Of a stretch of DNA of 64,000 bases, positions 1 through 64,000 are shown piece by piece. The translations under genes and the position numbers were made by a program. Below the pieces are notes generated by a model, which made no database searches, was not told where the DNA came from, and worked only from the letters and a program-made list of their open reading frames with translations. The first letter of the stretch is position 1. Each line of letters opens with the position of its first letter. Source of the DNA: Candidatus Anaerostipes excrementavium (GTDB lineage: Bacteria > Bacillota > Clostridia > Lachnospirales > Lachnospiraceae); the NCBI GenBank assembly GCA_019114985.1, contig DXEM01000019.1:1-64000 (forward strand). Reading direction: 5' to 3'.

Positions 1-28
1 CAAACAAACAAACAAACAAACAAACAAA
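1..28. repeat. (CAAA)n tetranucleotide repeat at window edge
   Basis: Seven consecutive CAAA units run from the first base, so the array may continue to the left outside the window. No ORF crosses it here. Such arrays can vary in copy number by slippage. Whether this one affects the surface-protein gene about 270 bp downstream cannot be judged from one sequence. Confidence 0.8.
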
Positions 29-80
29 GCGTAGCTCTGCCCTTTTCTATTGTCAATACCCAAAACTGCATAAAATTAAC

Positions 81-126
81 AGGCGTATTCTGTCCGATTT
101 ATCACGGGCGGAATGCGCCTTTTTTT
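81..126 (+). terminator. Rho-independent terminator
   Basis: A long stem (AGGCGTATTCTGTCCG pairing with CGGGCGGAATGCGCCT, with G-U pairs) is followed by TTTTTTG. It probably ends a gene lying left of the window. Confidence 0.65.
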
Positions 127-190
127 GTTTCACAGGAAATTTTCGTTCCTATGAAACAAGAAACGCTCCGCAGGAATCGCACTGCGTCGG
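121..190 (-). repeat. Dispersed repeat element, copy 1
   Basis: Read on the minus strand, this stretch contains the blocks CGCAGTGCG, GCGGAGCGTTT and TTTCATAGGA...TTTCCTGTGAAAC. These match in the same order the elements at 27921-28050 and 28696-28775. The block TTTCATAGGA...TCCTRTGAAA forms a hairpin. A separate short hairpin (GAATCCTGC-AGA-GCAGGATTC) lies at 230-250. The remaining bases up to 299 hold only the ribosome binding site (GAAAGGA) of the next gene. Confidence 0.55.
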
Positions 191-299
191 GATGGAAGAT
201 AGCTGCTTTGCAGCCCCAACGCAGGCGGAGAATCCTGCAGAGCAGGATTCTGTTTAAGTTATAAGCAGCAATACATATCATATGGAAAGGATTTAGACG

Positions 300-3200
300 A
301 TGAAGAAAATGAAAAAATGTCTGGCATGCCTGTTGGCAATGACAATGGTACTAACCCTCTTGCCCTCCGGAGTGTCGGCGGCAGAGGATGATATGTCGGC
401 GGATAAAACGCCTGTGTGTACCTGCGAGACGGCCTGTACAGAGGACGCTATGAACGAGGACTGTCCGGTCTGCGGAGCCGAGGGTGCGACTCCGGAAAAC
501 TGCGGTCAATATCAGGCATCGGAGCAGGAAGGGGACGGCGAGAAATCGAAGACCTCTAATCCTGAGGATTCCGCTTCCCAGAAGCAGTCCGCTACAGAGA
601 AAGTACAGACTCTGATCGATGATCTGCCTACAGTGAAGGAACTGAAAGCGATGAATAAGACAGAACAGCAGACGGTTTATGCTGATTTACAGAAAGCCTA
701 TGATGCATACGAGGCTCTGTCCGATGCTGAAAAGAAAGAAGTCACCGGCGCAGAGATTATGGATGACCTGTTTGCCGTATTCAACGGAATGACGAATGTT
801 TTGGCGGACAGCGGCTTTACCGTTACGGGCGGCGCGAGCGGAGCGGACTACGACCTTTCCGGCAACACGCTGACCATCAAGTCGAGTAAGCCCCTAACCA
901 TCTCCGCTGGGACGGCAGATAGCCCCATAACCGGGCAGATTGTAATTCAGCCTGGCATCAGCGCCAACCTGACGCTGGATGGGGTGAACCTGAACGGTGA
1001 GGAAGCTGATTTACTTGGTAACCGAGCAAAAAGCGCGATTGAGTTGTCCTCCAATTCTAGCTTGTCGCTGACATTGAACCAAAACACAAACAACACCCTG
1101 ACAGGAGGTTCTGACTCCTCTAATGAATCTGGTGCACCAGCCATACATGTACCGGAGGGTAGAACTCTGACGGTTCTGTGTGCGAATCAAAGTGACAATG
1201 GCCATATATGCGGTAATGCTTGCGGTTCATTGTCGGCTACAGGCGGTTCATCCGCAACCAACAATGGTGGCGTTGGGATCGGCGGTGGAATTAGTGGTAG
1301 TAGTGGGCCGGGCGGTGGTGGACTCACCAGCGAGGGATGCGGCACGGTTCTTCTACTGGGAGGAAAGATAACAGTAAACGCTGGAAGCAACCAATCCGGA
1401 AGCAACCCCGCCGTGGACATCGGCGGTGCGGATAATACAGGTGGCGTTGGCGGCGCAGGCGGCACCATTATCATTCTGACCAATGTAACAAGTTCCGACG
1501 ATACGCTCACAATTGGCGGCGGAAACAGCAATGCCGGACAAAGCGCCGCCGACAACGGTGCGGGCATCAAGCCCGGTTCCGGCGACAATACCTACGAGGT
1601 CTACGGCAATCTGTCCCTGCCCGCCGACCTCACCATTCCCAAGGGCGTGACCGTGATCATCCCCAGCGGTGCCACCCTGACCGTGCCCTCCGGCACGACG
1701 CTTACCAACAATGGCACCATCAGCGGCTCGGGTAAGGTTACGGGCGACGGGACATTCACGAATCACGGGGTAGTCAATATCACAACCAACGACTTCAATA
1801 ACAACACGGTTGCCGGAGCGTTCAATATCACCGGCGGTTCATCAGGCACCGCCTATACCTACGCCGGCGGCGTGCTGACCGTCAAGGACGGCGCCAACCT
1901 CACCATTTCCATGGCGGACGGGGCCACCGACCCCACCAGCGACCGCATTGTGATCGCCCAGAACGCCACAGCGACCATCGCCCTGGATGGGGTGAAAATC
2001 AACGCACCGCAACAAACGAGTGCGATTGACCTTTCCTCAGGCTCCAAACTGACCCTGATTTTGCCCGCCGGCACAGAGAGCACTCTCGTGGGGGGAAACT
2101 GGGACAGCAGTGACCTTAGCGGAAACAGTTCCGGCTGTGCTGGCATCCATGTGCCCAATGGCGCTACGCTCAATATCAAGTGTTCTGAAACCGATATGCA
2201 CACCTGCTCGGAATCCTCCTGCGGCAAATTGTCTGCCACGGGTGGCTACTATTCTGCCGGCATCGGCGGCAATCAGAATGAGACCTGCGGTACAATTATC
2301 ATTGATGGAGGGATTGTGAACGCTACTGGCAGTATCAATGCCGCCGGGATTGGCGGCGGCGATAAGGGCAGCGGCGGGGATATCACGATCAACGGCGGCG
2401 TCGTAACGGCCAAGCTCGCCTCCGACGGCGGCGGTAACGGCGCGGGCATCGGCGGCGGAGCGGGTGCGGACAACGGCACATTCAGCACCAGCATTGATGG
2501 TACCACCGGCAACGCCGTGATTTTTGCCAGCAGCAGCCTTGCCGGAAACGAGATTGGCGATGACGAAGACACCTCCGACTGGAGCGGCGTGATCTTCCGG
2601 GGCAAGGAAGGCAAGGTATACGGCAATGTCACCCTGTCCGACAGCTTTGAAATCCCCGAGGACTACACCCTCACGATCCCCGATGGAACCAAGCTGACTA
2701 TCCCTGAGAGTGTTGCCATCACCAACAACGGAACAATAGATATGGTAGATAACGGCAAAATCGACCCGGAGAGCCGGATAAGCGGCAGCGGTGAGATTCG
2801 GCAGTTCTACACTGTGACTTTTAACACAAACGGGCATGGGACGGCTCCGGAGAATATCCTCGCTGTCAAAGACAGTAAGATCACCCAGCCCAATAAGCCA
2901 ACTGCAACGGGCTATACCTTTGATGGCTGGTATAAGGACAAGAACTGCACAACGCCTTGGACCTTTGACACCGATACTATAACGGAGAAAACCACCCTGT
3001 ACGCCAAGTGGCTGCTCAACACCACCCCTATTCTTCCCGGCACCACCGTACGCTACATTGTGCAGCACTACAAGGAGGGCGACAGCGGCTATATCTTGGC
3101 GGAAACGGAGTGTCCTGCCGGAGAGATTGGCGACACCGTCACCGCCCAGCCCAAGACCTACAGCGGCTATGTCTATAACGCAGAGAAATCCACTGCCAGC

Positions 3201-4712
3201 GGGACATTGAAAGAGCTCAAGGCCGATGGCGATATTGTAATCCTGAAGCTGTACTATGATGACAGCAACGCCCCCGAAGGCACGATTTCCGTGGAGGATA
3301 ACGAATGGGGAACTTTTACAGAAGACATCTCATTCCGTATATTCAGTAAAAATAAGTATGATGTAACCATTAACGCAAAAGATAATGAAATTGACGTTGC
3401 CAAAACAGAATATCTCCTGTCTGAAAAAGAACTTTCTAAAACGGATCTTGAAGATCAGACCGGTTGGACAGCGTATGATAAAAAATTCAGCATTGAGAAC
3501 GAAGGCAAATATATCATCTATGTGAGGATAACCGACAAGGCAGGCAATCAAACTTACATCAGATCCAACGGATTGGTTCTTGATCAAACGGCACCGGTGA
3601 TCCGCGGTATTGAGAACGGCAAAACCTACTGCTCCGCTGTGGAGGCCACAGTGGATGAGAAATATCTCGATAAAGTAACGGTAAACGGAAAAGCGGTTAC
3701 GGTTACGGATGGGAAGTTTACCGTCAGTCCGGCAGAAGGCGAACAGACCATAATTGCCGCCGACAAGGCAGGAAACGAAACAACATATACCGTGACTGTA
3801 AACAACGGACATCCTTGGGGAGAAGTTTCTTATGAATGGAAAAAGACGGAAGACGGTTATACGGTAACAGCAAAACGAACCTGCACAAAGAATGCCGCGC
3901 ATACACAGGAAGCCACGGCAAAGGCAGCCGGTGAAGTAACGGTAAAGCCAACCTGTACCGAGAAAGGCAAAACAACTTATACGGCAGCCTTTGATGCTGC
4001 CTGGGCAGGCAGTCCAACCAAAACGGTGGAAGATATTAATGAAACGGGACACGACCCTGATTCATCATGGACGCAGGAAAACGGAAAACATTATCATAAG
4101 TGCAAAAACGGCTGCGGCACACATCTTAACGAAGCGGACTGCTCCGGCGGGACAGCCACCTGTACCGAGAAAGCAAAGTGTACGGTCTGCGGCAATCCAT
4201 ACGGAGAAAAGGATGCAGATCATCATACAGGAGACACAGAAGTCCGTGACAAGAAAGAAGCGTCCTGCACGGAAAACGGCTATACCGGAGATACCTACTG
4301 TAAGGCTTGTGATGCCAAGCTTCAGACAGGTTCTGTGATTCCTGCCGCGGGACATACCTTTGAGTGGAAGATTGACAAAGAAGCCCAGGTGGGCACAGCA
4401 GGAGCAAAACATGAGGAATGCACCGTCTGCGGCTACGCAAAAGAAGCAGTGGAAATCCCGGCTCTGAAAGCAGAAGAATATCCACCGGTCGTAAAGGACA
4501 CCGACGGCGGCAAGGTGACGGTCACTCCGGAGAATCCAAAGGCGGATGAAAATTCCCCTCAGAGCGATCATGAAAGTCAAATGGATGGACACTCCCCTCA
4601 TGCAGGAGACGACAGTCATATGACACTGTGGCTTGCGGTTCTGCTGGCGGCAGGCGCCGGTCTTAGCGGCATGACAGCTTACAGCCGCAGAAAGAAAAAA
4701 CATCATAGATAA
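300..4712 (+). CDS. Large mosaic cell-surface protein with degenerate sortase signal
   Basis: The 1470-residue product starts with a typical signal peptide (residues 1-28). A Cys-containing segment (about 38-70) and a helical segment common in clostridial surface proteins (about 103-170) follow. Two related beta-rich, carbohydrate-binding-like units (about 172-300 and 505-690) are separated by Gly-rich linkers. Next come an InlB-type repeat with TFDGWY (about 835-905), a MucBP-like segment starting TVRYIVQHYKEG (about 912-985), Ig-like segments (about 990-1170) and Cys-pair repeats such as CTVCG (about 1180-1410). The C-terminus has PHAGDDS, a hydrophobic helix and RRKKKHHR. That is the layout of a sortase substrate of PQTGD type, but the Thr is replaced by Ala. 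The segment from about 0.8 to 3.3 kb is visibly richer in GC than its neighbours, and the 3.3-3.6 kb segment is AT-richer, so the gene is probably a recombinant mosaic. The ligand is unknown. The start is supported by GAAAGGA nine bases upstream. Confidence 0.85.
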   Translation: MKKMKKCLACLLAMTMVLTLLPSGVSAAEDDMSADKTPVCTCETACTEDAMNEDCPVCGAEGATPENCGQYQASEQEGDGEKSKTSNPEDSASQKQSATEKVQTLIDDLPTVKELKAMNKTEQQTVYADLQKAYDAYEALSDAEKKEVTGAEIMDDLFAVFNGMTNVLADSGFTVTGGASGADYDLSGNTLTIKSSKPLTISAGTADSPITGQIVIQPGISANLTLDGVNLNGEEADLLGNRAKSAIELSSNSSLSLTLNQNTNNTLTGGSDSSNESGAPAIHVPEGRTLTVLCANQSDNGHICGNACGSLSATGGSSATNNGGVGIGGGISGSSGPGGGGLTSEGCGTVLLLGGKITVNAGSNQSGSNPAVDIGGADNTGGVGGAGGTIIILTNVTSSDDTLTIGGGNSNAGQSAADNGAGIKPGSGDNTYEVYGNLSLPADLTIPKGVTVIIPSGATLTVPSGTTLTNNGTISGSGKVTGDGTFTNHGVVNITTNDFNNNTVAGAFNITGGSSGTAYTYAGGVLTVKDGANLTISMADGATDPTSDRIVIAQNATATIALDGVKINAPQQTSAIDLSSGSKLTLILPAGTESTLVGGNWDSSDLSGNSSGCAGIHVPNGATLNIKCSETDMHTCSESSCGKLSATGGYYSAGIGGNQNETCGTIIIDGGIVNATGSINAAGIGGGDKGSGGDITINGGVVTAKLASDGGGNGAGIGGGAGADNGTFSTSIDGTTGNAVIFASSSLAGNEIGDDEDTSDWSGVIFRGKEGKVYGNVTLSDSFEIPEDYTLTIPDGTKLTIPESVAITNNGTIDMVDNGKIDPESRISGSGEIRQFYTVTFNTNGHGTAPENILAVKDSKITQPNKPTATGYTFDGWYKDKNCTTPWTFDTDTITEKTTLYAKWLLNTTPILPGTTVRYIVQHYKEGDSGYILAETECPAGEIGDTVTAQPKTYSGYVYNAEKSTASGTLKELKADGDIVILKLYYDDSNAPEGTISVEDNEWGTFTEDISFRIFSKNKYDVTINAKDNEIDVAKTEYLLSEKELSKTDLEDQTGWTAYDKKFSIENEGKYIIYVRITDKAGNQTYIRSNGLVLDQTAPVIRGIENGKTYCSAVEATVDEKYLDKVTVNGKAVTVTDGKFTVSPAEGEQTIIAADKAGNETTYTVTVNNGHPWGEVSYEWKKTEDGYTVTAKRTCTKNAAHTQEATAKAAGEVTVKPTCTEKGKTTYTAAFDAAWAGSPTKTVEDINETGHDPDSSWTQENGKHYHKCKNGCGTHLNEADCSGGTATCTEKAKCTVCGNPYGEKDADHHTGDTEVRDKKEASCTENGYTGDTYCKACDAKLQTGSVIPAAGHTFEWKIDKEAQVGTAGAKHEECTVCGYAKEAVEIPALKAEEYPPVVKDTDGGKVTVTPENPKADENSPQSDHESQMDGHSPHAGDDSHMTLWLAVLLAAGAGLSGMTAYSRRKKKHHR

Positions 4713-4753
4713 AACAATACAAAAGAATCCCTGAGGAATTCAGAAATCAAAAT

Positions 4754-4790
4754 AAGGCGGCCCCAAAAGTTAGACTTTTGGAGCCGCCTT
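4754..4790. terminator. Bidirectional terminator between convergent genes
   Basis: The stem AAGGCGGC(c)CCAAAAGT / ACTTTTGG(a)GCCGCCTT has a three-base loop (TAG). It sits between the surface-protein gene and the convergent divIC gene. Confidence 0.8.
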
Positions 4791-4813
4791 CCTGAATCTC
4801 ATGAGATTCTTTC

Positions 4814-5116
4814 TTATTCTTCTTCATCGGCTTTTAAGAGATATTCTCCCGGGTACAGGAGTCCGAACTTCTCTGTCGCCATCTTCTCGATAAACTCTTT
4901 TGTTTTCACGTATTCTTTCTTGTCTTTTAATTCTTTCTTTTCCTTTTTTGCATCCCTGATATCAGCTTCTACCTGTTTCTCTTCTTTTTTCAGTTCCCTC
5001 GACTGCCTGTACAAGCCAAGATAAGAAACAGACATGGCAATCACAAACACCAAAACAAAGAAGAAAACGATCTTCGTCCTCTGGTCCATCTGCTTATTTT
5101 TTCTCTTTTTTTTCAT
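4814..5116 (-). CDS. divIC: Septum formation initiator, DivIC/FtsB family
   Basis: The product has a basic N-terminus, one membrane helix (about residues 17-36) and a Lys/Glu-rich coiled coil (about 40-80). It ends with the FGLLYPGEYLL-type tail common to DivIC/FtsB proteins, which bridge the divisome through FtsL. I chose the ATG at 5116 because AGGTGG lies five bases upstream. The ORF-track start at 5125 is a GTG inside that ribosome binding site. The 5' end overlaps yabQ. It is the last gene of the hup-rqcP-yabP-yabQ-divIC run. In many Firmicutes spoIIE follows close by, but here a surface-protein gene does. Confidence 0.85.
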   Translation of the reverse strand: MKKKRKNKQMDQRTKIVFFFVLVFVIAMSVSYLGLYRQSRELKKEEKQVEADIRDAKKEKKELKDKKEYVKTKEFIEKMATEKFGLLYPGEYLLKADEEE

Positions 5117-5567
5117 GAAAACCACCTCGTTTGCCGCCTCTCTTTAGTACCATTTTAACGGATTGTCTTTCTTTTTTCAATTTCCACTTTATATTCCTCT
5201 TGATCCTGACCGCCGGCCGATTAGCCAGATGAAAGCCTGCCCCTAATATATGGCGCAGCTTCCCGAACAGCAGCGTCGATATCTTAAGAATATAGGGACT
5301 TCCTTTCCAATAATAGGCGGCCATTCCAAGAAGCAGTCCAAAGAAAAAAAATCCTCTTGGCTGCCCCTGATTATATCCGCATAAAAATACAAAACTGGCA
5401 ATCCCAACAAACATCCAAAAAACCAGATCCTCCAAAATGACGAAGAAACTTTTATGTATCCAGGCTCTGCGAAACCCCCGAATCACATCATAGACCATCA
5501 GGAGTGACGCACCGAATAAAATAGACGCCCCAAAGAATAAAATCTGTCCGATCACTGCTTCTTTCAT
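5094..5567 (-). CDS. yabQ: Spore cortex biosynthesis protein YabQ
   Basis: The 157-residue protein has four or so hydrophobic helices in its first 100 residues and a basic C-terminal tail, as in YabQ. YabQ is a mother-cell membrane protein needed for spore cortex formation in Bacillus subtilis. The ATG abuts the stop of yabP, so the two are probably co-translated. Its presence right after yabP supports both the assignment and a spore-forming host. Confidence 0.88.
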   Translation of the reverse strand: MKEAVIGQILFFGASILFGASLLMVYDVIRGFRRAWIHKSFFVILEDLVFWMFVGIASFVFLCGYNQGQPRGFFFFGLLLGMAAYYWKGSPYILKISTLLFGKLRHILGAGFHLANRPAVRIKRNIKWKLKKERQSVKMVLKRGGKRGGFHEKKEKK

Positions 5568-5854
5568 TATTTAAACAGCCTTCCAAGAATTCCTTCCTTG
5601 CGTCCGGACGACTCGTCCACGTTGGAGTATAGGAAGCTTTCGACTTTTCCGTCGATCTCTACCTCTCCCTTCTCTACCAGCAAACGTTTGACATGCAGAT
5701 TCGTTCCTTTGATCATTAAAAGCCCTTGTTCTGTATCCAGAATAATCTCATTTAAGTCAAAAGAAACTACGTCCCGAACGCCGGTTATGACCCCCAGAGA
5801 ACGATTCAAAAGACTCACCTTATGCGTCTTCATAGGTTGTCTATCTTCTATCAT
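5567..5854 (-). CDS. yabP: Sporulation protein YabP
   Basis: The 95-residue product matches the compact beta-rich YabP/YqfC type. It has the segment HKVSLLNRSLGVITGV near the N-terminus and a middle block with MIKGTNLHVKRL. YabP is required for correct spore coat and cortex assembly. The gene lies between rqcP and yabQ, the conserved order in spore formers. The first six or so residues before MKTHKV may not be translated, since a second ATG follows. Confidence 0.88.
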   Translation of the reverse strand: MIEDRQPMKTHKVSLLNRSLGVITGVRDVVSFDLNEIILDTEQGLLMIKGTNLHVKRLLVEKGEVEIDGKVESFLYSNVDESSGRKEGILGRLFK

Positions 5855-5909
5855 ATCATCTTCTCCTTTCGATTTTGTATATCATATGAAAGGAGAAATC
5901 AAAACATGC

Positions 5910-6149
5910 CTATAAATAACGATATAATTCATTGGCCTGATCTTTTTTCACAGTGTCCATGACAGCCAAAACTTCCACTGCCACTTCTCGGTTGCCAAAC
6001 TGAATCCTGATCTGATCGCCTGGCTTTACGTTGGTACCGGCTTTCGCTGCCTTTCCATTGACTGTGACTCTTCCCGCAGAACAAGCCTCATTCGCCACAG
6101 TTCTTCTCTTAATCAATCTTGATACCTTTAAGTATTTATCCAGCCTCAT
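5910..6149 (-). CDS. rqcP: S4-domain RNA-binding protein, RqcP (YabO) family
   Basis: The 79-residue protein is essentially one S4 domain: MRLDKYLKVSRLIKRRTVA, then GRVTVNG and KPGDQIRI. RqcP works with RqcH at obstructed 50S subunits during Ala-tailing in ribosome quality control. I moved the start from 6173 to the ATG at 6149, because GGAGGTG sits nine bases upstream of it and conserved homology begins at MRLDKYL. Its position between hup and yabP matches the Bacillus yabO locus. Confidence 0.88.
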   Translation of the reverse strand: MRLDKYLKVSRLIKRRTVANEACSAGRVTVNGKAAKAGTNVKPGDQIRIQFGNREVAVEVLAVMDTVKKDQANELYRYL

Positions 6150-6220
6150 GAAATATTCACCTCCAAACTGCATCTTCTACCCGAAGGTTTCATTTCACAG
6201 GAGCACAGCTGCCCATGAAA

Positions 6221-6255
6221 TAAAAAGCTGCCGATTGAAGAAACCGGCAGTTTTT
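6221..6255. terminator. Terminator downstream of hup
   Basis: On the minus strand CTGCCGG-N9-TCGGCAG is followed by CTTTTTATTT. A second hairpin (ATTTCATGGG...CCTGTGAAAT) follows at 6192-6221. It resembles the stem of the dispersed repeats elsewhere in the window. Confidence 0.7.
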
Positions 6256-6273
6256 AAAATCAAATGAACTTTC

Positions 6274-6549
6274 TTATTCGTTTACGATGTCTTTTAATGC
6301 TTTTCCAGCTTTGAACTTCGGTGCCTTAGAAGCAGCAATCTTCATGATCTCACCGCTGCGAGGGTTTCTTCCTTCTCTTGCAGCTCTGTGAGATACTTCA
6401 AATGTTCCAAATCCAACTAACTGGATCTTCTCACCTTTCTTTAATTCTTCTGCTACAACATCTGTAAATGCCTTTAAAGCCTTCTCAGCATCTTTCTTAG
6501 ACAATTCTGTTCTTTTTGCAATTGCTGCGACTAATTCTGTCTTGTTCAT
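6274..6549 (-). CDS. hup: HU-family DNA-binding protein
   Basis: The 91-residue protein is a full-length HU. It starts MNKTELVAAIA, has the GFGTFEV block, and has the DNA-binding arm GRNPRSGEIMKI. HU bends and compacts DNA as a dimer. AGGAGGA lies seven bases before the ATG. A near-consensus promoter is at 6615-6643 and a terminator follows, so hup is mainly its own transcription unit with some read-through into rqcP. Confidence 0.95.
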   Translation of the reverse strand: MNKTELVAAIAKRTELSKKDAEKALKAFTDVVAEELKKGEKIQLVGFGTFEVSHRAAREGRNPRSGEIMKIAASKAPKFKAGKALKDIVNE

Positions 6550-6614
6550 TTATTCTTCCTCCTAATCTCAATCCAAACATAATAAATGATATGTTCTTGA
6601 ATTCGCATAAGATA

Positions 6615-6643
6615 ATTCTATAGTCTTTCGGAATGTTAGTCAA
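6615..6643 (-). promoter_or_regulatory. Sigma-A-type promoter of hup
   Basis: On the minus strand TTGACT is followed after 17 bases by TAGAAT, about 65 bp upstream of the hup start codon. Confidence 0.65.
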
Positions 6644-6807
6644 GTAAAAAATATTCAAAAACCACGTTTTTATGCTACTTTCATGGTTTTTTTCCTTGTT
6701 TTTCCACCGAACCTTCCCTCCGGCTGCTCCGTGAGCCTTTTTCTTCTACCACAATCCAAAGGAACTATGGTATACTAGTACAAAAGATTATAAGAAAGAG
6801 GATACAT

Positions 6808-7644
6808 ATGATTCAATTAGGAAAATTTCAAGATTTATATATTGTTAAGAAAAAAGACTTTGGAGTCTACGTCAACGACCGGAAAGATTCTGCGGAGGGA
6901 AGCATCCTGCTTCCTGCAAAACAGGTTCCCGAGGGAGCCCGCATCGGTGATTCCATCTCTTGCTTTGTCTATAAAGATTCGGAAGACCGGCCGATTGCAA
7001 CAGTGCATATTCCCAAAATCACGTTAGGCGCTATCCGACCTTTGAGAGTGAAAGAAATCAGCCGTATTGGGGCATTTCTTGACTGGGGACTTGAAAAAGA
7101 TCTGTTTCTCCCATTTAAAGAACAAGTTGGAGAGATCCGTCCCGGAAGAGATTATCTGGTTTCCTTATATATCGACAAGAGTTCCCGCCTGTGTGCTACC
7201 ATGAAAATCGGAAAATCACTCTCTTCCGACCATTCTTTGAAGGCAGGAGAGTGGGTGATGGGAACTGTCTACAATATCCACCCGGATCACGGCGCTTTTG
7301 TTGCTGTGGAAGATCAGTATCTTGGAAGAATTCCCAAACAGGAGATCCATGAGAAAATTTCCGTCGGTGACCATCTCCATCTGCGGATCGCATCCGTCTC
7401 TCCGGATGGGAAACTGAACCTAAGCCTTCATGATAAAGCATATCTTCAGATGGATCGGGATGCAAAACTGGTTATGGATACCATTGAGAGTTATGACGGA
7501 GTTCTCCCTTTTAACGATAAAGCAAAACCGGCTGTTATTGAACGGGAACTTGGTTTAAGCAAGAACGCATTTAAACGTGCCGTTGGCCGGCTTTTGAAAG
7601 AGAACAAGATTACGATTACGCCTACCGGCATTTTGAAAAAATAA
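6808..7644 (+). CDS. S1-domain RNA-binding protein, CvfB/YitL family
   Basis: The 278-residue protein has several S1-like beta-barrels (about residues 5-65, 70-140, 145-210) with segments such as RIGAFLDWGLEKDLFLP and HGAFVAVEDQYLGRIP. The C-terminal winged helix ends in FKRAVGRLLKENKI. This is the CvfB architecture, known in Staphylococcus as a post-transcriptional virulence regulator that binds RNA. An extended -10 (TGGTATACT) ends at 6776. The next gene follows after 15 bases and is probably co-transcribed. Confidence 0.85.
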   Translation: MIQLGKFQDLYIVKKKDFGVYVNDRKDSAEGSILLPAKQVPEGARIGDSISCFVYKDSEDRPIATVHIPKITLGAIRPLRVKEISRIGAFLDWGLEKDLFLPFKEQVGEIRPGRDYLVSLYIDKSSRLCATMKIGKSLSSDHSLKAGEWVMGTVYNIHPDHGAFVAVEDQYLGRIPKQEIHEKISVGDHLHLRIASVSPDGKLNLSLHDKAYLQMDRDAKLVMDTIESYDGVLPFNDKAKPAVIERELGLSKNAFKRAVGRLLKENKITITPTGILKK

Positions 7645-7659
7645 AGGAGATTTTTTTAC

Positions 7660-8568
7660 ATGAATTACTTTAAATCATCGGGCTTCTTCTGCTTGTTTTT
7701 TGTATTTATTTTCTGGTTCTTCAACATCTTCCTGGCTATCTTTATTCCGGATAGCCAGGTAATTACGATCCTGATTTACCTGGGACTCATCGTCGTTTCC
7801 CTGGCATATTTGACCCTATGCAGAAAAGATATTCCAAAAACACTTCGTCTTCACAAAGTGAATCTTTGGTCTGTATTTCTGATTCTTATCTTATCTGTCG
7901 TGGTTCGTCCGCTGACCGGTTTTTTCAGCCTGCTTGGAAATATGTTCTTTCAGGATCTTGTATCTTCATCCATCACCCAGGAAGTATCTTCCGGGCTTAT
8001 GATCGTTTTGGTATCCACAGCCCTTTTTCCGGGGATTGTCGAAGAACTGATTTTTCGAGGGATTATCTACTCTGATATGCGAAAAGCAAATCCAATCAAA
8101 GGGATTCTCTTATCTTCTTTATTTTTCGGAATTGCTCATATGAATTTCCTGCAGTTTTGTTATGCATTTGTCCTGGGTATTATTTTAGGAGTCCTTTTAG
8201 AAGCTGCGGACAGCCTTTTTGCTCCTATGCTCCTTCATGCCGCATTCAACGGAACTTCCCTGATTCTTACCTACCTCATGACATTGTTTCCTTCCATCTC
8301 CGACGCAGCCACCACAGGTACAGACATTCATTTGACGACGCTGATTGCTTTTCTGCCTTCTGCTATCATCAGTCTTATCCTAACGGTTCTTCTCATCGCT
8401 GCGATCGCTCATTTGAACGGGCGGCTCGGTTATATGAAGACATGGTTTTCCTCCAGGATCCGAAAGACCTGGCCAAAAGAAAAAGCCGCAAGCATCTCCT
8501 ACTTTGCGGCTGTTGGGATCTGTTTCTTTTTTGCGGTCTTTACAGAATTGCTTGCATCCATCGCCTAA
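7660..8568 (+). CDS. CPBP-family intramembrane metalloprotease
   Basis: The 302-residue multi-helix membrane protein carries the CPBP (Abi) motifs in order: EELIFRG (about residue 128), FFGIAHMNFLQF (about 150) and LLHAAFN (about 190). The glutamates and histidines of these motifs form the zinc site of Rce1-like proteases. The substrate is unknown. AAAGGAG precedes the ATG. It converges with panE, leaving only seven bases and no visible terminator. Confidence 0.85.
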   Translation: MNYFKSSGFFCLFFVFIFWFFNIFLAIFIPDSQVITILIYLGLIVVSLAYLTLCRKDIPKTLRLHKVNLWSVFLILILSVVVRPLTGFFSLLGNMFFQDLVSSSITQEVSSGLMIVLVSTALFPGIVEELIFRGIIYSDMRKANPIKGILLSSLFFGIAHMNFLQFCYAFVLGIILGVLLEAADSLFAPMLLHAAFNGTSLILTYLMTLFPSISDAATTGTDIHLTTLIAFLPSAIISLILTVLLIAAIAHLNGRLGYMKTWFSSRIRKTWPKEKAASISYFAAVGICFFFAVFTELLASIA

Positions 8569-8575
8569 TCTCATT

Positions 8576-9514
8576 TTACTTTTCTTCTTCGGCATGATCG
8601 TTCCATGCTTCCAAAGCCTTGATGCACTGATACAGCATCTCATTGCATGGAGTCGGGATTCCCAGTTCCCTTCCCATGCGTATCACGGCTCCTGCAAACA
8701 TATCCACTTCTGTCTTCCTCCCGCTCTCAATATCCTGGGTCGTAGAAGTCTTTCCCCGGAATGGATAGGCTTCTACTTTTTTTCTCTGTGCGATTAAATC
8801 ATCTTCTGTTAAATGAATTCCCTTTGCCTGTGCAATGGAAAGAACCTCTCTCGCTGTTTTCTCCCTGAATTCATTAATTCCCGGACTAACCTGGAAGATT
8901 CCGTAAGGCATGCGCATCATAGCTGAAATCTGATTTTCACTGACATTGGTCATGAATTTGAACCACATATTCTTCAGCATGTCTTCCGGTATCTGATATC
9001 CAACGGCGCTTTTTTCAAATAAATTCCGAACGGCCTCCACGTCCTCTGAAAGCTCTGTATTTACCGCTTCTCCAAAAGAAATCTCTCCCCATCCATCCGG
9101 ATAAGAAATCTTTCCATTCTCATGCATAGACGGAATTCGAATCACAGAATATAAGATGTGATTTTCCGGGTAATATTTCCTTAAGATGTCTTCGCTCTCT
9201 ACCCCGTTGAGCAATGACATCAGAATTGTATTCTCATCAATAAATCCGGCTGCGTCCAAGGCCGCCTGTTCCAATCCCTGATATTTTACAGAGAAGATGA
9301 CAAGATCTGCCGGCTTCTCGGCATCCCCAGGAGCTGTAATACGAAATTTCCAGATCTGATCGTTAATATTGCATCCTGCTTCCAGTCTCTTTTTTCTCTC
9401 TCCATCGGCAATTACCGTAAATCCTTCATCTCCCAGTGACATCTGAAGTTTTGGCGCAACATATCCGCCGATCGCTCCCAGACCGATCAATGCTGCCGTT
9501 TGAATCTCTCTCAT
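8576..9514 (-). CDS. Ketopantoate reductase (2-dehydropantoate 2-reductase) family
   Basis: The 312-residue protein has a Rossmann motif GLGAIGGYVA at residue 12, the FSVKYQGLEQA segment, and a helical C-terminal domain with KFMTNVSENQ. These are hallmarks of the PanE/ApbA family, which reduces 2-dehydropantoate with NADPH on the way to coenzyme A. Other family members act on related keto acids, so the substrate is not certain. The ATG overlaps the stop of the GH25 gene (ATGA). This is an odd operon partner for two cell-wall genes. Confidence 0.8.
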   Translation of the reverse strand: MREIQTAALIGLGAIGGYVAPKLQMSLGDEGFTVIADGERKKRLEAGCNINDQIWKFRITAPGDAEKPADLVIFSVKYQGLEQAALDAAGFIDENTILMSLLNGVESEDILRKYYPENHILYSVIRIPSMHENGKISYPDGWGEISFGEAVNTELSEDVEAVRNLFEKSAVGYQIPEDMLKNMWFKFMTNVSENQISAMMRMPYGIFQVSPGINEFREKTAREVLSIAQAKGIHLTEDDLIAQRKKVEAYPFRGKTSTTQDIESGRKTEVDMFAGAVIRMGRELGIPTPCNEMLYQCIKALEAWNDHAEEEK

Positions 9515-10275
9515 ATTCCTTTGTTCCTTTCTTTCATCAGATAATAATTGACATCACATCGTCCGCTTTTCGTATTTGCCCCCTCAATGGATGCAGAACT
9601 GGTATACTGCCACATACGATATTCAAATGGAATCGCCGGCGATGATGCGTCTGTGTAATGGGCTACCCATATCTCATAATTTTTTATTTTATCATAAATG
9701 AAATGATTTTTTAATGCGGAAGCGCTGGAATATACCATCGGGGTGTACCCTGCCTTTTTGATTTTATCACAGAAGGCAGCTGTGATTTCACTGACATTTT
9801 CTTTGCCTGTATTCAATACGTCTCTTTCCTCGATATCAAAAGCTACCGGAAGATCCAGATCATCCGGCTGGATGCCATGTTTTTTCAAAAGTGACAAACA
9901 GTGCTCCGCCTCTTTTCCCGCCTCCTCTTTCGTCGCGGCATAAGAATAATAATATACGCCGGTATGGATGGCGGCATAAGAGGCATTGCGATAATTGGCA
10001 GCAAACAAAGGATCTTCCTTTCCCTTCCTTTTTGGCTGCCGAATCCCCGATCCAATCTTCAGCATCGCGTGATTGATCTTTTGATCTTTAACCTTCTTCC
10101 AATTAACTTTTCCGTTATAGGAAGAAACGTCGATTACCTGAATCCTTCCCTGCTTGACATTGGTCTTAATCGGAAGACCAATGTTCCTGGCCGCCCACAG
10201 AAATACTGCTCCGATCAAGGCCAGAACAACTGTGATCTTCTTTAGTTCTTTTTTATTTCTTTTGGTCAATTTCAT
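9511..10275 (-). CDS. Membrane-anchored GH25 muramidase
   Basis: The 254-residue protein has a basic N-terminus and one membrane helix (about residues 13-29). A GH25 domain follows, with VIDVSSYNG (first catalytic Asp), VYYYSYA, and AFDIEE (catalytic acids), ending CDVNYY. GH25 enzymes cleave the N-acetylmuramic acid linkage in peptidoglycan. There are no extra wall-binding repeats, so it probably acts at the outer membrane face. Both ends overlap neighbours by ATGA, so translation is coupled to srtB upstream and panE downstream. Confidence 0.88.
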   Translation of the reverse strand: MKLTKRNKKELKKITVVLALIGAVFLWAARNIGLPIKTNVKQGRIQVIDVSSYNGKVNWKKVKDQKINHAMLKIGSGIRQPKRKGKEDPLFAANYRNASYAAIHTGVYYYSYAATKEEAGKEAEHCLSLLKKHGIQPDDLDLPVAFDIEERDVLNTGKENVSEITAAFCDKIKKAGYTPMVYSSASALKNHFIYDKIKNYEIWVAHYTDASSPAIPFEYRMWQYTSSASIEGANTKSGRCDVNYYLMKERNKGI

Positions 10276-10994
10276 GAAATGTCATCACTTTCTACTGCAT
10301 AGACAAAGGTACGATTATCTTCTTCTTCGTAGCTGCATGTTATAAATGTATATAATTTGCCGATCTTTTTCCGATCTGCTTCGGAAACCCCCGCTGATAC
10401 ATCACTCTTTTTTAAAATCTCCGCTATATAATCCTCTTTCTCTCCCTCATCAGAAAACATGATCGGAATCTTTGTGCTGCCTTTCGCCGCATAAGAAGCG
10501 ATCACCTTCAATGGGATCGTTCTTTCCGGTGTATATAAGATTACATCGTTTTCTTCGTTTATAAACGATTGTTCCCGGAATTTCAAAAGATCCGCAAACA
10601 TCGATCCATCTCTCATATGATGCCCGTAAATCACGCTGTTATCGGACGCAAATTCTTTGTCACAGTTCTTGTCCATAAAAATGGCGCCGGACCGATTCGA
10701 CGTCCCCTGGAACGTACGGCTCAGATATTCATTATTGTCATGACTGATTACAATCGGATAATCGATCTCGGTTCCTTCCATATAGATCCATCCAATTGTA
10801 TCGGAATTCATCTTTCTTAGACCGTCAAAATCAATTTCCTTTCTATCATTTCCTGCGTTTCTTACTTTCCGAATCTCCTGATACTCCTGATCGGCCTGAT
10901 GATAAGCAAAAAGATACTGACCAAGCTTCCAGGCACAGAAAAGAAACGTGATGGTGCAAAGGATCAAAAAGAATGTATATATTTTCTTTCTCAA
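10272..10994 (-). CDS. srtB: Class B sortase
   Basis: I place the start at the TTG at 10994. GGGAGGA lies eight bases upstream and the protein then begins MRKKIYTFF with a single membrane helix. The ORF track's ATG at 11054 has no such site. The product is about 240 residues. It has DTIGWIYMEGTEIDYPIV, the catalytic His in YGHHM, the Cys in TCSYE and the Arg in DNRTFVYA. Class B sortases anchor particular proteins or join pilins. The natural substrate is not visible nearby, and the surface protein at 0.3-4.7 kb has only a degenerate signal. Confidence 0.88.
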   Translation of the reverse strand: MRKKIYTFFLILCTITFLFCAWKLGQYLFAYHQADQEYQEIRKVRNAGNDRKEIDFDGLRKMNSDTIGWIYMEGTEIDYPIVISHDNNEYLSRTFQGTSNRSGAIFMDKNCDKEFASDNSVIYGHHMRDGSMFADLLKFREQSFINEENDVILYTPERTIPLKVIASYAAKGSTKIPIMFSDEGEKEDYIAEILKKSDVSAGVSEADRKKIGKLYTFITCSYEEEDNRTFVYAVESDDIS

Positions 10995-11097
10995 TCCAAT
11001 CCTTCCTCCCTTCCCTTTTTCTATCATCATAACAAAAAAAGCATTTGATTTCATTGAAAGAAACCAAATACTTTCTTAAATTTATCTTTTTCTATGG

Positions 11098-11352
11098 CTA
11101 TGGCATATGCACCGTGTCTTCTTTCATACGAAAGACACAGCGCCGCTCCAAAACTCCAATCTCTTCTAAGGTAGACATCATCCGATAGACTGTCGCCATT
11201 CCAATCGATGGATCTCGTTTTACCGCTTCGTAATATATCTCTTTGCAGCATTCCCATTGTCCATTCAAAATGATATCCAACAAAATCTTTCTTTGCTTTG
11301 TAATACGCTTCCCATTATGCTGCAATACCTTTTCTACATCTTGTTGACTCAT
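11098..11352 (-). CDS. Short Fur-like regulator (DNA-binding domain only)
   Basis: The 84 residues match the N-terminal winged helix of Fur/PerR proteins: GKRITKQRKILLDIIL, then DPSIGMATVYRMMSTLEEIGV. The ORF stops right after the wing (EDTVHMP). The roughly 55-residue dimerisation domain and the metal-binding HxH/CxxC motifs are absent. I examined the other frames to 11051 and saw no dimerisation domain, so this is either a naturally short protein or an old truncation. It faces the DtxR-type gene. A TTGACA -35 at 11506-11511 and operator box B lie in the shared region. srtB follows about 100 bp downstream on the same strand. Confidence 0.75.
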   Translation of the reverse strand: MSQQDVEKVLQHNGKRITKQRKILLDIILNGQWECCKEIYYEAVKRDPSIGMATVYRMMSTLEEIGVLERRCVFRMKEDTVHMP

Positions 11353-11459
11353 ACCTATTCACCTTCAACTCCTGTCACATGGTCAACAGATCCGACGCTT
11401 ATGCGCCGGCTCTCTTCCCATTGTTTTTATTGATTATTACTATATAACGGAACATGAAG

Positions 11460-11473
11460 TTAGTCTTTCCTAA
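11460..11473. promoter_or_regulatory. DtxR-type operator, box A
   Basis: TTAG-TCTTTC-CTAA is an imperfect palindrome of the TTAG-N6-CTAA pattern shared with the boxes at 11485, 15672 and 17310. Confidence 0.55.
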
Positions 11474-11484
11474 TCCATATATAG

Positions 11485-11500
11485 GTTAGCATTTACTAAC
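11485..11500. promoter_or_regulatory. DtxR-type operator, box B
   Basis: GTTAG-CATTTA-CTAAC is a perfect half-site palindrome. On the minus strand it lies directly after TTGACA (11506-11511), in the spacer of the probable promoter of the Fur-like gene. Repression when iron is bound would be expected. Confidence 0.65.
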
Positions 11501-11527
11501 TCATTTGTCAACCCCTTTTTTGCTTGC

Positions 11528-11556
11528 TTTACAGTTCTTTTTTCTTATGCTATAAT
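11528..11556 (+). promoter_or_regulatory. Promoter of the DtxR-family gene
   Basis: TTTACA and TATAAT are separated by 17 bases. The -10 has an upstream TG-like context (TTATGC). Boxes A and B lie 28-68 bp upstream of the -35. Confidence 0.65.
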
Positions 11557-11603
11557 GTGGAAAGATTTTAACGTTATATCTGTTTTTGTAAGGAGGAAGC
11601 TTT

Positions 11604-11987
11604 TTGAAGATACAAGAGTCCGCTGAAAATTATCTGGAAACGATTCTGGTCCTGGGGCAGGCACAGAATACCGTTCGTTCTATCGATATTGTCCACAAGC
11701 TGAATTTTTCCAAACCAAGTGTCAGCGTGGCGATGAAGAATCTTCGTCAAAAGGGACTGATCATTATGGACAGCGACGGACATATTGCCCTTACAGAATC
11801 CGGCCGTCAGATCGCCGAGACGATCTATGAACGTCACACGGTTTTATCAAAGATGCTGATTGATCTGGGCGTGGATCCGGAGATCGCCGCAGACGATGCC
11901 TGCCGAATGGAGCACGTTATCAGTCCGGAAAGCTTTGCGGCAATCAAACAGCACTTAGAACAACGTCAGCCAAAAGACAGCGAATAA
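11604..11987 (+). CDS. DtxR/MntR-family metal-dependent regulator
   Basis: The 127-residue protein starts with ESAENYLETILVLG, the typical first helix. A winged helix follows (SIDIVHKLNFSKPSVSVAMKNL), and then the metal-binding and dimerisation segment with ERHTVLSKMLIDLGV and DDACRMEHVIS. It lacks the SH3-like C-terminal domain, like MntR and many clostridial FeoA-linked regulators. The start is a TTG with AGGAGG seven bases upstream. It lies next to the feo cluster and to several TTAG-N6-CTAA boxes, so it is the obvious candidate to bind them in response to Fe2+. Mn2+ is the alternative. Confidence 0.88.
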   Translation: MKIQESAENYLETILVLGQAQNTVRSIDIVHKLNFSKPSVSVAMKNLRQKGLIIMDSDGHIALTESGRQIAETIYERHTVLSKMLIDLGVDPEIAADDACRMEHVISPESFAAIKQHLEQRQPKDSE

Positions 11988-12010
11988 GCTTTTCTATTCG
12001 CTTCGCATGT

Positions 12011-12057
12011 AAAAATGCTGTGGATATCATTAGAAATCGATATCCACAGCATTTTTT
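12011..12057. terminator. Bidirectional terminator
   Basis: The 15-bp stem AATGCTGTGGATATC / GATATCCACAGCATT has T runs on both outer sides. It separates the convergent regulator gene and feo operon. Confidence 0.85.
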
Positions 12058-12063
12058 ATTTCT

Positions 12064-12432
12064 TTATAGAATGACTCGAACTTTGTATCCGGCATTTTCT
12101 ACTGCCTGTCGCAGGACGTCATCACTGACTTCTTTTTCATAGGATATCACCGCTTCTTTTGTGTCCAAATAAACTTTCGCGGAAACTCCCTGTATCTGAT
12201 TGATCGCTTCCATTACATTCTGTACACAATGTTCACAATGCATTCCATCAATTTTTATCGTTTTTCTTCCAAGAATCGGACCTGAAAGGATCTTTTCCTT
12301 CATCTTAACTTTCGATGCCTTGGAATTCCCGCCTCCGCAGCAAGACCCTTCTCCCCGAAAATGTTTCAGGCTCTGTTTTGCGGCAAGCACCATCAAAAGG
12401 ATGACTGCTATAATAATTACGGCATCTGCCAT
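12064..12432 (-). CDS. Membrane-anchored heavy-metal-associated (HMA) domain protein
   Basis: The 122-residue product has an N-terminal membrane helix (about residues 4-19) and a short Cys/Gly segment SCCGGG (about 30-35). It then has a complete HMA fold with the metal-binding loop GMHCEHC (about 63-69) and the KVYLDTKEAVISYE strands. HMA domains pass Cu+ or other soft metals. The Cys-rich linker resembles that of FeoB-associated small proteins. It is the last gene of the feo operon, and GAGGTG precedes the ATG. It could be a metallochaperone for the inner membrane face. I cannot tell which metal it binds. Confidence 0.8.
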   Translation of the reverse strand: MADAVIIIAVILLMVLAAKQSLKHFRGEGSCCGGGNSKASKVKMKEKILSGPILGRKTIKIDGMHCEHCVQNVMEAINQIQGVSAKVYLDTKEAVISYEKEVSDDVLRQAVENAGYKVRVIL

Positions 12433-12454
12433 TTTCTAAACACCTCAAACTTTC

Positions 12455-12586
12455 TTACTTTTCGGACCGCCGTCTGTTCCTCCACTTTTTTATTGCTTGA
12501 AAGCCTTGGTAGAGCAGCATTCCGACGATATAAATACCAATAAAGATTGCAAACATATAAAACATAGAACCTGTAGAATTTCCCAT
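12455..12586 (-). CDS. 43-residue single-helix membrane micro-protein in the feo operon
   Basis: This ORF is too short for the ORF track. It starts ATG at 12586 behind AAGGAGATAAGGAA. The product begins MGNSTGSMFYMF, has one hydrophobic helix (about residues 8-28) and ends in a strongly basic tail with KKWRNRRRSEK. It sits between the FeoB-associated Cys-rich gene and the HMA gene, with 14- and 22-base gaps. I do not recognise a family. By position it may be an accessory subunit of FeoB. A positive-inside topology with the tail in the cytoplasm is expected. Confidence 0.65.
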   Translation of the reverse strand: MGNSTGSMFYMFAIFIGIYIVGMLLYQGFQAIKKWRNRRRSEK

Positions 12587-12600
12587 TTCCTTATCTCCTT

Positions 12601-12768
12601 CTATTGGCTCTTCTTTTCATCCAGCGTAAATCCACTGCATCCGGAACAACCGGCACAGCTTCCTCCGCATCCCTGACATCCCCCGGCGTTCTTTGTTTTT
12701 TTACGCCGATTCCGGATGATATAAGCACAATATCCAAAAACGAAGATCAATATAATAATATCTGCCAC
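12601..12768 (-). CDS. FeoB-associated Cys-rich membrane protein
   Basis: This 55-residue ORF is missing from the ORF track. It starts with GTG at 12768, with AAAGGAG nine bases upstream. It has one membrane helix (VADIIILIFVFGYCAYII), a basic stop-transfer, and then a cluster of five Cys in a Gly-rich tail (GGCQGCGGSCAGCSGCSG). This is the signature of the FeoB-associated Cys-rich protein family found behind feoB in Firmicutes, which is thought to bind iron at the pore exit. It lies 98 bp downstream of feoB, behind a hairpin. Confidence 0.85.
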   Translation of the reverse strand: MADIIILIFVFGYCAYIIRNRRKKTKNAGGCQGCGGSCAGCSGCSGFTLDEKKSQ

Positions 12769-12828
12769 TTTATGCTACTCCTTTCCAATTCCATCTTCCC
12801 GCTCTATGAAACTTTTTCAAAAGACGGG

Positions 12829-12860
12829 AAACCGGACGCAGTCTCCCTGCACCCGGTTTT
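12829..12860 (-). terminator. Intra-operon hairpin after feoB
   Basis: On the minus strand AAACCGG(g)TGCAG-GGAGA-CTGC(gt)CCGGTTT is followed by TCCCGTCTTTTG. The T run is weak, so it may be a partial terminator or an mRNA-stabilising end that favours feoB over the downstream genes. Confidence 0.5.
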
Positions 12861-12865
12861 CTGTT

Positions 12866-15052
12866 TTATACGGACTGAACAGACCTCTTAGAATAAACTT
12901 TCTGATTCTTATACGGATCCGGTCTAAACAACAAGAAGAGAAGAATCACTGCGAAGATAATTCCAACTGCAGTTCCGACTCCAAAAGCTCCGCCCATTGC
13001 AAAAGATCCGATCTGATAAACACAAAGGCATACAACATAAGCGAAAACATTCTGGAATAAAATCGCGAACCAGAACCATTTTCTGGACTGCAGCTGCTGT
13101 GCCATCGTAGCGATTGCCGCAAGGCAAGGAGAATCCAATAAGTTAAACAACAGGAAAGAAAATGCTGCTGTCGCACTTGGGAACCATGCCTGCACTGCCT
13201 GACCGACTGTCAGTGGGTTTTCTACATCGTTTGCTCCTACATTTGCTAAAACACCCATCGTAGAAACGATTGCTTCTTTTGCTGTGAATCCGGACAGAGA
13301 AGCTGCTACCGGCTGCCACTCACCGAATCCAAGCGGTGCGAAAATCGGAGCAATTGCGCCTCCAATCACAGCCAATAAACTGTCTGCGCTGTCTTCTACC
13401 ATTCCAAAGCTTCCGCCTGTGAATCCGAAACCGCCTAAGAACCACATCACTACACATGCGAGGAAGAGAATTGTTCCGGCCTTAATAATGAAGCCTTTCA
13501 GTCTTTCCCATACATGGAGCAGTACCGTTTTCGCAGATGGAACGTGATACTGAGGAAGTTCCATAACGAATGGCGCCGGTTTTCCTGAGAATGGTTTTGT
13601 TTTCTTTAAAATAATCGCAGAAACTAAGACTGCAATAATTCCTAAGAAGTACATTGCTGGAGCAACCAAGCCTCCGGCTTCATAGCTTCCTGTCGCATAG
13701 CTGGCCATAACACCGCCCATCAAAGCGATTACCGGAAGTTTCGCTCCGCAAGGGATAAATGTCGCTGTCATAATCGTTAAACGTCTGTCGTTATCCTGCT
13801 CAATCGTCTTAGACGCCATGATACCCGGAATTCCACATCCTGAAGAAATCAGCAGCGGAATGAAACTCTTTCCGGAAAGACCAAAGTGACGGAACACACG
13901 GTCCATGACAAAGGCAATACGAACCATATATCCACAATCTTCTAACAAAGATAAGAACAGGAATAAGATTGCCATCTGAGGAACGAAACCAAGAACGGCT
14001 CCTACACCGCCTATAATACCGTCAACGACCAATCCAAGAACCATATCTCCTGCACCGATACCGGTAAGGAATCCTGATACCGCATCCTGGATCGCTACAA
14101 CAAAGACGTCATTGGTCCAATCTGTTACAATCGTTCCGATTGTTGTTACTGATATGTAATATACCACAAACATCACTGCAACGAAAATCGGAATACCTAA
14201 AATTCGGTTTGTTACGATACGGTCAATTTTGTCGGATACCGTCAGTTTATCTTTTCCTTTTTTTACTGCTGTCTTTACGATCTTCTGAATAAACTGATAA
14301 CGCTGATCTGTTACGATACTTTCCATATCGTCATCGTGTGCCTCTTCGATTTTCTTTCTTGTTTCTTCAACTTTTGATCTCGCAGAAGCTGACAGATCGA
14401 TGGATTCCATAACTTTGCTGTCATTTTCAAGAAGTTTTACCGCATACCATCTTCTCCTATCTTCTGTCACAGATGCAGGAACAACTTTCTTCACATCTTC
14501 TACTGCGCTTTCCAGTTCTTTTGAGAAGATTTCTTTTGGAAGATTTACGGTTTTCTTATTTGCAGTACGAACCGCTTCGTCAATCAACTCATCTAATCCG
14601 GTTTGCTTTAACGCTGACGTCTCGATAATCGGACAATCCAGCAGCATAGATAAACGTTCTGCATCGATTCTGATTCCACGTTTTTCTATTAAGTCTGCCA
14701 TATTCAAAGCAATCACAACCGGAATTCCGGTCTCGATCAGCTGAGTCGTCAAATAAAGATTTCTCTCAATATTGGTAGCATCCACCAAATCAATGATAAC
14801 ATCCGGATTCTCATTCAAAAGGAAATCACGGCTGACCACTTCTTCCAGAGTATACGGTGAAAGTGAATAGATACCCGGCAAATCCGTGATCGTAATATCT
14901 TCGCCTTTCCTTTTTCCTTTTAGTTTACCTTCTTTTTTCTCTACGGTAACCCCCGGCCAGTTACCAACATATTGGTTCGCACCGGTCAAAGCATTGAACA
15001 TGGTTGTTTTCCCACAGTTCGGGTTACCCGCAAGCGCAATGTTAATTGCCAT
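12866..15052 (-). CDS. feoB: Ferrous iron transporter FeoB
   Basis: The 728-residue protein has the complete layout. The N-terminal G domain has G1 GNPNCGKTT (about residue 8), G3 DLPG, and G4 NMAD (about 116). A helical GDI domain follows (about 170-270). The C-terminal permease has two Gate motifs, including SSGCGIPGIMAS and ADKEAI-like FTAKEAIVS. It takes up Fe2+ across the cytoplasmic membrane. GGGAGG precedes the ATG. Two feoA genes lie upstream and the Cys-rich small protein downstream. Confidence 0.97.
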   Translation of the reverse strand: MAINIALAGNPNCGKTTMFNALTGANQYVGNWPGVTVEKKEGKLKGKRKGEDITITDLPGIYSLSPYTLEEVVSRDFLLNENPDVIIDLVDATNIERNLYLTTQLIETGIPVVIALNMADLIEKRGIRIDAERLSMLLDCPIIETSALKQTGLDELIDEAVRTANKKTVNLPKEIFSKELESAVEDVKKVVPASVTEDRRRWYAVKLLENDSKVMESIDLSASARSKVEETRKKIEEAHDDDMESIVTDQRYQFIQKIVKTAVKKGKDKLTVSDKIDRIVTNRILGIPIFVAVMFVVYYISVTTIGTIVTDWTNDVFVVAIQDAVSGFLTGIGAGDMVLGLVVDGIIGGVGAVLGFVPQMAILFLFLSLLEDCGYMVRIAFVMDRVFRHFGLSGKSFIPLLISSGCGIPGIMASKTIEQDNDRRLTIMTATFIPCGAKLPVIALMGGVMASYATGSYEAGGLVAPAMYFLGIIAVLVSAIILKKTKPFSGKPAPFVMELPQYHVPSAKTVLLHVWERLKGFIIKAGTILFLACVVMWFLGGFGFTGGSFGMVEDSADSLLAVIGGAIAPIFAPLGFGEWQPVAASLSGFTAKEAIVSTMGVLANVGANDVENPLTVGQAVQAWFPSATAAFSFLLFNLLDSPCLAAIATMAQQLQSRKWFWFAILFQNVFAYVVCLCVYQIGSFAMGGAFGVGTAVGIIFAVILLFLLFRPDPYKNQKVYSKRSVQSV

Positions 15053-15100
15053 TTCTTCTCCCTCCCTTGAGCACTCGCTCGTTTTTCATGTACTTCTTTT

Positions 15101-15325
15101 CTACGCTAATTTTACTTCTACGCACTGGGCGTCATTTTTTCTTACAGAAAGCTCATAGCCTCTTACTGTGATCTCTACCGGATCTCCCAGAGGCGCTACT
15201 TTTCTGATATACAGCTCACTTCCTTTTGTAATGCCCATATCCATGATTCGCCGCTTATAAGCGCCGTCTCCTTCAATTTTCGCCACTACCACTGTACTTC
15301 CAACTTCTGCTTCTCCTAGAGTCAT
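15101..15325 (-). CDS. feoA: FeoA-domain protein, second copy
   Basis: The product is 74 residues and is one SH3-like FeoA domain: MTLGEAEVGSTVVVAKIEG, then RRIMDMGITKGSELYI, then VEITVRGYELSVRK. FeoA supports FeoB activity at the cytoplasmic face. I chose the ATG at 15325 because AAGGAG is eight bases upstream. The longer ORF start at 15400 overlaps the gap after the first feoA and has no such site. Confidence 0.9.
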   Translation of the reverse strand: MTLGEAEVGSTVVVAKIEGDGAYKRRIMDMGITKGSELYIRKVAPLGDPVEITVRGYELSVRKNDAQCVEVKLA

Positions 15326-15416
15326 CGTTATGTCTCCTTCCTTTTCATAATCATTATTTGCAAATCCTATACAGAATCCACTCTGAAAGCGTTCTCTCAC
15401 TGCATATGTCCGGCCA

Positions 15417-15629
15417 TTAAATCATAATGCGCCTGGCCATATCTTCATTAATCGCAACCCTGGAATCCTTAATATTTACAATCACGTTCCCACCGATTGC
15501 AGATAAAATCACTACCTTTGCTCCGGAAACAAATCCCAGATTTTCTAAAAATCTCTTTGTCTCTTCGTTTCCTCCAACCTTCCGAATGATATTCTCTTCT
15601 CCGGTACCTGCCATAACTAAAGGCATCAT
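15417..15629 (-). CDS. feoA: FeoA-domain protein, first copy
   Basis: The 70-residue product is a compact FeoA domain with the segments FLENLGFVSGAKVVIL and GNVIVNIKDSRVAINED. It begins MMPLVMAG after AAGGAG. Two separate FeoA proteins in front of FeoB are common in Clostridia and may form a hetero-oligomer. It is the first gene of the operon, about 45 bp from the promoter whose -10 is covered by a DtxR-type box. Confidence 0.9.
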   Translation of the reverse strand: MMPLVMAGTGEENIIRKVGGNEETKRFLENLGFVSGAKVVILSAIGGNVIVNIKDSRVAINEDMARRIMI

Positions 15630-15671
15630 ATCTCTCCTTCTTTCATTCCATCATACGTTCTTTTTTCATTC

Positions 15672-15703
15672 GTTAGTATACACTAACCTAAGTTAGTCGT
15701 CAA
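15672..15703 (-). promoter_or_regulatory. feo operon promoter overlapped by DtxR-type operator
   Basis: On the minus strand TTGACG (15698-15703) is followed after 17 bases by TATACT (15675-15680). The perfect palindrome GTTAG-TGTATA-CTAAC (15672-15687) covers the -10. A further half-site array (ACTAACTTAGG) fills the spacer. Binding here would block RNA polymerase, so metal-dependent repression is the natural reading. Confidence 0.8.
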
Positions 15704-15850
15704 GAACTATTATGTCTTTTTTTCCAAACATCCCAATAAATACTATGAAAATTAAGGTTATTATATTCTAACCCATCTTCTATTACTATCGAATCGTGAT
15801 CTTCGCAGGGTACTTTTTATCTCATAAAAGCGAAGTTTTCCAGTGAACTG

Positions 15851-15893
15851 AAACAGACCTTTCATTATGAACTCATAACGAAAGATCTGTTTC
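15851..15893 (-). terminator. Hairpin downstream of the DUF2325 gene
   Basis: A near-perfect stem of about 20 bp (GAAACAGATCTTTCGTTATGA / TCATAATGAAAGGTCTGTTTC) with a two-base loop follows the stop codon. There is no proper T run, so it may be a processing or stability element as well as a terminator. Confidence 0.55.
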
Positions 15894-15900
15894 TTATCTT

Positions 15901-16188
15901 TTAAACCGCTGCGCATTTCTCCTCCAAAATTTCCTGAAGAGCCGCCTGGCTGCTTGTATGACAGCGAACGATTTCTATCTTTTTATTCTTGGCCTCCGCA
16001 ACCGCACATTTTACCATTTTATGGGAAACCGTGTTGGTAAATAACACAAGAAGATCCGGCATCCCGATTTTCTTGTTTAATGAAGAAGGCATCTGCGTGA
16101 ATACTTTTGCCTTACATTTATGTTTCTTACAAATCTGCTTATACTGACATACCATACGGTCATGTCCTCCAATAATCACAACACTCAT
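15901..16188 (-). CDS. DUF2325 domain protein
   Basis: The 95-residue protein has the short Rossmann-like DUF2325 layout. It starts SVVIIGGHDRMVCQYKQIC, has DLLVLFTNTVSHKMV in the middle, and ends with IVRCHTSSQAALQEIL. The function is unknown. In Clostridia it recurs beside flavodoxin and DUF3793 genes in iron-responsive loci, as here. It is the last gene of the three-gene operon that starts behind the box at 17310. Confidence 0.8.
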   Translation of the reverse strand: MSVVIIGGHDRMVCQYKQICKKHKCKAKVFTQMPSSLNKKIGMPDLLVLFTNTVSHKMVKCAVAEAKNKKIEIVRCHTSSQAALQEILEEKCAAV

Positions 16189-16224
16189 AAAACCTTCCTT
16201 TCCATCCGGCGCCGGATCACAAAA

Positions 16225-16656
16225 CTACAGGGAAGCCAGTTCTTTGCCTAATGCTTTTAAATCATCCTGAGCATCTTCGTCCGGAGCTTCCTGGCATATT
16301 GCATCTTCTCCTCCGTAGACATCCGCTCCTGCTGCCTGCATCTGGTCTGCCCAGTTCCGCATCCATTCGCCGTCTCCCCAGCCGTAAGAGCCGAATAAAC
16401 CGATCTTTTTGCCGGAAGCAAATCCTGTTACTTCATCTACGAATGGTTCCATTACGGATTCTTCCAGCACCTCTACTCCCATAGACGGGCATCCAAGGGC
16501 AAATACAGCTGCATCTTTCAAGTCATCCGCATTTGCTTCTTCTACCGGAATAACTTTTGGTGTCTTGCCGCCTTCGCGGATTCCTTCTGCCACATATTCT
16601 GCCATTGTCTGTGTGTTTCCAGTTCCCGTCCAATATACTACCATGATTTCGTCCAT
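16225..16656 (-). CDS. Flavodoxin
   Basis: The 143-residue protein has the FMN phosphate loop TGTGNTQTM at residue 10, the 50s-loop region with GCPSMGVEVLEE, and the 90s loop GSYGWGDGEWM. This is a short-chain flavodoxin. Flavodoxin replaces ferredoxin when iron is scarce, which fits the DtxR-type operator in front of the operon. The ferredoxin gene at 61.5 kb may be its counterpart. Confidence 0.93.
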   Translation of the reverse strand: MDEIMVVYWTGTGNTQTMAEYVAEGIREGGKTPKVIPVEEANADDLKDAAVFALGCPSMGVEVLEESVMEPFVDEVTGFASGKKIGLFGSYGWGDGEWMRNWADQMQAAGADVYGGEDAICQEAPDEDAQDDLKALGKELASL

Positions 16657-16680
16657 TTCTTATCCTCCTTATGAACAACT

Positions 16681-17292
16681 CTACGCATAACTTGAAATCT
16701 GATACCTGCCATATGCTTTCATCAGCTGATGCAATGACGTCCCATACTCTACCTGTTTTACCATGTAATAACGGATCCGATCATACGCATCGAACAGCTT
16801 TTTTGTCTCTAAAAGGTTGTCGTACACCTTCCAGTATCCAGAATACAGGTAATTCTGTCCCTGGTATTCCATAAAGCCTAAGACATCACACAGAGGGTAT
16901 CCGAGAATCAATCCGAGTTCATGCGGAAAACCTTGCCGGTCATCTTTATATAATTGGTAGCGTTCCCTAAGCGCATGAAGAATGTCTTTTAGCTGAAAGG
17001 ATGAATATCCACAGTTCTTTAAAAATCTTTGATGTTTGGGAATCATCAAGTACTCCTGTACTTCCTGCTCCCGGTACAAAAGCCACAAACATTTTCCGGA
17101 TCCCGCATGGATCAGCCAAATTTTTATATCGCTGTTTCGGAATGTCTCCACAAGCTCCCTGGAATCCTGAAGATCTAAAGTTACTGTATTGGATGGTTTG
17201 ATTCCCGCAAATACAGGCCCGCAGTGCATTGCTATCTGCATCCGCATGGTCTTTTCCCACTTCACCTGTCTTAATTCTCTTTGATACCTCAT
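16681..17292 (-). CDS. DUF3793 family protein
   Basis: The 203-residue protein matches DUF3793. It starts with a helix, then has CGPVFAGIKPSN, the segment WLLYREQEVQEYL, and the pair GYSSFQLKDILHALRERY and FPHELGLILGYPLCDV. The biochemical role is unknown. The family commonly neighbours flavodoxin in iron-starvation loci. The start has AGGAGG six bases upstream, and a perfect GTTAG-N6-CTAAC box lies 18-33 bp upstream. Confidence 0.85.
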   Translation of the reverse strand: MRYQRELRQVKWEKTMRMQIAMHCGPVFAGIKPSNTVTLDLQDSRELVETFRNSDIKIWLIHAGSGKCLWLLYREQEVQEYLMIPKHQRFLKNCGYSSFQLKDILHALRERYQLYKDDRQGFPHELGLILGYPLCDVLGFMEYQGQNYLYSGYWKVYDNLLETKKLFDAYDRIRYYMVKQVEYGTSLHQLMKAYGRYQISSYA

Positions 17293-17309
17293 CTGGTTCC
17301 TCCTTTTAA

Positions 17310-17325
17310 GTTAGTTTCGACTAAC
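17310..17325. promoter_or_regulatory. DtxR-type operator of the DUF3793-flavodoxin operon
   Basis: GTTAG-TTTCGA-CTAAC is a perfect palindrome. On the minus strand it lies just downstream of a possible -10 (TATGAT), over the likely start of transcription. I see no good -35. Confidence 0.75.
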
Positions 17326-17366
17326 TAATATGTATCATACGATAGTTTTCCGGAAAAGTCCACACA

Positions 17367-17410
17367 AAAAGGCGAGAAATATTTTCACTTATCTTCCCGC
17401 CTTGTTTTTT
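17367..17410. terminator. Terminator downstream of dnaK
   Basis: On the minus strand AAGGCGGGAA...TTCTCGCCTT is followed by TTTG. T-rich sequence lies on both sides, so it could act both ways. Confidence 0.65.
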
Positions 17411-17458
17411 ATTCTATTCTGTTTCTCATAATCTATTCAAAAAACGATCTGGAGCTTT

Positions 17459-19192
17459 TTACCAGATGATCTGATCCAGCGCGTCTTTTGCTTCTTTGAT
17501 CCGTTGTCCGTCTTCTTCTGTAATATTCTGAGGCTTCACCTTTTTCATCGTTTTTTGAAGCTCTTTGATTGCTGATTTCACTGCCGCTTTTTCTTCTCTG
17601 GACAGCTCTTTCTTTTTCTCTGTCAAATACTGCTGCCCTTTGTAAATGCTTCTTTCTGCCTCATTGTAAATATCAATAGCTTCCTTTTTCTCCTGATCCT
17701 GATTTTCGTATGCCTGCGCTTCTTTCATTGCGCGGTCGATTTCCTCATCAGAAAGGTTTGAACTTGCCGTGATGGTAATGGACTGTTCCTTTCCTGTTCC
17801 CAAGTCTTTCGCGGATACATTCAAGATTCCATTTACATCGATATCAAAGGTTACTTCAATTTGAGGAACGCCTCTCATGGCGCGCTTGATTCCTTTCAGA
17901 CGGAAATTGCCAATCAGCTTATTATCCCTTGCCATGGCCCTTTCTCCCTGAAGTACCTTAATTTCTACCGCAGTCTGAAAGTTCGCTGCCGTTGTAAATA
18001 CCTGACTGTATCTGGTTGGAATCGTTGTATTACGCTCGATCAGACGAGTCGCAACTCCGCCTGCCGTCTCAATTGACAAAGATAACGGTGTTACATCCAT
18101 CAAAAGAATCTCATTTAAACCGGATTCTCCTGCCATTTTGCCTCCCTGGATTGCCGCTCCCAGGGCAACACATTCGTCTGGATTCAGGCTCTTGCTTGGC
18201 TCCATTCCCGTCAGACGTTTCACTTTCTCGCTGACCGCCGGCATCCTTGTGGATCCTCCGACCAGAAGTACCATATGAAGCTGTGATGCACTGATTCCCG
18301 CATCTGACAGCGCCTGATTCACCGGTCCGGACGTACGGTCTACCAGATCGTCGGTAAGTTCCTGGAATTTTGCTCTGGTCAGCGTAATATCCATATGTTT
18401 TGGACCGCTGCTGTCTGTGGTAATAAACGGCAGATTAATCTGCACCGTCATTGCAGAAGACAGTTCTCTTTTGGCTTTCTCCGCCTCTTCCATAATGCGC
18501 TGGACTGCCGTACGATCCTTTGACAAATCAATTCGCTCCTGACGTTTAAACTCTTCCAAAAGATAATCTACGATTCTGGCGTCAAAGTCATCTCCGCCTA
18601 AATGGTTGTCCCCGGCAGTTGCCAGAACTTCTACGACTCCATCTCCGATTTCAATGATGGAAACGTCAAAGGTTCCGCCGCCTAAATCATATACCATAAT
18701 CTTTTGAGACTGGGACTTGTCAAGTCCGTACGCCAGGGCTGCTGCCGTCGGCTCATTGATAATACGTTCTACCTTAAGGCCTGCAATCTTGCCTGCATCT
18801 TTTGTCGCCTGTCTCTGGGCATCGCTAAAGTATGCAGGAACTGTAATCACTGCCTGCTCTACCGCCTCTCCAAGATACTCTTCTGCATCTTTTTTCAGCT
18901 TTTGTAAGATCATGGCGGAAATCTCCTGAGGACTGTATTTTTTCCCATCAATCTTCACCTTACGGTTGGTCCCCATCTGTCGTTTTACGGAAGCTACCGT
19001 ACGGTCTACATTGGTAACCGCCTGGCGTTTTGCCGGATCTCCAACCAATCTTTCTCCGTTTTTTGAAAAAGCAACGATGGACGGTGTTGTGCGCTGACCT
19101 TCCCCATTCGGGATCACAACAGGCTTTCCTCCTTCCATGACCGCTACGCAGGAGTTGGTCGTTCCTAAATCAATTCCAATAATCTTGCTCAT
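17459..19192 (-). CDS. Hsp70-type chaperone, short DnaK paralogue
   Basis: The product is 577 residues when started at the ATG at 19192, which has GGAGG nine bases upstream. The ATPase domain is complete: [11 protein letters not shown], then [11 protein letters not shown] and [11 protein letters not shown]. The substrate-binding domain follows ([24 protein letters not shown]). The lid is shortened and ends DALDQIIW, with no Gly-rich or EEVD-type tail. Canonical clostridial DnaK is about 610-620 residues and sits with grpE and hrcA. This copy is instead the last gene of a MarR-led operon directly behind its own J-protein, so it is probably a dedicated second Hsp70. No CIRCE element is visible. 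Confidence 0.88.
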
Positions 19193-19223
19193 GATATTTC
19201 CTCCATTTCCCTTCACCTTCCAA

Positions 19224-19988
19224 CTATATGCCGTAAGGACTTCCGCAGCAGAATCCTCCTCCGCCGCAGCATAAATTGCAAGCAATATTCAACATACACA
19301 GTTTCATGCACCAATCGCCGCCGGAAGCATATGGACTTTCATAATTTCTCTGCCTCTGCTGATACCAATTCCCATTTCCTTCTAACTGATTCACCAGCGC
19401 CTGATACTCCCCGTTTCCAGGTTCCATCTGCGCTGCTCTTCTGGCGTGTTCCATTGCCGTTACATTATTTCCCAGTCCGACATTGGCGCAGGCGCTGTAA
19501 TAATACCATCTCGCATTGCGTCTTCCTTGTTCCATGCCGTCCAGCACATTTCTAGCTTCCTGATAATAGCCGTTGCGTACATAATTTCCCGCCGCACGCA
19601 GATGGCTGTCTTTCTCATATCCTGTGCTGGTCTGCCTCTGCTGACCTCCATATCCATAGCCTCCGAAGCCGCCAAATCCACCGAAAAATTCCTCAAACGG
19701 ATCCCTTTGACCTCCGTAAGGATTCCCCTGACCGCCATAAGGATTTCCCTGGCTTCCATAAGGGTTTCCCTGGGCTCCGCCGTAGCTGCTTTGACTATAT
19801 CCTTCGGTCTTTTCTTTCATGACCTGCTGATACGCCTGCTGGATCTGCTTAAACTTTTCCTCCGCAGCTTTTGGATTATCCAGATTCGCATCCGGATGAT
19901 ATTTTCTGCTCAGCTTTTTATATGCTTTTTTTATCTCTTCTTCCGAAGCGTCCCGCGACACTCCGAGGATTTCATATGGATCCGTCAT
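19224..19988 (-). CDS. J-domain co-chaperone with Gly-rich and TPR-like regions
   Basis: The 254-residue protein starts with a J domain (about residues 3-65) with the HPD motif in KYHPDAN. A repetitive QGNPYG region (about 75-100) and a Gly/Phe-rich stretch follow. A helical TPR-like part (about 125-210) includes [20 protein letters not shown]. The tail is Cys-rich ([13 protein letters not shown]). It lacks the zinc-binding domain of DnaJ, so it is a type III J-protein. It overlaps the DUF5685 gene by 17 bases and precedes the short Hsp70, so the pair probably works together. Confidence 0.85.
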
Positions 19989-20826
19989 ATTCTTCTCCCT
20001 TTTTCTCTTCTCGTTTGCTTCTTACTTTTTCATATCGATACCATACACCGGAATACAGGATATTTCTTAAAATCTCAATATGATCGATCAGCGGAAGCTG
20101 CTCAAATGCTTTCGAGCATTCTGCCATCATCATCGTTAAGATTGTATGGCACCGTTCCTCAAAATCAGGTTCCTCATACATCTTTCGGAATGGGTTATAG
20201 GTTCCATTCTTTCGGTCTTCTTCTATATCTTCATACGCATCCATCAGATAAACAAATTTACCGAGATAGAAACCAAATCTTACTAACAATTCTTCCCATT
20301 CATCTCTTTGATAAAGCATGATCTCTGCCATGATCTGTCCAAACATTCCTGACATATAATCAAGATCTAAGTTATCTTTTTTCTCTTCTTCCGACAGTTT
20401 CCGAAGAATACATTCGATCTTTTTCCACTTTTCCCGGTAAAAATTCTTTGAAAATCCACATTTCCTATATAAAGCCTTTGACATCAATAACTGCTTTTTC
20501 TTTTTCTCATCTTCCCAGTCATCCCGGCATTTGTAATAGGAGAGCAGCACATTCATATGTGCCGCATAATCTGTAATCTCATTGATCCTTGTGGGATGTT
20601 CCTGAAACGGATGAGCCACACATTTGGTCATTCCCTGAACCGTCTGCGGTTCATACAGACTGGTCAGCATCATCACCAGGAATGTCATATCATAAGATAG
20701 AGTCATCTGTCCGATCTTTCCATAGTGCTCTTTTAGCTTCTTGCATAATCCGCAGTAATATCCATGGTAAACATCAAATTCTTTAAATTTCATCTCTGGC
20801 TTATTGACTATGATATACCCGAACAT
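19972..20826 (-). CDS. DUF5685 family protein
   Basis: The 284-residue, mostly helical protein begins [21 protein letters not shown] and has [14 protein letters not shown] with a CxxC pair. This is followed by [16 protein letters not shown] and a conserved CVAHPFQ segment. These are features of the uncharacterised DUF5685 family. The Cys/His content suggests a metal site. The role is unknown. It is coupled to the zinc-ribbon gene upstream (AAAGGAG within that gene's end) and to the J-protein downstream by overlap, which suggests a partner or client of the chaperone pair. Confidence 0.8.
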
Positions 20827-20827
20827 C

Positions 20828-21250
20828 TTAACTCCTTTTTATAAATGTTTCTCCGCATTTTGGACAGCGTACCTCGATCTTTCCTTTTCCTCTTGGAATA
20901 CGAATCTTCTGCCTGCATCCCGGACAAGTATAGATATGATAATATCTCCTCTGGCTCATGCGGTCCCTTCGTACACGGAAAAAATTCCGAATGCCGTTTG
21001 TTTTCTGAAGGAATCGATTATTTTCCTCTGTTCTTTTGTAAATATTTCTGGAAAATGCCCGAAAATAACAGTAGCTCATATTGATCAGGGAAAGCCAATA
21101 TAAAATCGTCGCCACAGAAAGCGGTCCGATCTGAATCCGTCCGGTGATCAATGATAAAATCAAAGTTACAAAAAATATTTTTACTAAAAATCGGTTCAGG
21201 TCGTCATATCCGTACCTGCCCTGCATAAATTGATTGAATCTGTCTCTCAT
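20828..21250 (-). CDS. Small membrane protein with C-terminal zinc ribbon
   Basis: The product is 140 residues with two membrane helices (about 22-60). A basic linker follows, then a C-terminal zinc ribbon YTCPGCRQKIRIPRG...VRCPKCGETF. I chose the ATG at 21250 because it overlaps the marR stop (ATGA) and follows AAAGGAG. The upstream ORF start lies inside marR. The family is unnamed to me. It may sense or bind protein or RNA at the membrane, but that is speculation. Confidence 0.75.
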   Translation of the reverse strand: MRDRFNQFMQGRYGYDDLNRFLVKIFFVTLILSLITGRIQIGPLSVATILYWLSLINMSYCYFRAFSRNIYKRTEENNRFLQKTNGIRNFFRVRRDRMSQRRYYHIYTCPGCRQKIRIPRGKGKIEVRCPKCGETFIKRS

Positions 21251-21729
21251 GTCTGCCCATCTCCTTTGACATATACGCCGCAAAGCGAATGATCTGTTAC
21301 AAATCCCTGCGCCAGCTTATCCCAAAGCTTTAACAGCTGTTCCATATCCTTCTGCCCCATATAATCCATCACTCTTAAGAACCAGCGATCCAATTCTTTT
21401 TTAGAATCGCCGTAGGTCAGCGTCCCTTTCTCTGTCAGCCTGACCATTGTATTCCTGCGGTTCCATCTGCCGCATCTGCGGGTTACATAACCCTTTCGTT
21501 CCATTCCCCGCACCATTCTGGAAACCGCCGGCGAGGAAACATCTAACGCTTTGGCTATCGCCGATACACTGATGCCTTCTTCCCTGCTGTCCATCTCACA
21601 TCCTCTGTCAATAACCTCCAGCATAAAGAATTCTTCCCTGGAAATTCCATGTAAATGCGAGGAAAAATCAATCTTTAACATCTTTCGGAACAAGCGGATC
21701 ATGGAATCTTCCATTTCTTTTTGCTTCAT
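21247..21729 (-). CDS. MarR-family transcriptional regulator
   Basis: The protein is about 160 residues with a winged helix: ISVSAIAKALDVSSPAVSRMVRGMERKGYVTR and the wing RRNTMVRLTEKG. The ATG at 21729 (MKQKEMED) has GAGGGA upstream and is preferred over 21750. It heads the operon with the zinc-ribbon, DUF5685, J-protein and short Hsp70 genes, so autoregulation of that operon is likely. The ligand is unknown. Confidence 0.88.
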   Translation of the reverse strand: MKQKEMEDSMIRLFRKMLKIDFSSHLHGISREEFFMLEVIDRGCEMDSREEGISVSAIAKALDVSSPAVSRMVRGMERKGYVTRRCGRWNRRNTMVRLTEKGTLTYGDSKKELDRWFLRVMDYMGQKDMEQLLKLWDKLAQGFVTDHSLCGVYVKGDGQT

Positions 21730-21860
21730 CGCCTCATTCCCTCTTACCATAAATAGTTAACACTGTTATCAATAGTACAGGGAAAAGCATATCACCCAAA
21801 TGAGTGCACTGTCAATAAAACACCTATGAATAATTTATAAACAGAAAATTTATAATTGTA

Positions 21861-21922
21861 AAAAGAAGCCGATGGAATCTCTTCCCGTTCCGACTTTCGT
21901 CAGTCAAAGAGAGCCCATCGGC
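21861..21922 (-). terminator. Terminator downstream of the lipoprotein gene
   Basis: On the minus strand GCCGATGGGCTCTC...GAGATTCCATCGGC is followed by TTCTTTTTAC. Confidence 0.7.
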
Positions 21923-21936
21923 ATCCTCATTCAGCT

Positions 21937-22617
21937 TTATTTTAAACAAAATTCCATGAGTCCGTCATTTTGCATTTCATCTTGATCGGACAAATAAAAC
22001 TCACATATCATCTTGCCCTCTGCTGTCAATTCCAGCTGCTTTACTTTGTATTTTACCAGCTCACTAATAGATATTTCTCCATCAGATTCCCAAACTGCAG
22101 TCGCTAGGATTCCGGTGAGATTTCCTGCCTCAGACTTTAAAAAGATAGCACTGAATCCTCCGGATGGATTGACGCGAACAATCGAAGTCTCTCCCGTTTT
22201 GTCATCCTGAGTTTTCTCATAAAAACGCTCCAGTGCCTGTCCATTTTCCATAACCGCACCGCTTTCAGAGGCGATAGCGGATAATCCCTGGCTTCCCATC
22301 GCTTTTAAAACTTTTTGTTTATCATCTGCAGAGATTGCTTTTCCTGCTTCTTGATATGGAAAAATCCCATGATACGCCTTGGCCGCTTGTTTGACGACTG
22401 TTTCTGCCTGCTGCTTTTCTTCCTCAGACACACTGAGAGGTTTCCAGGTGTTCTCCTCCCCGGCTGTCTCCTCTGCTTTATAGCTGTCTTTCTCTTCCGC
22501 TTTGCCGCCGCATCCTGTACTTAAAATCCCAATCAAAAATAATACAAAAAACAATCGGACGCTTCTCTTACTCCAACATATATGCTTCCAGGATTTTCTT
22601 GGTTTTTCCAACCACAT
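21937..22617 (-). CDS. Lipoprotein of unknown function
   Basis: The protein has a signal sequence ending in a lipobox (LSTGC) and an acidic linker. Its roughly 170-residue globular part includes FPYQEAGKAISADDKQKVLKAMG and ends with EMQNDGLMEFCLK. The ORF-track start at 22617 gives an unusually long N-terminus that overlaps the PBP gene by 50 bases. A TTG further in, just before the hydrophobic stretch, is an alternative. I do not recognise the family with certainty. It is co-transcribed with the PBP, so a role in wall synthesis or in monitoring it is possible. Confidence 0.75.
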   Translation of the reverse strand: MWLEKPRKSWKHICWSKRSVRLFFVLFLIGILSTGCGGKAEEKDSYKAEETAGEENTWKPLSVSEEEKQQAETVVKQAAKAYHGIFPYQEAGKAISADDKQKVLKAMGSQGLSAIASESGAVMENGQALERFYEKTQDDKTGETSIVRVNPSGGFSAIFLKSEAGNLTGILATAVWESDGEISISELVKYKVKQLELTAEGKMICEFYLSDQDEMQNDGLMEFCLK

Positions 22618-24511
22618 ATCCGCTTCCTCCTCGTCCTTTTACATCTTCAACCATGGAAATCATTTCAACCTCATCGTCTTTCCCATTCTTTTTCGTGAAT
22701 GTTACAAACCACCCCAGTTCAGTGCCGGAAACATCCTCTTTGGAATCTTTGATTTCCGCGGTTCCGGTCTTGCCGAAAATCTTCAGTCCCTGTGTTTTTG
22801 CCTGATGTCCGGTTCCATGGGCATCATCGATCACTGCTTCCATAGAATCTTTGATCTGATCGACTGCTTTTTCGGAAAACACTTTGGTTTTCCATATCTT
22901 TTCTTTTTCGTTTTTCTCCTTTGTAAGCCTAGGAAGCAGCATGTCTCCCTGATTTTCAAATGCAGAATAAATCGAAAGCATATGCACCGGATTCATCATG
23001 ATTTTTCCTTGTCCATAGCCGCTGTCTGCCAGCTGAATCTCCGATTCGAATCCATCGCTTTCTCCATAAGAAGACTTTGTCAGTCCAAAATCAAAAGACA
23101 GTTCTTCGCCAAAACCAATCGCTTCCAACTCTTTCTGAAGGAGATCCCCTCCTATCTTTAAGGCTGCTTGGGCAAAATAAATGTTATCAGAATATATCAT
23201 CGCATTTCTTAAATTATGATTTTGGTATCCATGAAGGGTCGTCACATAATATCCGCCCCAGCTTTTATCCTTCTGCCAGCTTGTTCCGTTGTTTCCAAAA
23301 TCCTCTTCCGCCGTAAATTTGCCTTCCGTCAGCCCAATGGCTCCGATAATCGGCTTCATAGAAGATCCCGGACACCAAACCGCTTTCCATCGATTCTGCA
23401 TTGGCAGAGCCTCATCCTGGGACAAACTCTTCCAGTCCTCCTGGCTCATCCCCCAGGAAAGCGCCTGATTATCATAAGACGGTGTGCTGACAAGAGCCAA
23501 AATCTCTCCGGACTTTGGATCCATTGCACAATGAGCCCCTTTATCTTTTTTAAACTGCTCATATATTTCCTGCTGAAGATCCCTGTCAATCGTTGTCTGA
23601 AGATCCTGTCCATTTTCCTCCGGTTTGATTGCCAGCTTCTTTTTTGTTCTTCCGTTTTCATCCTGGATTGAGATCATCTTTCCGTCTTTTCCCTTTAACT
23701 TCTCGTCATAAAGTTTTTCCAAACCGGCTTTTCCTTCGCCATTTTGCACATAGCCGGTAAGGTGCGCCGCTGCCTCTCCCAGAGGATACACCCGCTGGAT
23801 CGTACCTGATACCATAATTCCGCCGATATCCAGCACTTCATCCGGATATCCATCCATAGTCTGAATCGGTACAAATGATGTATCTTTCACCCATTTTTGC
23901 TCCAGTTTTTTATTAATTTCTTCTTCCGTAAGATCCAGGGCTTTCGCCAATCGGCGAACCGTATCGTCCTCCATCTTCCCGGGAACAATGCCGATCGAAT
24001 CTACCTCCCCTTGTCCTGCAAGAAGAATCCCATCTCTATCTGTAATCTTTCCCCGCTTTGCCTCGATTGTCTGGACTTTCACTTTATCTTCTGATGTCAG
24101 ATCCGGGAAAATCACCGAATCATCCCAATCCATCTTATATGTTCCATGTTCTTTCATAAATCTGGTTTTCGTGCTGAATTGAATATTCCCTGCGCTCGTC
24201 TCCATCTCCACACGATATGCCACGGTTTCTTCCCGTTTCTTCGATGTCACCTGAACATTCAAATGTTTCATGGAAATACCTTCGTAAATATTGCGGTTTC
24301 TGGCAATAAACGCTTCTTTGGAAATGCTTTTTTGACTGTCTTCGTCCAACATGGCATACATTTCCCCATATTTTCCATCTTCCAGATATGCCATATACCT
24401 TAAAAGAAGATTTCCGGGACTGTTCAAAATATGATTTTTCACAAATAAAATCGCTCCGGCCGCTGCCAGAAGGACCGCAACGCCCATCAATGTTTTCTTG
24501 ACTCTTGTCAT
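22568..24511 (-). CDS. Class B penicillin-binding protein (NTF2-like N-terminus)
   Basis: The 647-residue protein has an N-terminal membrane helix (about 7-26), an NTF2-like MecA_N domain (about 30-145), and a dimerisation domain (about 155-300). The transpeptidase domain has SSMKP (SxxK, about 385), YSDN (SxN) and KTGTAE (about 590). It cross-links peptidoglycan. This layout is that of PBP3/PBP2a-type proteins, some of which have low beta-lactam affinity. Affinity cannot be read from the sequence. GGGGAG precedes the ATG and a good promoter lies 36 bp upstream. Confidence 0.93.
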   Translation of the reverse strand: MTRVKKTLMGVAVLLAAAGAILFVKNHILNSPGNLLLRYMAYLEDGKYGEMYAMLDEDSQKSISKEAFIARNRNIYEGISMKHLNVQVTSKKREETVAYRVEMETSAGNIQFSTKTRFMKEHGTYKMDWDDSVIFPDLTSEDKVKVQTIEAKRGKITDRDGILLAGQGEVDSIGIVPGKMEDDTVRRLAKALDLTEEEINKKLEQKWVKDTSFVPIQTMDGYPDEVLDIGGIMVSGTIQRVYPLGEAAAHLTGYVQNGEGKAGLEKLYDEKLKGKDGKMISIQDENGRTKKKLAIKPEENGQDLQTTIDRDLQQEIYEQFKKDKGAHCAMDPKSGEILALVSTPSYDNQALSWGMSQEDWKSLSQDEALPMQNRWKAVWCPGSSMKPIIGAIGLTEGKFTAEEDFGNNGTSWQKDKSWGGYYVTTLHGYQNHNLRNAMIYSDNIYFAQAALKIGGDLLQKELEAIGFGEELSFDFGLTKSSYGESDGFESEIQLADSGYGQGKIMMNPVHMLSIYSAFENQGDMLLPRLTKEKNEKEKIWKTKVFSEKAVDQIKDSMEAVIDDAHGTGHQAKTQGLKIFGKTGTAEIKDSKEDVSGTELGWFVTFTKKNGKDDEVEMISMVEDVKGRGGSGYVVGKTKKILEAYMLE

Positions 24512-24546
24512 TGATACTCCCCTTTCTCTTCTCTTTGTTGTCTATA

Positions 24547-24574
24547 ATATTACATATGTAAGATTTAAAGTCAA
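24547..24574 (-). promoter_or_regulatory. Promoter of the PBP-lipoprotein operon
   Basis: On the minus strand TTGACT is followed after 16 bases by TAATAT. Confidence 0.6.
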
Positions 24575-24584
24575 GGTGATCTTT

Positions 24585-25070
24585 CTATTTTTTGGGCGGA
24601 TGCTCTTCTAAATACTGATGAAAAATCCCTGCCGCCATTGCTGCCAGATTGGGACAGGGCCTTTTCTTGTAATATGCCTCTGTCCTATGGGATGGCTCCG
24701 GATCATCCTTTCCTTTTCCCAAGCCTAACAGATCTCTGCATACGATCGATCCGTTTTCCTTTCGAAATTGTTCCGCCAGATGTTGAATTCGCTGATAATG
24801 TTCTTTTTTTGCCTCATAATCCTTGGGATCACCATATCCGTACAGATAACCTGCTGCCATAAACATTCCGCTCACACAGCCGCAGACTTCCCGGAGCCGC
24901 CCCATTCCTCCTCCGAAGGAGGAACTGATTTTCGCCGCAGTCTCAAAATCCATCTCATAATAGTCCTGAAATGCCAAAAATACAGACTGAGAACAATTAT
25001 AACCCTCCATGAACAATCGTTTCGCTTCTTTTGCATATTTGCTTTCTTCTTCCGTTTTCAATGATTTCAC
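24585..25070 (-). CDS. C_GCAxxG_C_C family protein
   Basis: The 161-residue protein carries the family pattern: NCSQSV near residue 26, GGGMGRLREVCGCVSGMFMAAG (about 55-75), and later Cys in VCRDLLG and RPCPNL. These Cys-rich helical proteins occur widely in anaerobes and may bind a metal or redox cofactor, but the function is unproven. It stands alone here, upstream of and reading towards the PBP promoter. Confidence 0.85.
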   Translation of the reverse strand: MKSLKTEEESKYAKEAKRLFMEGYNCSQSVFLAFQDYYEMDFETAAKISSSFGGGMGRLREVCGCVSGMFMAAGYLYGYGDPKDYEAKKEHYQRIQHLAEQFRKENGSIVCRDLLGLGKGKDDPEPSHRTEAYYKKRPCPNLAAMAAGIFHQYLEEHPPKK

Positions 25071-25142
25071 CTCCGCTTTTATTCATTATATCAACTTTTA
25101 TGCTATACTAAAAGAAAAACACAGAATAGGAGACAGAACACT

Positions 25143-25814
25143 ATGATGATTGGAACCATCGCAAACACCTGCACAATCTTAGCCGGCAGCGTGCTTGGAA
25201 GCATCTTAAAACGAGGCATCAAGGAAAAATATCAAACCTGCCTTTACAATGCTATGGGTCTTGCAGCTTTAGGCATCGGAATCAATGCTATCACGTCGAA
25301 TATGGCGGACAGCCAATATCCGGTACTGTTCATTGTAAGCCTTGCCATCGGAAGTCTTGCCGGAACAATCCTGGATCTGGACGGCAGATTCCATGGACTG
25401 ATGGGACGCTTTGGAAAATCTGAACTGGCCAAAGGGCTTTCCACGGGAATCCTGCTTTATTGTATCGGAAGCCTCTCCATCCTTGGTCCAATCCAGAGCG
25501 CCCTCTATGGTGATAATACCTACCTTTTTACCAATGCGACCCTGGACTTTGTTACTTCCACTGTGCTTGCCTCTACCTACGGCATCGGAATGGCTTTCGC
25601 AGCCCCTGTCCTGTTTTGCTGGCAAGGCAGCATTTATCTGGGTGCATCTTTCCTTCAGACATTTTTAACCGACGCTCTGATGGGAGAAATCACCATCGTC
25701 GGAGGTTTTTTGATTGCGGCTTCCGGCCTTTCCATTTTAAATGTGAAAGATATGAAGACTTTAAATATGCTCCCATCCCTTTTGATCCCGATCCTGTTTT
25801 TCCTTTTCGTGTAA
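25143..25814 (+). CDS. DUF554 family membrane protein (YdfK-like)
   Basis: The 223-residue protein has about seven hydrophobic helices and starts MIGTIANTCTILAGSVLG, the typical DUF554 opening. It includes GLSTGILLYCIGSLSILGPIQ and TSTVLASTYGIGM. The family is thought to be a transporter, but the substrate is unknown. GGAG lies ten bases before the ATG. It converges with the nitrilase-like gene without room for a terminator. Confidence 0.85.
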   Translation: MMIGTIANTCTILAGSVLGSILKRGIKEKYQTCLYNAMGLAALGIGINAITSNMADSQYPVLFIVSLAIGSLAGTILDLDGRFHGLMGRFGKSELAKGLSTGILLYCIGSLSILGPIQSALYGDNTYLFTNATLDFVTSTVLASTYGIGMAFAAPVLFCWQGSIYLGASFLQTFLTDALMGEITIVGGFLIAASGLSILNVKDMKTLNMLPSLLIPILFFLFV

Positions 25815-25820
25815 GGATCT

Positions 25821-26639
25821 CTAATGAACCGTATCTATTCTGAATAATTGATACAAATCTTTTCTTCGGTTTGTAAATACAGGGTTTTCCTGTCGGGCTC
25901 TATCGATTTGATCGAGTTCAATCTCCCCGACCAGGAGCCCTTCTCCTAACCCTCCCCGCAGAATCTCTCTTCCATAAGGGTCAAATCCAAGGCTTCTTCC
26001 CATATAATGTTCTCCGCAATGACAGCATCCAAATACATACATTTCATTCTCAATGGCCCTGGCTTGCAGCAGGACTTTCCATTGCATGAATTTTCCTTCT
26101 CCCGAAACCCAGGCAGAAGGATACAGCATCATTTCTGTCCCTTCCAAAGCTTCAAGGCGAGCTAGCTCAGGAAAGCGCAGATCATAACAAGTCCCAATCC
26201 CCAATCTCCCAATCGGAGAATCTATCGGCTGGAAAATCTGATCCCCGGGAATGGTCTGTTTCGACTCTTTCCATTGGTAAGCATCAAACAAATGCGCCTT
26301 TCTGTAAAATCCTCTTTGGTTCCCCTCACTGTCAGATACGATGATCGTATTATAACTGCGCCCTTTTTCTTCTCCGATTTCATTCATTCCAAATGCCATC
26401 CAGATTCCATATCGTTTCCCAATATTTCTCATCTCCTGCACAAATTCTCCATCGATTTTTTGTCCTTTTCCCTGGTAGGAGCCGTCTCGCAGAGGATAAT
26501 AGGTCATAAAATATTCAGGGAACAACAGCAGCTTCACCTGCTGTCTCGCTGCTTCCCGGGCATATTTGTCTGCTTTTTTTATATTTTCTTTCCAATCTGC
26601 CGAAGAATCAACCTGCGCCAATCCGATTTTTTTTATCAT
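25821..26639 (-). CDS. Carbon-nitrogen hydrolase (nitrilase superfamily)
   Basis: The 272-residue protein has the catalytic triad motifs: Glu in LFPEYFMTY (about residue 42), Lys in YRKAHLFDA (about 110) and Cys in GTCYDLRFPEL (about 148). The layout fits omega-amidase/Nit2-like hydrolases, which remove ammonia from alpha-ketoglutaramate. Other small amides are possible substrates. It lies 11 bases behind the DUF1848 gene and is probably co-transcribed with it. Confidence 0.88.
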   Translation of the reverse strand: MIKKIGLAQVDSSADWKENIKKADKYAREAARQQVKLLLFPEYFMTYYPLRDGSYQGKGQKIDGEFVQEMRNIGKRYGIWMAFGMNEIGEEKGRSYNTIIVSDSEGNQRGFYRKAHLFDAYQWKESKQTIPGDQIFQPIDSPIGRLGIGTCYDLRFPELARLEALEGTEMMLYPSAWVSGEGKFMQWKVLLQARAIENEMYVFGCCHCGEHYMGRSLGFDPYGREILRGGLGEGLLVGEIELDQIDRARQENPVFTNRRKDLYQLFRIDTVH

Positions 26640-26650
26640 CTTTTTCTCCT

Positions 26651-27580
26651 TTAAAATAAACGTAATTGAGGATCAATATAAGTCTCCTGTTTTGCCTCCT
26701 GCACCGTATCTCCCGGATTTAATCTTCCAATGAGCAGGGGCGACGACGGGTCATGCAGTTTCCGATTCCAGGATACCGATTCCTGATCATAATTTGCATA
26801 GCAGTAAATACAGCCATGTCCGCATGTATTATATGCGCCGATATCCGCACCCAGCAGACATCTGCACCCTTCCCGGATCATTTTGCCGCGGGATGGTACT
26901 TCCAAATATTCCCCAATCGCCTGCTCGATCACATCCTGCCGCATACAGCCGCCGCAGTCTGCTCCATAGGGTTCCAATTCCGTTCCCTCACAGCAAGTCA
27001 TGATTTGAATTCCATTTTTCTTCCCGATTTTCACAAACTCTTTTCCGATTGCGATCCGATCTTTTCTCTCGACTCGTTTTGCCTTGGGAAAATTCCGTCT
27101 GGTCTTCTCATATAGATCAATAAAACTGATCACACATCGCTTAGTACAGCCATTTAATGCCTTCGCCATAGTCTCAAACGCATGAAAATGGTAGGCAAGG
27201 TCGTAAACATCCGTAAGAAAAATCGGATCATACCGCCAAATCACACGTTCTGCGCCAACTTTCCCGGACAGTTCCTGAAAAGAAGCTATAACCTTTTGTT
27301 TCTTGGGAACGTATGGTTCTATCTCTTCGCCGTAGGGAGTGATCGTAACATACCAAAGCTGCCGGAACGGATCCAGTTCTTTTAGTCTGGAAAGCATAGG
27401 CTCCGGGTTTTTCGTGCAGAAACAAAGGCAGTCCACTACTTCCGGATCCAAACGGTACCTTAAGATCTGCTCCGGATTATAGGGATTTCGAACCAATACA
27501 TATCCCTCCCTGATTCGTTGATAAAACCATGTACTAAAAAATGCCGGAATATCCGTTCTATTTCCTGTATTCAGTATCAT
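26651..27580 (-). CDS. DUF1848 family protein with Cys clusters
   Basis: The 309-residue protein starts NTGNRTDIPAFFSTWFYQRI, has CLCFCTKNPEPML, and ends with a Cys-rich block CGHGCIYCYANYDQ preceded by CGGCMRQD. This is the DUF1848 family, distantly like SPL/radical-SAM enzymes in its CxxxCxxC arrangement. An iron-sulfur cofactor is likely, but the reaction is unknown. The CDS ends with DPQLRLF. Confidence 0.88.
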   Translation of the reverse strand: MILNTGNRTDIPAFFSTWFYQRIREGYVLVRNPYNPEQILRYRLDPEVVDCLCFCTKNPEPMLSRLKELDPFRQLWYVTITPYGEEIEPYVPKKQKVIASFQELSGKVGAERVIWRYDPIFLTDVYDLAYHFHAFETMAKALNGCTKRCVISFIDLYEKTRRNFPKAKRVERKDRIAIGKEFVKIGKKNGIQIMTCCEGTELEPYGADCGGCMRQDVIEQAIGEYLEVPSRGKMIREGCRCLLGADIGAYNTCGHGCIYCYANYDQESVSWNRKLHDPSSPLLIGRLNPGDTVQEAKQETYIDPQLRLF

Positions 27581-27700
27581 ATTTTTCCCTTTCCTTTTGT
27601 ATTATCTTATCACATGGAATCCAAAAAGAAACACTTTCTTCTTATTTCGACACTTTGTCTCTGTCTTTGGCATATCCTAAGAAAAAAAGGAATGATATCT

Positions 27701-27859
27701 ATGTTTGGCAATACACGACGCAGACCTGGCTGTCCGCCTTGTCCTCCATGCCGATGCGGCAGGGATCGATGGGATAACCGCAGAGATGATCGCAGGGACG
27801 ACCGCAGAGATGACCGACGAGATGATCGCAGAGATCATCGGCAAGACTGGAGATCATAA
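27701..27859 (+). CDS. Small Cys/Pro-Arg/Asp repeat protein
   Basis: I place the start at the ATG at 27701 (MFGNTRRRPG), ten bases after AAAAAAAGG, giving 52 residues. The earlier ORF-track start reads through unrelated sequence. After CPPCPPCRCG the protein is a run of DDRR units encoded by imperfect 12-bp repeats (GATGACCGCAGR-like), ending DHRQDWRS. Similar short Cys/Pro plus RD-repeat proteins occur in spore formers, but I assign no function. A terminator follows. Confidence 0.6.
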   Translation: MFGNTRRRPGCPPCPPCRCGRDRWDNRRDDRRDDRRDDRRDDRRDHRQDWRS

Positions 27860-27871
27860 AGAATAAGAAAG

Positions 27872-27894
27872 AATCCTGCTTTGCTGGATTTTTC
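27872..27894 (+). terminator. Short terminator
   Basis: AATCC(t)GC-TTT-GC(t)GGATT is followed by TTTC, directly after the small repeat-protein gene. Confidence 0.6.
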
Positions 27895-27920
27895 GCCTGC
27901 GGCGGGGCGCTTTAGTGACG

Positions 27921-28050
27921 TTTTCCACACCGCCGCAGTGCGTCTTCGTTCCACTCCGGTCGGCGCAGAGCAAATGTCCACCGGACATTTTGCGCCCTCG
28001 CGGAGCGTTTTATTTCATAGGATTGGAGTTTCCTATGAAATAAAAAAAAC
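27921..28050 (+). repeat. Dispersed repeat element, copy 2
   Basis: It starts with TTTTCCACACCGCCGCAGTG, which is identical to copy 3. An internal hairpin follows (GCAAATGTCC-ACC-GGACATTTTGC), then CTCGCGGAGC, and a final hairpin TTTATTTCATAGGA...TCCTATGAAATAAA with a run of A. It contains no ORF. Together with copy 3 it flanks the nuclease gene in direct orientation. The bases up to 28108 show only a small hairpin (CAGTCA/TGACTG). Confidence 0.7.
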
Positions 28051-28108
28051 AGTCATTTCTGACTGACAAACAATACGCAAAATATGCTTCTTTCTGAATT
28101 CAAAAATA

Positions 28109-28200
28109 AGAAGTTATCCGGCAGGCGTCGCCTCTCCTGCATCTCTTTTGACCCAAAGGGTGCGTGGCTGCAACGAATTTTACCACCTCAGATAACTTCT
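28109..28200 (-). ncRNA. Candidate structured RNA or elaborate 3' end
   Basis: A perfect 10-bp outer stem (AGAAGTTATC / GATAACTTCT) closes 72 bases. On the minus strand these contain three further small stems: GTGG...CCAC, ACCC-TTT-GGGT, and GCAGG...CCTGC. The result is a multibranch fold. It is followed by TTATTTTTG. It begins 34 bases after the stop of the nuclease gene on the same strand. I match it to no known riboswitch or ribozyme. A plain terminator with a large loop is the simple alternative. Confidence 0.4.
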
Positions 28201-28233
28201 CATTAATTTTATTATATCTAGATTATATAATGT

Positions 28234-28611
28234 TTATTCTTTTTTGTAAAGGATTGTTTTGTTTCTCAAATAATTCTGCAATCTTCTTTCACTTATCTTC
28301 CAACATGATATTATTGAATTTTTGTAATTAGGGTTATCACCTGAAGTACATATCCTTAATACTATTTGGGTGTATTCTTTTCCCGTCTTTATTTTTTTAA
28401 TGATAAGCCCTGTATTCTTATGTTTATCTTCCATGATAAAATCTGGTTCCCAAATAATCTCTGATAAATAATCAATAACTTCTTTATAAGCCTCTGGGTG
28501 TCTTTCCAATATATGTTGTATCTGATTGTCTGTAATGATGACCTCATCTGTTATAATATCCTTCGTAATGCAGCTGTAAATATCGCGATTAATTTTCCCT
28601 ACTGAATGCAC
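28234..28611 (-). CDS. PBECR-like (Barnase/EndoU/ColicinE5-RelE fold) nuclease
   Basis: The C-terminal part carries the pattern of phage-associated PBECR nucleases: ITDNQIQHILERHPEAY, then FIMEDKHKNTGLIIKKI, then YTQIVLRI and a final CWKISERRLQNYLRNK. I chose the GTG at 28611 (MHSVGKIN after AGAGGG), giving 125 residues. The ORF-track TTG at 28635 sits right at the expected transcription start. The gene is clearly AT-richer than its neighbours and lies between two direct repeats. No immunity-like gene is adjacent. RNase activity is inferred from the fold only. Confidence 0.65.
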   Translation of the reverse strand: MHSVGKINRDIYSCITKDIITDEVIITDNQIQHILERHPEAYKEVIDYLSEIIWEPDFIMEDKHKNTGLIIKKIKTGKEYTQIVLRICTSGDNPNYKNSIISCWKISERRLQNYLRNKTILYKKE

Positions 28612-28642
28612 CTGAACGCCCTCTTTTGTAATCAATAAATTA

Positions 28643-28670
28643 ATTATATCAAAATTAATCGCTTTTTCAA
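28643..28670 (-). promoter_or_regulatory. Promoter of the PBECR-like gene
   Basis: On the minus strand TTGAAA is followed after 16 bases by TATAAT, so the gene probably has its own constitutive promoter. Confidence 0.65.
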
Positions 28671-28695
28671 CTGATTACTTAAAAATTTCCCATTA

Positions 28696-28775
28696 TTTTC
28701 CACACCGCCGCAGTGTGGTTCTCGCGGAGCCGTTTTTATTTCATAGGATTGGAGTTTCTGTAAAATAGAAAAAAT
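28696..28775 (+). repeat. Dispersed repeat element, copy 3
   Basis: It shares the first 20 bases (TTTTCCACACCGCCGCAGTG) with copy 2, then TCTCGCGGAGC-like and TTTATTTCATAGGATTGGAG. The middle hairpin block is missing and the right arm of the last hairpin is degenerate (TTTCTGTAAAATAG). It lies between the nuclease gene and the tRNA gene. Confidence 0.7.
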
Positions 28776-28806
28776 GCCATCCCCGGCTCTCGCCAAAAAC
28801 AGCATC
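28768..28806 (-). terminator. Probable terminator of tRNA-Lys
   Basis: On the minus strand ATGC...TTTTGGC-GAGA-GCCGGGG...GGCAT is followed by TTTTTTC. The outer stem is imperfect. Confidence 0.5.
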
Positions 28807-28811
28807 TTTAG

Positions 28812-28884
28812 TACGCGATGAGGGGTTCGAACCCTCGACACCCTGATTAAGAGTCAGGTGCTCTGCCAGCTGAGCTAATCACGC
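28812..28884 (-). tRNA. tRNA-Lys (anticodon CTT)
   Basis: The 73-nt gene folds as a cloverleaf. The acceptor is GCGTGAT/ATCGCGT with two wobble pairs. The D arm has GCTCAGCTGGCAGAGC, the anticodon arm is CCTGA-CTCTTAA-TCAGG, and the T arm is GAGGG-TTCGAAC-CCCTC. The anticodon CTT reads AAG. CCA is not encoded. Confidence 0.95.
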
Positions 28885-29051
28885 ATATCTTATTTAATTT
28901 CGCCTCATCTCTGACGCAAGAATTATTATATATGATTGTTTCCAAGAATGCAAGCACAAATTTAATTTTTTTTCATTTTTCTGTTTTCACTTGTGAAATC
29001 AAGCTTCTGAAATTATAATAAGGTTATCATGAAAAAAGGAGGCCCGCCTCT

Positions 29052-30230
29052 ATGGCTGGAAATCATAAATTTGAATCAAACAAAAAATATTTTACGATTT
29101 GTATCTACACTATTGCCGTAATTCTGATCGGTTGTATCATCTTTCAATTTGTTACACAGTGGGACGTAACGAAATCTCTGATTACAGAACTATGGGATAT
29201 TTTATTCCCATTTTTCTTAGGATTTTTGATTGCTTACATCATTAATCCGGTGGTTGGATTCTTCCAGCGGAATCTTTTTTCAAAGATCATCCCTGACACA
29301 CACAAACGCTTGTGCAGAGGAATTTCCATTTTATTCAGTTACCTTTTATTTCTTGGCGGACTTGCCGTCTGCCTGATTTTCGTTATCCCCCAGCTGATCG
29401 AAAGCATTCAGGAACTTTCTCTTCAAATTCCTGGAATTTACAATACACTCACTGATCTGTCTGATCGATATCTGAAATCAAGCACCAGTATTCTGCCAAG
29501 TGAAGTTATTGAAACCATTGAAACAAAGACATTGCCTAAACTGATGTCTCTCACGAACGATCTGATTTCAAATCTGATTCCGTGGATTTATAATATAACA
29601 GTTTCTTTGGCAAAATGGATGTTTAATCTTATTATCGCCCTCGTTACTTCTATTTACATGACCGCGGATAAGAAGATTATAATCAAGTTTTTGAAAAGAT
29701 TTGTTTTGGCAATTTTTTCAGAAAAAACTTCTTATTCCGTTTTAAGAAAATGTAAGGACTGCCATAAGATTTTTTCCAGTTTCATCATCGGAAAATCTAT
29801 CGACTCCCTGATTATTGGGATTTTATGCTTTTTGCTGATGACGCTCCTGCATCTTCCATATGCCGTTTTGATCAGCGTCATTGTCGGAATTACCAATATG
29901 ATCCCTTATTTCGGACCATTCATCGGAGCAGTGCCGGGCGCTTTCATCTTATTTATTGTCAGCCCGATGAAAGCTTTGATTTTCATTATTATGGTGTTCC
30001 TGCTGCAGCAATTTGACGGTTTTATTCTCGGTCCTAAGATTCTCGGAGAATCTACCGGAGTAAGGCCATTGTTAATCTTATTTTCTATCACGGTCGGCGG
30101 CGCTTACTTTGGTCCTCTGGGCATGTTCCTTGGCGTTCCGTTTTTTGCCTGCGTCCAATACCTGATTGAAAATTGGGTGGATTATCGATTATACAAGAAA
30201 AAAATAACCTTATCTGAAAAGGATCTTTAA
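29052..30230 (+). CDS. AI-2E family transporter (TqsA/PerM-like)
   Basis: The 392-residue membrane protein has the family's layout. Helices at about 16-40 and 50-75 include LWDILFPFFLGFLIAYIINP. A soluble segment (about 110-190) follows, then a helix-rich C-terminal half with GITNMIPYFGPFIGAVPG. Members export diverse small solutes or act in Na+(Li+)/H+ exchange, so the quorum-signal label should not be taken literally. AAGGAGG precedes the ATG. It is a single gene ending at a strong terminator. Confidence 0.88.
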   Translation: MAGNHKFESNKKYFTICIYTIAVILIGCIIFQFVTQWDVTKSLITELWDILFPFFLGFLIAYIINPVVGFFQRNLFSKIIPDTHKRLCRGISILFSYLLFLGGLAVCLIFVIPQLIESIQELSLQIPGIYNTLTDLSDRYLKSSTSILPSEVIETIETKTLPKLMSLTNDLISNLIPWIYNITVSLAKWMFNLIIALVTSIYMTADKKIIIKFLKRFVLAIFSEKTSYSVLRKCKDCHKIFSSFIIGKSIDSLIIGILCFLLMTLLHLPYAVLISVIVGITNMIPYFGPFIGAVPGAFILFIVSPMKALIFIIMVFLLQQFDGFILGPKILGESTGVRPLLILFSITVGGAYFGPLGMFLGVPFFACVQYLIENWVDYRLYKKKITLSEKDL

Positions 30231-30235
30231 AACTA

Positions 30236-30265
30236 CACCGGTCGAAAAAACGACCGGTGCATTTT
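30236..30265. terminator. Bidirectional terminator
   Basis: The perfect stem CACCGGTCG-AAAAAA-CGACCGGTG is flanked by T-rich sequence on the plus-strand exit and separates two convergent genes. Confidence 0.85.
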
Positions 30266-32048
30266 ATTTCTGCTGTTCTATTTTCTCCGTCAGATCATTG
30301 AGATAGACCCATCGATCCATTTTCTCTTCCAGCATTTTTTCTGCTTCTTCTTTTTGCTGTACCAATTCGGCTAGCTTCCCGGAATTCGTAGCATTTTCTA
30401 TCATATCTTGATCCAGTTTTTCGATTTTTTCTTCCAGCGCCGCGATTTCATCATCAATCGTTTCATAATCTCTTTGTTCCTGGAATGTAAATTTCAATTT
30501 TTTCTGGTGCGTTTTTTGAAATTTCTTTCCTTTCTTCTCTTTTTGTTCTTTTGGAATTTCGCTTTTCCTTGCTTTTACCTTATCTAAATAATCCGTATAT
30601 CCGCCTTCGTACTGTGTTAGTTTTCCACCCTCTTCGAATGCAAAGATACGGCTGACAACCCGATCCAGAAAATAACGGTCGTGGGAAACGGTAATAACGA
30701 TTCCCTGGAAAGAATCCAGATAATCTTCTAAGATCGTTAATGTCGCAATATCTAAGTCATTGGTCGGCTCGTCCAAAATCAATACATTCGGAGCTTCCAT
30801 CAAGACTTTTAACAGATATAAACGCCGTTTCTCACCGCCTGACAGCCTGTTAAGAGGTGTATATTGAAGTTCCGGCGGGAACAGGAATCTCTCCAGCATC
30901 TGAGATGCACTGGCCTGTCCTTTTGCTGTTTGAATATATTCCGCCGTGTCTCGAATATAATCAATGACACGGATGTCTCCATCCATCTCCTGATTTTCCT
31001 GCGCAAAATAACCGATCTTTACCGTATCCCCTAAAATAATCTCGCCTTCATCCGGCGTAAGAAGCCCCATAATCATTTTCATCATGGTAGACTTTCCACA
31101 TCCATTGGGACCTATAAATCCTAATCGGTCTTCTTTTAATACAATGTAAGAAAAATCTGAAATCAGCTGCCGTCCCTGGAATCCTTTGGACACATGGGAC
31201 AATTCGATTGTCTTTTTTCCTAAACGGCTGCTAAGGGAATCGATCTCCACTTGCTGCTGCATCTTCGGTCCTTTGGCGTTTTTCAACGCTTCAAAACGTT
31301 CGGTTCTTGCTCTCTGTCTGGTTCCCCTGGCTTTTACGCCCTGCTTCATCCATTCCATTTCTACGCGAAGCAGACTCTGCCTTTTTCTCTCAGAAGCAAT
31401 TTCCATTTCTTCCCGCTGTGCCTTTAACTCCAGGAACCCGGAGTAATTGGCATCATATTCATACAGCTTGCCCTGATCGATCTCAACTATTTTATTGGTC
31501 ACACGATCTAAGAAATAACGATCATGGGTTACCATGATCAAAACGCCTTTGAATTGATTCAAATAATCTTCCAGCCAAAGAACCATATCATTGTCCAAGT
31601 GGTTGGTCGGTTCATCCAAAATCAAGATTTCCGCAGGATCGACCAATGTCCTTGCCAAGGCAGCTCTTTTTCGCTCTCCTCCGGATAAATGCTGTGTCTT
31701 TTCCTCAAAGTCATAGATTCCGAGCCTTGTTAAAATGGTTTTGGCTTCACTTTCCGTCTGCCAATCCTGATGTTCCTTTCCTTCCATAACATAAGAAAGA
31801 ATCGCAGGATTTCCGGAAAACTCCGGATTCTGCGGCAGATAAGATACCCGGATCCCATTTCCCCGGATAATTTCTCCTTCATCCGTTTCCTCCAAACCTG
31901 CTATGATCTTTAATAGCGTCGTCTTCCCGGTCCCATTCACTCCGATGATTCCGATTTTGTCTCCCTGATGAATTCCAAGCGACACATCATCAAAAATTAC
32001 TTTTTCTCCATAAATTTTATGTATATGCTCAATATTCAGTACGTTCAT
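30264..32048 (-). CDS. ABC-F family ATPase (Uup/YdiF type)
   Basis: The 594-residue protein has two ABC domains. Domain 1 has GVNGTGKTT, LSGGERKRAALA and LDEPTNHLD. Domain 2 has GPNGCGKST, LSGGEKRRLYLL and LDEPTNDLD. A linker with basic helices joins them (about residues 220-290), and a C-terminal coiled coil ends the protein (about 535-590). There are no membrane helices. ABC-F proteins act on the ribosomal E site in translation or antibiotic protection. The C-terminal coil resembles Uup rather than the known resistance types, so a housekeeping role is more likely. Confidence 0.92.
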   Translation of the reverse strand: MNVLNIEHIHKIYGEKVIFDDVSLGIHQGDKIGIIGVNGTGKTTLLKIIAGLEETDEGEIIRGNGIRVSYLPQNPEFSGNPAILSYVMEGKEHQDWQTESEAKTILTRLGIYDFEEKTQHLSGGERKRAALARTLVDPAEILILDEPTNHLDNDMVLWLEDYLNQFKGVLIMVTHDRYFLDRVTNKIVEIDQGKLYEYDANYSGFLELKAQREEMEIASERKRQSLLRVEMEWMKQGVKARGTRQRARTERFEALKNAKGPKMQQQVEIDSLSSRLGKKTIELSHVSKGFQGRQLISDFSYIVLKEDRLGFIGPNGCGKSTMMKMIMGLLTPDEGEIILGDTVKIGYFAQENQEMDGDIRVIDYIRDTAEYIQTAKGQASASQMLERFLFPPELQYTPLNRLSGGEKRRLYLLKVLMEAPNVLILDEPTNDLDIATLTILEDYLDSFQGIVITVSHDRYFLDRVVSRIFAFEEGGKLTQYEGGYTDYLDKVKARKSEIPKEQKEKKGKKFQKTHQKKLKFTFQEQRDYETIDDEIAALEEKIEKLDQDMIENATNSGKLAELVQQKEEAEKMLEEKMDRWVYLNDLTEKIEQQK

Positions 32049-32134
32049 CTATCTCTCCCATTTATCCCCTATCGGTCCGCAAACAAAGAATAGCCCGGCG
32101 CATGGAAAAAGCACCGGGCAATCATTCTCGTTTC

Positions 32135-32452
32135 CTATTTTACTTTGTCAATTGCCTCTTTCAGGACCTCTTTCGGCACTCCGCCGATGATCTTATCTAC
32201 GACTTCTCCATTCTTAAAGATCAAGAATGTCGGAACGGACATGATGCTGTACTGTGCTGCGATATCTCCATCTTCATCGATATCTAATTTTCCCACTTTC
32301 ACTTCTCCGTCATAGTCGTCTGCCAATTCTTCTACGACCGGCGCCATCATCTTGCATGGACCGCACCAGGTAGCAAACATGTCAACCAATACCGGCTGAT
32401 CACAGTTTAATACTTCTTCCTGAAAATTTGCTTTTGTAAATTTATATTCCAT
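32135..32452 (-). CDS. trxA: Thioredoxin
   Basis: The 105-residue protein has the active site ATWCGPCKM at residue 28, the cis-proline loop SVPTFLIF, and the GEVVDKIIGGVPKE tail of classical thioredoxins. It reduces disulfides in cytoplasmic proteins such as ribonucleotide reductase. A hairpin of GCCCGGCGC...GCACCGGGC type lies in the gap towards the ABC-F gene and may end transcription. Confidence 0.95.
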   Translation of the reverse strand: MEYKFTKANFQEEVLNCDQPVLVDMFATWCGPCKMMAPVVEELADDYDGEVKVGKLDIDEDGDIAAQYSIMSVPTFLIFKNGEVVDKIIGGVPKEVLKEAIDKVK

Positions 32453-32461
32453 TTGCTGCTC

Positions 32462-32590
32462 CTATTCTTTTCCGCACAGACATCGCTTCGCTTCTTCTAT
32501 GGACAGGCAAAATCTGCAGATCCATCGATTGACGCAAGGATGCTGATAGAGAAATAACTGTATACTTCTTTGATACCTTCTTTGCTTCAT
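32462..32590 (-). CDS. Possible 42-residue Cys-rich micro-protein
   Basis: This short ORF lies just upstream of trxA on the same strand and is not in the ORF track. It reads MKQRRYQRSIQLFLYQHPCV and then CRFC and CLCG, for five Cys in 42 residues, which suggests a metal or redox site. The ribosome binding site is weak (no clear GGAGG), so translation is uncertain. It could simply be the trxA leader. Confidence 0.35.
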   Translation of the reverse strand: MKQRRYQRSIQLFLYQHPCVNRWICRFCLSIEEAKRCLCGKE

Positions 32591-32630
32591 TATTTATTCT
32601 AACACTTTTGGTTTATCATATGCAACCAAT

Positions 32631-33275
32631 TTACGATTCATGCCGGTATGCCGTCAAACGGCAAATAGGATTCCCTTTTGCAGAAAATTTTTCCTCGTAT
32701 TCTGTCATCACATTCCCTTCATTATATTCGCTGTGATGAAGATCATAGGTATAATTCTCCAAAATCCATCCGGCTTCCTCGACCTGCTCCAATGAAAAGT
32801 CAAACAAATCTTTGTTGTCGGTTTTGAAAACGATCCTTCCGTCACTGGTCAAAATATTGTCATAACGCTCCAAGAATCTGACAGAAGTCAGGCGTCTTTT
32901 TGCATGGCGGTCTTTCGGCCATGGGTCTGAAAAATTCAGATAGATCCGACTTACCTCGCCTTTTTCAAAAACATTTTCAATATCTTCCGCATCCATACGA
33001 ATCAATCGAAGATTCTTTCCTTCAAAATCCTCTGTCTTTTCTACGGCACGGACCAAAACACTGGAATACTTTTCAATCCCGATATAATTCACCTCCGGAT
33101 TCCTCCTTGCCATCTCCAAAATGAACTTCCCTTTGCCCATTCCCACTTCGATATGGATCGGATTCTGATTTCCGAATTCTTCTGCCCATCTGCCTTTATA
33201 AGTCTCAGGTTCCTGGATTGAAAAACAGCTTTCTATGATCGTTTCCTTTGCTCCCGGTACATTTCTCAAACGCAT
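32631..33275 (-). CDS. trmB: tRNA (guanine-N7-)-methyltransferase
   Basis: The 214-residue protein has the SAM-binding segment HIEVGMGKGKFILEMA, then NYIGIEKYSSVLVRA, the catalytic region NFSDPWPKDRHAKRRLT, and YEEKFSAKGNPICRL at the C-terminus. It makes m7G46 in tRNA. The length and motifs are standard. It is divergent from the CYTH gene. Confidence 0.95.
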   Translation of the reverse strand: MRLRNVPGAKETIIESCFSIQEPETYKGRWAEEFGNQNPIHIEVGMGKGKFILEMARRNPEVNYIGIEKYSSVLVRAVEKTEDFEGKNLRLIRMDAEDIENVFEKGEVSRIYLNFSDPWPKDRHAKRRLTSVRFLERYDNILTSDGRIVFKTDNKDLFDFSLEQVEEAGWILENYTYDLHHSEYNEGNVMTEYEEKFSAKGNPICRLTAYRHES

Positions 33276-33377
33276 AATTCTCTATGTGCTCCTTACTTTT
33301 TTGTTTTTTCCCAATCTTTGTTGATTATAACACAGTCACTGGTTATAATAAAGAAAAAAGAAACGGAGGGTTTTCCT

Positions 33378-33821
33378 ATGGAAATTGAACGTAAATTTAT
33401 TGTTTCAGAGCTGCCTGCTGATCTGGAAAGTTATCCCCATGCTGAGATTGAACAGGGATATTTATGTATGGAACCTGTCATTCGCATTCGTCGAATGGAT
33501 AAGGAATATTTCCTCACTTTTAAATCCAAAGGGCTGCTTTCACGTACAGAATCCGAATTCCCTCTGGATAAAAAGGCTTACGAACATCTTCTTCCGAAGA
33601 TTGATGGCATCCTGATTCAAAAGACTCGTTACAGAATTCCTACTGAACATGGCTACACGATTGAACTTGACGTATTCCACGATACCCATGAGGGACTCGT
33701 CATGGCAGAGGTGGAATTTCCAAGCGAAGAAGCTGCTTTAGAATATGAAGGGCCGGAATGGCTGGGCGATGAGGTGACCTTTGATGCAAGGTATCAAAAT
33801 AATAATCTAGCCAATCGATGA
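33378..33821 (+). CDS. CYTH domain protein
   Basis: The product is 147 residues from the ATG at 33378, which has GGAGGG nine bases upstream. The earlier ORF start at 33318 overlaps the promoter region. It begins with the CYTH signature MEIERKF and has paired basic and acidic strands (VIRIRRMD, FLTFKSKG, VMAEVEF). CYTH enzymes act on triphosphates. This short form without a CHAD domain is most likely an inorganic triphosphatase or thiamine-triphosphatase-like enzyme rather than a cyclase. Confidence 0.88.
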   Translation: MEIERKFIVSELPADLESYPHAEIEQGYLCMEPVIRIRRMDKEYFLTFKSKGLLSRTESEFPLDKKAYEHLLPKIDGILIQKTRYRIPTEHGYTIELDVFHDTHEGLVMAEVEFPSEEAALEYEGPEWLGDEVTFDARYQNNNLANR

Positions 33822-33825
33822 ATTC

Positions 33826-34002
33826 TGTCATCACGATGCAACTGCCGGAGTAAGAGAATACTGGATTGTTGATCCGGACAAAAACCGGATTCTTATTTAT
33901 AATTTCGAATCGGAAGATACCGGGGATTATACCTTTTCCGATACCGTAAAAGCCGGCATCTATGAAGATCTGGAGATTGATTTTCATACGATAGAACTTT
34001 AG
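33826..34002 (+). pseudogene. C-terminal remnant of a Uma2-family endonuclease gene
   Basis: In one plus-strand frame the DNA encodes AGVREYWIVDPDKNRILIYN, then a short Glu/Asp-rich strand region, and ends FHTIEL with a stop. This is the last 55 or so residues of a Uma2 (DUF820) protein. No start codon, ribosome binding site or N-terminal half is present. It begins right at the end of the CYTH gene. It is a decayed fragment, probably left by deletion. Confidence 0.7.
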
Positions 34003-34020
34003 AAGAACTCTTCTAACAAA

Positions 34021-34056
34021 AAATGTGTCAGACATTTCACTGCCTGACACATTTTT
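34021..34056. terminator. Bidirectional terminator, end of ATPase operon 1
   Basis: TGTGTCAG...CTGACACA forms the stem, with A/T runs on both sides. It lies directly after the atpC stop codon. Confidence 0.8.
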
Positions 34057-34463
34057 TATTTCTGTATCATTTTTTCCCGGACTAACGCTCGTTTTAAAGC
34101 CAGCTCTGCCCGCATAACATCGATCTCTGTTTCTTTGGCCTCCAAACGTTTTCTTGCCCGTTCTTTGGCTTTCTTTACTCTTTCCTGATCGATCTCTTCC
34201 GGCCATTCGGCTACTTCTGCCAAAATGCTCATGGCATCCGGCGTTATTTCCAAAAAACCATTCATCAAAGCGGCCTTTTTCTTCGTTCCATCCGGCTCTG
34301 TAATCGTCAGCACACCAGGGGCGACGATCATTGTCATTGGAATATGTTTCGGATAGACACCGATCTCACCTTCTGTCGTTGTCAGTTCTACCATTGCCGC
34401 AGTTCCTTCATAAAAGATTCGCTCCGGTGTGGTCACTTCCAACCGCATTCCTTCATCTGCCAT
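34056..34463 (-). CDS. atpC: F1-ATPase epsilon subunit, operon 1
   Basis: The 135-residue product has the N-terminal beta-sandwich (LEVTTPERIFYEG, GEIGVYPKHIPMT) and the C-terminal two-helix hairpin (about 90-135). Epsilon links the rotor to F1 and can inhibit hydrolysis. It is the last gene of operon 1 and lies eight bases behind atpD. Confidence 0.93.
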   Translation of the reverse strand: MADEGMRLEVTTPERIFYEGTAAMVELTTTEGEIGVYPKHIPMTMIVAPGVLTITEPDGTKKKAALMNGFLEITPDAMSILAEVAEWPEEIDQERVKKAKERARKRLEAKETEIDVMRAELALKRALVREKMIQK

Positions 34464-34471
34464 AGGATCAC

Positions 34472-36750
<2,279 letters not shown>

Positions 36751-36761
36751 GACGATTCACC

Positions 36762-38291
<1,530 letters not shown>

Positions 38292-38837
38292 CTATACTTG
38301 TATTTTCGACAAATGCTTCGCCATAGAATCCAGTTTTGTTCTCACAGAACTGTCCACAACCCGATCATCCATACTGAGGATTAATCCTCCGAGAATAGAC
38401 GCATCTGTCTGATAAGAAACATCCAGCTTCTGATAAGCAGATGCTTCCAATACCTTTCCTTCTATCTTTTTCTTCTGTTCCTGCGACAGCGGAAAGGCTG
38501 AGGTAACACTTAAGATACCGATTCCCTGCAGTTTCTTTAACTGCTCCAGGATATAATCAAAGATCTCCTCTAAGGCATCCCAGCGTCCCTTTTTGATTAT
38601 GATCATCAGGAAGCCCATCATATCATCCGATGCTTTGCCTCCTAAAATATTTTCTACGGTTTCCATCTTCTGTTTCTTTGTAATCTGCGGATGGCAGAGA
38701 AAGGCAATCAGCTCCTCATCCTGTTTCATGATTTCTTTCATTGCCATGACCTCTTCGGCAGCCTGTAAAAGCTTTCCTTCTTCTGCCTTCAGCGAAACAT
38801 AAGCATCCCCGTAGATCTTGCTTACTCTTGAAGCCAT
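38292..38837 (-). CDS. atpH: ATP synthase delta subunit, operon 1
   Basis: The 181-residue protein starts RVSKIYGDAYVSL and ends with the conserved KLDVSYQTDASILGGLILSM region. Delta joins F1 to the b stalk. It overlaps atpF by 16 bases. Confidence 0.92.
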   Translation of the reverse strand: MASRVSKIYGDAYVSLKAEEGKLLQAAEEVMAMKEIMKQDEELIAFLCHPQITKKQKMETVENILGGKASDDMMGFLMIIIKKGRWDALEEIFDYILEQLKKLQGIGILSVTSAFPLSQEQKKKIEGKVLEASAYQKLDVSYQTDASILGGLILSMDDRVVDSSVRTKLDSMAKHLSKIQV

Positions 38838-39343
38838 GTCTTATCACCCATTTCCTGCAAAGTCTCATCAACCAGCGTATTCTGCTCCTGGGCAGTAATC
38901 TTGTCGGAAATGATCTTACCGGCCATCATCACGGCCGTCTGAATGATCTCCTGTTTCATCTGGTCTTTGACCTTTGCCTTCTGAAGTTCTATCTCATGAT
39001 CCGCATTGGCAAGGATTCTCGCAGCTTCTTCCTTTGCGTCTGCAACAATCTCCTCCTGCCGCTTCAATGCCTTTTTTCTGGATGCCGCCAGGATCGCATC
39101 TGCTTCTTTTTCAATATTTTTTAATTTCTCTTCATATTCTGCTTTTAACTTCGCGGCTGCTTTCTGATCTGCCGCCGCCTGATCTAATTCTCCGGCAATC
39201 TTATTCTTACGATTCTCCAGCAACTTTCTGACTGGCTCAAATAAAAGATAAGAAAGAAGCCCGAACATGATAAATACCGCAATGGCCTGGAAAATCACAT
39301 CAAAGCCAAGCTGAATATCTAATCCAAATATTCTTCCGTCCAC
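38822..39343 (-). CDS. atpF: ATP synthase b subunit, operon 1
   Basis: The 173-residue protein has one N-terminal membrane helix (about 14-34) followed by a long charged helix rich in Ala, Lys and Glu (about 40-160). It is the peripheral stalk of Fo. Confidence 0.93.
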   Translation of the reverse strand: MDGRIFGLDIQLGFDVIFQAIAVFIMFGLLSYLLFEPVRKLLENRKNKIAGELDQAAADQKAAAKLKAEYEEKLKNIEKEADAILAASRKKALKRQEEIVADAKEEAARILANADHEIELQKAKVKDQMKQEIIQTAVMMAGKIISDKITAQEQNTLVDETLQEMGDKTWLQE

Positions 39344-39370
39344 GCCTTGGCCTCCCTTCGGCTATTTTTC

Positions 39371-39655
<285 letters not shown>

Positions 39656-39677
39656 TTATGTCTTAAATTTTTCCTGT

Positions 39678-40406
39678 TCAGGCATCTCTCTTGTCTGTTA
39701 TAAATGTCATCGTCAGCATTGCGAATACAAATGTCTGAATCGCCCCTGAAAACAGATCAAAATACATATGAAGAAATGCCGGTATTCCTAGCTTTGCAAA
39801 TATCGGAAGCAGCCCATACCAAAGCGCCATCATGATCGTTCCTGCCATAATATTTCCAAACAAACGCAGGGACATAGACAGCGGTGTTGCAAATTCTCCG
39901 ATCAAATTAATCGGAAACAAGATCGGTATCGGCTTAAAGAGATCCGTAAAAACCCCGAATCCGCTGGTCTTAAATGCGCTGAATTGAATCAGCACAAACG
40001 TAATCAGCGCCAGCGCCAGCGTTGTGCCGTAATCCGCCGTCGGCGGCCGCAGTCCAAACAAGCCTGACGTATTGCTGATAAAAATAAAGATCATGATCGT
40101 TCCGATATAATTTACAAACGGTCTCCAATGCCTGCCCATATTTCCCTGTACCAAATTGTCCAGGGTCTCTACCAAAAGCTCCACAAAATTCTGGACTCCT
40201 TCCGGTTTCTCACTGGCATTTAGAATCGCTCTTCTGGCTGCAAGTGCCAGGATCAAAATAAAGATCATTACGATCAATGTTGTTACATGTGTCGTCGTGA
40301 TCCACACCTGATGTCCAAAGAACTTCAGCGGTATCAGCCCGTGTACCATGAAATCCACATCATTTCCCGATGCGGCAGCAATCATGGGGGCTCCCATCAT
40401 TCCCAT
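39678..40406 (-). CDS. atpB: ATP synthase a subunit, operon 1
   Basis: The 242-residue membrane protein has about six helices and the essential Arg in SMSLRLFGNIMAG (about residue 180). NTSGLFGLRPPTAD and the C-terminal AIQTFVFAMLTMTFI are also typical. It forms the ion half-channels with the c ring. Confidence 0.95.
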   Translation of the reverse strand: MGMMGAPMIAAASGNDVDFMVHGLIPLKFFGHQVWITTTHVTTLIVMIFILILALAARRAILNASEKPEGVQNFVELLVETLDNLVQGNMGRHWRPFVNYIGTIMIFIFISNTSGLFGLRPPTADYGTTLALALITFVLIQFSAFKTSGFGVFTDLFKPIPILFPINLIGEFATPLSMSLRLFGNIMAGTIMMALWYGLLPIFAKLGIPAFLHMYFDLFSGAIQTFVFAMLTMTFITDKRDA

Positions 40407-40424
40407 AGCATTACCTCCTTTCTC

Positions 40425-40829
40425 TTAATCTTCCATAATTTTTCTCGTAATATACTGATGAATTGGCTTCTGCAAAAATGCAGCTGCCTTATTCCCCAAA
40501 AATCCAATGACAATACCGATAAAACAAGCAAAATCACCTTTTATCCCCAAAAGCAAAATCAAAAGCATCGCCAAATAACGGATAATGGAACATTTGACCA
40601 TATAGCGGCTTGCCTGATTGGTATCCATATGCACCGCTTTCTGGATGCTGACCATCATATGGATCAAAATTCCCGCCGCGGCTCCGGTTCCGGCTGCGAT
40701 ACCGAGCAGATACCATAAATTCCCTTTGGTTATTATCATGCCCAAAATCCCAAATACCACTCCGCACAAAATGATCCCGATCAGCAGATCCAGGAACATC
40801 TCGTCTATCTGCCGTAATTTATCCTTCAT
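40425..40829 (-). CDS. atpI: ATP synthase subunit I (AtpI-like)
   Basis: The 134-residue protein has four hydrophobic helices. It starts MKDKLRQIDEMFLDLLIG at the ATG at 40829, which has AGGAGG six bases upstream inside the end of the preceding gene. AtpI assists c-ring assembly and may carry Mg2+ or Na+ in some species. It is present only in front of operon 1. Confidence 0.8.
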   Translation of the reverse strand: MKDKLRQIDEMFLDLLIGIILCGVVFGILGMIITKGNLWYLLGIAAGTGAAAGILIHMMVSIQKAVHMDTNQASRYMVKCSIIRYLAMLLILLLGIKGDFACFIGIVIGFLGNKAAAFLQKPIHQYITRKIMED

Positions 40830-41052
40830 CTTCGCCCTCCTTGCTGTCATCATTCGCATGTTTTACCAGTGCGTAGACGCCTCGAAATCCGCCAAGGACA
40901 CCTAGAATCAGAAAAAAAAGGAAAAAGTGGGTCGAGAATGTACGGTCAATCCATAATCCTGCGAACATACACAAGAATATGGAGGTCAGCATCGTAATTC
41001 CAAGCTGTGTGATCAGGGAAAGCATCCGAAAGATCGATCCGTATTTTTTCAT
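40819..41052 (-). CDS. atpZ: AtpZ-family small membrane protein
   Basis: The 77-residue protein has two membrane helices and begins MKKYGSIFRMLSLITQLGITML. It has the family pattern GLWIDRTFST and LGVLGGFRGVYALVK. I chose the ATG at 41052 (AAGGAGG seven bases upstream) over the GTG/ATG further up. AtpZ proteins are linked to ATP synthase assembly or Mg2+/Ca2+ transport. It is the first gene of operon 1 and overlaps atpI. Confidence 0.85.
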   Translation of the reverse strand: MKKYGSIFRMLSLITQLGITMLTSIFLCMFAGLWIDRTFSTHFFLFFLILGVLGGFRGVYALVKHANDDSKEGEDEG

Positions 41053-41137
41053 GAGTCCCTCCTTGCCGTCTCTCGTCATTTCGGTCATTATAACATTTCC
41101 TTCCTGTCATCACCACCACATTTCCGTTCTTTTGTAT

Positions 41138-41165
41138 AGTTTACCATAAAACCCAAACATTTCAA
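41138..41165 (-). promoter_or_regulatory. Possible promoter of ATPase operon 1
   Basis: On the minus strand TTGAAA is followed after 16 bases by TAAACT, about 85 bp upstream of atpZ and downstream of the operon 2 terminator. The -10 is only a partial match. Confidence 0.45.
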
Positions 41166-41193
41166 ACACATTATTGGTCAAAATCCACAATAC

Positions 41194-41243
41194 AAAAAGA
41201 ACCTATGAAAATCAGATGATTTCTCCTGATCTCCATAGGTTCC
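41194..41243 (-). terminator. Terminator between the two ATPase operons
   Basis: On the minus strand GGAACCTATG...GATCAG...CTGAT...CATAGGTTC is followed by TTTTTG. It ends operon 2 right after its atpC. Confidence 0.8.
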
Positions 41244-41255
41244 TGCTTTTCTTAT

Positions 41256-41669
41256 TTATTTTTTTGTATATTTGGATGTGACTTTCAGCCTTGCCATGGC
41301 TCTGGACAATGCAGCCTGCGTATGATAATACTGCAGCCGGCTTTGTTTCTGCCGCAGGCGTTCTTCAGCCCGTTCTTTTGCTTCCCGTGCTCGGATAATA
41401 TCTACATCTTCCGGCCGTTCTACCGTATCGACTGCAATGACAACAAAGTCTCTTGTAATATCCGCAAAGCCTTCTCCAACAACAGCGGCATGCCATTCTC
41501 CATTGACTTTGAACCGCAGTTCTCCGGCTACCACCGCCGTTACCGTATCTTCATGGTTGGCAAGAACGCCGTATAATCCGTCCACCGCCGGAAAAATAAC
41601 CTGTTCACAGGCTCCGCTGTAAAATTTCTTGTCGCTTGCAATAATCTCAAAATAAAAGGTTTCTGCCAT
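41256..41669 (-). CDS. atpC: F1-ATPase epsilon subunit, operon 2
   Basis: The 137-residue protein has the epsilon layout with FFEIIASDKKFYSGACEQVIFP, then DGLYGVLANHEDTV, and a helical C-terminus. It differs widely from the operon 1 copy. Its start codon lies one base from the atpD stop. Confidence 0.9.
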   Translation of the reverse strand: MAETFYFEIIASDKKFYSGACEQVIFPAVDGLYGVLANHEDTVTAVVAGELRFKVNGEWHAAVVGEGFADITRDFVVIAVDTVERPEDVDIIRAREAKERAEERLRQKQSRLQYYHTQAALSRAMARLKVTSKYTKK

Positions 41670-41670
41670 A

Positions 41671-43972
<2,302 letters not shown>

Positions 43973-45472
43973 CTACTTCTTATATTCTAAAATTCCCTGC
44001 TCGATTTCCTTCGCCAGCTCATCCGTCAGGACTTTCTTTTCATCGATCTCTTTTAAGATTTCCGGATGTTTCCGTTCAAAATAAGCCACCATATCCTCAG
44101 TCTCCCTGCGAAGTTCCTTGATTGGTATATCATTCAGCATCTTGTGGGATGCCGCATAGAGCAAAACAATCTGCTTATGAAGCGGCATCGGCTGATACAG
44201 CGGCTGCTTCAGCAGCTCAATCAAATGGGTTCCGTGATTCAAAGTATTTTTCGTGCTTTCATCCAGATCGGAGCTAAACTGAGTAAAGACTTCAAGCTCC
44301 CGATACTGTGCCAAATCGATTCTTAAGTTTCCTGCAACCTTTTTCATGATCTTTGTTTGTGCCGCCCCGCCGACACGAGATACGGAAAGACCAACGTTGA
44401 CTGCCGGACGAACGCCTGAGAAGAATAACTCGCTTTCCAAAAAGATCTGTCCATCAGTGATGGAGATCACATTGGTCGGAATATACGCAGATACATCTCC
44501 TGCCTGAGTCTCGATAATCGGCAGTGCCGTGATGGATCCCCCGCCGTGAGCCTCATCCAGCCTGCAGGAACGCTCCAGCAGTCTGGAATGAAGGTAAAAT
44601 ACATCTCCCGGGTACGCTTCACGTCCAGGCGGTCTTTCCAACAGAAGAGAAATTGCACGGTATGCCACAGCATGTTTGCTCAAGTCATCGTAAACAATCA
44701 ATACGTCTTTTCCCTGACTCATAAAATATTCTGCGATCGCTGTGCCGGAATAAGGGGCAATATACTGCTGGGACGCCAGATCACTGGCTGATGCAGATAC
44801 AACGATGGAATATTCCATTGCGCCGTGTTTCTTCAAGTTCGTAACGATCTGTGAGACTGTGGAAGCTTTCTGACCAATTGCGACATAGATGCAGATAACA
44901 TCCTTTCCTTTCTGGTTCAGGATCGTATCTACCGCAATGGATGTCTTTCCTGTCTGACGATCTCCGATAATCAATTCTCTCTGTCCTTTTCCAATCGGGA
45001 ACATAGAATCAATTGCCAAGATTCCTGTCTGCAGCGGCTGATCAACCGATTTTCTTGCGATAACTCCCGCTGCCTCATGCTCGATCGGGCGGCGTTCTTC
45101 CGCCTGAATTTCACCTTTTCCGTCAATCGGTTCCCCGATGGCGTTGACAACTCGTCCAATCATGCCATTCCCTACCGGAATGTCAGCCTGCACGCCGGTT
45201 CTTTTCACTTTTGAACCTTCCATCAAACCATGATCAGAGCCGAGCAAAACGACCCCGATGCAGTTTCTCTCCACATTCATGACTAACCCATGGACGCCGG
45301 TCTCAAAGGTTACCAATTCTCCGTACATTGCCTGATCCATCCCATACACGGTGACGATGCCATCCGCAATCTGGATGATCCTGCCTTCTTCTTTTACTTC
45401 CGTCTTATGATCATAATTCTCTATTTGATCCTTCAAAACAGATACCACTGTTTCCGGATTAATACTGCTCAC
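43973..45472 (-). CDS. atpA: F1-ATPase alpha subunit, operon 2
   Basis: The product is 499 residues, started here at the GTG at 45472 ([17 protein letters not shown]), because GGAGGTG lies eight bases upstream. The ORF-track start at 45493 lies inside atpH. It has [16 protein letters not shown] and [20 protein letters not shown]. The complete sequence suggests a working subunit. Confidence 0.96.
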
Positions 45473-45479
45473 CTGATCT

Positions 45480-45983
45480 TCACCTCCATGCAAGATTCTG
45501 CGTCATCATTTCCAGTTTTCCTTTTAGGCTTCGATCCATAACCCGGTCGCCCACCTTCAAAATGAATCCGCCAATCAAAGACGCGTCCTCTTTTAGTTCC
45601 AATATTACATCTTCCGCCTGATATTCTTTCTTCAAATATTCCCTGATACGGGAAATCTGCGCTTCCTGCGGCTTTGTCACATAAGTCAAAGTCCCGGCAA
45701 GAATTTTATTCTTTCTGCGCATCTGCTGGTCATAATATAGAAATGCTTCTTCCAAACATTCTGCGTCATCATTGCGGCAGATAACTTTTAGGAAGCTGCT
45801 CACAGACTCTGAAAAAATCCGGTCAATAACCCTTTCTTTTTCCTGAAAGGAAATCGTTGGGTTCCTGAGCGCATCTTTCAGTTCTGGGCTTTCCCTCAGA
45901 ATCTTTCTTGCATCTTCTATCTCTTTTTCAGACAAATCAAGCTCAAAAAGAGCTTGTCCATAGGACATTGAAATCATCCTCAT
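45480..45983 (-). CDS. atpH: ATP synthase delta subunit, operon 2
   Basis: The roughly 167-residue protein has [20 protein letters not shown] near its start and ends with [20 protein letters not shown]. The ATG at 45983 is preferred over the GTG at 45992. Both overlap or abut the atpF stop. Confidence 0.9.
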
Positions 45984-45984
45984 A

Positions 45985-46467
45985 TCAGACACCTGCCTCT
46001 TTTAGGAAATCATCTAAGATCTTTTCATTTTCTTCGCTTCCCGTTTCTTTTTCAACGACTTTCGCAGCAGCCATCAGAGCGATTCCCGCGATCTCTGACT
46101 GCAGTCCGGCGATTGCCTGCTGTTTCTCTGCTTCGATATCTTTCTGGGCATTCTGTCTGATCTGCGCTGCCTCTTCGTTCGCCTTCTTTACCTTTTCCTG
46201 GTACTCATTCTTCGCCCGTTCCCTGGCGTCCGAAATGATCTGTCCGGCCTCATCCTTTGCCTTACGCAGTGATTCTTCATACTCGGACTTTATCTGAGCT
46301 GCCTCCTCTTTCGCCGCCTTGGCATCCATCAGATCTTTTGAGATCATCTCTTTGCGCTTCTCCATAATAGCAGCAACCGGACCGAATAAAAACTTCCTTA
46401 ACAATAGATAAAATACGACGATATTAACGATTGGCCAGATAATGCCCCAATCCAGTTTTAGAAACAT
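45985..46467 (-). CDS. atpF: ATP synthase b subunit, operon 2
   Basis: The 160-residue protein has one membrane helix (about 7-27) and a long charged helix with many KAKDEA-type heptads, ending DDFLKEAGV. It is the peripheral stalk of the second enzyme. Confidence 0.93.
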   Translation of the reverse strand: MFLKLDWGIIWPIVNIVVFYLLLRKFLFGPVAAIMEKRKEMISKDLMDAKAAKEEAAQIKSEYEESLRKAKDEAGQIISDARERAKNEYQEKVKKANEEAAQIRQNAQKDIEAEKQQAIAGLQSEIAGIALMAAAKVVEKETGSEENEKILDDFLKEAGV

Positions 46468-46485
46468 ATCTTACCGCCTCCTGTT

Positions 46486-46698
46486 TTATTTCAGAACGAT
46501 CAATAAAATCGCAACGACCAAACCATAGATTGCTGTTGACTCTGCAAGAGCACATCCAAGCAATAATGTCTTATTAATGTTTCCAGCTTCCTCCGGCTGT
46601 CTTGCAATGGCATTCAATGCTCCGTTTGTTGCAATACCGATACCGATTCCTGCTCCTAAACCTGTCAAAACTGCAATTCCTGCTCCTAATAATCCCAT
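46486..46698 (-). CDS. atpE: ATP synthase c subunit, operon 2, lacking the Na+-site Gln
   Basis: The 70-residue hairpin has GLGAGIGIGIATNGALNA in helix 1, the polar loop ARQPEE, and LLGCALAESTAIYGLV in helix 2. The ion-binding Glu is Glu53, followed by Ser54, Thr55 and Tyr58. The position of Gln31 in operon 1 is occupied by Ile20. Loss of the Gln with hydrophobic surroundings points to H+ coupling. The kept Ser-Thr pair leaves some doubt. It also lacks the N-terminal extension seen in operon 1. Confidence 0.95.
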   Translation of the reverse strand: MGLLGAGIAVLTGLGAGIGIGIATNGALNAIARQPEEAGNINKTLLLGCALAESTAIYGLVVAILLIVLK

Positions 46699-46716
46699 AA
46701 TCTTATTCTCCTTTTC

Positions 46717-47400
46717 TTACTCAATTGATTCATTGATAAACAATGACGTTAGTAAAACAAAAACATATGCCTGAAGCAAACCGTCAAAAAAATCAAAATA
46801 ACAGCTAAACGGCAGCGGCACGATTGCCGGAGCTGCGAATGTAATCAATTCCATCAGGACAAATCCGCCTAGAATATTTCCAAAAAGCCTCATACACAGA
46901 GACAGCGGTCTTGTCACCAGTTCCAGGATGTTGATCGGAACCATCATCGGCATTGGCTCAGCATAGCTGAAAAAATAGCCTTTCAGTCCCTTCTCCCTGA
47001 TCCCGGCAAAGACGATCAAAAATAAACTGATCAATGCGAGTCCTGCGGTTACATTCAAATCTTTTGTCGGCGGCGCAACCCTGAAAAATCCCGAAATGTT
47101 GGAACAAGCCAAATAAATTAACACGGTTCCGAGAAAAGGGATGTACCTTTTACCTTTTTCTCCCAGAAGATCTCCGATGAACCCATATATAAATCCTACC
47201 AAGGCTTCTACATAGATCTGCGGACCTTCCGGAACGACTTTCAGGTTCCTTACAAATATGATGCAAAGCACAACAACGATTGCCATGATGCCCCATGTAA
47301 TCACGGTTGATTCCGGTACCGGTATCCCGCCTGCAATCGGAATCACAAAGCTGGTCTTAAGCTGCAGCGCTTCCATCAGCTTATCTGCCAATGAACCCAT
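46717..47400 (-). CDS. atpB: ATP synthase a subunit, operon 2
   Basis: The 227-residue protein has about five or six helices and the essential Arg in PLSLCMRLFGNILGG (about residue 170). The segments LVGFIYGFIGDLLGEKGKRY and CSNISGFFRVAPPTKD are typical. It starts the operon, with no atpI or atpZ ahead. GAAGGTGAG precedes the ATG. Confidence 0.95.
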   Translation of the reverse strand: MGSLADKLMEALQLKTSFVIPIAGGIPVPESTVITWGIMAIVVVLCIIFVRNLKVVPEGPQIYVEALVGFIYGFIGDLLGEKGKRYIPFLGTVLIYLACSNISGFFRVAPPTKDLNVTAGLALISLFLIVFAGIREKGLKGYFFSYAEPMPMMVPINILELVTRPLSLCMRLFGNILGGFVLMELITFAAPAIVPLPFSCYFDFFDGLLQAYVFVLLTSLFINESIE

Positions 47401-47464
47401 CTTCTCACCTTCTTTATCCTGAGATTTAAACTATATCTAAGATACAGTTTTACTTAAAACAAGA

Positions 47465-47483
47465 GGGCATTTACACTATGCCC
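47465..47483 (-). promoter_or_regulatory. Hairpin in the leader of ATPase operon 2
   Basis: On the minus strand GGGCAT-AGTGTAA-ATGCCC is followed by TCTTGTTTT. It lies between the promoter and atpB and could attenuate transcription or stabilise the mRNA. Confidence 0.4.
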
Positions 47484-47515
47484 TTAAAGCTTGTAAACAC
47501 CCTTGTCTTTGGTTC

Positions 47516-47544
47516 ATTTTATGCCTCCTTTTTTTATTTGTCAA
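47516..47544 (-). promoter_or_regulatory. Promoter of ATPase operon 2
   Basis: On the minus strand a consensus TTGACA is followed after exactly 17 bases by TAAAAT, about 115 bp before atpB. Confidence 0.8.
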
Positions 47545-47612
47545 TCCTTTTTCTGTTAAATTTCCGTATATTTTTTATTGATTTTGCACAAAATGACTGT
47601 TTATTTTTTAGT

Positions 47613-47648
47613 AAAAATGCCAGATTGCTTCTCTGCAATCCGGCATCT
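47613..47648 (-). terminator. Terminator downstream of rpiB
   Basis: On the minus strand ATGCCGGATTGC-AGAGA-GCAATCTGGCAT is followed by TTTTAC. It separates the sua5-rpiB unit from the ATPase operons. Confidence 0.85.
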
Positions 47649-47688
47649 GATCGGTCTGTCATCTCATTGATTCAAGTGATTAGAATCC

Positions 47689-48576
47689 TTAATCTTCACT
47701 CTCAATCATCTGAATCCTTCGAATATGTCTCTCATCATTTGAGAACTTTGTCTCCAAAAATGTATCTACGATATCAAGGGCAAGACCTTCTCCGGTCACA
47801 CGTGCGCCCATCGCCAAAATATTCGCATCGTTGTGCTCTCTTGTTGCTTTGGCACTGAAAGTATCTCCACACAATGCCGCCCGGATTCCCGGTATCTTAT
47901 TGGCTGTAATGGAAATTCCGATTCCTGTTCCGCAGATCAGGATTCCCTGCTTGACCTCCCCTTTCTTGATACCTTTTGCTACTGCTTTCGCATAGATTGG
48001 ATAATCACAAGATTCTTCGGAATAGCATCCATAATCTTTCACTGCATATCCTTTTTCTTCCAAATGTTTGATCACCGCTTGTTTTAAAGCAAAACCTCCA
48101 TGATCGCTTCCAATACCTATCATCTGATTTCCTCCTAACCTTTCTTGCCATATTTTCTGAACCAACCTGGTAATCTGCATGAAGCAGCGTTCATAGTCTT
48201 CGTCTTCCATGCCATATGGATCGATGACTGCGCCGGCAACTCGGGCATACTCATTGATGGTCGCCACCTCTTTGTATCCGTGATATTCTTCCAGAACTTT
48301 TGCTTTCTGCTCCTCCGTCATGGTAAGGATCAAATCACTTTCCTCCACATCTTCCTGCAGGAGCTGGCGGGAATGATAATCCAAAATCTCGATTCCGCTG
48401 TCTCTTACCATTGACGCTGCTTTCGCGTGTACAGGCTCCGGAAAAAGCACGATCAGCCCTCTCGAAATAACTTCGATATCCTTTTGGTGCGCTTCCTTCA
48501 GATATTGCCTAAGCACCGATTCCGCAATAAAACTTCGGCAGGTATTGTTGGTGCTTACCATTATAATCTTTCTCAA
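47689..48576 (-). CDS. LMW-phosphatase-like domain fused to ribose 5-phosphate isomerase B
   Basis: One ORF encodes two domains. Residues 1-148 match low-molecular-weight protein phosphatases (YwlE-like), but the signature reads VSTNNTCRS where active enzymes have VCTGNTCRS. The nucleophilic Cys is thus Ser. The distal Asp-Pro loop is present (VIDPYG). Residues 152-295 are a full RpiB with IGIGSDHGG, GILICGTGIG and CGDTFSAKATREHND. RpiB interconverts ribose 5-phosphate and ribulose 5-phosphate. Inside the ORF, TTAGGAGG stands five bases before the ATG at 48123, so free RpiB of 144 residues is probably also made. The order sua5, ywlE-like, rpiB, atp resembles Bacillus. Confidence 0.88.
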   Translation of the reverse strand: MRKIIMVSTNNTCRSFIAESVLRQYLKEAHQKDIEVISRGLIVLFPEPVHAKAASMVRDSGIEILDYHSRQLLQEDVEESDLILTMTEEQKAKVLEEYHGYKEVATINEYARVAGAVIDPYGMEDEDYERCFMQITRLVQKIWQERLGGNQMIGIGSDHGGFALKQAVIKHLEEKGYAVKDYGCYSEESCDYPIYAKAVAKGIKKGEVKQGILICGTGIGISITANKIPGIRAALCGDTFSAKATREHNDANILAMGARVTGEGLALDIVDTFLETKFSNDERHIRRIQMIESED

Positions 48577-48589
48577 AATATTCTCCTTT

Positions 48590-49642
48590 TTAAATTCGAA
48601 TCATCCTATGGCCTGCTGCCTTCACCAGACGATTCATGACCGCTTCTCCCAGCGACTCTTCCTCGAATCCTTCTGAGTAAATCACATCAACGGCCTTATC
48701 ATCAAATTCTCTCAGAACATCATACAAATTCGCCATCACGGTCTCCATATCGGCTCTTCTCCCTACGGATAAGACTTCATCTGCCTCATAGTCACCGGCT
48801 GTCTCATCTGCAGCAAGAACTCCGACTTTTCCCCCGCGGCTGTGTTCCTGTTCTGTCAGCTCATTGATCTTGGAAACGACAGCCTGCTGGTCTTGTCCAA
48901 GCACAATTGTCATCTGAGCCTTCGGAGCATAGTGCTTATACTTCATTCCCGGGGCTCTCGGCACTCCGCCGTCATCTGCCTTCAAAGACGTATTCATGAC
49001 CGTCTTCTCTCCGATCACACGCTCCATCTCTTCCTTCGTGATCCTTCCGGGTCTTAAAATCACCGGGGGCTCTTCCGTAAAATCTACGATTGTAGATTCC
49101 ACGCCGACCTTCACCGCACCGCCATCTAAGATCAATGGTATCTTCCCGTTCAGGTCATCCATCACATGTTCCGCCTTTGTCGGACTGGGCCTTCCTGAGG
49201 TATTGGCGCTGGGAGCCGCAATCGGCACTTTCGCACATTCAATCAGTTCTCTGGCCACCTCATCTGCCGGCATACGGATCGCCACGGTATCCAATCCTCC
49301 GGTGATACATTCCGGCACCTGTTCTGATTTTCTCAATATAACCGTCAGCGGACCCGGCCAAAAATACTCCATGGCTTTCCTTGCTGTCCGGGGCACTTCA
49401 CTTACAAGATCCTTCAGCATATCCATTCTGCTGATATGAAGGATCAGAGGATTATCCGACGGTCTTCCCTTTGCCTGATAAATCTTCTTGGCAGCATCTT
49501 CCCGAAGGCCATTGCCCCCAAGTCCATACACCGTCTCTGTAGGAAAAGCCACCACTTCTCCCTGACGGATCAGCTCAGCCGCCTCTTCAATCACTTCCTG
49601 ACAATCTTCAATTTGATGAATCTTTCTTAATTTTGTTTCCAT
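48590..49642 (-). CDS. sua5: L-threonylcarbamoyladenylate synthase (Sua5 type)
   Basis: The 350-residue protein has the YrdC domain (GEVVAFPTETVYGLGGNG, KGRPSDNPLILH, APSANTSGRPSPTKAEHV) and the additional C-terminal Sua5 domain starting at APGMKYKHYAP. It makes threonylcarbamoyl-AMP for the t6A37 modification of ANN-decoding tRNAs. It is the first gene of the unit with the phosphatase-RpiB fusion and is divergent from cwlD. Confidence 0.95.
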   Translation of the reverse strand: METKLRKIHQIEDCQEVIEEAAELIRQGEVVAFPTETVYGLGGNGLREDAAKKIYQAKGRPSDNPLILHISRMDMLKDLVSEVPRTARKAMEYFWPGPLTVILRKSEQVPECITGGLDTVAIRMPADEVARELIECAKVPIAAPSANTSGRPSPTKAEHVMDDLNGKIPLILDGGAVKVGVESTIVDFTEEPPVILRPGRITKEEMERVIGEKTVMNTSLKADDGGVPRAPGMKYKHYAPKAQMTIVLGQDQQAVVSKINELTEQEHSRGGKVGVLAADETAGDYEADEVLSVGRRADMETVMANLYDVLREFDDKAVDVIYSEGFEEESLGEAVMNRLVKAAGHRMIRI

Positions 49643-49755
49643 ATTTTCTCCTAAACATACCTTATAAGTATAACATCAAACAAATCAAAAAGAAAGTGCG
49701 TATTATCTAAGCCTGCACATGAATATATTATTACAAAAAGCAAAGGCCCTGTTTT

Positions 49756-50442
49756 ATGAAAAAAGAAAAGAAGATGTTCTTGTTTGGCTGCCTGACCATA
49801 CTTTTATTGATCTCTTTTTCTTCTGTTACGTTTCCGATCTTCGTCAGTCAGACAATCAAAAAGCAGCAAACGATCCTGATCGATCCTGGACACGGGGGTT
49901 CTGATCCAGGCAAAGTCGGCAGCGGAAGCATCCTGGAAAAAGATATCAACCTGTCGCTGTCTCTTCAATTGAAAAAAATATTGGAAAAAGAAAAATTCAA
50001 AGTATATCTGACTCGAGATGGGGATTATAATCTTGCATCGTCAACTTCCAATGTTAAGATTTCAGATTTAAAAAACAGAAAACAGCAGATCTTCGATCTG
50101 GAACCTGCCGCTGTCATCAGCATTCATCAAAACAGTTATCCAAGCGGTGAAGTCAGCGGAGCGCAGGTCTTCTATTATCAGGGTGCTTCTGACAGCAAGC
50201 TTCTGGCCGACTCGATTCAGTCTGCTCTGATCAAAGGCCTGGATCCTTCCAACCGCCGGCAGGCAAAATCAAATGCCGATTATTATCTGCTCAGGGATAA
50301 TCCATATCCTACTGTCATAGTGGAATGCGGCTTCCTGTCAAATGCGGAAGAGCTCAAAAAACTGCAGTCAAAAACTTACCAAAAAAAGGCTGCAAAATGT
50401 ATCCGAGACGGATTAAAAAAGTACCTGAAGCAAATATCTTAA
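49756..50442 (+). CDS. N-acetylmuramoyl-L-alanine amidase, CwlD-like
   Basis: The 228-residue protein has an N-terminal membrane or signal segment (about 7-26). An Amidase_3 domain follows with LIDPGHGGSDPG (first His), KDINLSLSLQ, SIHQNSYPSG (second His) and VIVECGFLSN (Glu). In sporulation CwlD removes peptides from spore cortex muramic acid on the way to muramic-delta-lactam. Without a partner gene nearby, a vegetative role is also possible. Confidence 0.88.
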   Translation: MKKEKKMFLFGCLTILLLISFSSVTFPIFVSQTIKKQQTILIDPGHGGSDPGKVGSGSILEKDINLSLSLQLKKILEKEKFKVYLTRDGDYNLASSTSNVKISDLKNRKQQIFDLEPAAVISIHQNSYPSGEVSGAQVFYYQGASDSKLLADSIQSALIKGLDPSNRRQAKSNADYYLLRDNPYPTVIVECGFLSNAEELKKLQSKTYQKKAAKCIRDGLKKYLKQIS

Positions 50443-50486
50443 AGTTTTCCCTGATACACAGAGATTCTATGCCGCAGGGAAAACCA
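50443..50486. terminator. Hairpin between convergent genes
   Basis: GTTTTCCCTG...CAGGGAAAAC encloses a 23-base loop. T runs are weak on both sides, so terminator function is tentative. Confidence 0.4.
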
Positions 50487-50490
50487 TAAA

Positions 50491-50706
50491 CTAAGAACCT
50501 TCATCATCATAAAAATCAGCTGCTCCCGCAGACTTTGCCGCAGCTTCCCGCCGACGGGAATCAATGTCCCGCCGGCGCCGCGATTCCCAGCACTGCCTCT
50601 TATTACGGCAATGGATCAGCGGCTGTCTGCTGCGTAAAAGCACTTTGCGTTTATTCTCTGATTTTTTGATAATCGACGGCAAAAATCTCCCCTTCCCTGT
50701 TTTCAA
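50491..50706 (-). CDS. Possible small Arg-rich protein
   Basis: A 71-residue ORF starts with TTG behind AAGGAG and overlaps the end of the upstream small gene by 56 bases in another frame. It is rich in Arg (SRRRRDIDSRRREAAAK) and ends AADFYDDEGS. I recognise no family. The composition could reflect chance reading of GC-rich DNA, so it is listed with low confidence. Confidence 0.3.
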   Translation of the reverse strand: MKTGKGRFLPSIIKKSENKRKVLLRSRQPLIHCRNKRQCWESRRRRDIDSRRREAAAKSAGAADFYDDEGS

Positions 50707-50845
50707 TGAACTCCTTCATGTAAGAATCATCTTCCTTCAATATAAGATCTACATGTTCCAAATTACGCTTATTGACCGTAATGCCGTCTACACGGACTGC
50801 CAATCCCAGAGACAAATAATAAGATAATTCATCATGATTCGTCAT
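50651..50845 (-). CDS. Small protein of unknown function (64 residues)
   Basis: The product begins MTNHDELSYYLSLGLAVRVDG and ends IFAVDYQKIRE, an alpha/beta composition with no membrane helix. GGGAGGG lies close before the ATG, which supports translation. I do not recognise the family. The region upstream (50846-51021) has a perfect palindrome TGTCGCGACA at 50937-50946 and serves two divergent genes. Confidence 0.65.
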   Translation of the reverse strand: MTNHDELSYYLSLGLAVRVDGITVNKRNLEHVDLILKEDDSYMKEFIENREGEIFAVDYQKIRE

Positions 50846-51021
50846 AACTCCCTCCCATCTGCTGTAACCGTACGTACATTATTCCAGCAATCTTCGCAGT
50901 ATATTCCTGTATCCTCATCAAACCTGTATGAGATACTGTCGCGACATAGTCTAATTATATACATAATTGTAAATTTTTTCAATATATTTTTTGGGGATTT
51001 TTGTAAATACCCTAGAAATAC

Positions 51022-51050
51022 TTTACACTTTTCCAAAGTCATACTATAAT
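51022..51050 (+). promoter_or_regulatory. mecA promoter
   Basis: TTTACA is followed after 17 bases by TATAAT, 27 bp before the start codon. Confidence 0.75.
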
Positions 51051-51076
51051 AAACATCAAAGTAAGGAGTGATGATT

Positions 51077-51778
51077 ATGAAAATTGAACGTATCAGCGAT
51101 AATCAAATCCGATGCACTTTAAATAAAGAAGATCTCGAAGGAAAGGAAACCCTGTTAAACGAGCTGGCTTTCGGTTCTGACAAGGCCAAAGGCTTATTCC
51201 GCGAGTTAATGAAGAAGGCTTCTGCCGAATTAGGTTTTGAGGCCAACGACATTCCGCTGATGGTCGAAGCGATTCCGGTTTCAAAAGAATGTCTGGTCTT
51301 AGTCATTACCAGGGTCGATAACCCGGAAGACTTCCACCAACATTACAAGAAGCTGGCTAAGAATATTTCTCCGGAACATATTCATATTTCGGAAGACAGC
51401 GATTTGCTGGACTTCCTTAACAGACCGGAGGATTCCCCTCTGAAAGAGTTTGAGGAATCTATGAAGTTCGCTTTGACGGATTCCAGCATAAACATATATT
51501 ATTTCAACACTTTGGAAGAAGTCGCTGCGGCAGCGAAACTGATTCAGTTTTATGATACACGAAGCAGTTTGTACAAGGATCCGGAGAGCCGTTATTATTA
51601 TCTTACGATTGACAGTCTCTCTGATGATCCCAAAGATCAGACAATGGATGAGATTCATTCTATCCTCTCTGAGTACTGCAGACGCCTGCCAAACACTTAT
51701 GCGACTAAGTCTTTATTTAATGAGCATTTGAAGCCTTTGATTCAGGCAAGAGCTGTAGAAGAAATGGTTCAATATTAA
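51077..51778 (+). CDS. mecA: Adaptor protein MecA
   Basis: The 233-residue protein starts MKIERISDNQIRCTL, has EAIPVSKECLVLVITRVDNPEDF in the N-terminal part, and a C-terminal adaptor domain with STLEE-like YYFNTLEEVAAAAK. In Firmicutes MecA delivers substrates to ClpC. The ATG at 51077 has AAGGAG eight bases upstream. The ORF-track GTG at 51068 falls at the end of that site. Confidence 0.9.
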   Translation: MKIERISDNQIRCTLNKEDLEGKETLLNELAFGSDKAKGLFRELMKKASAELGFEANDIPLMVEAIPVSKECLVLVITRVDNPEDFHQHYKKLAKNISPEHIHISEDSDLLDFLNRPEDSPLKEFEESMKFALTDSSINIYYFNTLEEVAAAAKLIQFYDTRSSLYKDPESRYYYLTIDSLSDDPKDQTMDEIHSILSEYCRRLPNTYATKSLFNEHLKPLIQARAVEEMVQY

Positions 51779-51783
51779 CCGCA

Positions 51784-51820
51784 GGATCCCCGGAAACCAT
51801 ATTCCCGGGGATCTCTTTTT
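51784..51820. terminator. Bidirectional terminator
   Basis: GATCCCCGG-N10-CCCGGGGATC is followed by TCTTTTTT. It separates mecA and the convergent alcohol dehydrogenase gene. Confidence 0.85.
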
Positions 51821-53001
51821 TATTTTGCCGCAGTATAGATTTTGATCAGATCTTCTGCCTTCAGTTTTTTGAACACGCCCAGTTCCGTGGTATCTCCATT
51901 GGTCGCTTTCATTGCCATCTCCTTGATCTGATCTTCGGTCGGTTCTACGCCCAGCTCTTTCATATTTGTCGGCATGTGAATGGAACGATAGAAATTCTCC
52001 ATTGCTTCAATTCCTGCAAGTCCGGTTTCTTTGTCGCCGCCTTTATCCTCTGTGCCCATTACATTTTTTGCAAAACGGGCAAAACGTTCCGGTTTCTCAT
52101 CGATTACATATCTTGCCCAGCTGCCCCAGACCGCTGCAAGTCCGGCTCCATGAGCTACATCAAATAATCCTCCGATTTCATGCTCGATAAGGTGAGTAGC
52201 CCAATCGCCGCCATTTGTCCCGCATCCTGTCAGGTCATTGTGAGATAATGTTCCGCACCACATAATCTCTGCTCTGGCTTCATAGTTTTCCGGATCTTCC
52301 AGCAGAATCTTAGCGTTTTCCATGACATTCCGCATGAGGGATTCCGCAATCCCATCCGTGATCTTCATTGTGTCTTCCAACACAAAATACCGCTCCATCG
52401 TATGCATCAGAATGTCTGTACATCCGCTTTCTGTCTGATATTCCGGCAAAGTATAGGTAAGTTCCGGATTCATAACCGCAAACTTACATCTTGCATAATT
52501 TGTGTTCAGCGCTTTTTTATACCATCCTTCCTCATTTGTAATAACAGAAGAATCGCTCATCTCGCTTCCTGCAGCCGCGATGGTCAAAACAGCTCCGATC
52601 GGCATGCAGCCTTTTGGCTCTGCTTTTCCTGTATAGAGATCCCACACATCACAGTCCGGATTTGCCATTCCGTATCCAATGGCTTTTGCAGAATCAATCA
52701 CGCTTCCGCCGCCCACTGCCAGTATAAAATCAACGCCTTCTTTTCGGCACAATTCAATTCCTTCATAAACTTTTGAAAGTCTTGGATTCGGCACCACGCC
52801 TCCAAGCATCACATAGTCGACATCTTGTGCTTTTAATGCCTCACAGATCCGATCCAAAAGTCCGGATTTTTTTGCGCTTTGTCCTCCGTAATGCAGCAGG
52901 ACTTTTCGGCATCCCTCTTCTTTTACCAATGTTCCCGTTTTTAGCTCTGCCCCTTTTCCGAATACGACTTTCGTAGGTGCATAATACTGAAAATCTAACA
53001 T
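51820..53001 (-). CDS. Iron-containing alcohol dehydrogenase (BdhA/YugJ type)
   Basis: The 393-residue protein has the nucleotide motif AVGGGSVIDSAKAIG (about residue 95) and the metal-ligand region GGDWATHLIEHEIGGLFDVAHGAGL (about 250-275). It belongs with NAD(P)H-dependent butanol dehydrogenases of the iron ADH family. The ATG at 53001 follows GGAGG. In this operon it probably reduces the aldehyde released by the aldolase, or disposes of reducing power. Confidence 0.9.
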   Translation of the reverse strand: MLDFQYYAPTKVVFGKGAELKTGTLVKEEGCRKVLLHYGGQSAKKSGLLDRICEALKAQDVDYVMLGGVVPNPRLSKVYEGIELCRKEGVDFILAVGGGSVIDSAKAIGYGMANPDCDVWDLYTGKAEPKGCMPIGAVLTIAAAGSEMSDSSVITNEEGWYKKALNTNYARCKFAVMNPELTYTLPEYQTESGCTDILMHTMERYFVLEDTMKITDGIAESLMRNVMENAKILLEDPENYEARAEIMWCGTLSHNDLTGCGTNGGDWATHLIEHEIGGLFDVAHGAGLAAVWGSWARYVIDEKPERFARFAKNVMGTEDKGGDKETGLAGIEAMENFYRSIHMPTNMKELGVEPTEDQIKEMAMKATNGDTTELGVFKKLKAEDLIKIYTAAK

Positions 53002-53028
53002 CAAAAACCTCCGTTTCTCTTGCTAAGA

Positions 53029-53075
53029 AAAAAGATCCCGCCAGATAATCTATCCAGTGAGATCCTCTTTTCTAT
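53029..53075 (-). terminator. Weak intra-operon terminator after dhaL
   Basis: On the minus strand GATCTCACTGGATA...TATCTGGCGGGATC is followed by TTTTTTC. The stem is interrupted. It may lower expression of the dehydrogenase gene. Confidence 0.45.
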
Positions 53076-53076
53076 T

Positions 53077-53700
53077 TTAGTTTACGCTCTTTTCAAAAGC
53101 TTTTAAAATCAATGCCGCAACATAAGCTCCCGGATCTTCCAGTTCTCTGGACGCTTCTCCACGTGTCGCAGCTCTTCCGTGGACTGCAAGCATTGTCGTT
53201 GTCGCTTTGAATCCTTCTTCTGCAGCCTGTGCAGCTTTTCCTGCCATCTCTGCCAAAGATTCTCCTGCTTCCAAAGACGCCTGAAGGCTTTCTACTGCCG
53301 GATGGATTCCATCCAGGAAAGTCTTATCTCCGACTTTTGCTCCTCCAAGCTTTGCCACTCCGGCTTCATAGGAGGCAAAAATCTGAACGATATCTCCATC
53401 TTCCAAAGATTCTTTTCCTTTCAGATCTTTTCCCGCCTGTTTCAGCCCGGTAGCCATCAAAGAACCCATTGTAGACGGAACTTTATTCGCCATAGCTTTT
53501 CCTGCTGCAAATAAAAGTTTTCCTGCATCTGTGATTGCTCCGTCTTCCACTGCGTCATAAGCCGCTTTGAATCCATCGCTCATGGTAAGACCCAGATCTC
53601 CATCGCCTACAATCCCATCCATGGCAATCAGCTTCTCTTTGTTCTCACTCATAATTTCGCTGATTTCTTTCAGTAAACCAATTAAATATGATGTCTCCAT
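53077..53700 (-). CDS. dhaL: Dihydroxyacetone kinase DhaL-type subunit
   Basis: The 207-residue helical protein has the Mg/ADP-binding Asp pattern in GIVGDGDLGLTMSDGF (about residue 28-42), then TMGSLMATGL and GRAATRGEASRELEDPGA. DhaL carries ADP as a fixed cofactor in PTS-dependent enzymes and passes phosphate to the substrate on DhaK. I prefer the ATG at 53700, with AGGAGG eight bases upstream. It lies 12 bases behind dhaK. No DhaM is encoded in the window. Confidence 0.9.
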   Translation of the reverse strand: METSYLIGLLKEISEIMSENKEKLIAMDGIVGDGDLGLTMSDGFKAAYDAVEDGAITDAGKLLFAAGKAMANKVPSTMGSLMATGLKQAGKDLKGKESLEDGDIVQIFASYEAGVAKLGGAKVGDKTFLDGIHPAVESLQASLEAGESLAEMAGKAAQAAEEGFKATTTMLAVHGRAATRGEASRELEDPGAYVAALILKAFEKSVN

Positions 53701-53712
53701 TCTCAAATCCTC

Positions 53713-54723
53713 CTAAACTTGTTTAAAGAACGGTGTATCTACCGGATGATCGATATATTCTTTCAGCTCATCATCCAGCTTCAGCAAAGAGATAGAGAAT
53801 CCTGCCATCTCAATTGCTGTCGCATACTCGCCGACATAATATTTATAGACTTTGATTCCTTTCTCTTCCAGTACCTGGTTGATACGGCGTGTCACAATAT
53901 ACTGCTCATCCAACGGAGTCGCTCCAAGTCCGTTTACGAGAACTGCTACTTCATCTCCATTTTCATATGGAAGATCTCCTACGATTTTCTCCAGCATCTC
54001 GTCTACGATCTGATCTGCCGGCTCCAGCTTGCCGCGTCTGATTCCCGGCTCTCCGTGGATTCCCATTCCGATTTCCATCTCATCATCTGCGATCTCGAAA
54101 CTAGGTTTTCCAACTCTAGGAACGGTACAAGGAGTCAGAGCAACGCCCATGGTCCGTACATTCTGATTTGCTTTTTCTGCCACACGTTTTACTTCCTCAA
54201 GAGACAGCATTTTGTCTGCTGCGGCTCCGGCACATTTGTACACGAAGAAAATACCTGCAACACCACGGCGAGTGCTTTTTTCTCCCGGTGCAGACGGTCC
54301 TGCAGAAGCCACATCATCGGCTCCAAGAACCTCTGCGGTTTCGATGTCATCTTCCATCTCCACCTCATCTGCTGCCGGACGGAAGGTAAAGATATCTCCG
54401 TTATAATTTCCGTAAATATATAAAACTCCCGCACCGCTGTCGGCTTCTCTTGTCAAGGCAATCGCCTGATCTACGCTTGGAGACTGGAATACATCACCAA
54501 CTGCGCATCCATCGATCATTCCTTTTCCTACATAACCAAGGAATAACGGAAGATGTCCGGATCCTCCTCCGGTTACGATTCCGACTTTTCCTTCTTTTTT
54601 ATGTTTTGTTACCAGGACCTGCAGATCCCCATCCACGCAGGTAAGATCATCCGCGTGAGCTATGTAGATCCCTTCCAGCATTTCTTTAATATAATTGTCT
54701 GGAGAATTGATAATCTTTTTCAT
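53713..54723 (-). CDS. dhaK: DhaK-type subunit, copy 1
   Basis: The 336-residue protein has [16 protein letters not shown] near residue 55 and GDVFQSPS. The substrate-binding His lies in [13 protein letters not shown] (about residue 220), where dihydroxyacetone is held as a hemiaminal. Compared with the other copy at 57.6 kb, it has an insertion around [15 protein letters not shown] and reads GHLP rather than GHEP in the first motif. The two copies may bind different substrates or form a mixed dimer. Confidence 0.9.
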
Positions 54724-54794
54724 CTTTTTCGTGCTCCTTCCTACTGCAATCTATAGTTCCATGTTCTCTCCGGCTATTGCGAAAAAACAAAATC

Positions 54795-55469
54795 CTATTT
54801 ATTTGGGAATTTGATCTGAGATGGATATTCCCATTTCTGCAGTTCTTCCGGTGGGAAGAAGTATGGCTCTTCTCCTTGTCCTGCGCAAAGAGCATTGAAA
54901 TATAACTGCGCTAACTCTTCAATATAAGCAGCTCTTAAGTAAGCATCATAAATATCTCCCTGAGATACCGCAACGGCTCCATGTCCCTGAAGCAGGAATA
55001 CATCTGCTTCCTGAACCGGTTCAATAACACTATCAGACAGATCTGTTGTTCCAGGACGTCCGTAAGGCGCTACCGGAATTCTTGATTTTGTAACTCCGAG
55101 ATTTGCGATTTCATATACAACCGCCGGAATTGGCTTATTCAATACGGCAAATGTGGTTGCATACATAGAATGTGTATGGCAGATTGCATTTACATCCGGT
55201 CTTGTTTTATAAATCTGAAGATGCATCAGTGATTCACTGGTCGGACGCAGTCCGGACTGATTTTCGATTACGTTGGCATCCAGATCAAGAACAACCATAT
55301 CTCTTGCTGTTAAAAGATCTCTGTCTACCTGAGTCGGTGTGATAACAACATATCCTGTTTCCGGGTCTCTCGCACTTAAATTACCTGATAAATGTTTGCA
55401 TAATCCTTCTGCCTGCGCACGTTTTGCCATAGCAACTACGTCTTTTTTTAATGATTCTAACATATTCAT
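54795..55469 (-). CDS. Class II aldolase (fuculose-phosphate aldolase/RhaD type)
   Basis: The 224-residue protein has the class II layout with HLSGNLSARD, the catalytic Glu in TSESLMHL (about residue 76), the zinc ligands HTHSMYAT (about 95-97) and a third His in LQGHGAVAVS. Such enzymes split ketose 1-phosphates to dihydroxyacetone phosphate and an aldehyde, or epimerise ribulose 5-phosphate. The ATG overlaps the stop of the regulator gene. Its neighbours favour an aldol cleavage. Confidence 0.88.
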   Translation of the reverse strand: MNMLESLKKDVVAMAKRAQAEGLCKHLSGNLSARDPETGYVVITPTQVDRDLLTARDMVVLDLDANVIENQSGLRPTSESLMHLQIYKTRPDVNAICHTHSMYATTFAVLNKPIPAVVYEIANLGVTKSRIPVAPYGRPGTTDLSDSVIEPVQEADVFLLQGHGAVAVSQGDIYDAYLRAAYIEELAQLYFNALCAGQGEEPYFFPPEELQKWEYPSQIKFPNK

Positions 55470-57538
55470 TTCTCCTTTTTTTCGTTCTGAACTAGTTGTA
55501 AGATCTCTTCCGGCTCTTTTGCTGCTTTCAGCCGGCTCAGAGCTTTTTTATCTTCCAATAAACTATTTAACTGTTCTAATACGCCCAAATGTTTTGTCGG
55601 ATCCGGCGTTCCAATCATTAAAATGATATCCGCTTCCATATATCCCGCCACGTCGATCGGCTCCGGCATTTTCAGCAAAGAAAGACATACCCGTCTTGCC
55701 CCATCTTCTATTCCGGCATGAGCGATGATAACACCATCCGCAATCAGAATAAAAGGCTGATCTTCACGAATATTTTCAATTGATTTCTCAACATATCCTT
55801 CCGTCACATCATTTCTTACAATCAAAGGCGCCCCGACCATCCGTATCGCCTCTTCCCAGGAAACGGTGTGATCCAGAACCTGAATCGTCTCTCTTACCAA
55901 AACATCTTTCAAACCGATCGAAAACTGGGTGTTTATCTTATACGTATGTTCTTCTTCCGGCTCCGGACTTAAAGCATTCGCAATATCACGCTTTAAAGCT
56001 TCTTCATCTTTTACAACAGCATGCCTGCGTATGATTTCCATCAGCCCCGCCGTATCGATTTCATGAGGAATAATACCGGTAAGTTCTCCCATGACTTTTT
56101 CTCGAAATTTCTTTTTCGACATTTCGTCGATCAAAGGTTTGACAAGGAATTGCATCTTCGTTGTTTCCAAACGTCCCATTGTGAATACAACGTCATAATT
56201 TTTTTCGTCGTATTCCGCAAAATCCCTTAAAGATAAACATGTAACAAAATCAATTTCCGGGAAAAGTTCTTTCAAAGTAAAATACAGAAAATTAGAAATG
56301 GAAACTCCATTCGCACAGACAACGACGGCTTTTTTCCTGGTTTCTACCAAATCCAGGATTCCTTCCCGCCGAAGCCACGCTCCGAACAAAGCAGTAATAT
56401 ATACCAATTCTTCATCGGGAAATTCCGCTCCCACCAGTTCCTCAAATGGCTGTATGGATTTCCTAACGATCGCGTGCAGAGAACTGTACTGCGGAAGCAC
56501 CATATCCGCAATGCTTTGCTCGATATGATAGTGGTACTTAATCCGATAAAATGCCGGTTTGATATGCTGAAACAACGCTTCCAGCAAGGTCTCCCGCTCA
56601 TTGATCGTAACGCAGATCATATTCTCAAAGTTCTCTATGACCTTTTCCGCAGCCCGCATCAGCTCTTCTTCTTGTTCCGATTCGCTTGTCTGCATACTGT
56701 GAAAATTGGAAATCTGAATCTGTGCCGCCAAAAATAATTTTTCTGACTGCCATGTGATATCGTATGCTTTTGCGAATTCCAGCATCGCCGTGTATTCCTT
56801 TGTTCCGGCAATATGCTGAAATACTTCCGGCAGCTCTCGGATAATCCTTCTCTTTTTTGTCCGTATGACCGTCAGGCACAAAATCAACGGAAGCTCTTTC
56901 ATCCGCTCATCCGTAAACCGAATCCTAAGCTTTTCTTCAATACATGCAATCTGTTCTTCCACCAGCGTCATCAAGTCTTCTGATATCCGGCAGATCCCCA
57001 TGATTGTATCTTTTCCGTTCGGCAGTTTCAAAATACCTCTGACGGCTTCGATCATCATCTCTCGTTTCGCAAATTCGCTTCCGACCAAATGATATCCTTC
57101 CTGCCGATTATAAGACACTTCCAAATGAAAACCTTCCAGCTTGTGCTCCAGTTTTTTGAGATCTGTCAAAAACGTATTCTTGCTGATCTCAAGTTCGGAT
57201 GTAAAATGATAAATGGAAAGCTCCTCCTGAATGCATAAAAGCATTAAATAAATCAAAAATCCCCGATCTTTATCCGAATAGACATAGGTCGTATCAAAGC
57301 CATCCATATCTTCTGTCTTGTATTGCTCCAGTACCATCACCGGAACAATGAACTTTCCGGTCCTTAGCCGTTCAATTTTCGGCATCCCATTGCCCTGCAG
57401 ATAATCATTGATTTTCTCAATAGCATAACTTAACTGCTTTCTGGTTAGCTGTAAAGAAGCTTCTACTTCTTTGCCCGTTATGGACGGGTTATTGACGATC
57501 GTTTTAAGAACAGTATAACCTCTTTCATCTAAATACAA
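55466..57538 (-). CDS. PRD-domain transcriptional regulator with EIIB- and EIIA-like domains
   Basis: The 690-residue protein has an N-terminal HTH region (about 1-130, with LTRKQLSYAIEKINDYL) and two PRD domains (about 175-290 and 295-400). A GatB-like domain follows with Cys in VVVCANGVSISN (about 415), and then an EIIA domain with the active His in IIAHAGIEDG (about 615). This is the MtlR/LicR type of activator, controlled by PTS phosphorylation. It lies inside the operon it probably controls. No sigma-54 interaction domain is present. Confidence 0.9.
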   Translation of the reverse strand: MYLDERGYTVLKTIVNNPSITGKEVEASLQLTRKQLSYAIEKINDYLQGNGMPKIERLRTGKFIVPVMVLEQYKTEDMDGFDTTYVYSDKDRGFLIYLMLLCIQEELSIYHFTSELEISKNTFLTDLKKLEHKLEGFHLEVSYNRQEGYHLVGSEFAKREMMIEAVRGILKLPNGKDTIMGICRISEDLMTLVEEQIACIEEKLRIRFTDERMKELPLILCLTVIRTKKRRIIRELPEVFQHIAGTKEYTAMLEFAKAYDITWQSEKLFLAAQIQISNFHSMQTSESEQEEELMRAAEKVIENFENMICVTINERETLLEALFQHIKPAFYRIKYHYHIEQSIADMVLPQYSSLHAIVRKSIQPFEELVGAEFPDEELVYITALFGAWLRREGILDLVETRKKAVVVCANGVSISNFLYFTLKELFPEIDFVTCLSLRDFAEYDEKNYDVVFTMGRLETTKMQFLVKPLIDEMSKKKFREKVMGELTGIIPHEIDTAGLMEIIRRHAVVKDEEALKRDIANALSPEPEEEHTYKINTQFSIGLKDVLVRETIQVLDHTVSWEEAIRMVGAPLIVRNDVTEGYVEKSIENIREDQPFILIADGVIIAHAGIEDGARRVCLSLLKMPEPIDVAGYMEADIILMIGTPDPTKHLGVLEQLNSLLEDKKALSRLKAAKEPEEILQLVQNEKKEK

Positions 57539-57564
57539 TGGTGCACCTCTTTCAACTGCAATTT

Positions 57565-58563
57565 CTAAACTTCGATTCCTGGTGATTTTGCCTCGTAATC
57601 TAATAATTCTTTTAACTCGTCATCCAGTTTCATTACGGTCAGAGCCGCTCCGTTCATATCCAGCGACGTCACATAATCTCCGACGAACACTTTATACACA
57701 GAGAGTCCCTGTTCTTTCAGATACGCTTCTATCTCGTCGTACAAAATGTATAATTCCATGATCGGAGTCGCGCCTAATCCTGACATCAAAACCGCTACCT
57801 CAGAGCCTTCTTCCGGCTCCATATCGTCAATGACCGTTTGCGCCATCTTCCGGGCGATCTCTTTTGCCGGTTCCAATTTCTGAACGTTGATTCCCGGCTC
57901 TCCGTGATGACCGATTCCAAATTCCATATCACCATCGGAAATCTGGAAATTCGGATGTCCGACAGCCGGAATCGCACATGGCTCAAGTCCGACACAGATA
58001 CTTCTTGTATTGTCTACCGCTTTCTGCGCAGATGCAATGACTTCATCCAGATCGCCTCCAAGAGCCGCTCTGGCTCCGCCGATCTTCCACATAAATACGC
58101 CTCCGGCAATACCGTGACGTTTTTCTTTTGTCTCTTTCGGTGAGGATGCCACATCATCATTGGCTGTGACATATTTTACCGTAACACCTTGTTTCTTTGC
58201 TTTGCGGATTGCCATTTTGACATTCATATTATCTCCGGCATAGTTTCCAAATAAACATGCAACACCTTTTCCGGAGTCTGCCGCCATAAAAGCGTCATAA
58301 AATGCTTGTGCAGAAGGTGAAGAAAATACTTCACCTACTGCAACTGCATCCATCATATTTTTTCCTACATAGCCAAGAAACGCCGGTTCATGCCCGCTTC
58401 CGCCGCCGGTCACAAGACCGACTTTTCCTTCTACCGGAGCATTGATGTACTGTACGACCCGGTCATTTGCTTCGGATCTGACAATCATATCGCCATGAGC
58501 TTTTACGAATCCTTTGAGCATATCTTCTACGACATAATCCGGATCATTTACAAATCTCTGCAT
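57565..58563 (-). CDS. dhaK: DhaK-type subunit, copy 2
   Basis: The 332-residue protein has TGGGSGHEPAFLGYVG, the canonical DhaK motif, GEVFSSPS, and the substrate His in GIGHHGEPGINVQKL. It is closer to classical DhaK than copy 1. It lies between the IIC gene and the regulator, with only one dhaL in the operon, so the two DhaK proteins must share DhaL or one must do something else. Confidence 0.9.
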   Translation of the reverse strand: MQRFVNDPDYVVEDMLKGFVKAHGDMIVRSEANDRVVQYINAPVEGKVGLVTGGGSGHEPAFLGYVGKNMMDAVAVGEVFSSPSAQAFYDAFMAADSGKGVACLFGNYAGDNMNVKMAIRKAKKQGVTVKYVTANDDVASSPKETKEKRHGIAGGVFMWKIGGARAALGGDLDEVIASAQKAVDNTRSICVGLEPCAIPAVGHPNFQISDGDMEFGIGHHGEPGINVQKLEPAKEIARKMAQTVIDDMEPEEGSEVAVLMSGLGATPIMELYILYDEIEAYLKEQGLSVYKVFVGDYVTSLDMNGAALTVMKLDDELKELLDYEAKSPGIEV

Positions 58564-58608
58564 AAACTCAACCTCATTTCTTCTGCATATTGTCTGTAAA
58601 ATCGATGA

Positions 58609-59985
58609 TTAGTTAATTTCTCTTCCTTCTTTTTCTTCTTTTCCAAGATATTTATAGAGTGCTACAAAGCATACTACAAAAATCACACAAAGAACTAATG
58701 GCAGGAAGTTTCCATCCAGAATCTTAAATAAATGTGAGAATGCATATGTCTGAATTGGTCCATCAATGGATGAGCAGGAAATCAGCTCTCCGGCTTTCAG
58801 GCTGACTGCGCCTGTAGAACGTGCCAAATCAGAGATAAACGGTGCCATAACGGTACCTACCCACAGGTAAGCCGGTGCAAATAAGATAACAAGGATGCAC
58901 ATACGAATGATGTTTCCGCCTGTTACCAGGAATGCAGCAACTGCGATCGCATTGTTTACAATACCGGCAAATGGAAGAATATCATTTCCCGGAAGGATCA
59001 TGGAGTAAATCAATGTTACCGGAATACATAAGAATACTGCCAGCCAGATTTCGTTGGCACCGCCCATGAACGGCCAGTCAAGTCCGACTACCAATGTTCT
59101 GTCATCAAATTTCTTGTTCATGAATGCGCTGATTGCTGAGGAGATTGGCTCCAATGCCATCATGAAATATTTAGAGATAACCGGGAACAAGGTCAGGGAG
59201 CAGGATGCCTGAATACCTAATGTTAATGTTTTTGCTACATCATATCTTGCCAAAACACCGAAAATAATACCTAAGATAAATCCTAATACATGGGATTCAG
59301 CGAAGATACCGATCTTATCTTTCAGAACTGCAGCGTCAAAACGTTTGTTAAGCGCTGGGATCTTCTTTAACAGACAGTCGATCGGGAACATGAAAATACT
59401 GGTAAATCCCATTTTATGAGTACAGGTTACACCTGGAATTCCGGATAATTTTTCAATACGATACTGATACATATCGGCCATCTTAAGCTCGAAGATGATC
59501 TGAATTCCTGCTGTAACAAATGCGATACCGATAGATCCTGCTGTTCCGAAATATGGTTTACATACAGCAGCTACTGCAACACCTGTAAAGATTTTGCCCC
59601 ATACATTCCACAGATCGGCATTGAATGTCTTTGTCTTGTTGATAATTAACATGATAATGTTGATACCAATCATTAATGGGAACATTAAGAACGCATATGG
59701 CCATGACCATGCAATCGCGGATAATGTAGTCCAACCTCCATCAACGATCGGCAGGTTAATACCTGTGCTCTTAAGCATTGCTTCCGCTGCAGGTCCGATT
59801 GCGGAAGACATAAAGCTGATCAGCATGCTCATTCCGGTAAATGCAACACCAAGGGTAATACCAGCGGATACCGCATCTTTTAATTTCATTCCAACGATCA
59901 ATCCGGCGATAATGATAATGATCGGCACGAAGATTGCTGCTCCTAATCCTAATAGCCAGTTAATGACATCTTGTAAAATACTCAT
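58609..59985 (-). CDS. PTS galactitol-type IIC component
   Basis: The roughly 458-residue membrane protein has about ten helices. It includes LGLGAAIFVPIIIIIAGLIVG, GWTTLSAIAWSWPYAFLMFPLMI and GLDWPFMGGANEIW, as in the GatC family. I chose the ATG at 59985, seven bases after GGAGGG. It transports and phosphorylates a polyol or sugar with the IIA and IIB proteins. The exact substrate is not predictable. Confidence 0.92.
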   Translation of the reverse strand: MSILQDVINWLLGLGAAIFVPIIIIIAGLIVGMKLKDAVSAGITLGVAFTGMSMLISFMSSAIGPAAEAMLKSTGINLPIVDGGWTTLSAIAWSWPYAFLMFPLMIGINIIMLIINKTKTFNADLWNVWGKIFTGVAVAAVCKPYFGTAGSIGIAFVTAGIQIIFELKMADMYQYRIEKLSGIPGVTCTHKMGFTSIFMFPIDCLLKKIPALNKRFDAAVLKDKIGIFAESHVLGFILGIIFGVLARYDVAKTLTLGIQASCSLTLFPVISKYFMMALEPISSAISAFMNKKFDDRTLVVGLDWPFMGGANEIWLAVFLCIPVTLIYSMILPGNDILPFAGIVNNAIAVAAFLVTGGNIIRMCILVILFAPAYLWVGTVMAPFISDLARSTGAVSLKAGELISCSSIDGPIQTYAFSHLFKILDGNFLPLVLCVIFVVCFVALYKYLGKEEKEGREIN

Positions 59986-60013
59986 ATAATTTCCCTCCAC
60001 TCTCTTTTTAAAA

Positions 60014-60295
60014 TCAGCCGTTATTTACTGCGTCTACCAACTTTTTAAATTCTGCGTCCTGTCCTACACCTGTTAAGAATGCAATTCCATTGATAACCGG
60101 AATCGGATATTCTTTGTCCACTTTTGTGATTGCGATGTAAGCAACACTGCCTGCAATATAGCGGTCAACAGATTTAATATCTACTGCCAGTACTTCTGCA
60201 GGAACATTGTTCTCTTTTAAAAGACGGTTTACTTTGCTTGCTACTGTCTGAGAAGTTGCAACTCCACTTCCGCATGCTACGACGATTTGTTTCAT
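60014..60295 (-). CDS. PTS galactitol-type IIB component
   Basis: The 93-residue protein has the phospho-Cys in VVACGSGVATSQTVASKV at the N-terminus, the normal GatB layout. It receives phosphate from IIA and passes it to the sugar in IIC. Confidence 0.93.
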   Translation of the reverse strand: MKQIVVACGSGVATSQTVASKVNRLLKENNVPAEVLAVDIKSVDRYIAGSVAYIAITKVDKEYPIPVINGIAFLTGVGQDAEFKKLVDAVNNG

Positions 60296-60338
60296 TTTTC
60301 ATCTTCCTTTCTTGATAACATGATCAGTTTCTAAAATC

Positions 60339-60827
60339 CTAAAGACCTTCCATGGATAAAACGGCTTCCATGTACTCATCTTCAGTCTTTGCATTTACCA
60401 GCTTATCCATGATTTCCGGATCCTGGAAATTGGTAACCAGGACTTGCAGCAATTCCACATGCTCATTCGCACCACTTGGATCATCGTGTCCTCCAAGGAA
60501 TCCGAGCATAAATATGAACTTCACATCATGTTCTTCATCGTTATTTGCCATCTCACACCACTTGATCGGATTTTTCAATCTGGTGCATGCGATGAACGGC
60601 CGGATGATATGCTGCGGATCTGCGTGAGGAATCGCAACAGGATACGGTTCTACCGGAAGGGCTGTCGGGAAATTGGCTTCTCTTGTCTTGATCGCATCAG
60701 CAAATGTATCTTTGACATATCCGAGTTCTTCCAGCTTTCCTGCCATCTTGTCAAAGAACTCTTCCTGATCGGCCACTTCCCAGTCCAGCTGAATCAGCTC
60801 TCTGTAAATCGTGTCGCGGTTTGCCAC
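60339..60827 (-). CDS. PTS fructose/galactitol-type IIA component
   Basis: The 162-residue protein has the phospho-His in PVAIPHADPQHI (about residue 69). The start is GTG at 60827, with AAGGAG about 12 bases upstream. It is the first gene of the operon, about 70 bases downstream of the predicted transcription start. Confidence 0.92.
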   Translation of the reverse strand: MANRDTIYRELIQLDWEVADQEEFFDKMAGKLEELGYVKDTFADAIKTREANFPTALPVEPYPVAIPHADPQHIIRPFIACTRLKNPIKWCEMANNDEEHDVKFIFMLGFLGGHDDPSGANEHVELLQVLVTNFQDPEIMDKLVNAKTEDEYMEAVLSMEGL

Positions 60828-60870
60828 CTTTTACCACTCTCCTTTCCATAATTTCAGGCTCTTTATTTCT

Positions 60871-60887
60871 GTTGAACATCTTTCAAC
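60871..60887. promoter_or_regulatory. Inverted repeat in the PTS operon leader
   Basis: GTTGAA-CATCT-TTCAAC is a perfect 6-bp inverted repeat just after the likely transcription start. It may be an operator or an RNA hairpin. Confidence 0.5.
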
Positions 60888-60904
60888 ATTTTCCTGTTGT
60901 TTTC

Positions 60905-60933
60905 ATTATATTTCAGTATTTTTTCCCATACAA
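60905..60933 (-). promoter_or_regulatory. Promoter of the PTS-DhaK operon
   Basis: On the minus strand TTGTAT is followed after 17 bases by TATAAT. The -35 is weak, as expected for an activator-dependent promoter. Confidence 0.6.
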
Positions 60934-60964
60934 TCTGATTTGGGTTCGAATAATGCGCCATCCG

Positions 60965-61010
60965 TTGCTCATTCCTGTGATGAACATTTTATTTGCTCAA
61001 CATTGTGCAA
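60965..61010. promoter_or_regulatory. Candidate activator-binding repeats
   Basis: TTGCTCA occurs at 60965 and at 60993, 28 bases apart, followed by TTGTGCAA at 61003. They lie about 30-75 bp upstream of the -35, a usual place for PRD activators. The rest of the gene-free stretch (60828-61156) holds only the promoter, the leader repeat and a terminator. Confidence 0.45.
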
Positions 61011-61087
61011 TTATAAAATATTTATAAACAAATTCTTAAACAGCTCTAAATTGCCAAAACAGGAGCCATCAAAGGCAAAATAAGCAG

Positions 61088-61125
61088 AAAAAAGGCCACG
61101 CACAAAAACTTGTGCATGACCTTTC
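61088..61125. terminator. Bidirectional terminator
   Basis: AAAGGCCACGCACAA...TTGTGCATGACCTTT forms a long stem with flanking A/T runs. It ends the DUF1858 gene unit. Confidence 0.8.
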
Positions 61126-61156
61126 CTTCTTTTTTCAGATCCCTGAAAGCAAAAAA

Positions 61157-61363
61157 TTAAGCTTCCTTAGTTGCCTGATATTCATTCAATCTTGCAAGCA
61201 GATCTTCCACATTCATTCCGTGAACGAATGCAGCTTCTTCCAGAGTCTCTCCCTGTGCGGATGGGCATCCAACGCATCCCATTCCGGAAGCCATTAAGAT
61301 TGCCGCAAAGTTCTGATCCAAGGCGATCAGATCGCCAATTACCATATCTTTTGAAATTGTCAT
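61157..61363 (-). CDS. DUF1858 domain protein
   Basis: The 68-residue protein starts MTISKDMVIGDLIAL and has the CxxC motif in GMGCVGCPSAQGETLEEAA, the DUF1858 signature. The ATG at 61363 has GGAGG nine bases upstream. DUF1858 modules often occur with hybrid-cluster or iron-sulfur proteins and may be involved in redox or cluster chemistry. It is divergent from the ferredoxin gene. Confidence 0.88.
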   Translation of the reverse strand: MTISKDMVIGDLIALDQNFAAILMASGMGCVGCPSAQGETLEEAAFVHGMNVEDLLARLNEYQATKEA

Positions 61364-61436
61364 TTCTCTTTCCTCCATTCAAAAAAATCAATAGTTATAG
61401 TATAATACAGTATCGTTAAAAATACAACAAAATTAC

Positions 61437-61465
61437 TTGCCATTCCCGCACAAGTATATTAAAAT
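61437..61465 (+). promoter_or_regulatory. Ferredoxin gene promoter
   Basis: TTGCCA is followed after 17 bases by TAAAAT. Confidence 0.6.
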
Positions 61466-61477
61466 AAGAGTGAATCT

Positions 61478-61495
61478 AGCGGGTGACCGCTTTTT
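61478..61495 (+). terminator. Leader hairpin with T run before the ferredoxin gene
   Basis: AGCGG-GTGA-CCGCT is followed by TTTT and lies between the promoter and the ribosome binding site. It has the shape of a small attenuator. Confidence 0.5.
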
Positions 61496-61527
61496 ATTGA
61501 TTATACTATATAAGGAGGATGTTAGTT

Positions 61528-61698
61528 ATGGCATATGTAATTTCAGACGCTTGCATTTCTTGCGGAGCTTGTGAAGGAACTTGCCCAGCAGGAGCAATCA
61601 GCGAAGGAGATGGACAGTACGTAATCGATGCTGATACATGCATGGACTGCGGAGCTTGCGCAGACGGTTGTCCAGCTGGCGCTATCAGCCAGGAATAA
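61528..61698 (+). CDS. 2[4Fe-4S] ferredoxin
   Basis: The gene is too short for the ORF track, which shows only minus-strand shadows here. The 56-residue product has two CxxCxxCxxxCP motifs: CISCGACEGTCP and CMDCGACADGCP. It is the classical clostridial ferredoxin, the main low-potential electron carrier. AAGGAGG precedes the ATG, and the gene is monocistronic between a promoter and a strong terminator. Codon choice is strongly biased, as in highly expressed genes. Confidence 0.97.
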   Translation: MAYVISDACISCGACEGTCPAGAISEGDGQYVIDADTCMDCGACADGCPAGAISQE

Positions 61699-61713
61699 TT
61701 TCCATCGTACATA

Positions 61714-61757
61714 AAAAAGATGTGCAGAGATCTTTGAAGATCCGCACATCTTTTTTA
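61714..61757. terminator. Bidirectional terminator
   Basis: AAAGATGTGC(ag)AGATC...GATC(c)GCACATCTTTTTT forms the stem, between the ferredoxin gene and the convergent rbsK. Confidence 0.85.
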
Positions 61758-61769
61758 TTTTATTCTTTT

Positions 61770-62747
61770 CTAAAATATCTTTCCATTGGCTTCCATATAT
61801 TTCTCTACTTCTGCTGTCGTCGGAAGTGAGGACATCACCCCTAACTTTGATAACGTAAGGGCTGCCGCATAATTTGCAAAGGTGAGAGCTTTTCCCCTGG
61901 ATTCTCCCATACAGATTCTAGTACAAAAAGCCGCTACAAACGAATCTCCTGCTGCAGTCGGATCAATGACCTTGACATTCGGCGCCGCTTTTTTGTAAAC
62001 TTTTCGATCCGGTGCGTCCAGCAAAGCTCCGGATTCTCCCAGGGTTGTTAATATATTCGCATATCCCTTGCCCCTCATAATTGCCGAAGCAACCTTCGCT
62101 TCTTCCAGATTAAAGATACCGCGGCTTCGATTGATCCGCACGCCTGTCATGGAGCGAATCTCCTGCTCATTCGGCGCTATGTAGGTCAGATGCTTTATGA
62201 AATCTTTGGACAGTCTCCGAATAACCGGAGCCGGCTTCATCATCACCGGCACTCCCTTATCATATGCATACTCTGCCGCAATCTCGTTTATCTCCATCGG
62301 AATCTCATTCTGAAGAAGAACCATATCATACTGGGCGATCTCTTCCTTCAGAAAAGCAATCTCTTTCGGACGGATTGTCATATTCGAACCGGAAATCACC
62401 ATGACCCGGTTCTTGTTCTTTTTGCCCGGAGCAGCTTCCAGAAGAATGACGGCACATCCCGACTGCATGCCTGTCTTATCGTACAAAATCTTGCTGGTAT
62501 CGATGCCCTCTCTTCGGCAGGCCCTCACAAGTTCCTTTCCGTTGGCGTCGCGCCCTACTTTTCCGATAATCGTTACTTCCGCCCCAAGTTTTGCCGCCTG
62601 TACCGCCTGGTTGGCTCCCTTTCCGCCGGGAGCTTTTACGAATGCCTTGGCAAAGACCCTCTGCCCCTCCTGCGGAACTTCTTTGACGACAACAATCTGG
62701 TCCATAATAAGACTTCCAATCACTAATATCTTAGGTTTCTTCTCCAT
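61770..62747 (-). CDS. rbsK: PfkB-family carbohydrate kinase, ribokinase type
   Basis: The 325-residue protein has the sugar-binding motif PGGKGANQAVQAAKLGAEV (about residue 36-54), APNEQEIRSMTG, and the anion-hole motif DPTAAGDSF (about 265). Ribokinase phosphorylates ribose at O5. The N-terminal GGKGANQA favours ribokinase over other PfkB sugars, but 2-deoxyribose or related pentoses remain possible. No transporter gene is adjacent. Confidence 0.85.
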   Translation of the reverse strand: MEKKPKILVIGSLIMDQIVVVKEVPQEGQRVFAKAFVKAPGGKGANQAVQAAKLGAEVTIIGKVGRDANGKELVRACRREGIDTSKILYDKTGMQSGCAVILLEAAPGKKNKNRVMVISGSNMTIRPKEIAFLKEEIAQYDMVLLQNEIPMEINEIAAEYAYDKGVPVMMKPAPVIRRLSKDFIKHLTYIAPNEQEIRSMTGVRINRSRGIFNLEEAKVASAIMRGKGYANILTTLGESGALLDAPDRKVYKKAAPNVKVIDPTAAGDSFVAAFCTRICMGESRGKALTFANYAAALTLSKLGVMSSLPTTAEVEKYMEANGKIF

Positions 62748-62824
62748 AATACATTCTCCGCTTTGGATTTTCCAATGAGTATCATATCATATTATAACCC
62801 AAGATTGTTTTTCTGGAAATATAA

Positions 62825-63358
62825 TTATCTGTCTTTTTTTCTTCTTTTGAAAAATCTCCTCCGTTCCTTTGCCGCAGCAATCTCTTCTCTGCTTTTTTGC
62901 TGCGCGCGAATGGCTTCATCCAGCTTCTGAAACCTTCGTTCTTCCTCGTCTTCACGCAGACGGAACTGGTAATCAATCTCTTTTAAAACCTGATCCGATA
63001 TCTGTCCGCCGATTTCCCTGCCAAGGACGCCTTTTTGTTCCCGAATCGCTTGTCCCATGATTTTTACCATAACATTTTGAAACTGCTGCATCTTATCTGA
63101 CATCTCTCCCCGTTCCTCTCCCGGAAACGGAATGATGTTGCCTCCGATTTTTTTCTTAATCTCTTCTGTATCCAGACCTTCATTTTTCATATCACGGATT
63201 TCCTGAAAAATGTGTATTTCTTTCTCTCCGTAGCATCGGTATCCTTTCTCGTTCCTTGGAATCAAGATTCCAAATTCATCTTCCCATGTTCTCAGATTGT
63301 ACGTTTCCAATCCCAGCTCTCTGGCCGCTTCGGATATCATGCGCTTTTTTTCTTTCAT
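62825..63358 (-). CDS. MerR-type helix-turn-helix protein with coiled-coil tail
   Basis: The 177-residue protein starts with a MerR-like DNA-binding domain (MISEAARELGLETYNLRTWE, then GYRCYGEKEIHIFQEI). The rest is a charged, coiled-coil-like stretch ending in a very basic tail (RRRFFKRRKKDR). There is no recognisable ligand domain. The layout recalls RacA, which anchors chromosomes at the cell pole during sporulation, but sequence evidence for that role is lacking. Confidence 0.75.
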   Translation of the reverse strand: MKEKKRMISEAARELGLETYNLRTWEDEFGILIPRNEKGYRCYGEKEIHIFQEIRDMKNEGLDTEEIKKKIGGNIIPFPGEERGEMSDKMQQFQNVMVKIMGQAIREQKGVLGREIGGQISDQVLKEIDYQFRLREDEEERRFQKLDEAIRAQQKSREEIAAAKERRRFFKRRKKDR

Positions 63359-63414
63359 AAGTCCCTTCCTTTCTTCCTTTTCATTATAAAAGGAGAAAAG
63401 ATTCAGGTACAGAA

Positions 63415-63440
63415 AAACCGTCCTCTAAAAGACGACGGTT
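63415..63440 (-). terminator. Terminator downstream of the helicase gene
   Basis: On the minus strand AACCGTC-N11-GACGGTT is followed by TTTC. Confidence 0.65.
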
Positions 63441-63468
63441 CCTTCTATTTTTTTTATTGTTTTTAAAG

Positions 63469-64000
63469 TCATGAAAACGGGATTTCCCCTTCTTCCTCTG
63501 CAATCTCTAAGATCCTCTTGGAAAGTGTCGAATACCTTTTTTGTTCGTTGACATTTTGTATCATGGTATTGACCGTCCCTCGGTCTCCGACGATGGTCAG
63601 ACAATTTCTTGCCCTTGTCACACCGGTGTAGAGAAGATTTCGATGAAACAAAACCCTTGGACCGGCAAGCAGCGGCATAATAACTGCCGGATATTCACTT
63701 CCCTGAGACTTATGTATGGTAATCGCATAGGCCAGCTCCAATTCATCCAGCATTGCATATCCATACTGCACTTCCCTGGCATCATCGAATACAACGGTCA
63801 CCTTTTCCGTAAAATCATTAATTTCCGTAATCTTCCCAATGTCTCCGTTAAATACACCGACTCCTTTATCGATCGTAAACCCTTTTGGATTACGGATTTC
63901 CCATTCCATCTGATAATTGTTCTTGATCTGCATGACCTTATCCCCTTCTCTGAATGTTCCGGAAGCCGTATCTTTCTCTTCTTTTTCCGGATCCGGCGGG
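63469..64000 (-). CDS. RecD2-type DNA helicase, C-terminal part (cut by window edge)
   Basis: The open frame continues to base 64000 (reading ...DTASGTFREGDKVMQIKNNY). The ATG at 63933 in the ORF track is therefore internal. The visible 177 or so residues hold the UvrD-like C-terminal helicase part: NGDIGKITEI, then AYAITIHKSQGSEYPAVIM (motif V region) and LLYTGVTRARNCLTIVGD (motif VI). This matches RecD2/TraA-like SF1B helicases, which unwind DNA 5' to 3'. The tail ends GEIPFS. Confidence 0.88.
   Translation of the reverse strand, partial: PPDPEKEEKDTASGTFREGDKVMQIKNNYQMEWEIRNPKGFTIDKGVGVFNGDIGKITEINDFTEKVTVVFDDAREVQYGYAMLDELELAYAITIHKSQGSEYPAVIMPLLAGPRVLFHRNLLYTGVTRARNCLTIVGDRGTVNTMIQNVNEQKRYSTLSKRILEIAEEEGEIPFS

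What the first reader, a model, noticed from the sequence alone, without database searches (positions are those of the whole stretch)
27921..28775. AT-rich PBECR-like nuclease gene flanked by direct copies of a repeat
Both copies begin with the same 20 bases (TTTTCCACACCGCCGCAGTG) and share the block TTTATTTCATAGGATTGGAG. The enclosed gene has its own promoter, a different base composition and no immunity gene. It lies next to a tRNA gene. This fits a small acquired unit, possibly an orphan toxin or phage defence nuclease.
Basis: partly seen in the sequence, partly recalled or inferred. Interest (0 to 1): 0.6.

Follow-up and report, generated by a model that had tools for sequence, protein, structure and literature searches.

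The report
Phage RNase toxin with RNA antidote
A small gene for a predicted RNA-cutting toxin in a gut bacterium turns out not to be an orphan: it is followed by a "skipping-rope" RNA, an RNA family of unknown function, and because the two travel together in dozens of bacteria and phages the RNA is most likely the toxin's antidote, which can now be tested.

Summary
The two repeat blocks are exact, and the enclosed AT-rich gene is a PBECR2 nuclease beside tRNA-Lys. The repeats, however, belong to a family scattered through this genome (36 palindrome copies) and are not target duplications. The unit is acquired: two Anaerostipes relatives have a clean empty site.

The interpretation "orphan toxin, no immunity gene" misses the partner. 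On the same strand, 37 nt after the stop codon, lies a skipping-rope RNA (Rfam RF02924) with its own near-consensus promoter. Loci chosen by PBECR protein alone carry this RNA next door in 28 of 31 (200 genomes), 22 of 26 (named genomes; the four misses are broken genes) and 43 of 45 (viral contigs). In phages the nuclease is usually the C-terminal domain of the MuF or minor-capsid protein, and the RNA follows it. In one genome gene and RNA are convergent, so the RNA is not just the toxin's 3' UTR. Some loci have two or three tandem RNAs; some RNAs stand alone beside toxin remnants.

[quoted passage not shown] Neutralisation is inferred, not shown.

The parts
28234..28611 (-). PBECR2 toxin gene, likely start GTG 28611 (125 aa; longest ORF starts TTG 28635, 133 aa)
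   Evidence: Pfam PF18810 4.6e-11; AlphaFold2 pLDDT 91.3, pTM 0.84; H41 and S107 invariant in 18 homologues. Start choice: homologues begin with V/M-H-S/T-V/I-G-K and an AAAGAGGG ribosome site precedes it (inference)
28105..28204 (-). skipping-rope RNA (Rfam core 28113-28196) with extended terminal stem and U-rich 3' end
   Evidence: RF02924 63.3 bits, E 1.8e-14; fold -36.1 kcal/mol, z -3.54
28170..28175 (-). pseudoknot 5' side (CGTTGC, hairpin 1 loop)
   Evidence: covarying helix 3; also loop-loop test
28126..28131 (-). pseudoknot 3' side (GCGACG, hairpin 3 loop)
   Evidence: covarying helix 3
28222..28250 (-). promoter of the RNA, TTTACA-17-TATAAT; the -35 lies in the last toxin codons (LYKKE-stop)
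   Evidence: enriched across 64 loci (mean score 10.92 vs 8.54 shuffled, sd 0.09)
28643..28670 (-). toxin promoter-like site TTGAAA-16-TATAAT
   Evidence: the second unit in the genome matches this stretch at 85%
27917..28048 (.). left copy of a dispersed genomic repeat, ending in a palindrome
28696..28775 (.). right, internally shortened copy of the same repeat
27582..28768 (.). segment absent at this site in relatives G583 and G584
28811..28884 (-). tRNA-Lys(CTT), conserved neighbour
   Evidence: conserved in the relatives compared

Best explanation
The unit is a two-part toxin-antidote module. The protein is a BECR-fold, metal-independent endoribonuclease (PBECR2). The skipping-rope RNA, made from its own promoter just behind the gene, folds into a pseudoknotted structure that binds and blocks the enzyme, as type III RNA antitoxins do. 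In phages the same nuclease is usually the C-terminal domain of the MuF or minor-capsid protein; the RNA would protect the lysogen and phage-producing cell from it, and the virion would carry the toxin into the next host. The window's free-standing unit is a copy that entered the Anaerostipes chromosome beside tRNA-Lys. Shown here: the gene, the RNA, their near-constant linkage, the RNA's own promoter-like site, its covarying pseudoknot, the phage fusions, the empty site. Inferred: RNase activity, toxicity, direct binding and neutralisation.
For: Linkage starting from the RNA: 68 of 109 skipping-rope loci have a PBECR domain on the same strand just 5' of the RNA, mostly 17-92 nt; none lies downstream or on the other strand. 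In a phylum-wide replicate, 10 of 25 are same-strand and 2 are convergent. Linkage starting from the protein: 28 of 31 PBECR2/3 loci in 200 genomes, 22 of 26 named-genome loci, 43 of 45 viral loci. Control: 52 MuF (PF04233) hits in the same 200 genomes, none beside a skipping-rope RNA. Own promoter. Convergent orientation with own TTGACA-18-TATAAT. Pseudoknot and stems: 98.4% of cells paired, 15 of 23 pairs with both-side changes, 0/500 shuffles. Tandem RNAs of different subtypes behind one gene. At least 8 lone RNAs keep promoter and/or last toxin codons, toxin lost. MuF/Phage_min_cap2 fusions in head gene clusters. RNA and protein divergence go together, Mantel r 0.78.
Against: No experiment shows toxicity or neutralisation. 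About 40% of skipping-rope RNAs have no PBECR beside them, and some lie beside type II or III toxin genes or phage genes without PBECR. Canonical type III operons put the RNA before the toxin under one promoter (PMC5086642); here it is behind, with its own. Foldseek against PDB finds no confident match (best a CDI-system chain, E 0.14, TM 0.41-0.45). Two intact PBECR-family genes lack the RNA (G084, G177). Mantel correlation is expected from linkage alone.
Confidence: 0.75

Rival explanations
1. The RNA is only the 3' UTR or terminator of the toxin mRNA, stabilising it or ending transcription, with no action on the protein.
For: It lies right behind the gene and its terminal stem is followed by a U-rich stretch.
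Against: Near-consensus promoter directly 5' of the RNA in 64 loci; two convergent cases in one genome; lone RNAs without toxin; a conserved pseudoknot and conserved unpaired positions are not needed for termination; tandem copies.
Confidence: 0.08
2. Type I-like: the RNA pairs with the toxin mRNA and blocks its translation.
For: Small RNA next to a toxin gene; separate promoter.
Against: Longest perfect complement to the own toxin gene (mean 7.05 nt) is no longer than to other loci's toxins (7.08); RNA is on the same strand and structurally conserved across divergent toxins. The 5' leader of long MuF fusions was not all covered.
Confidence: 0.05
3. The RNA is a cofactor or guide that activates or aims the nuclease, so the pair is an RNA-guided effector.
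For: Tight linkage would look the same; other prophage RNase-type proteins paired with a neighbouring ncRNA exist (AbiF, PMC12373285).
Against: No variable guide segment seen in the alignments; lone RNAs kept after loss of the toxin fit an antidote better; arrays of different RNA subtypes behind one toxin.
Confidence: 0.08
4. The RNA belongs to phage head assembly or packaging, like a pRNA, and the link to PBECR follows from its place in the head gene cluster.
For: In phages it sits between the MuF/minor-capsid gene and scaffold/capsid genes.
Against: None of 52 MuF hits in the 200 genomes lies beside a skipping-rope; free-standing PBECR genes outside phage head clusters, as in the window, still carry it.
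Confidence: 0.03

Closest known systems
Type III toxin-antitoxin systems (ToxIN, CptIN, TenpIN, AbiQ)
   Same: Predicted endoribonuclease plus a pseudoknotted non-coding RNA, sometimes in tandem copies, on mobile DNA.
   Different: Toxin family is PBECR/BECR, no match to the ToxN/CptN families. RNA lies behind the gene, or convergent, with its own promoter; usually one copy; units are about 70-110 nt and tandem copies are of different subtypes.
PBECR nucleases of phage polyvalent proteins (Iyer et al. 2017, PMC5512222)
   Same: Same Pfam families, same fusions to MuF/portal-linked proteins, conserved helix His and C-terminal Ser.
   Different: The passages read mention no RNA partner; their proposals were host or phage mRNA or CRISPR RNA cleavage.
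MuF polymorphic toxins of temperate phages (Jamet et al. 2017, PMC5576092)
   Same: Toxin C-terminal domain on a MuF protein next to the portal gene, in Firmicutes phages of the gut.
   Different: There the immunity factor is predicted to be a small protein ORF downstream; here the linked downstream element is an RNA.
skipping-rope RNA (Rfam RF02924)
   Same: The RNA in the window is a full-length member with the pseudoknot already shown in the Rfam 14 paper (PMC7779021).
   Different: No function or partner found in the searchable literature; here it gets a protein partner.
AbiF/Abi_2 with ncRNA (PMC12373285)
   Same: Prophage toxin controlled by a neighbouring ncRNA.
   Different: Different protein family (Abi_2, linked to Cas13 ancestors) and a different RNA.

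Membership tests
PBECR2 nuclease family (PF18810) | Profile score above the curated cut-off | tested here: met
   43.4 bits against 27.1
PBECR2 nuclease family (PF18810) | His in N-terminal helix and C-terminal Thr/Ser | tested here: met
   H41 in helix 36-45 and S107 invariant in 18 sequences; criterion from PMC5512222
PBECR2 nuclease family (PF18810) | Fold match to solved BECR RNases | tested here: inconclusive
   Confident model, best PDB hit a CDI-system chain with TM 0.41-0.45, E 0.14
skipping-rope RNA (RF02924) | Covariance model score above gathering threshold, full length | tested here: met
   63.3 bits against 36.7, positions 1-80 of 80
[quoted passage not shown]
   Predicted only, from family membership
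Type III toxin-antitoxin system | Non-coding RNA antitoxin with a pseudoknot | tested here: inconclusive
   Pseudoknot met; antitoxin action not tested
Type III toxin-antitoxin system | RNA repeats upstream of the toxin gene, one promoter, terminator between | tested here: not met
   RNA is downstream with its own promoter, convergent in one genome. So it is not filed as a type III member, only as working like one
[quoted passage not shown]
   No hit in Pfam or NCBIfam to those families
Type I toxin-antitoxin system | RNA complementary to toxin mRNA | tested here: not met
   Complementarity equal to control
MuF polymorphic toxin | MuF/minor capsid domain N-terminal to the toxin domain | tested here: not met
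   Window gene is free-standing, 125-133 aa; a long N-terminal part is present in about 31 of 44 viral relatives

The most novel reading that the evidence does not exclude
Skipping-rope RNAs are RNA immunity factors: each neutralises a PBECR RNase, most of which are delivered by phage heads on MuF proteins. This would be an RNA-protein toxin-antidote family unrelated in toxin to known type III systems, the first RNA immunity of a polymorphic-toxin type, with lone RNAs and mixed RNA arrays acting as stockpiled immunity against several phage toxins.
Probability: 0.6. Interest if true: 0.9.

Novelty: new variant of a known kind. Interest (0 to 1): 0.8.

Why it matters
It gives a partner and a testable function to an RNA family for which none was found in the literature searched, and an antidote to a predicted RNase family that had none. 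If true, phages inject RNases and guard their own hosts with an RNA, and bacterial chromosomes keep such RNAs as immunity. Both parts are small and the test is simple: co-expression in a laboratory strain.

Tried and rejected
Repeats as target-site duplications or element ends: rejected, they are a dispersed repeat. tRNA-Lys as attachment site: no duplicated tRNA end was reported by the repeat search and no integrase-sized ORF is in the unit. Skipping-rope as antitoxin of CptN in L015: that toxin has its own structured leader RNA and terminator-like hairpin upstream, so the skipping-rope there is probably a neighbour only. Claiming the pseudoknot as new: rejected, the Rfam 14 paper shows it. 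Antisense pairing with the toxin mRNA: no signal. PADLOC gave no hit. PDB sequence search gave nothing meaningful for the window protein. The phage GenBank collection gave only one protein match. The key paper describing the RNA family (Weinberg et al. 2017, NAR; identified from memory) is not held, so a remark on gene context there cannot be excluded. Some loci with weak RNA scores (L054, L056, L057, L058, L118) are probably false RNA hits and lower the forward percentage.

Full report
What is in the window. The repeats reported are exact: 20 bases at 27921-27940 and 28696-28715, and 25 bases at 28008-28032 and 28734-28758. Between them, on the minus strand, lies a 133-codon ORF (28234-28635) that scores above the Pfam cut-off for PBECR2 (E 4.6e-11). 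A GTG at 28611, preceded by AAAGAGGG, is the likelier start because homologues begin there (inference). The stretch has GC 0.32, against 0.42-0.47 on its left, and tRNA-Lys is at 28811-28884.

The missed part. Rfam finds a full-length skipping-rope RNA (RF02924) at 28113-28196 on the same strand (63.3 bits, E 1.8e-14), 37 nt behind the nuclease stop codon. A TTTACA-17-TATAAT promoter precedes it, with the -35 box in the last codons of the toxin. The RNA folds better than all shuffles (z -3.54).

The link is general, starting from the RNA. Skipping-rope was searched in 200 genomes of the family and 391 of the class, giving 109 loci with flanks. An HMM built here found a PBECR domain on the same strand just 5' of the RNA in 68, and none on the other strand or downstream. 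A phylum-wide replicate of 25 loci gave 10 same-strand and 2 convergent. Several divergent PBECR2 and PBECR3 subgroups are involved.

The link starting from the protein. In the same 200 genomes, 28 of 31 PBECR2/3 loci have the RNA next door (the three others checked). Of 26 named genome loci fetched by protein similarity alone, 22 have it, and the four without are broken or partial genes. Of 45 viral contigs fetched with a protein alignment, 43 have it directly behind; in L223 it is displaced about 2.2 kb by an inserted ORF, and L259 ends at the contig edge. Some loci recur between the genome sets. As a control, 52 MuF hits in the same 200 genomes were compared by position with the RNA hits, and none is adjacent.

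The RNA is its own transcription unit. In 64 PBECR-linked loci the best promoter-like pair within 70 nt upstream scores 10.92 of 12.5 on average, against 8.54 (sd 0.09, maximum 8.75) in 200 shuffled sets. In one genome (L266, L287) the RNA faces the toxin gene and has TTGACA-18-TATAAT of its own. At least eight RNAs without a toxin still match, in register, the promoter and last-codon stretch of PBECR-linked loci. Ten loci carry two or three RNAs in tandem, and where inspected the copies are of different subtypes.

Structure. On 24 sequences, three stems plus a loop-loop pseudoknot are 98.4% paired (81.7% in shuffles). 15 of 23 pairs change on both sides, and no shuffle reaches the observed values. 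The pseudoknot helix alone is 97.2% paired, with four of six pairs changing on both sides. A second test over 67 distinct loop pairs agrees. This pseudoknot is not new: the Rfam 14 paper shows it (PMC7779021). Type III antitoxins are also pseudoknotted (PMC5086642).

Protein. AlphaFold2 gives a confident model (pLDDT 91.3, pTM 0.84). The helix His (H41) and C-terminal Ser (S107) that define active PBECR domains (PMC5512222) are invariant. Foldseek finds no confident solved relative; the best is a contact-dependent-inhibition system chain at TM 0.41-0.45.

Phage context. In about 31 of 44 viral loci the domain sits at the end of a long ORF; the four of these scanned against Pfam are Phage_min_cap2 or Phage_Mu_F fusions, and in L243 and L220 portal or capsid genes lie beside them. 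This is the layout of MuF polymorphic toxins, for which a small downstream ORF was proposed as immunity protein (PMC5576092). In two Anaerostipes relatives a truncated PBECR and a truncated RNA lie beside phage head-like genes (phage assignment from reading the ORFs, not from a profile search).

Origin at this site. In G583 and G584 the DUF1848 gene and the tRNA-Lys region are joined by about 34 bp, so 27582-28768 is an insertion or was lost there. Among 11 genus members only the window's genome has the RNA, twice. The genus name Anaerostipes comes from the titles of two public contigs whose lengths and positions match relatives G591 and G592. The flanking repeats belong to a dispersed family, 36 palindromes against 2 in the control, so they may have served recombination but do not define the unit.

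Interpretation and limits. The most economical reading is a toxin with an RNA antidote, working like type III systems but not a member by layout or toxin family. Toxicity, RNase activity and neutralisation are inferred. Between 38% and 52% of the RNAs have no PBECR beside them; some are lone or decayed, some are weak RNA hits, and a few lie near other toxin or antitoxin genes (CptN, ParE, PIN_3, HicB-like), which is not explained. No paper in the searchable library links the two, but the paper describing the RNA family is not held.

Noticed in passing
G000:C33:34661-35244 (L012): A second, diverged PBECR plus skipping-rope unit in the same genome, with the toxin promoter region 85% conserved.
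   Followed up: partly
L211, L198, L212, L218, L219, L226, L256, L028, L031, L050: Two or three skipping-rope RNAs in tandem; inspected copies are of different sequence subtypes; L031 has a mixed pair and no toxin gene.
   Followed up: partly
L266 and L287: Skipping-rope RNA convergent with a PBECR3 gene, each with its own promoter; same genome, two copies.
   Followed up: yes
L015 (G131:C13): A complete-looking CptIN type III system with a skipping-rope RNA 19 nt behind the toxin.
   Followed up: partly
L098, L054, L024, L030, L075: Skipping-rope or weak RNA hits close behind type II toxin or antitoxin genes (ParE, PIN_3, HicB-like, RHH or CopG-like).
   Followed up: no
L117 and L094: A related C-terminal domain (fused to Phage_min_cap2 in L117, separate ORF in L094) with no Pfam match, a small unnamed downstream ORF that could be an immunity protein, and then a skipping-rope RNA.
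   Followed up: no
L223: 3012-4883 (-): A 623-aa antisense ORF inserted between a MuF-PBECR gene and its RNA.
   Followed up: no
window 27700-27859 (+): Small ORF with an Arg/Asp-rich repeat tail and Cys/Pro-rich start, also absent in the relatives' empty site.
   Followed up: no
window 28008-28048 and 35 other places in the genome: Palindromic dispersed repeat with arms TTTCATAGGA / TCCTATGAAA, also present in several genus members.
   Followed up: partly
G084:C4 (L127): Intact PBECR3 gene without a detectable skipping-rope RNA; antidote unknown.
   Followed up: partly
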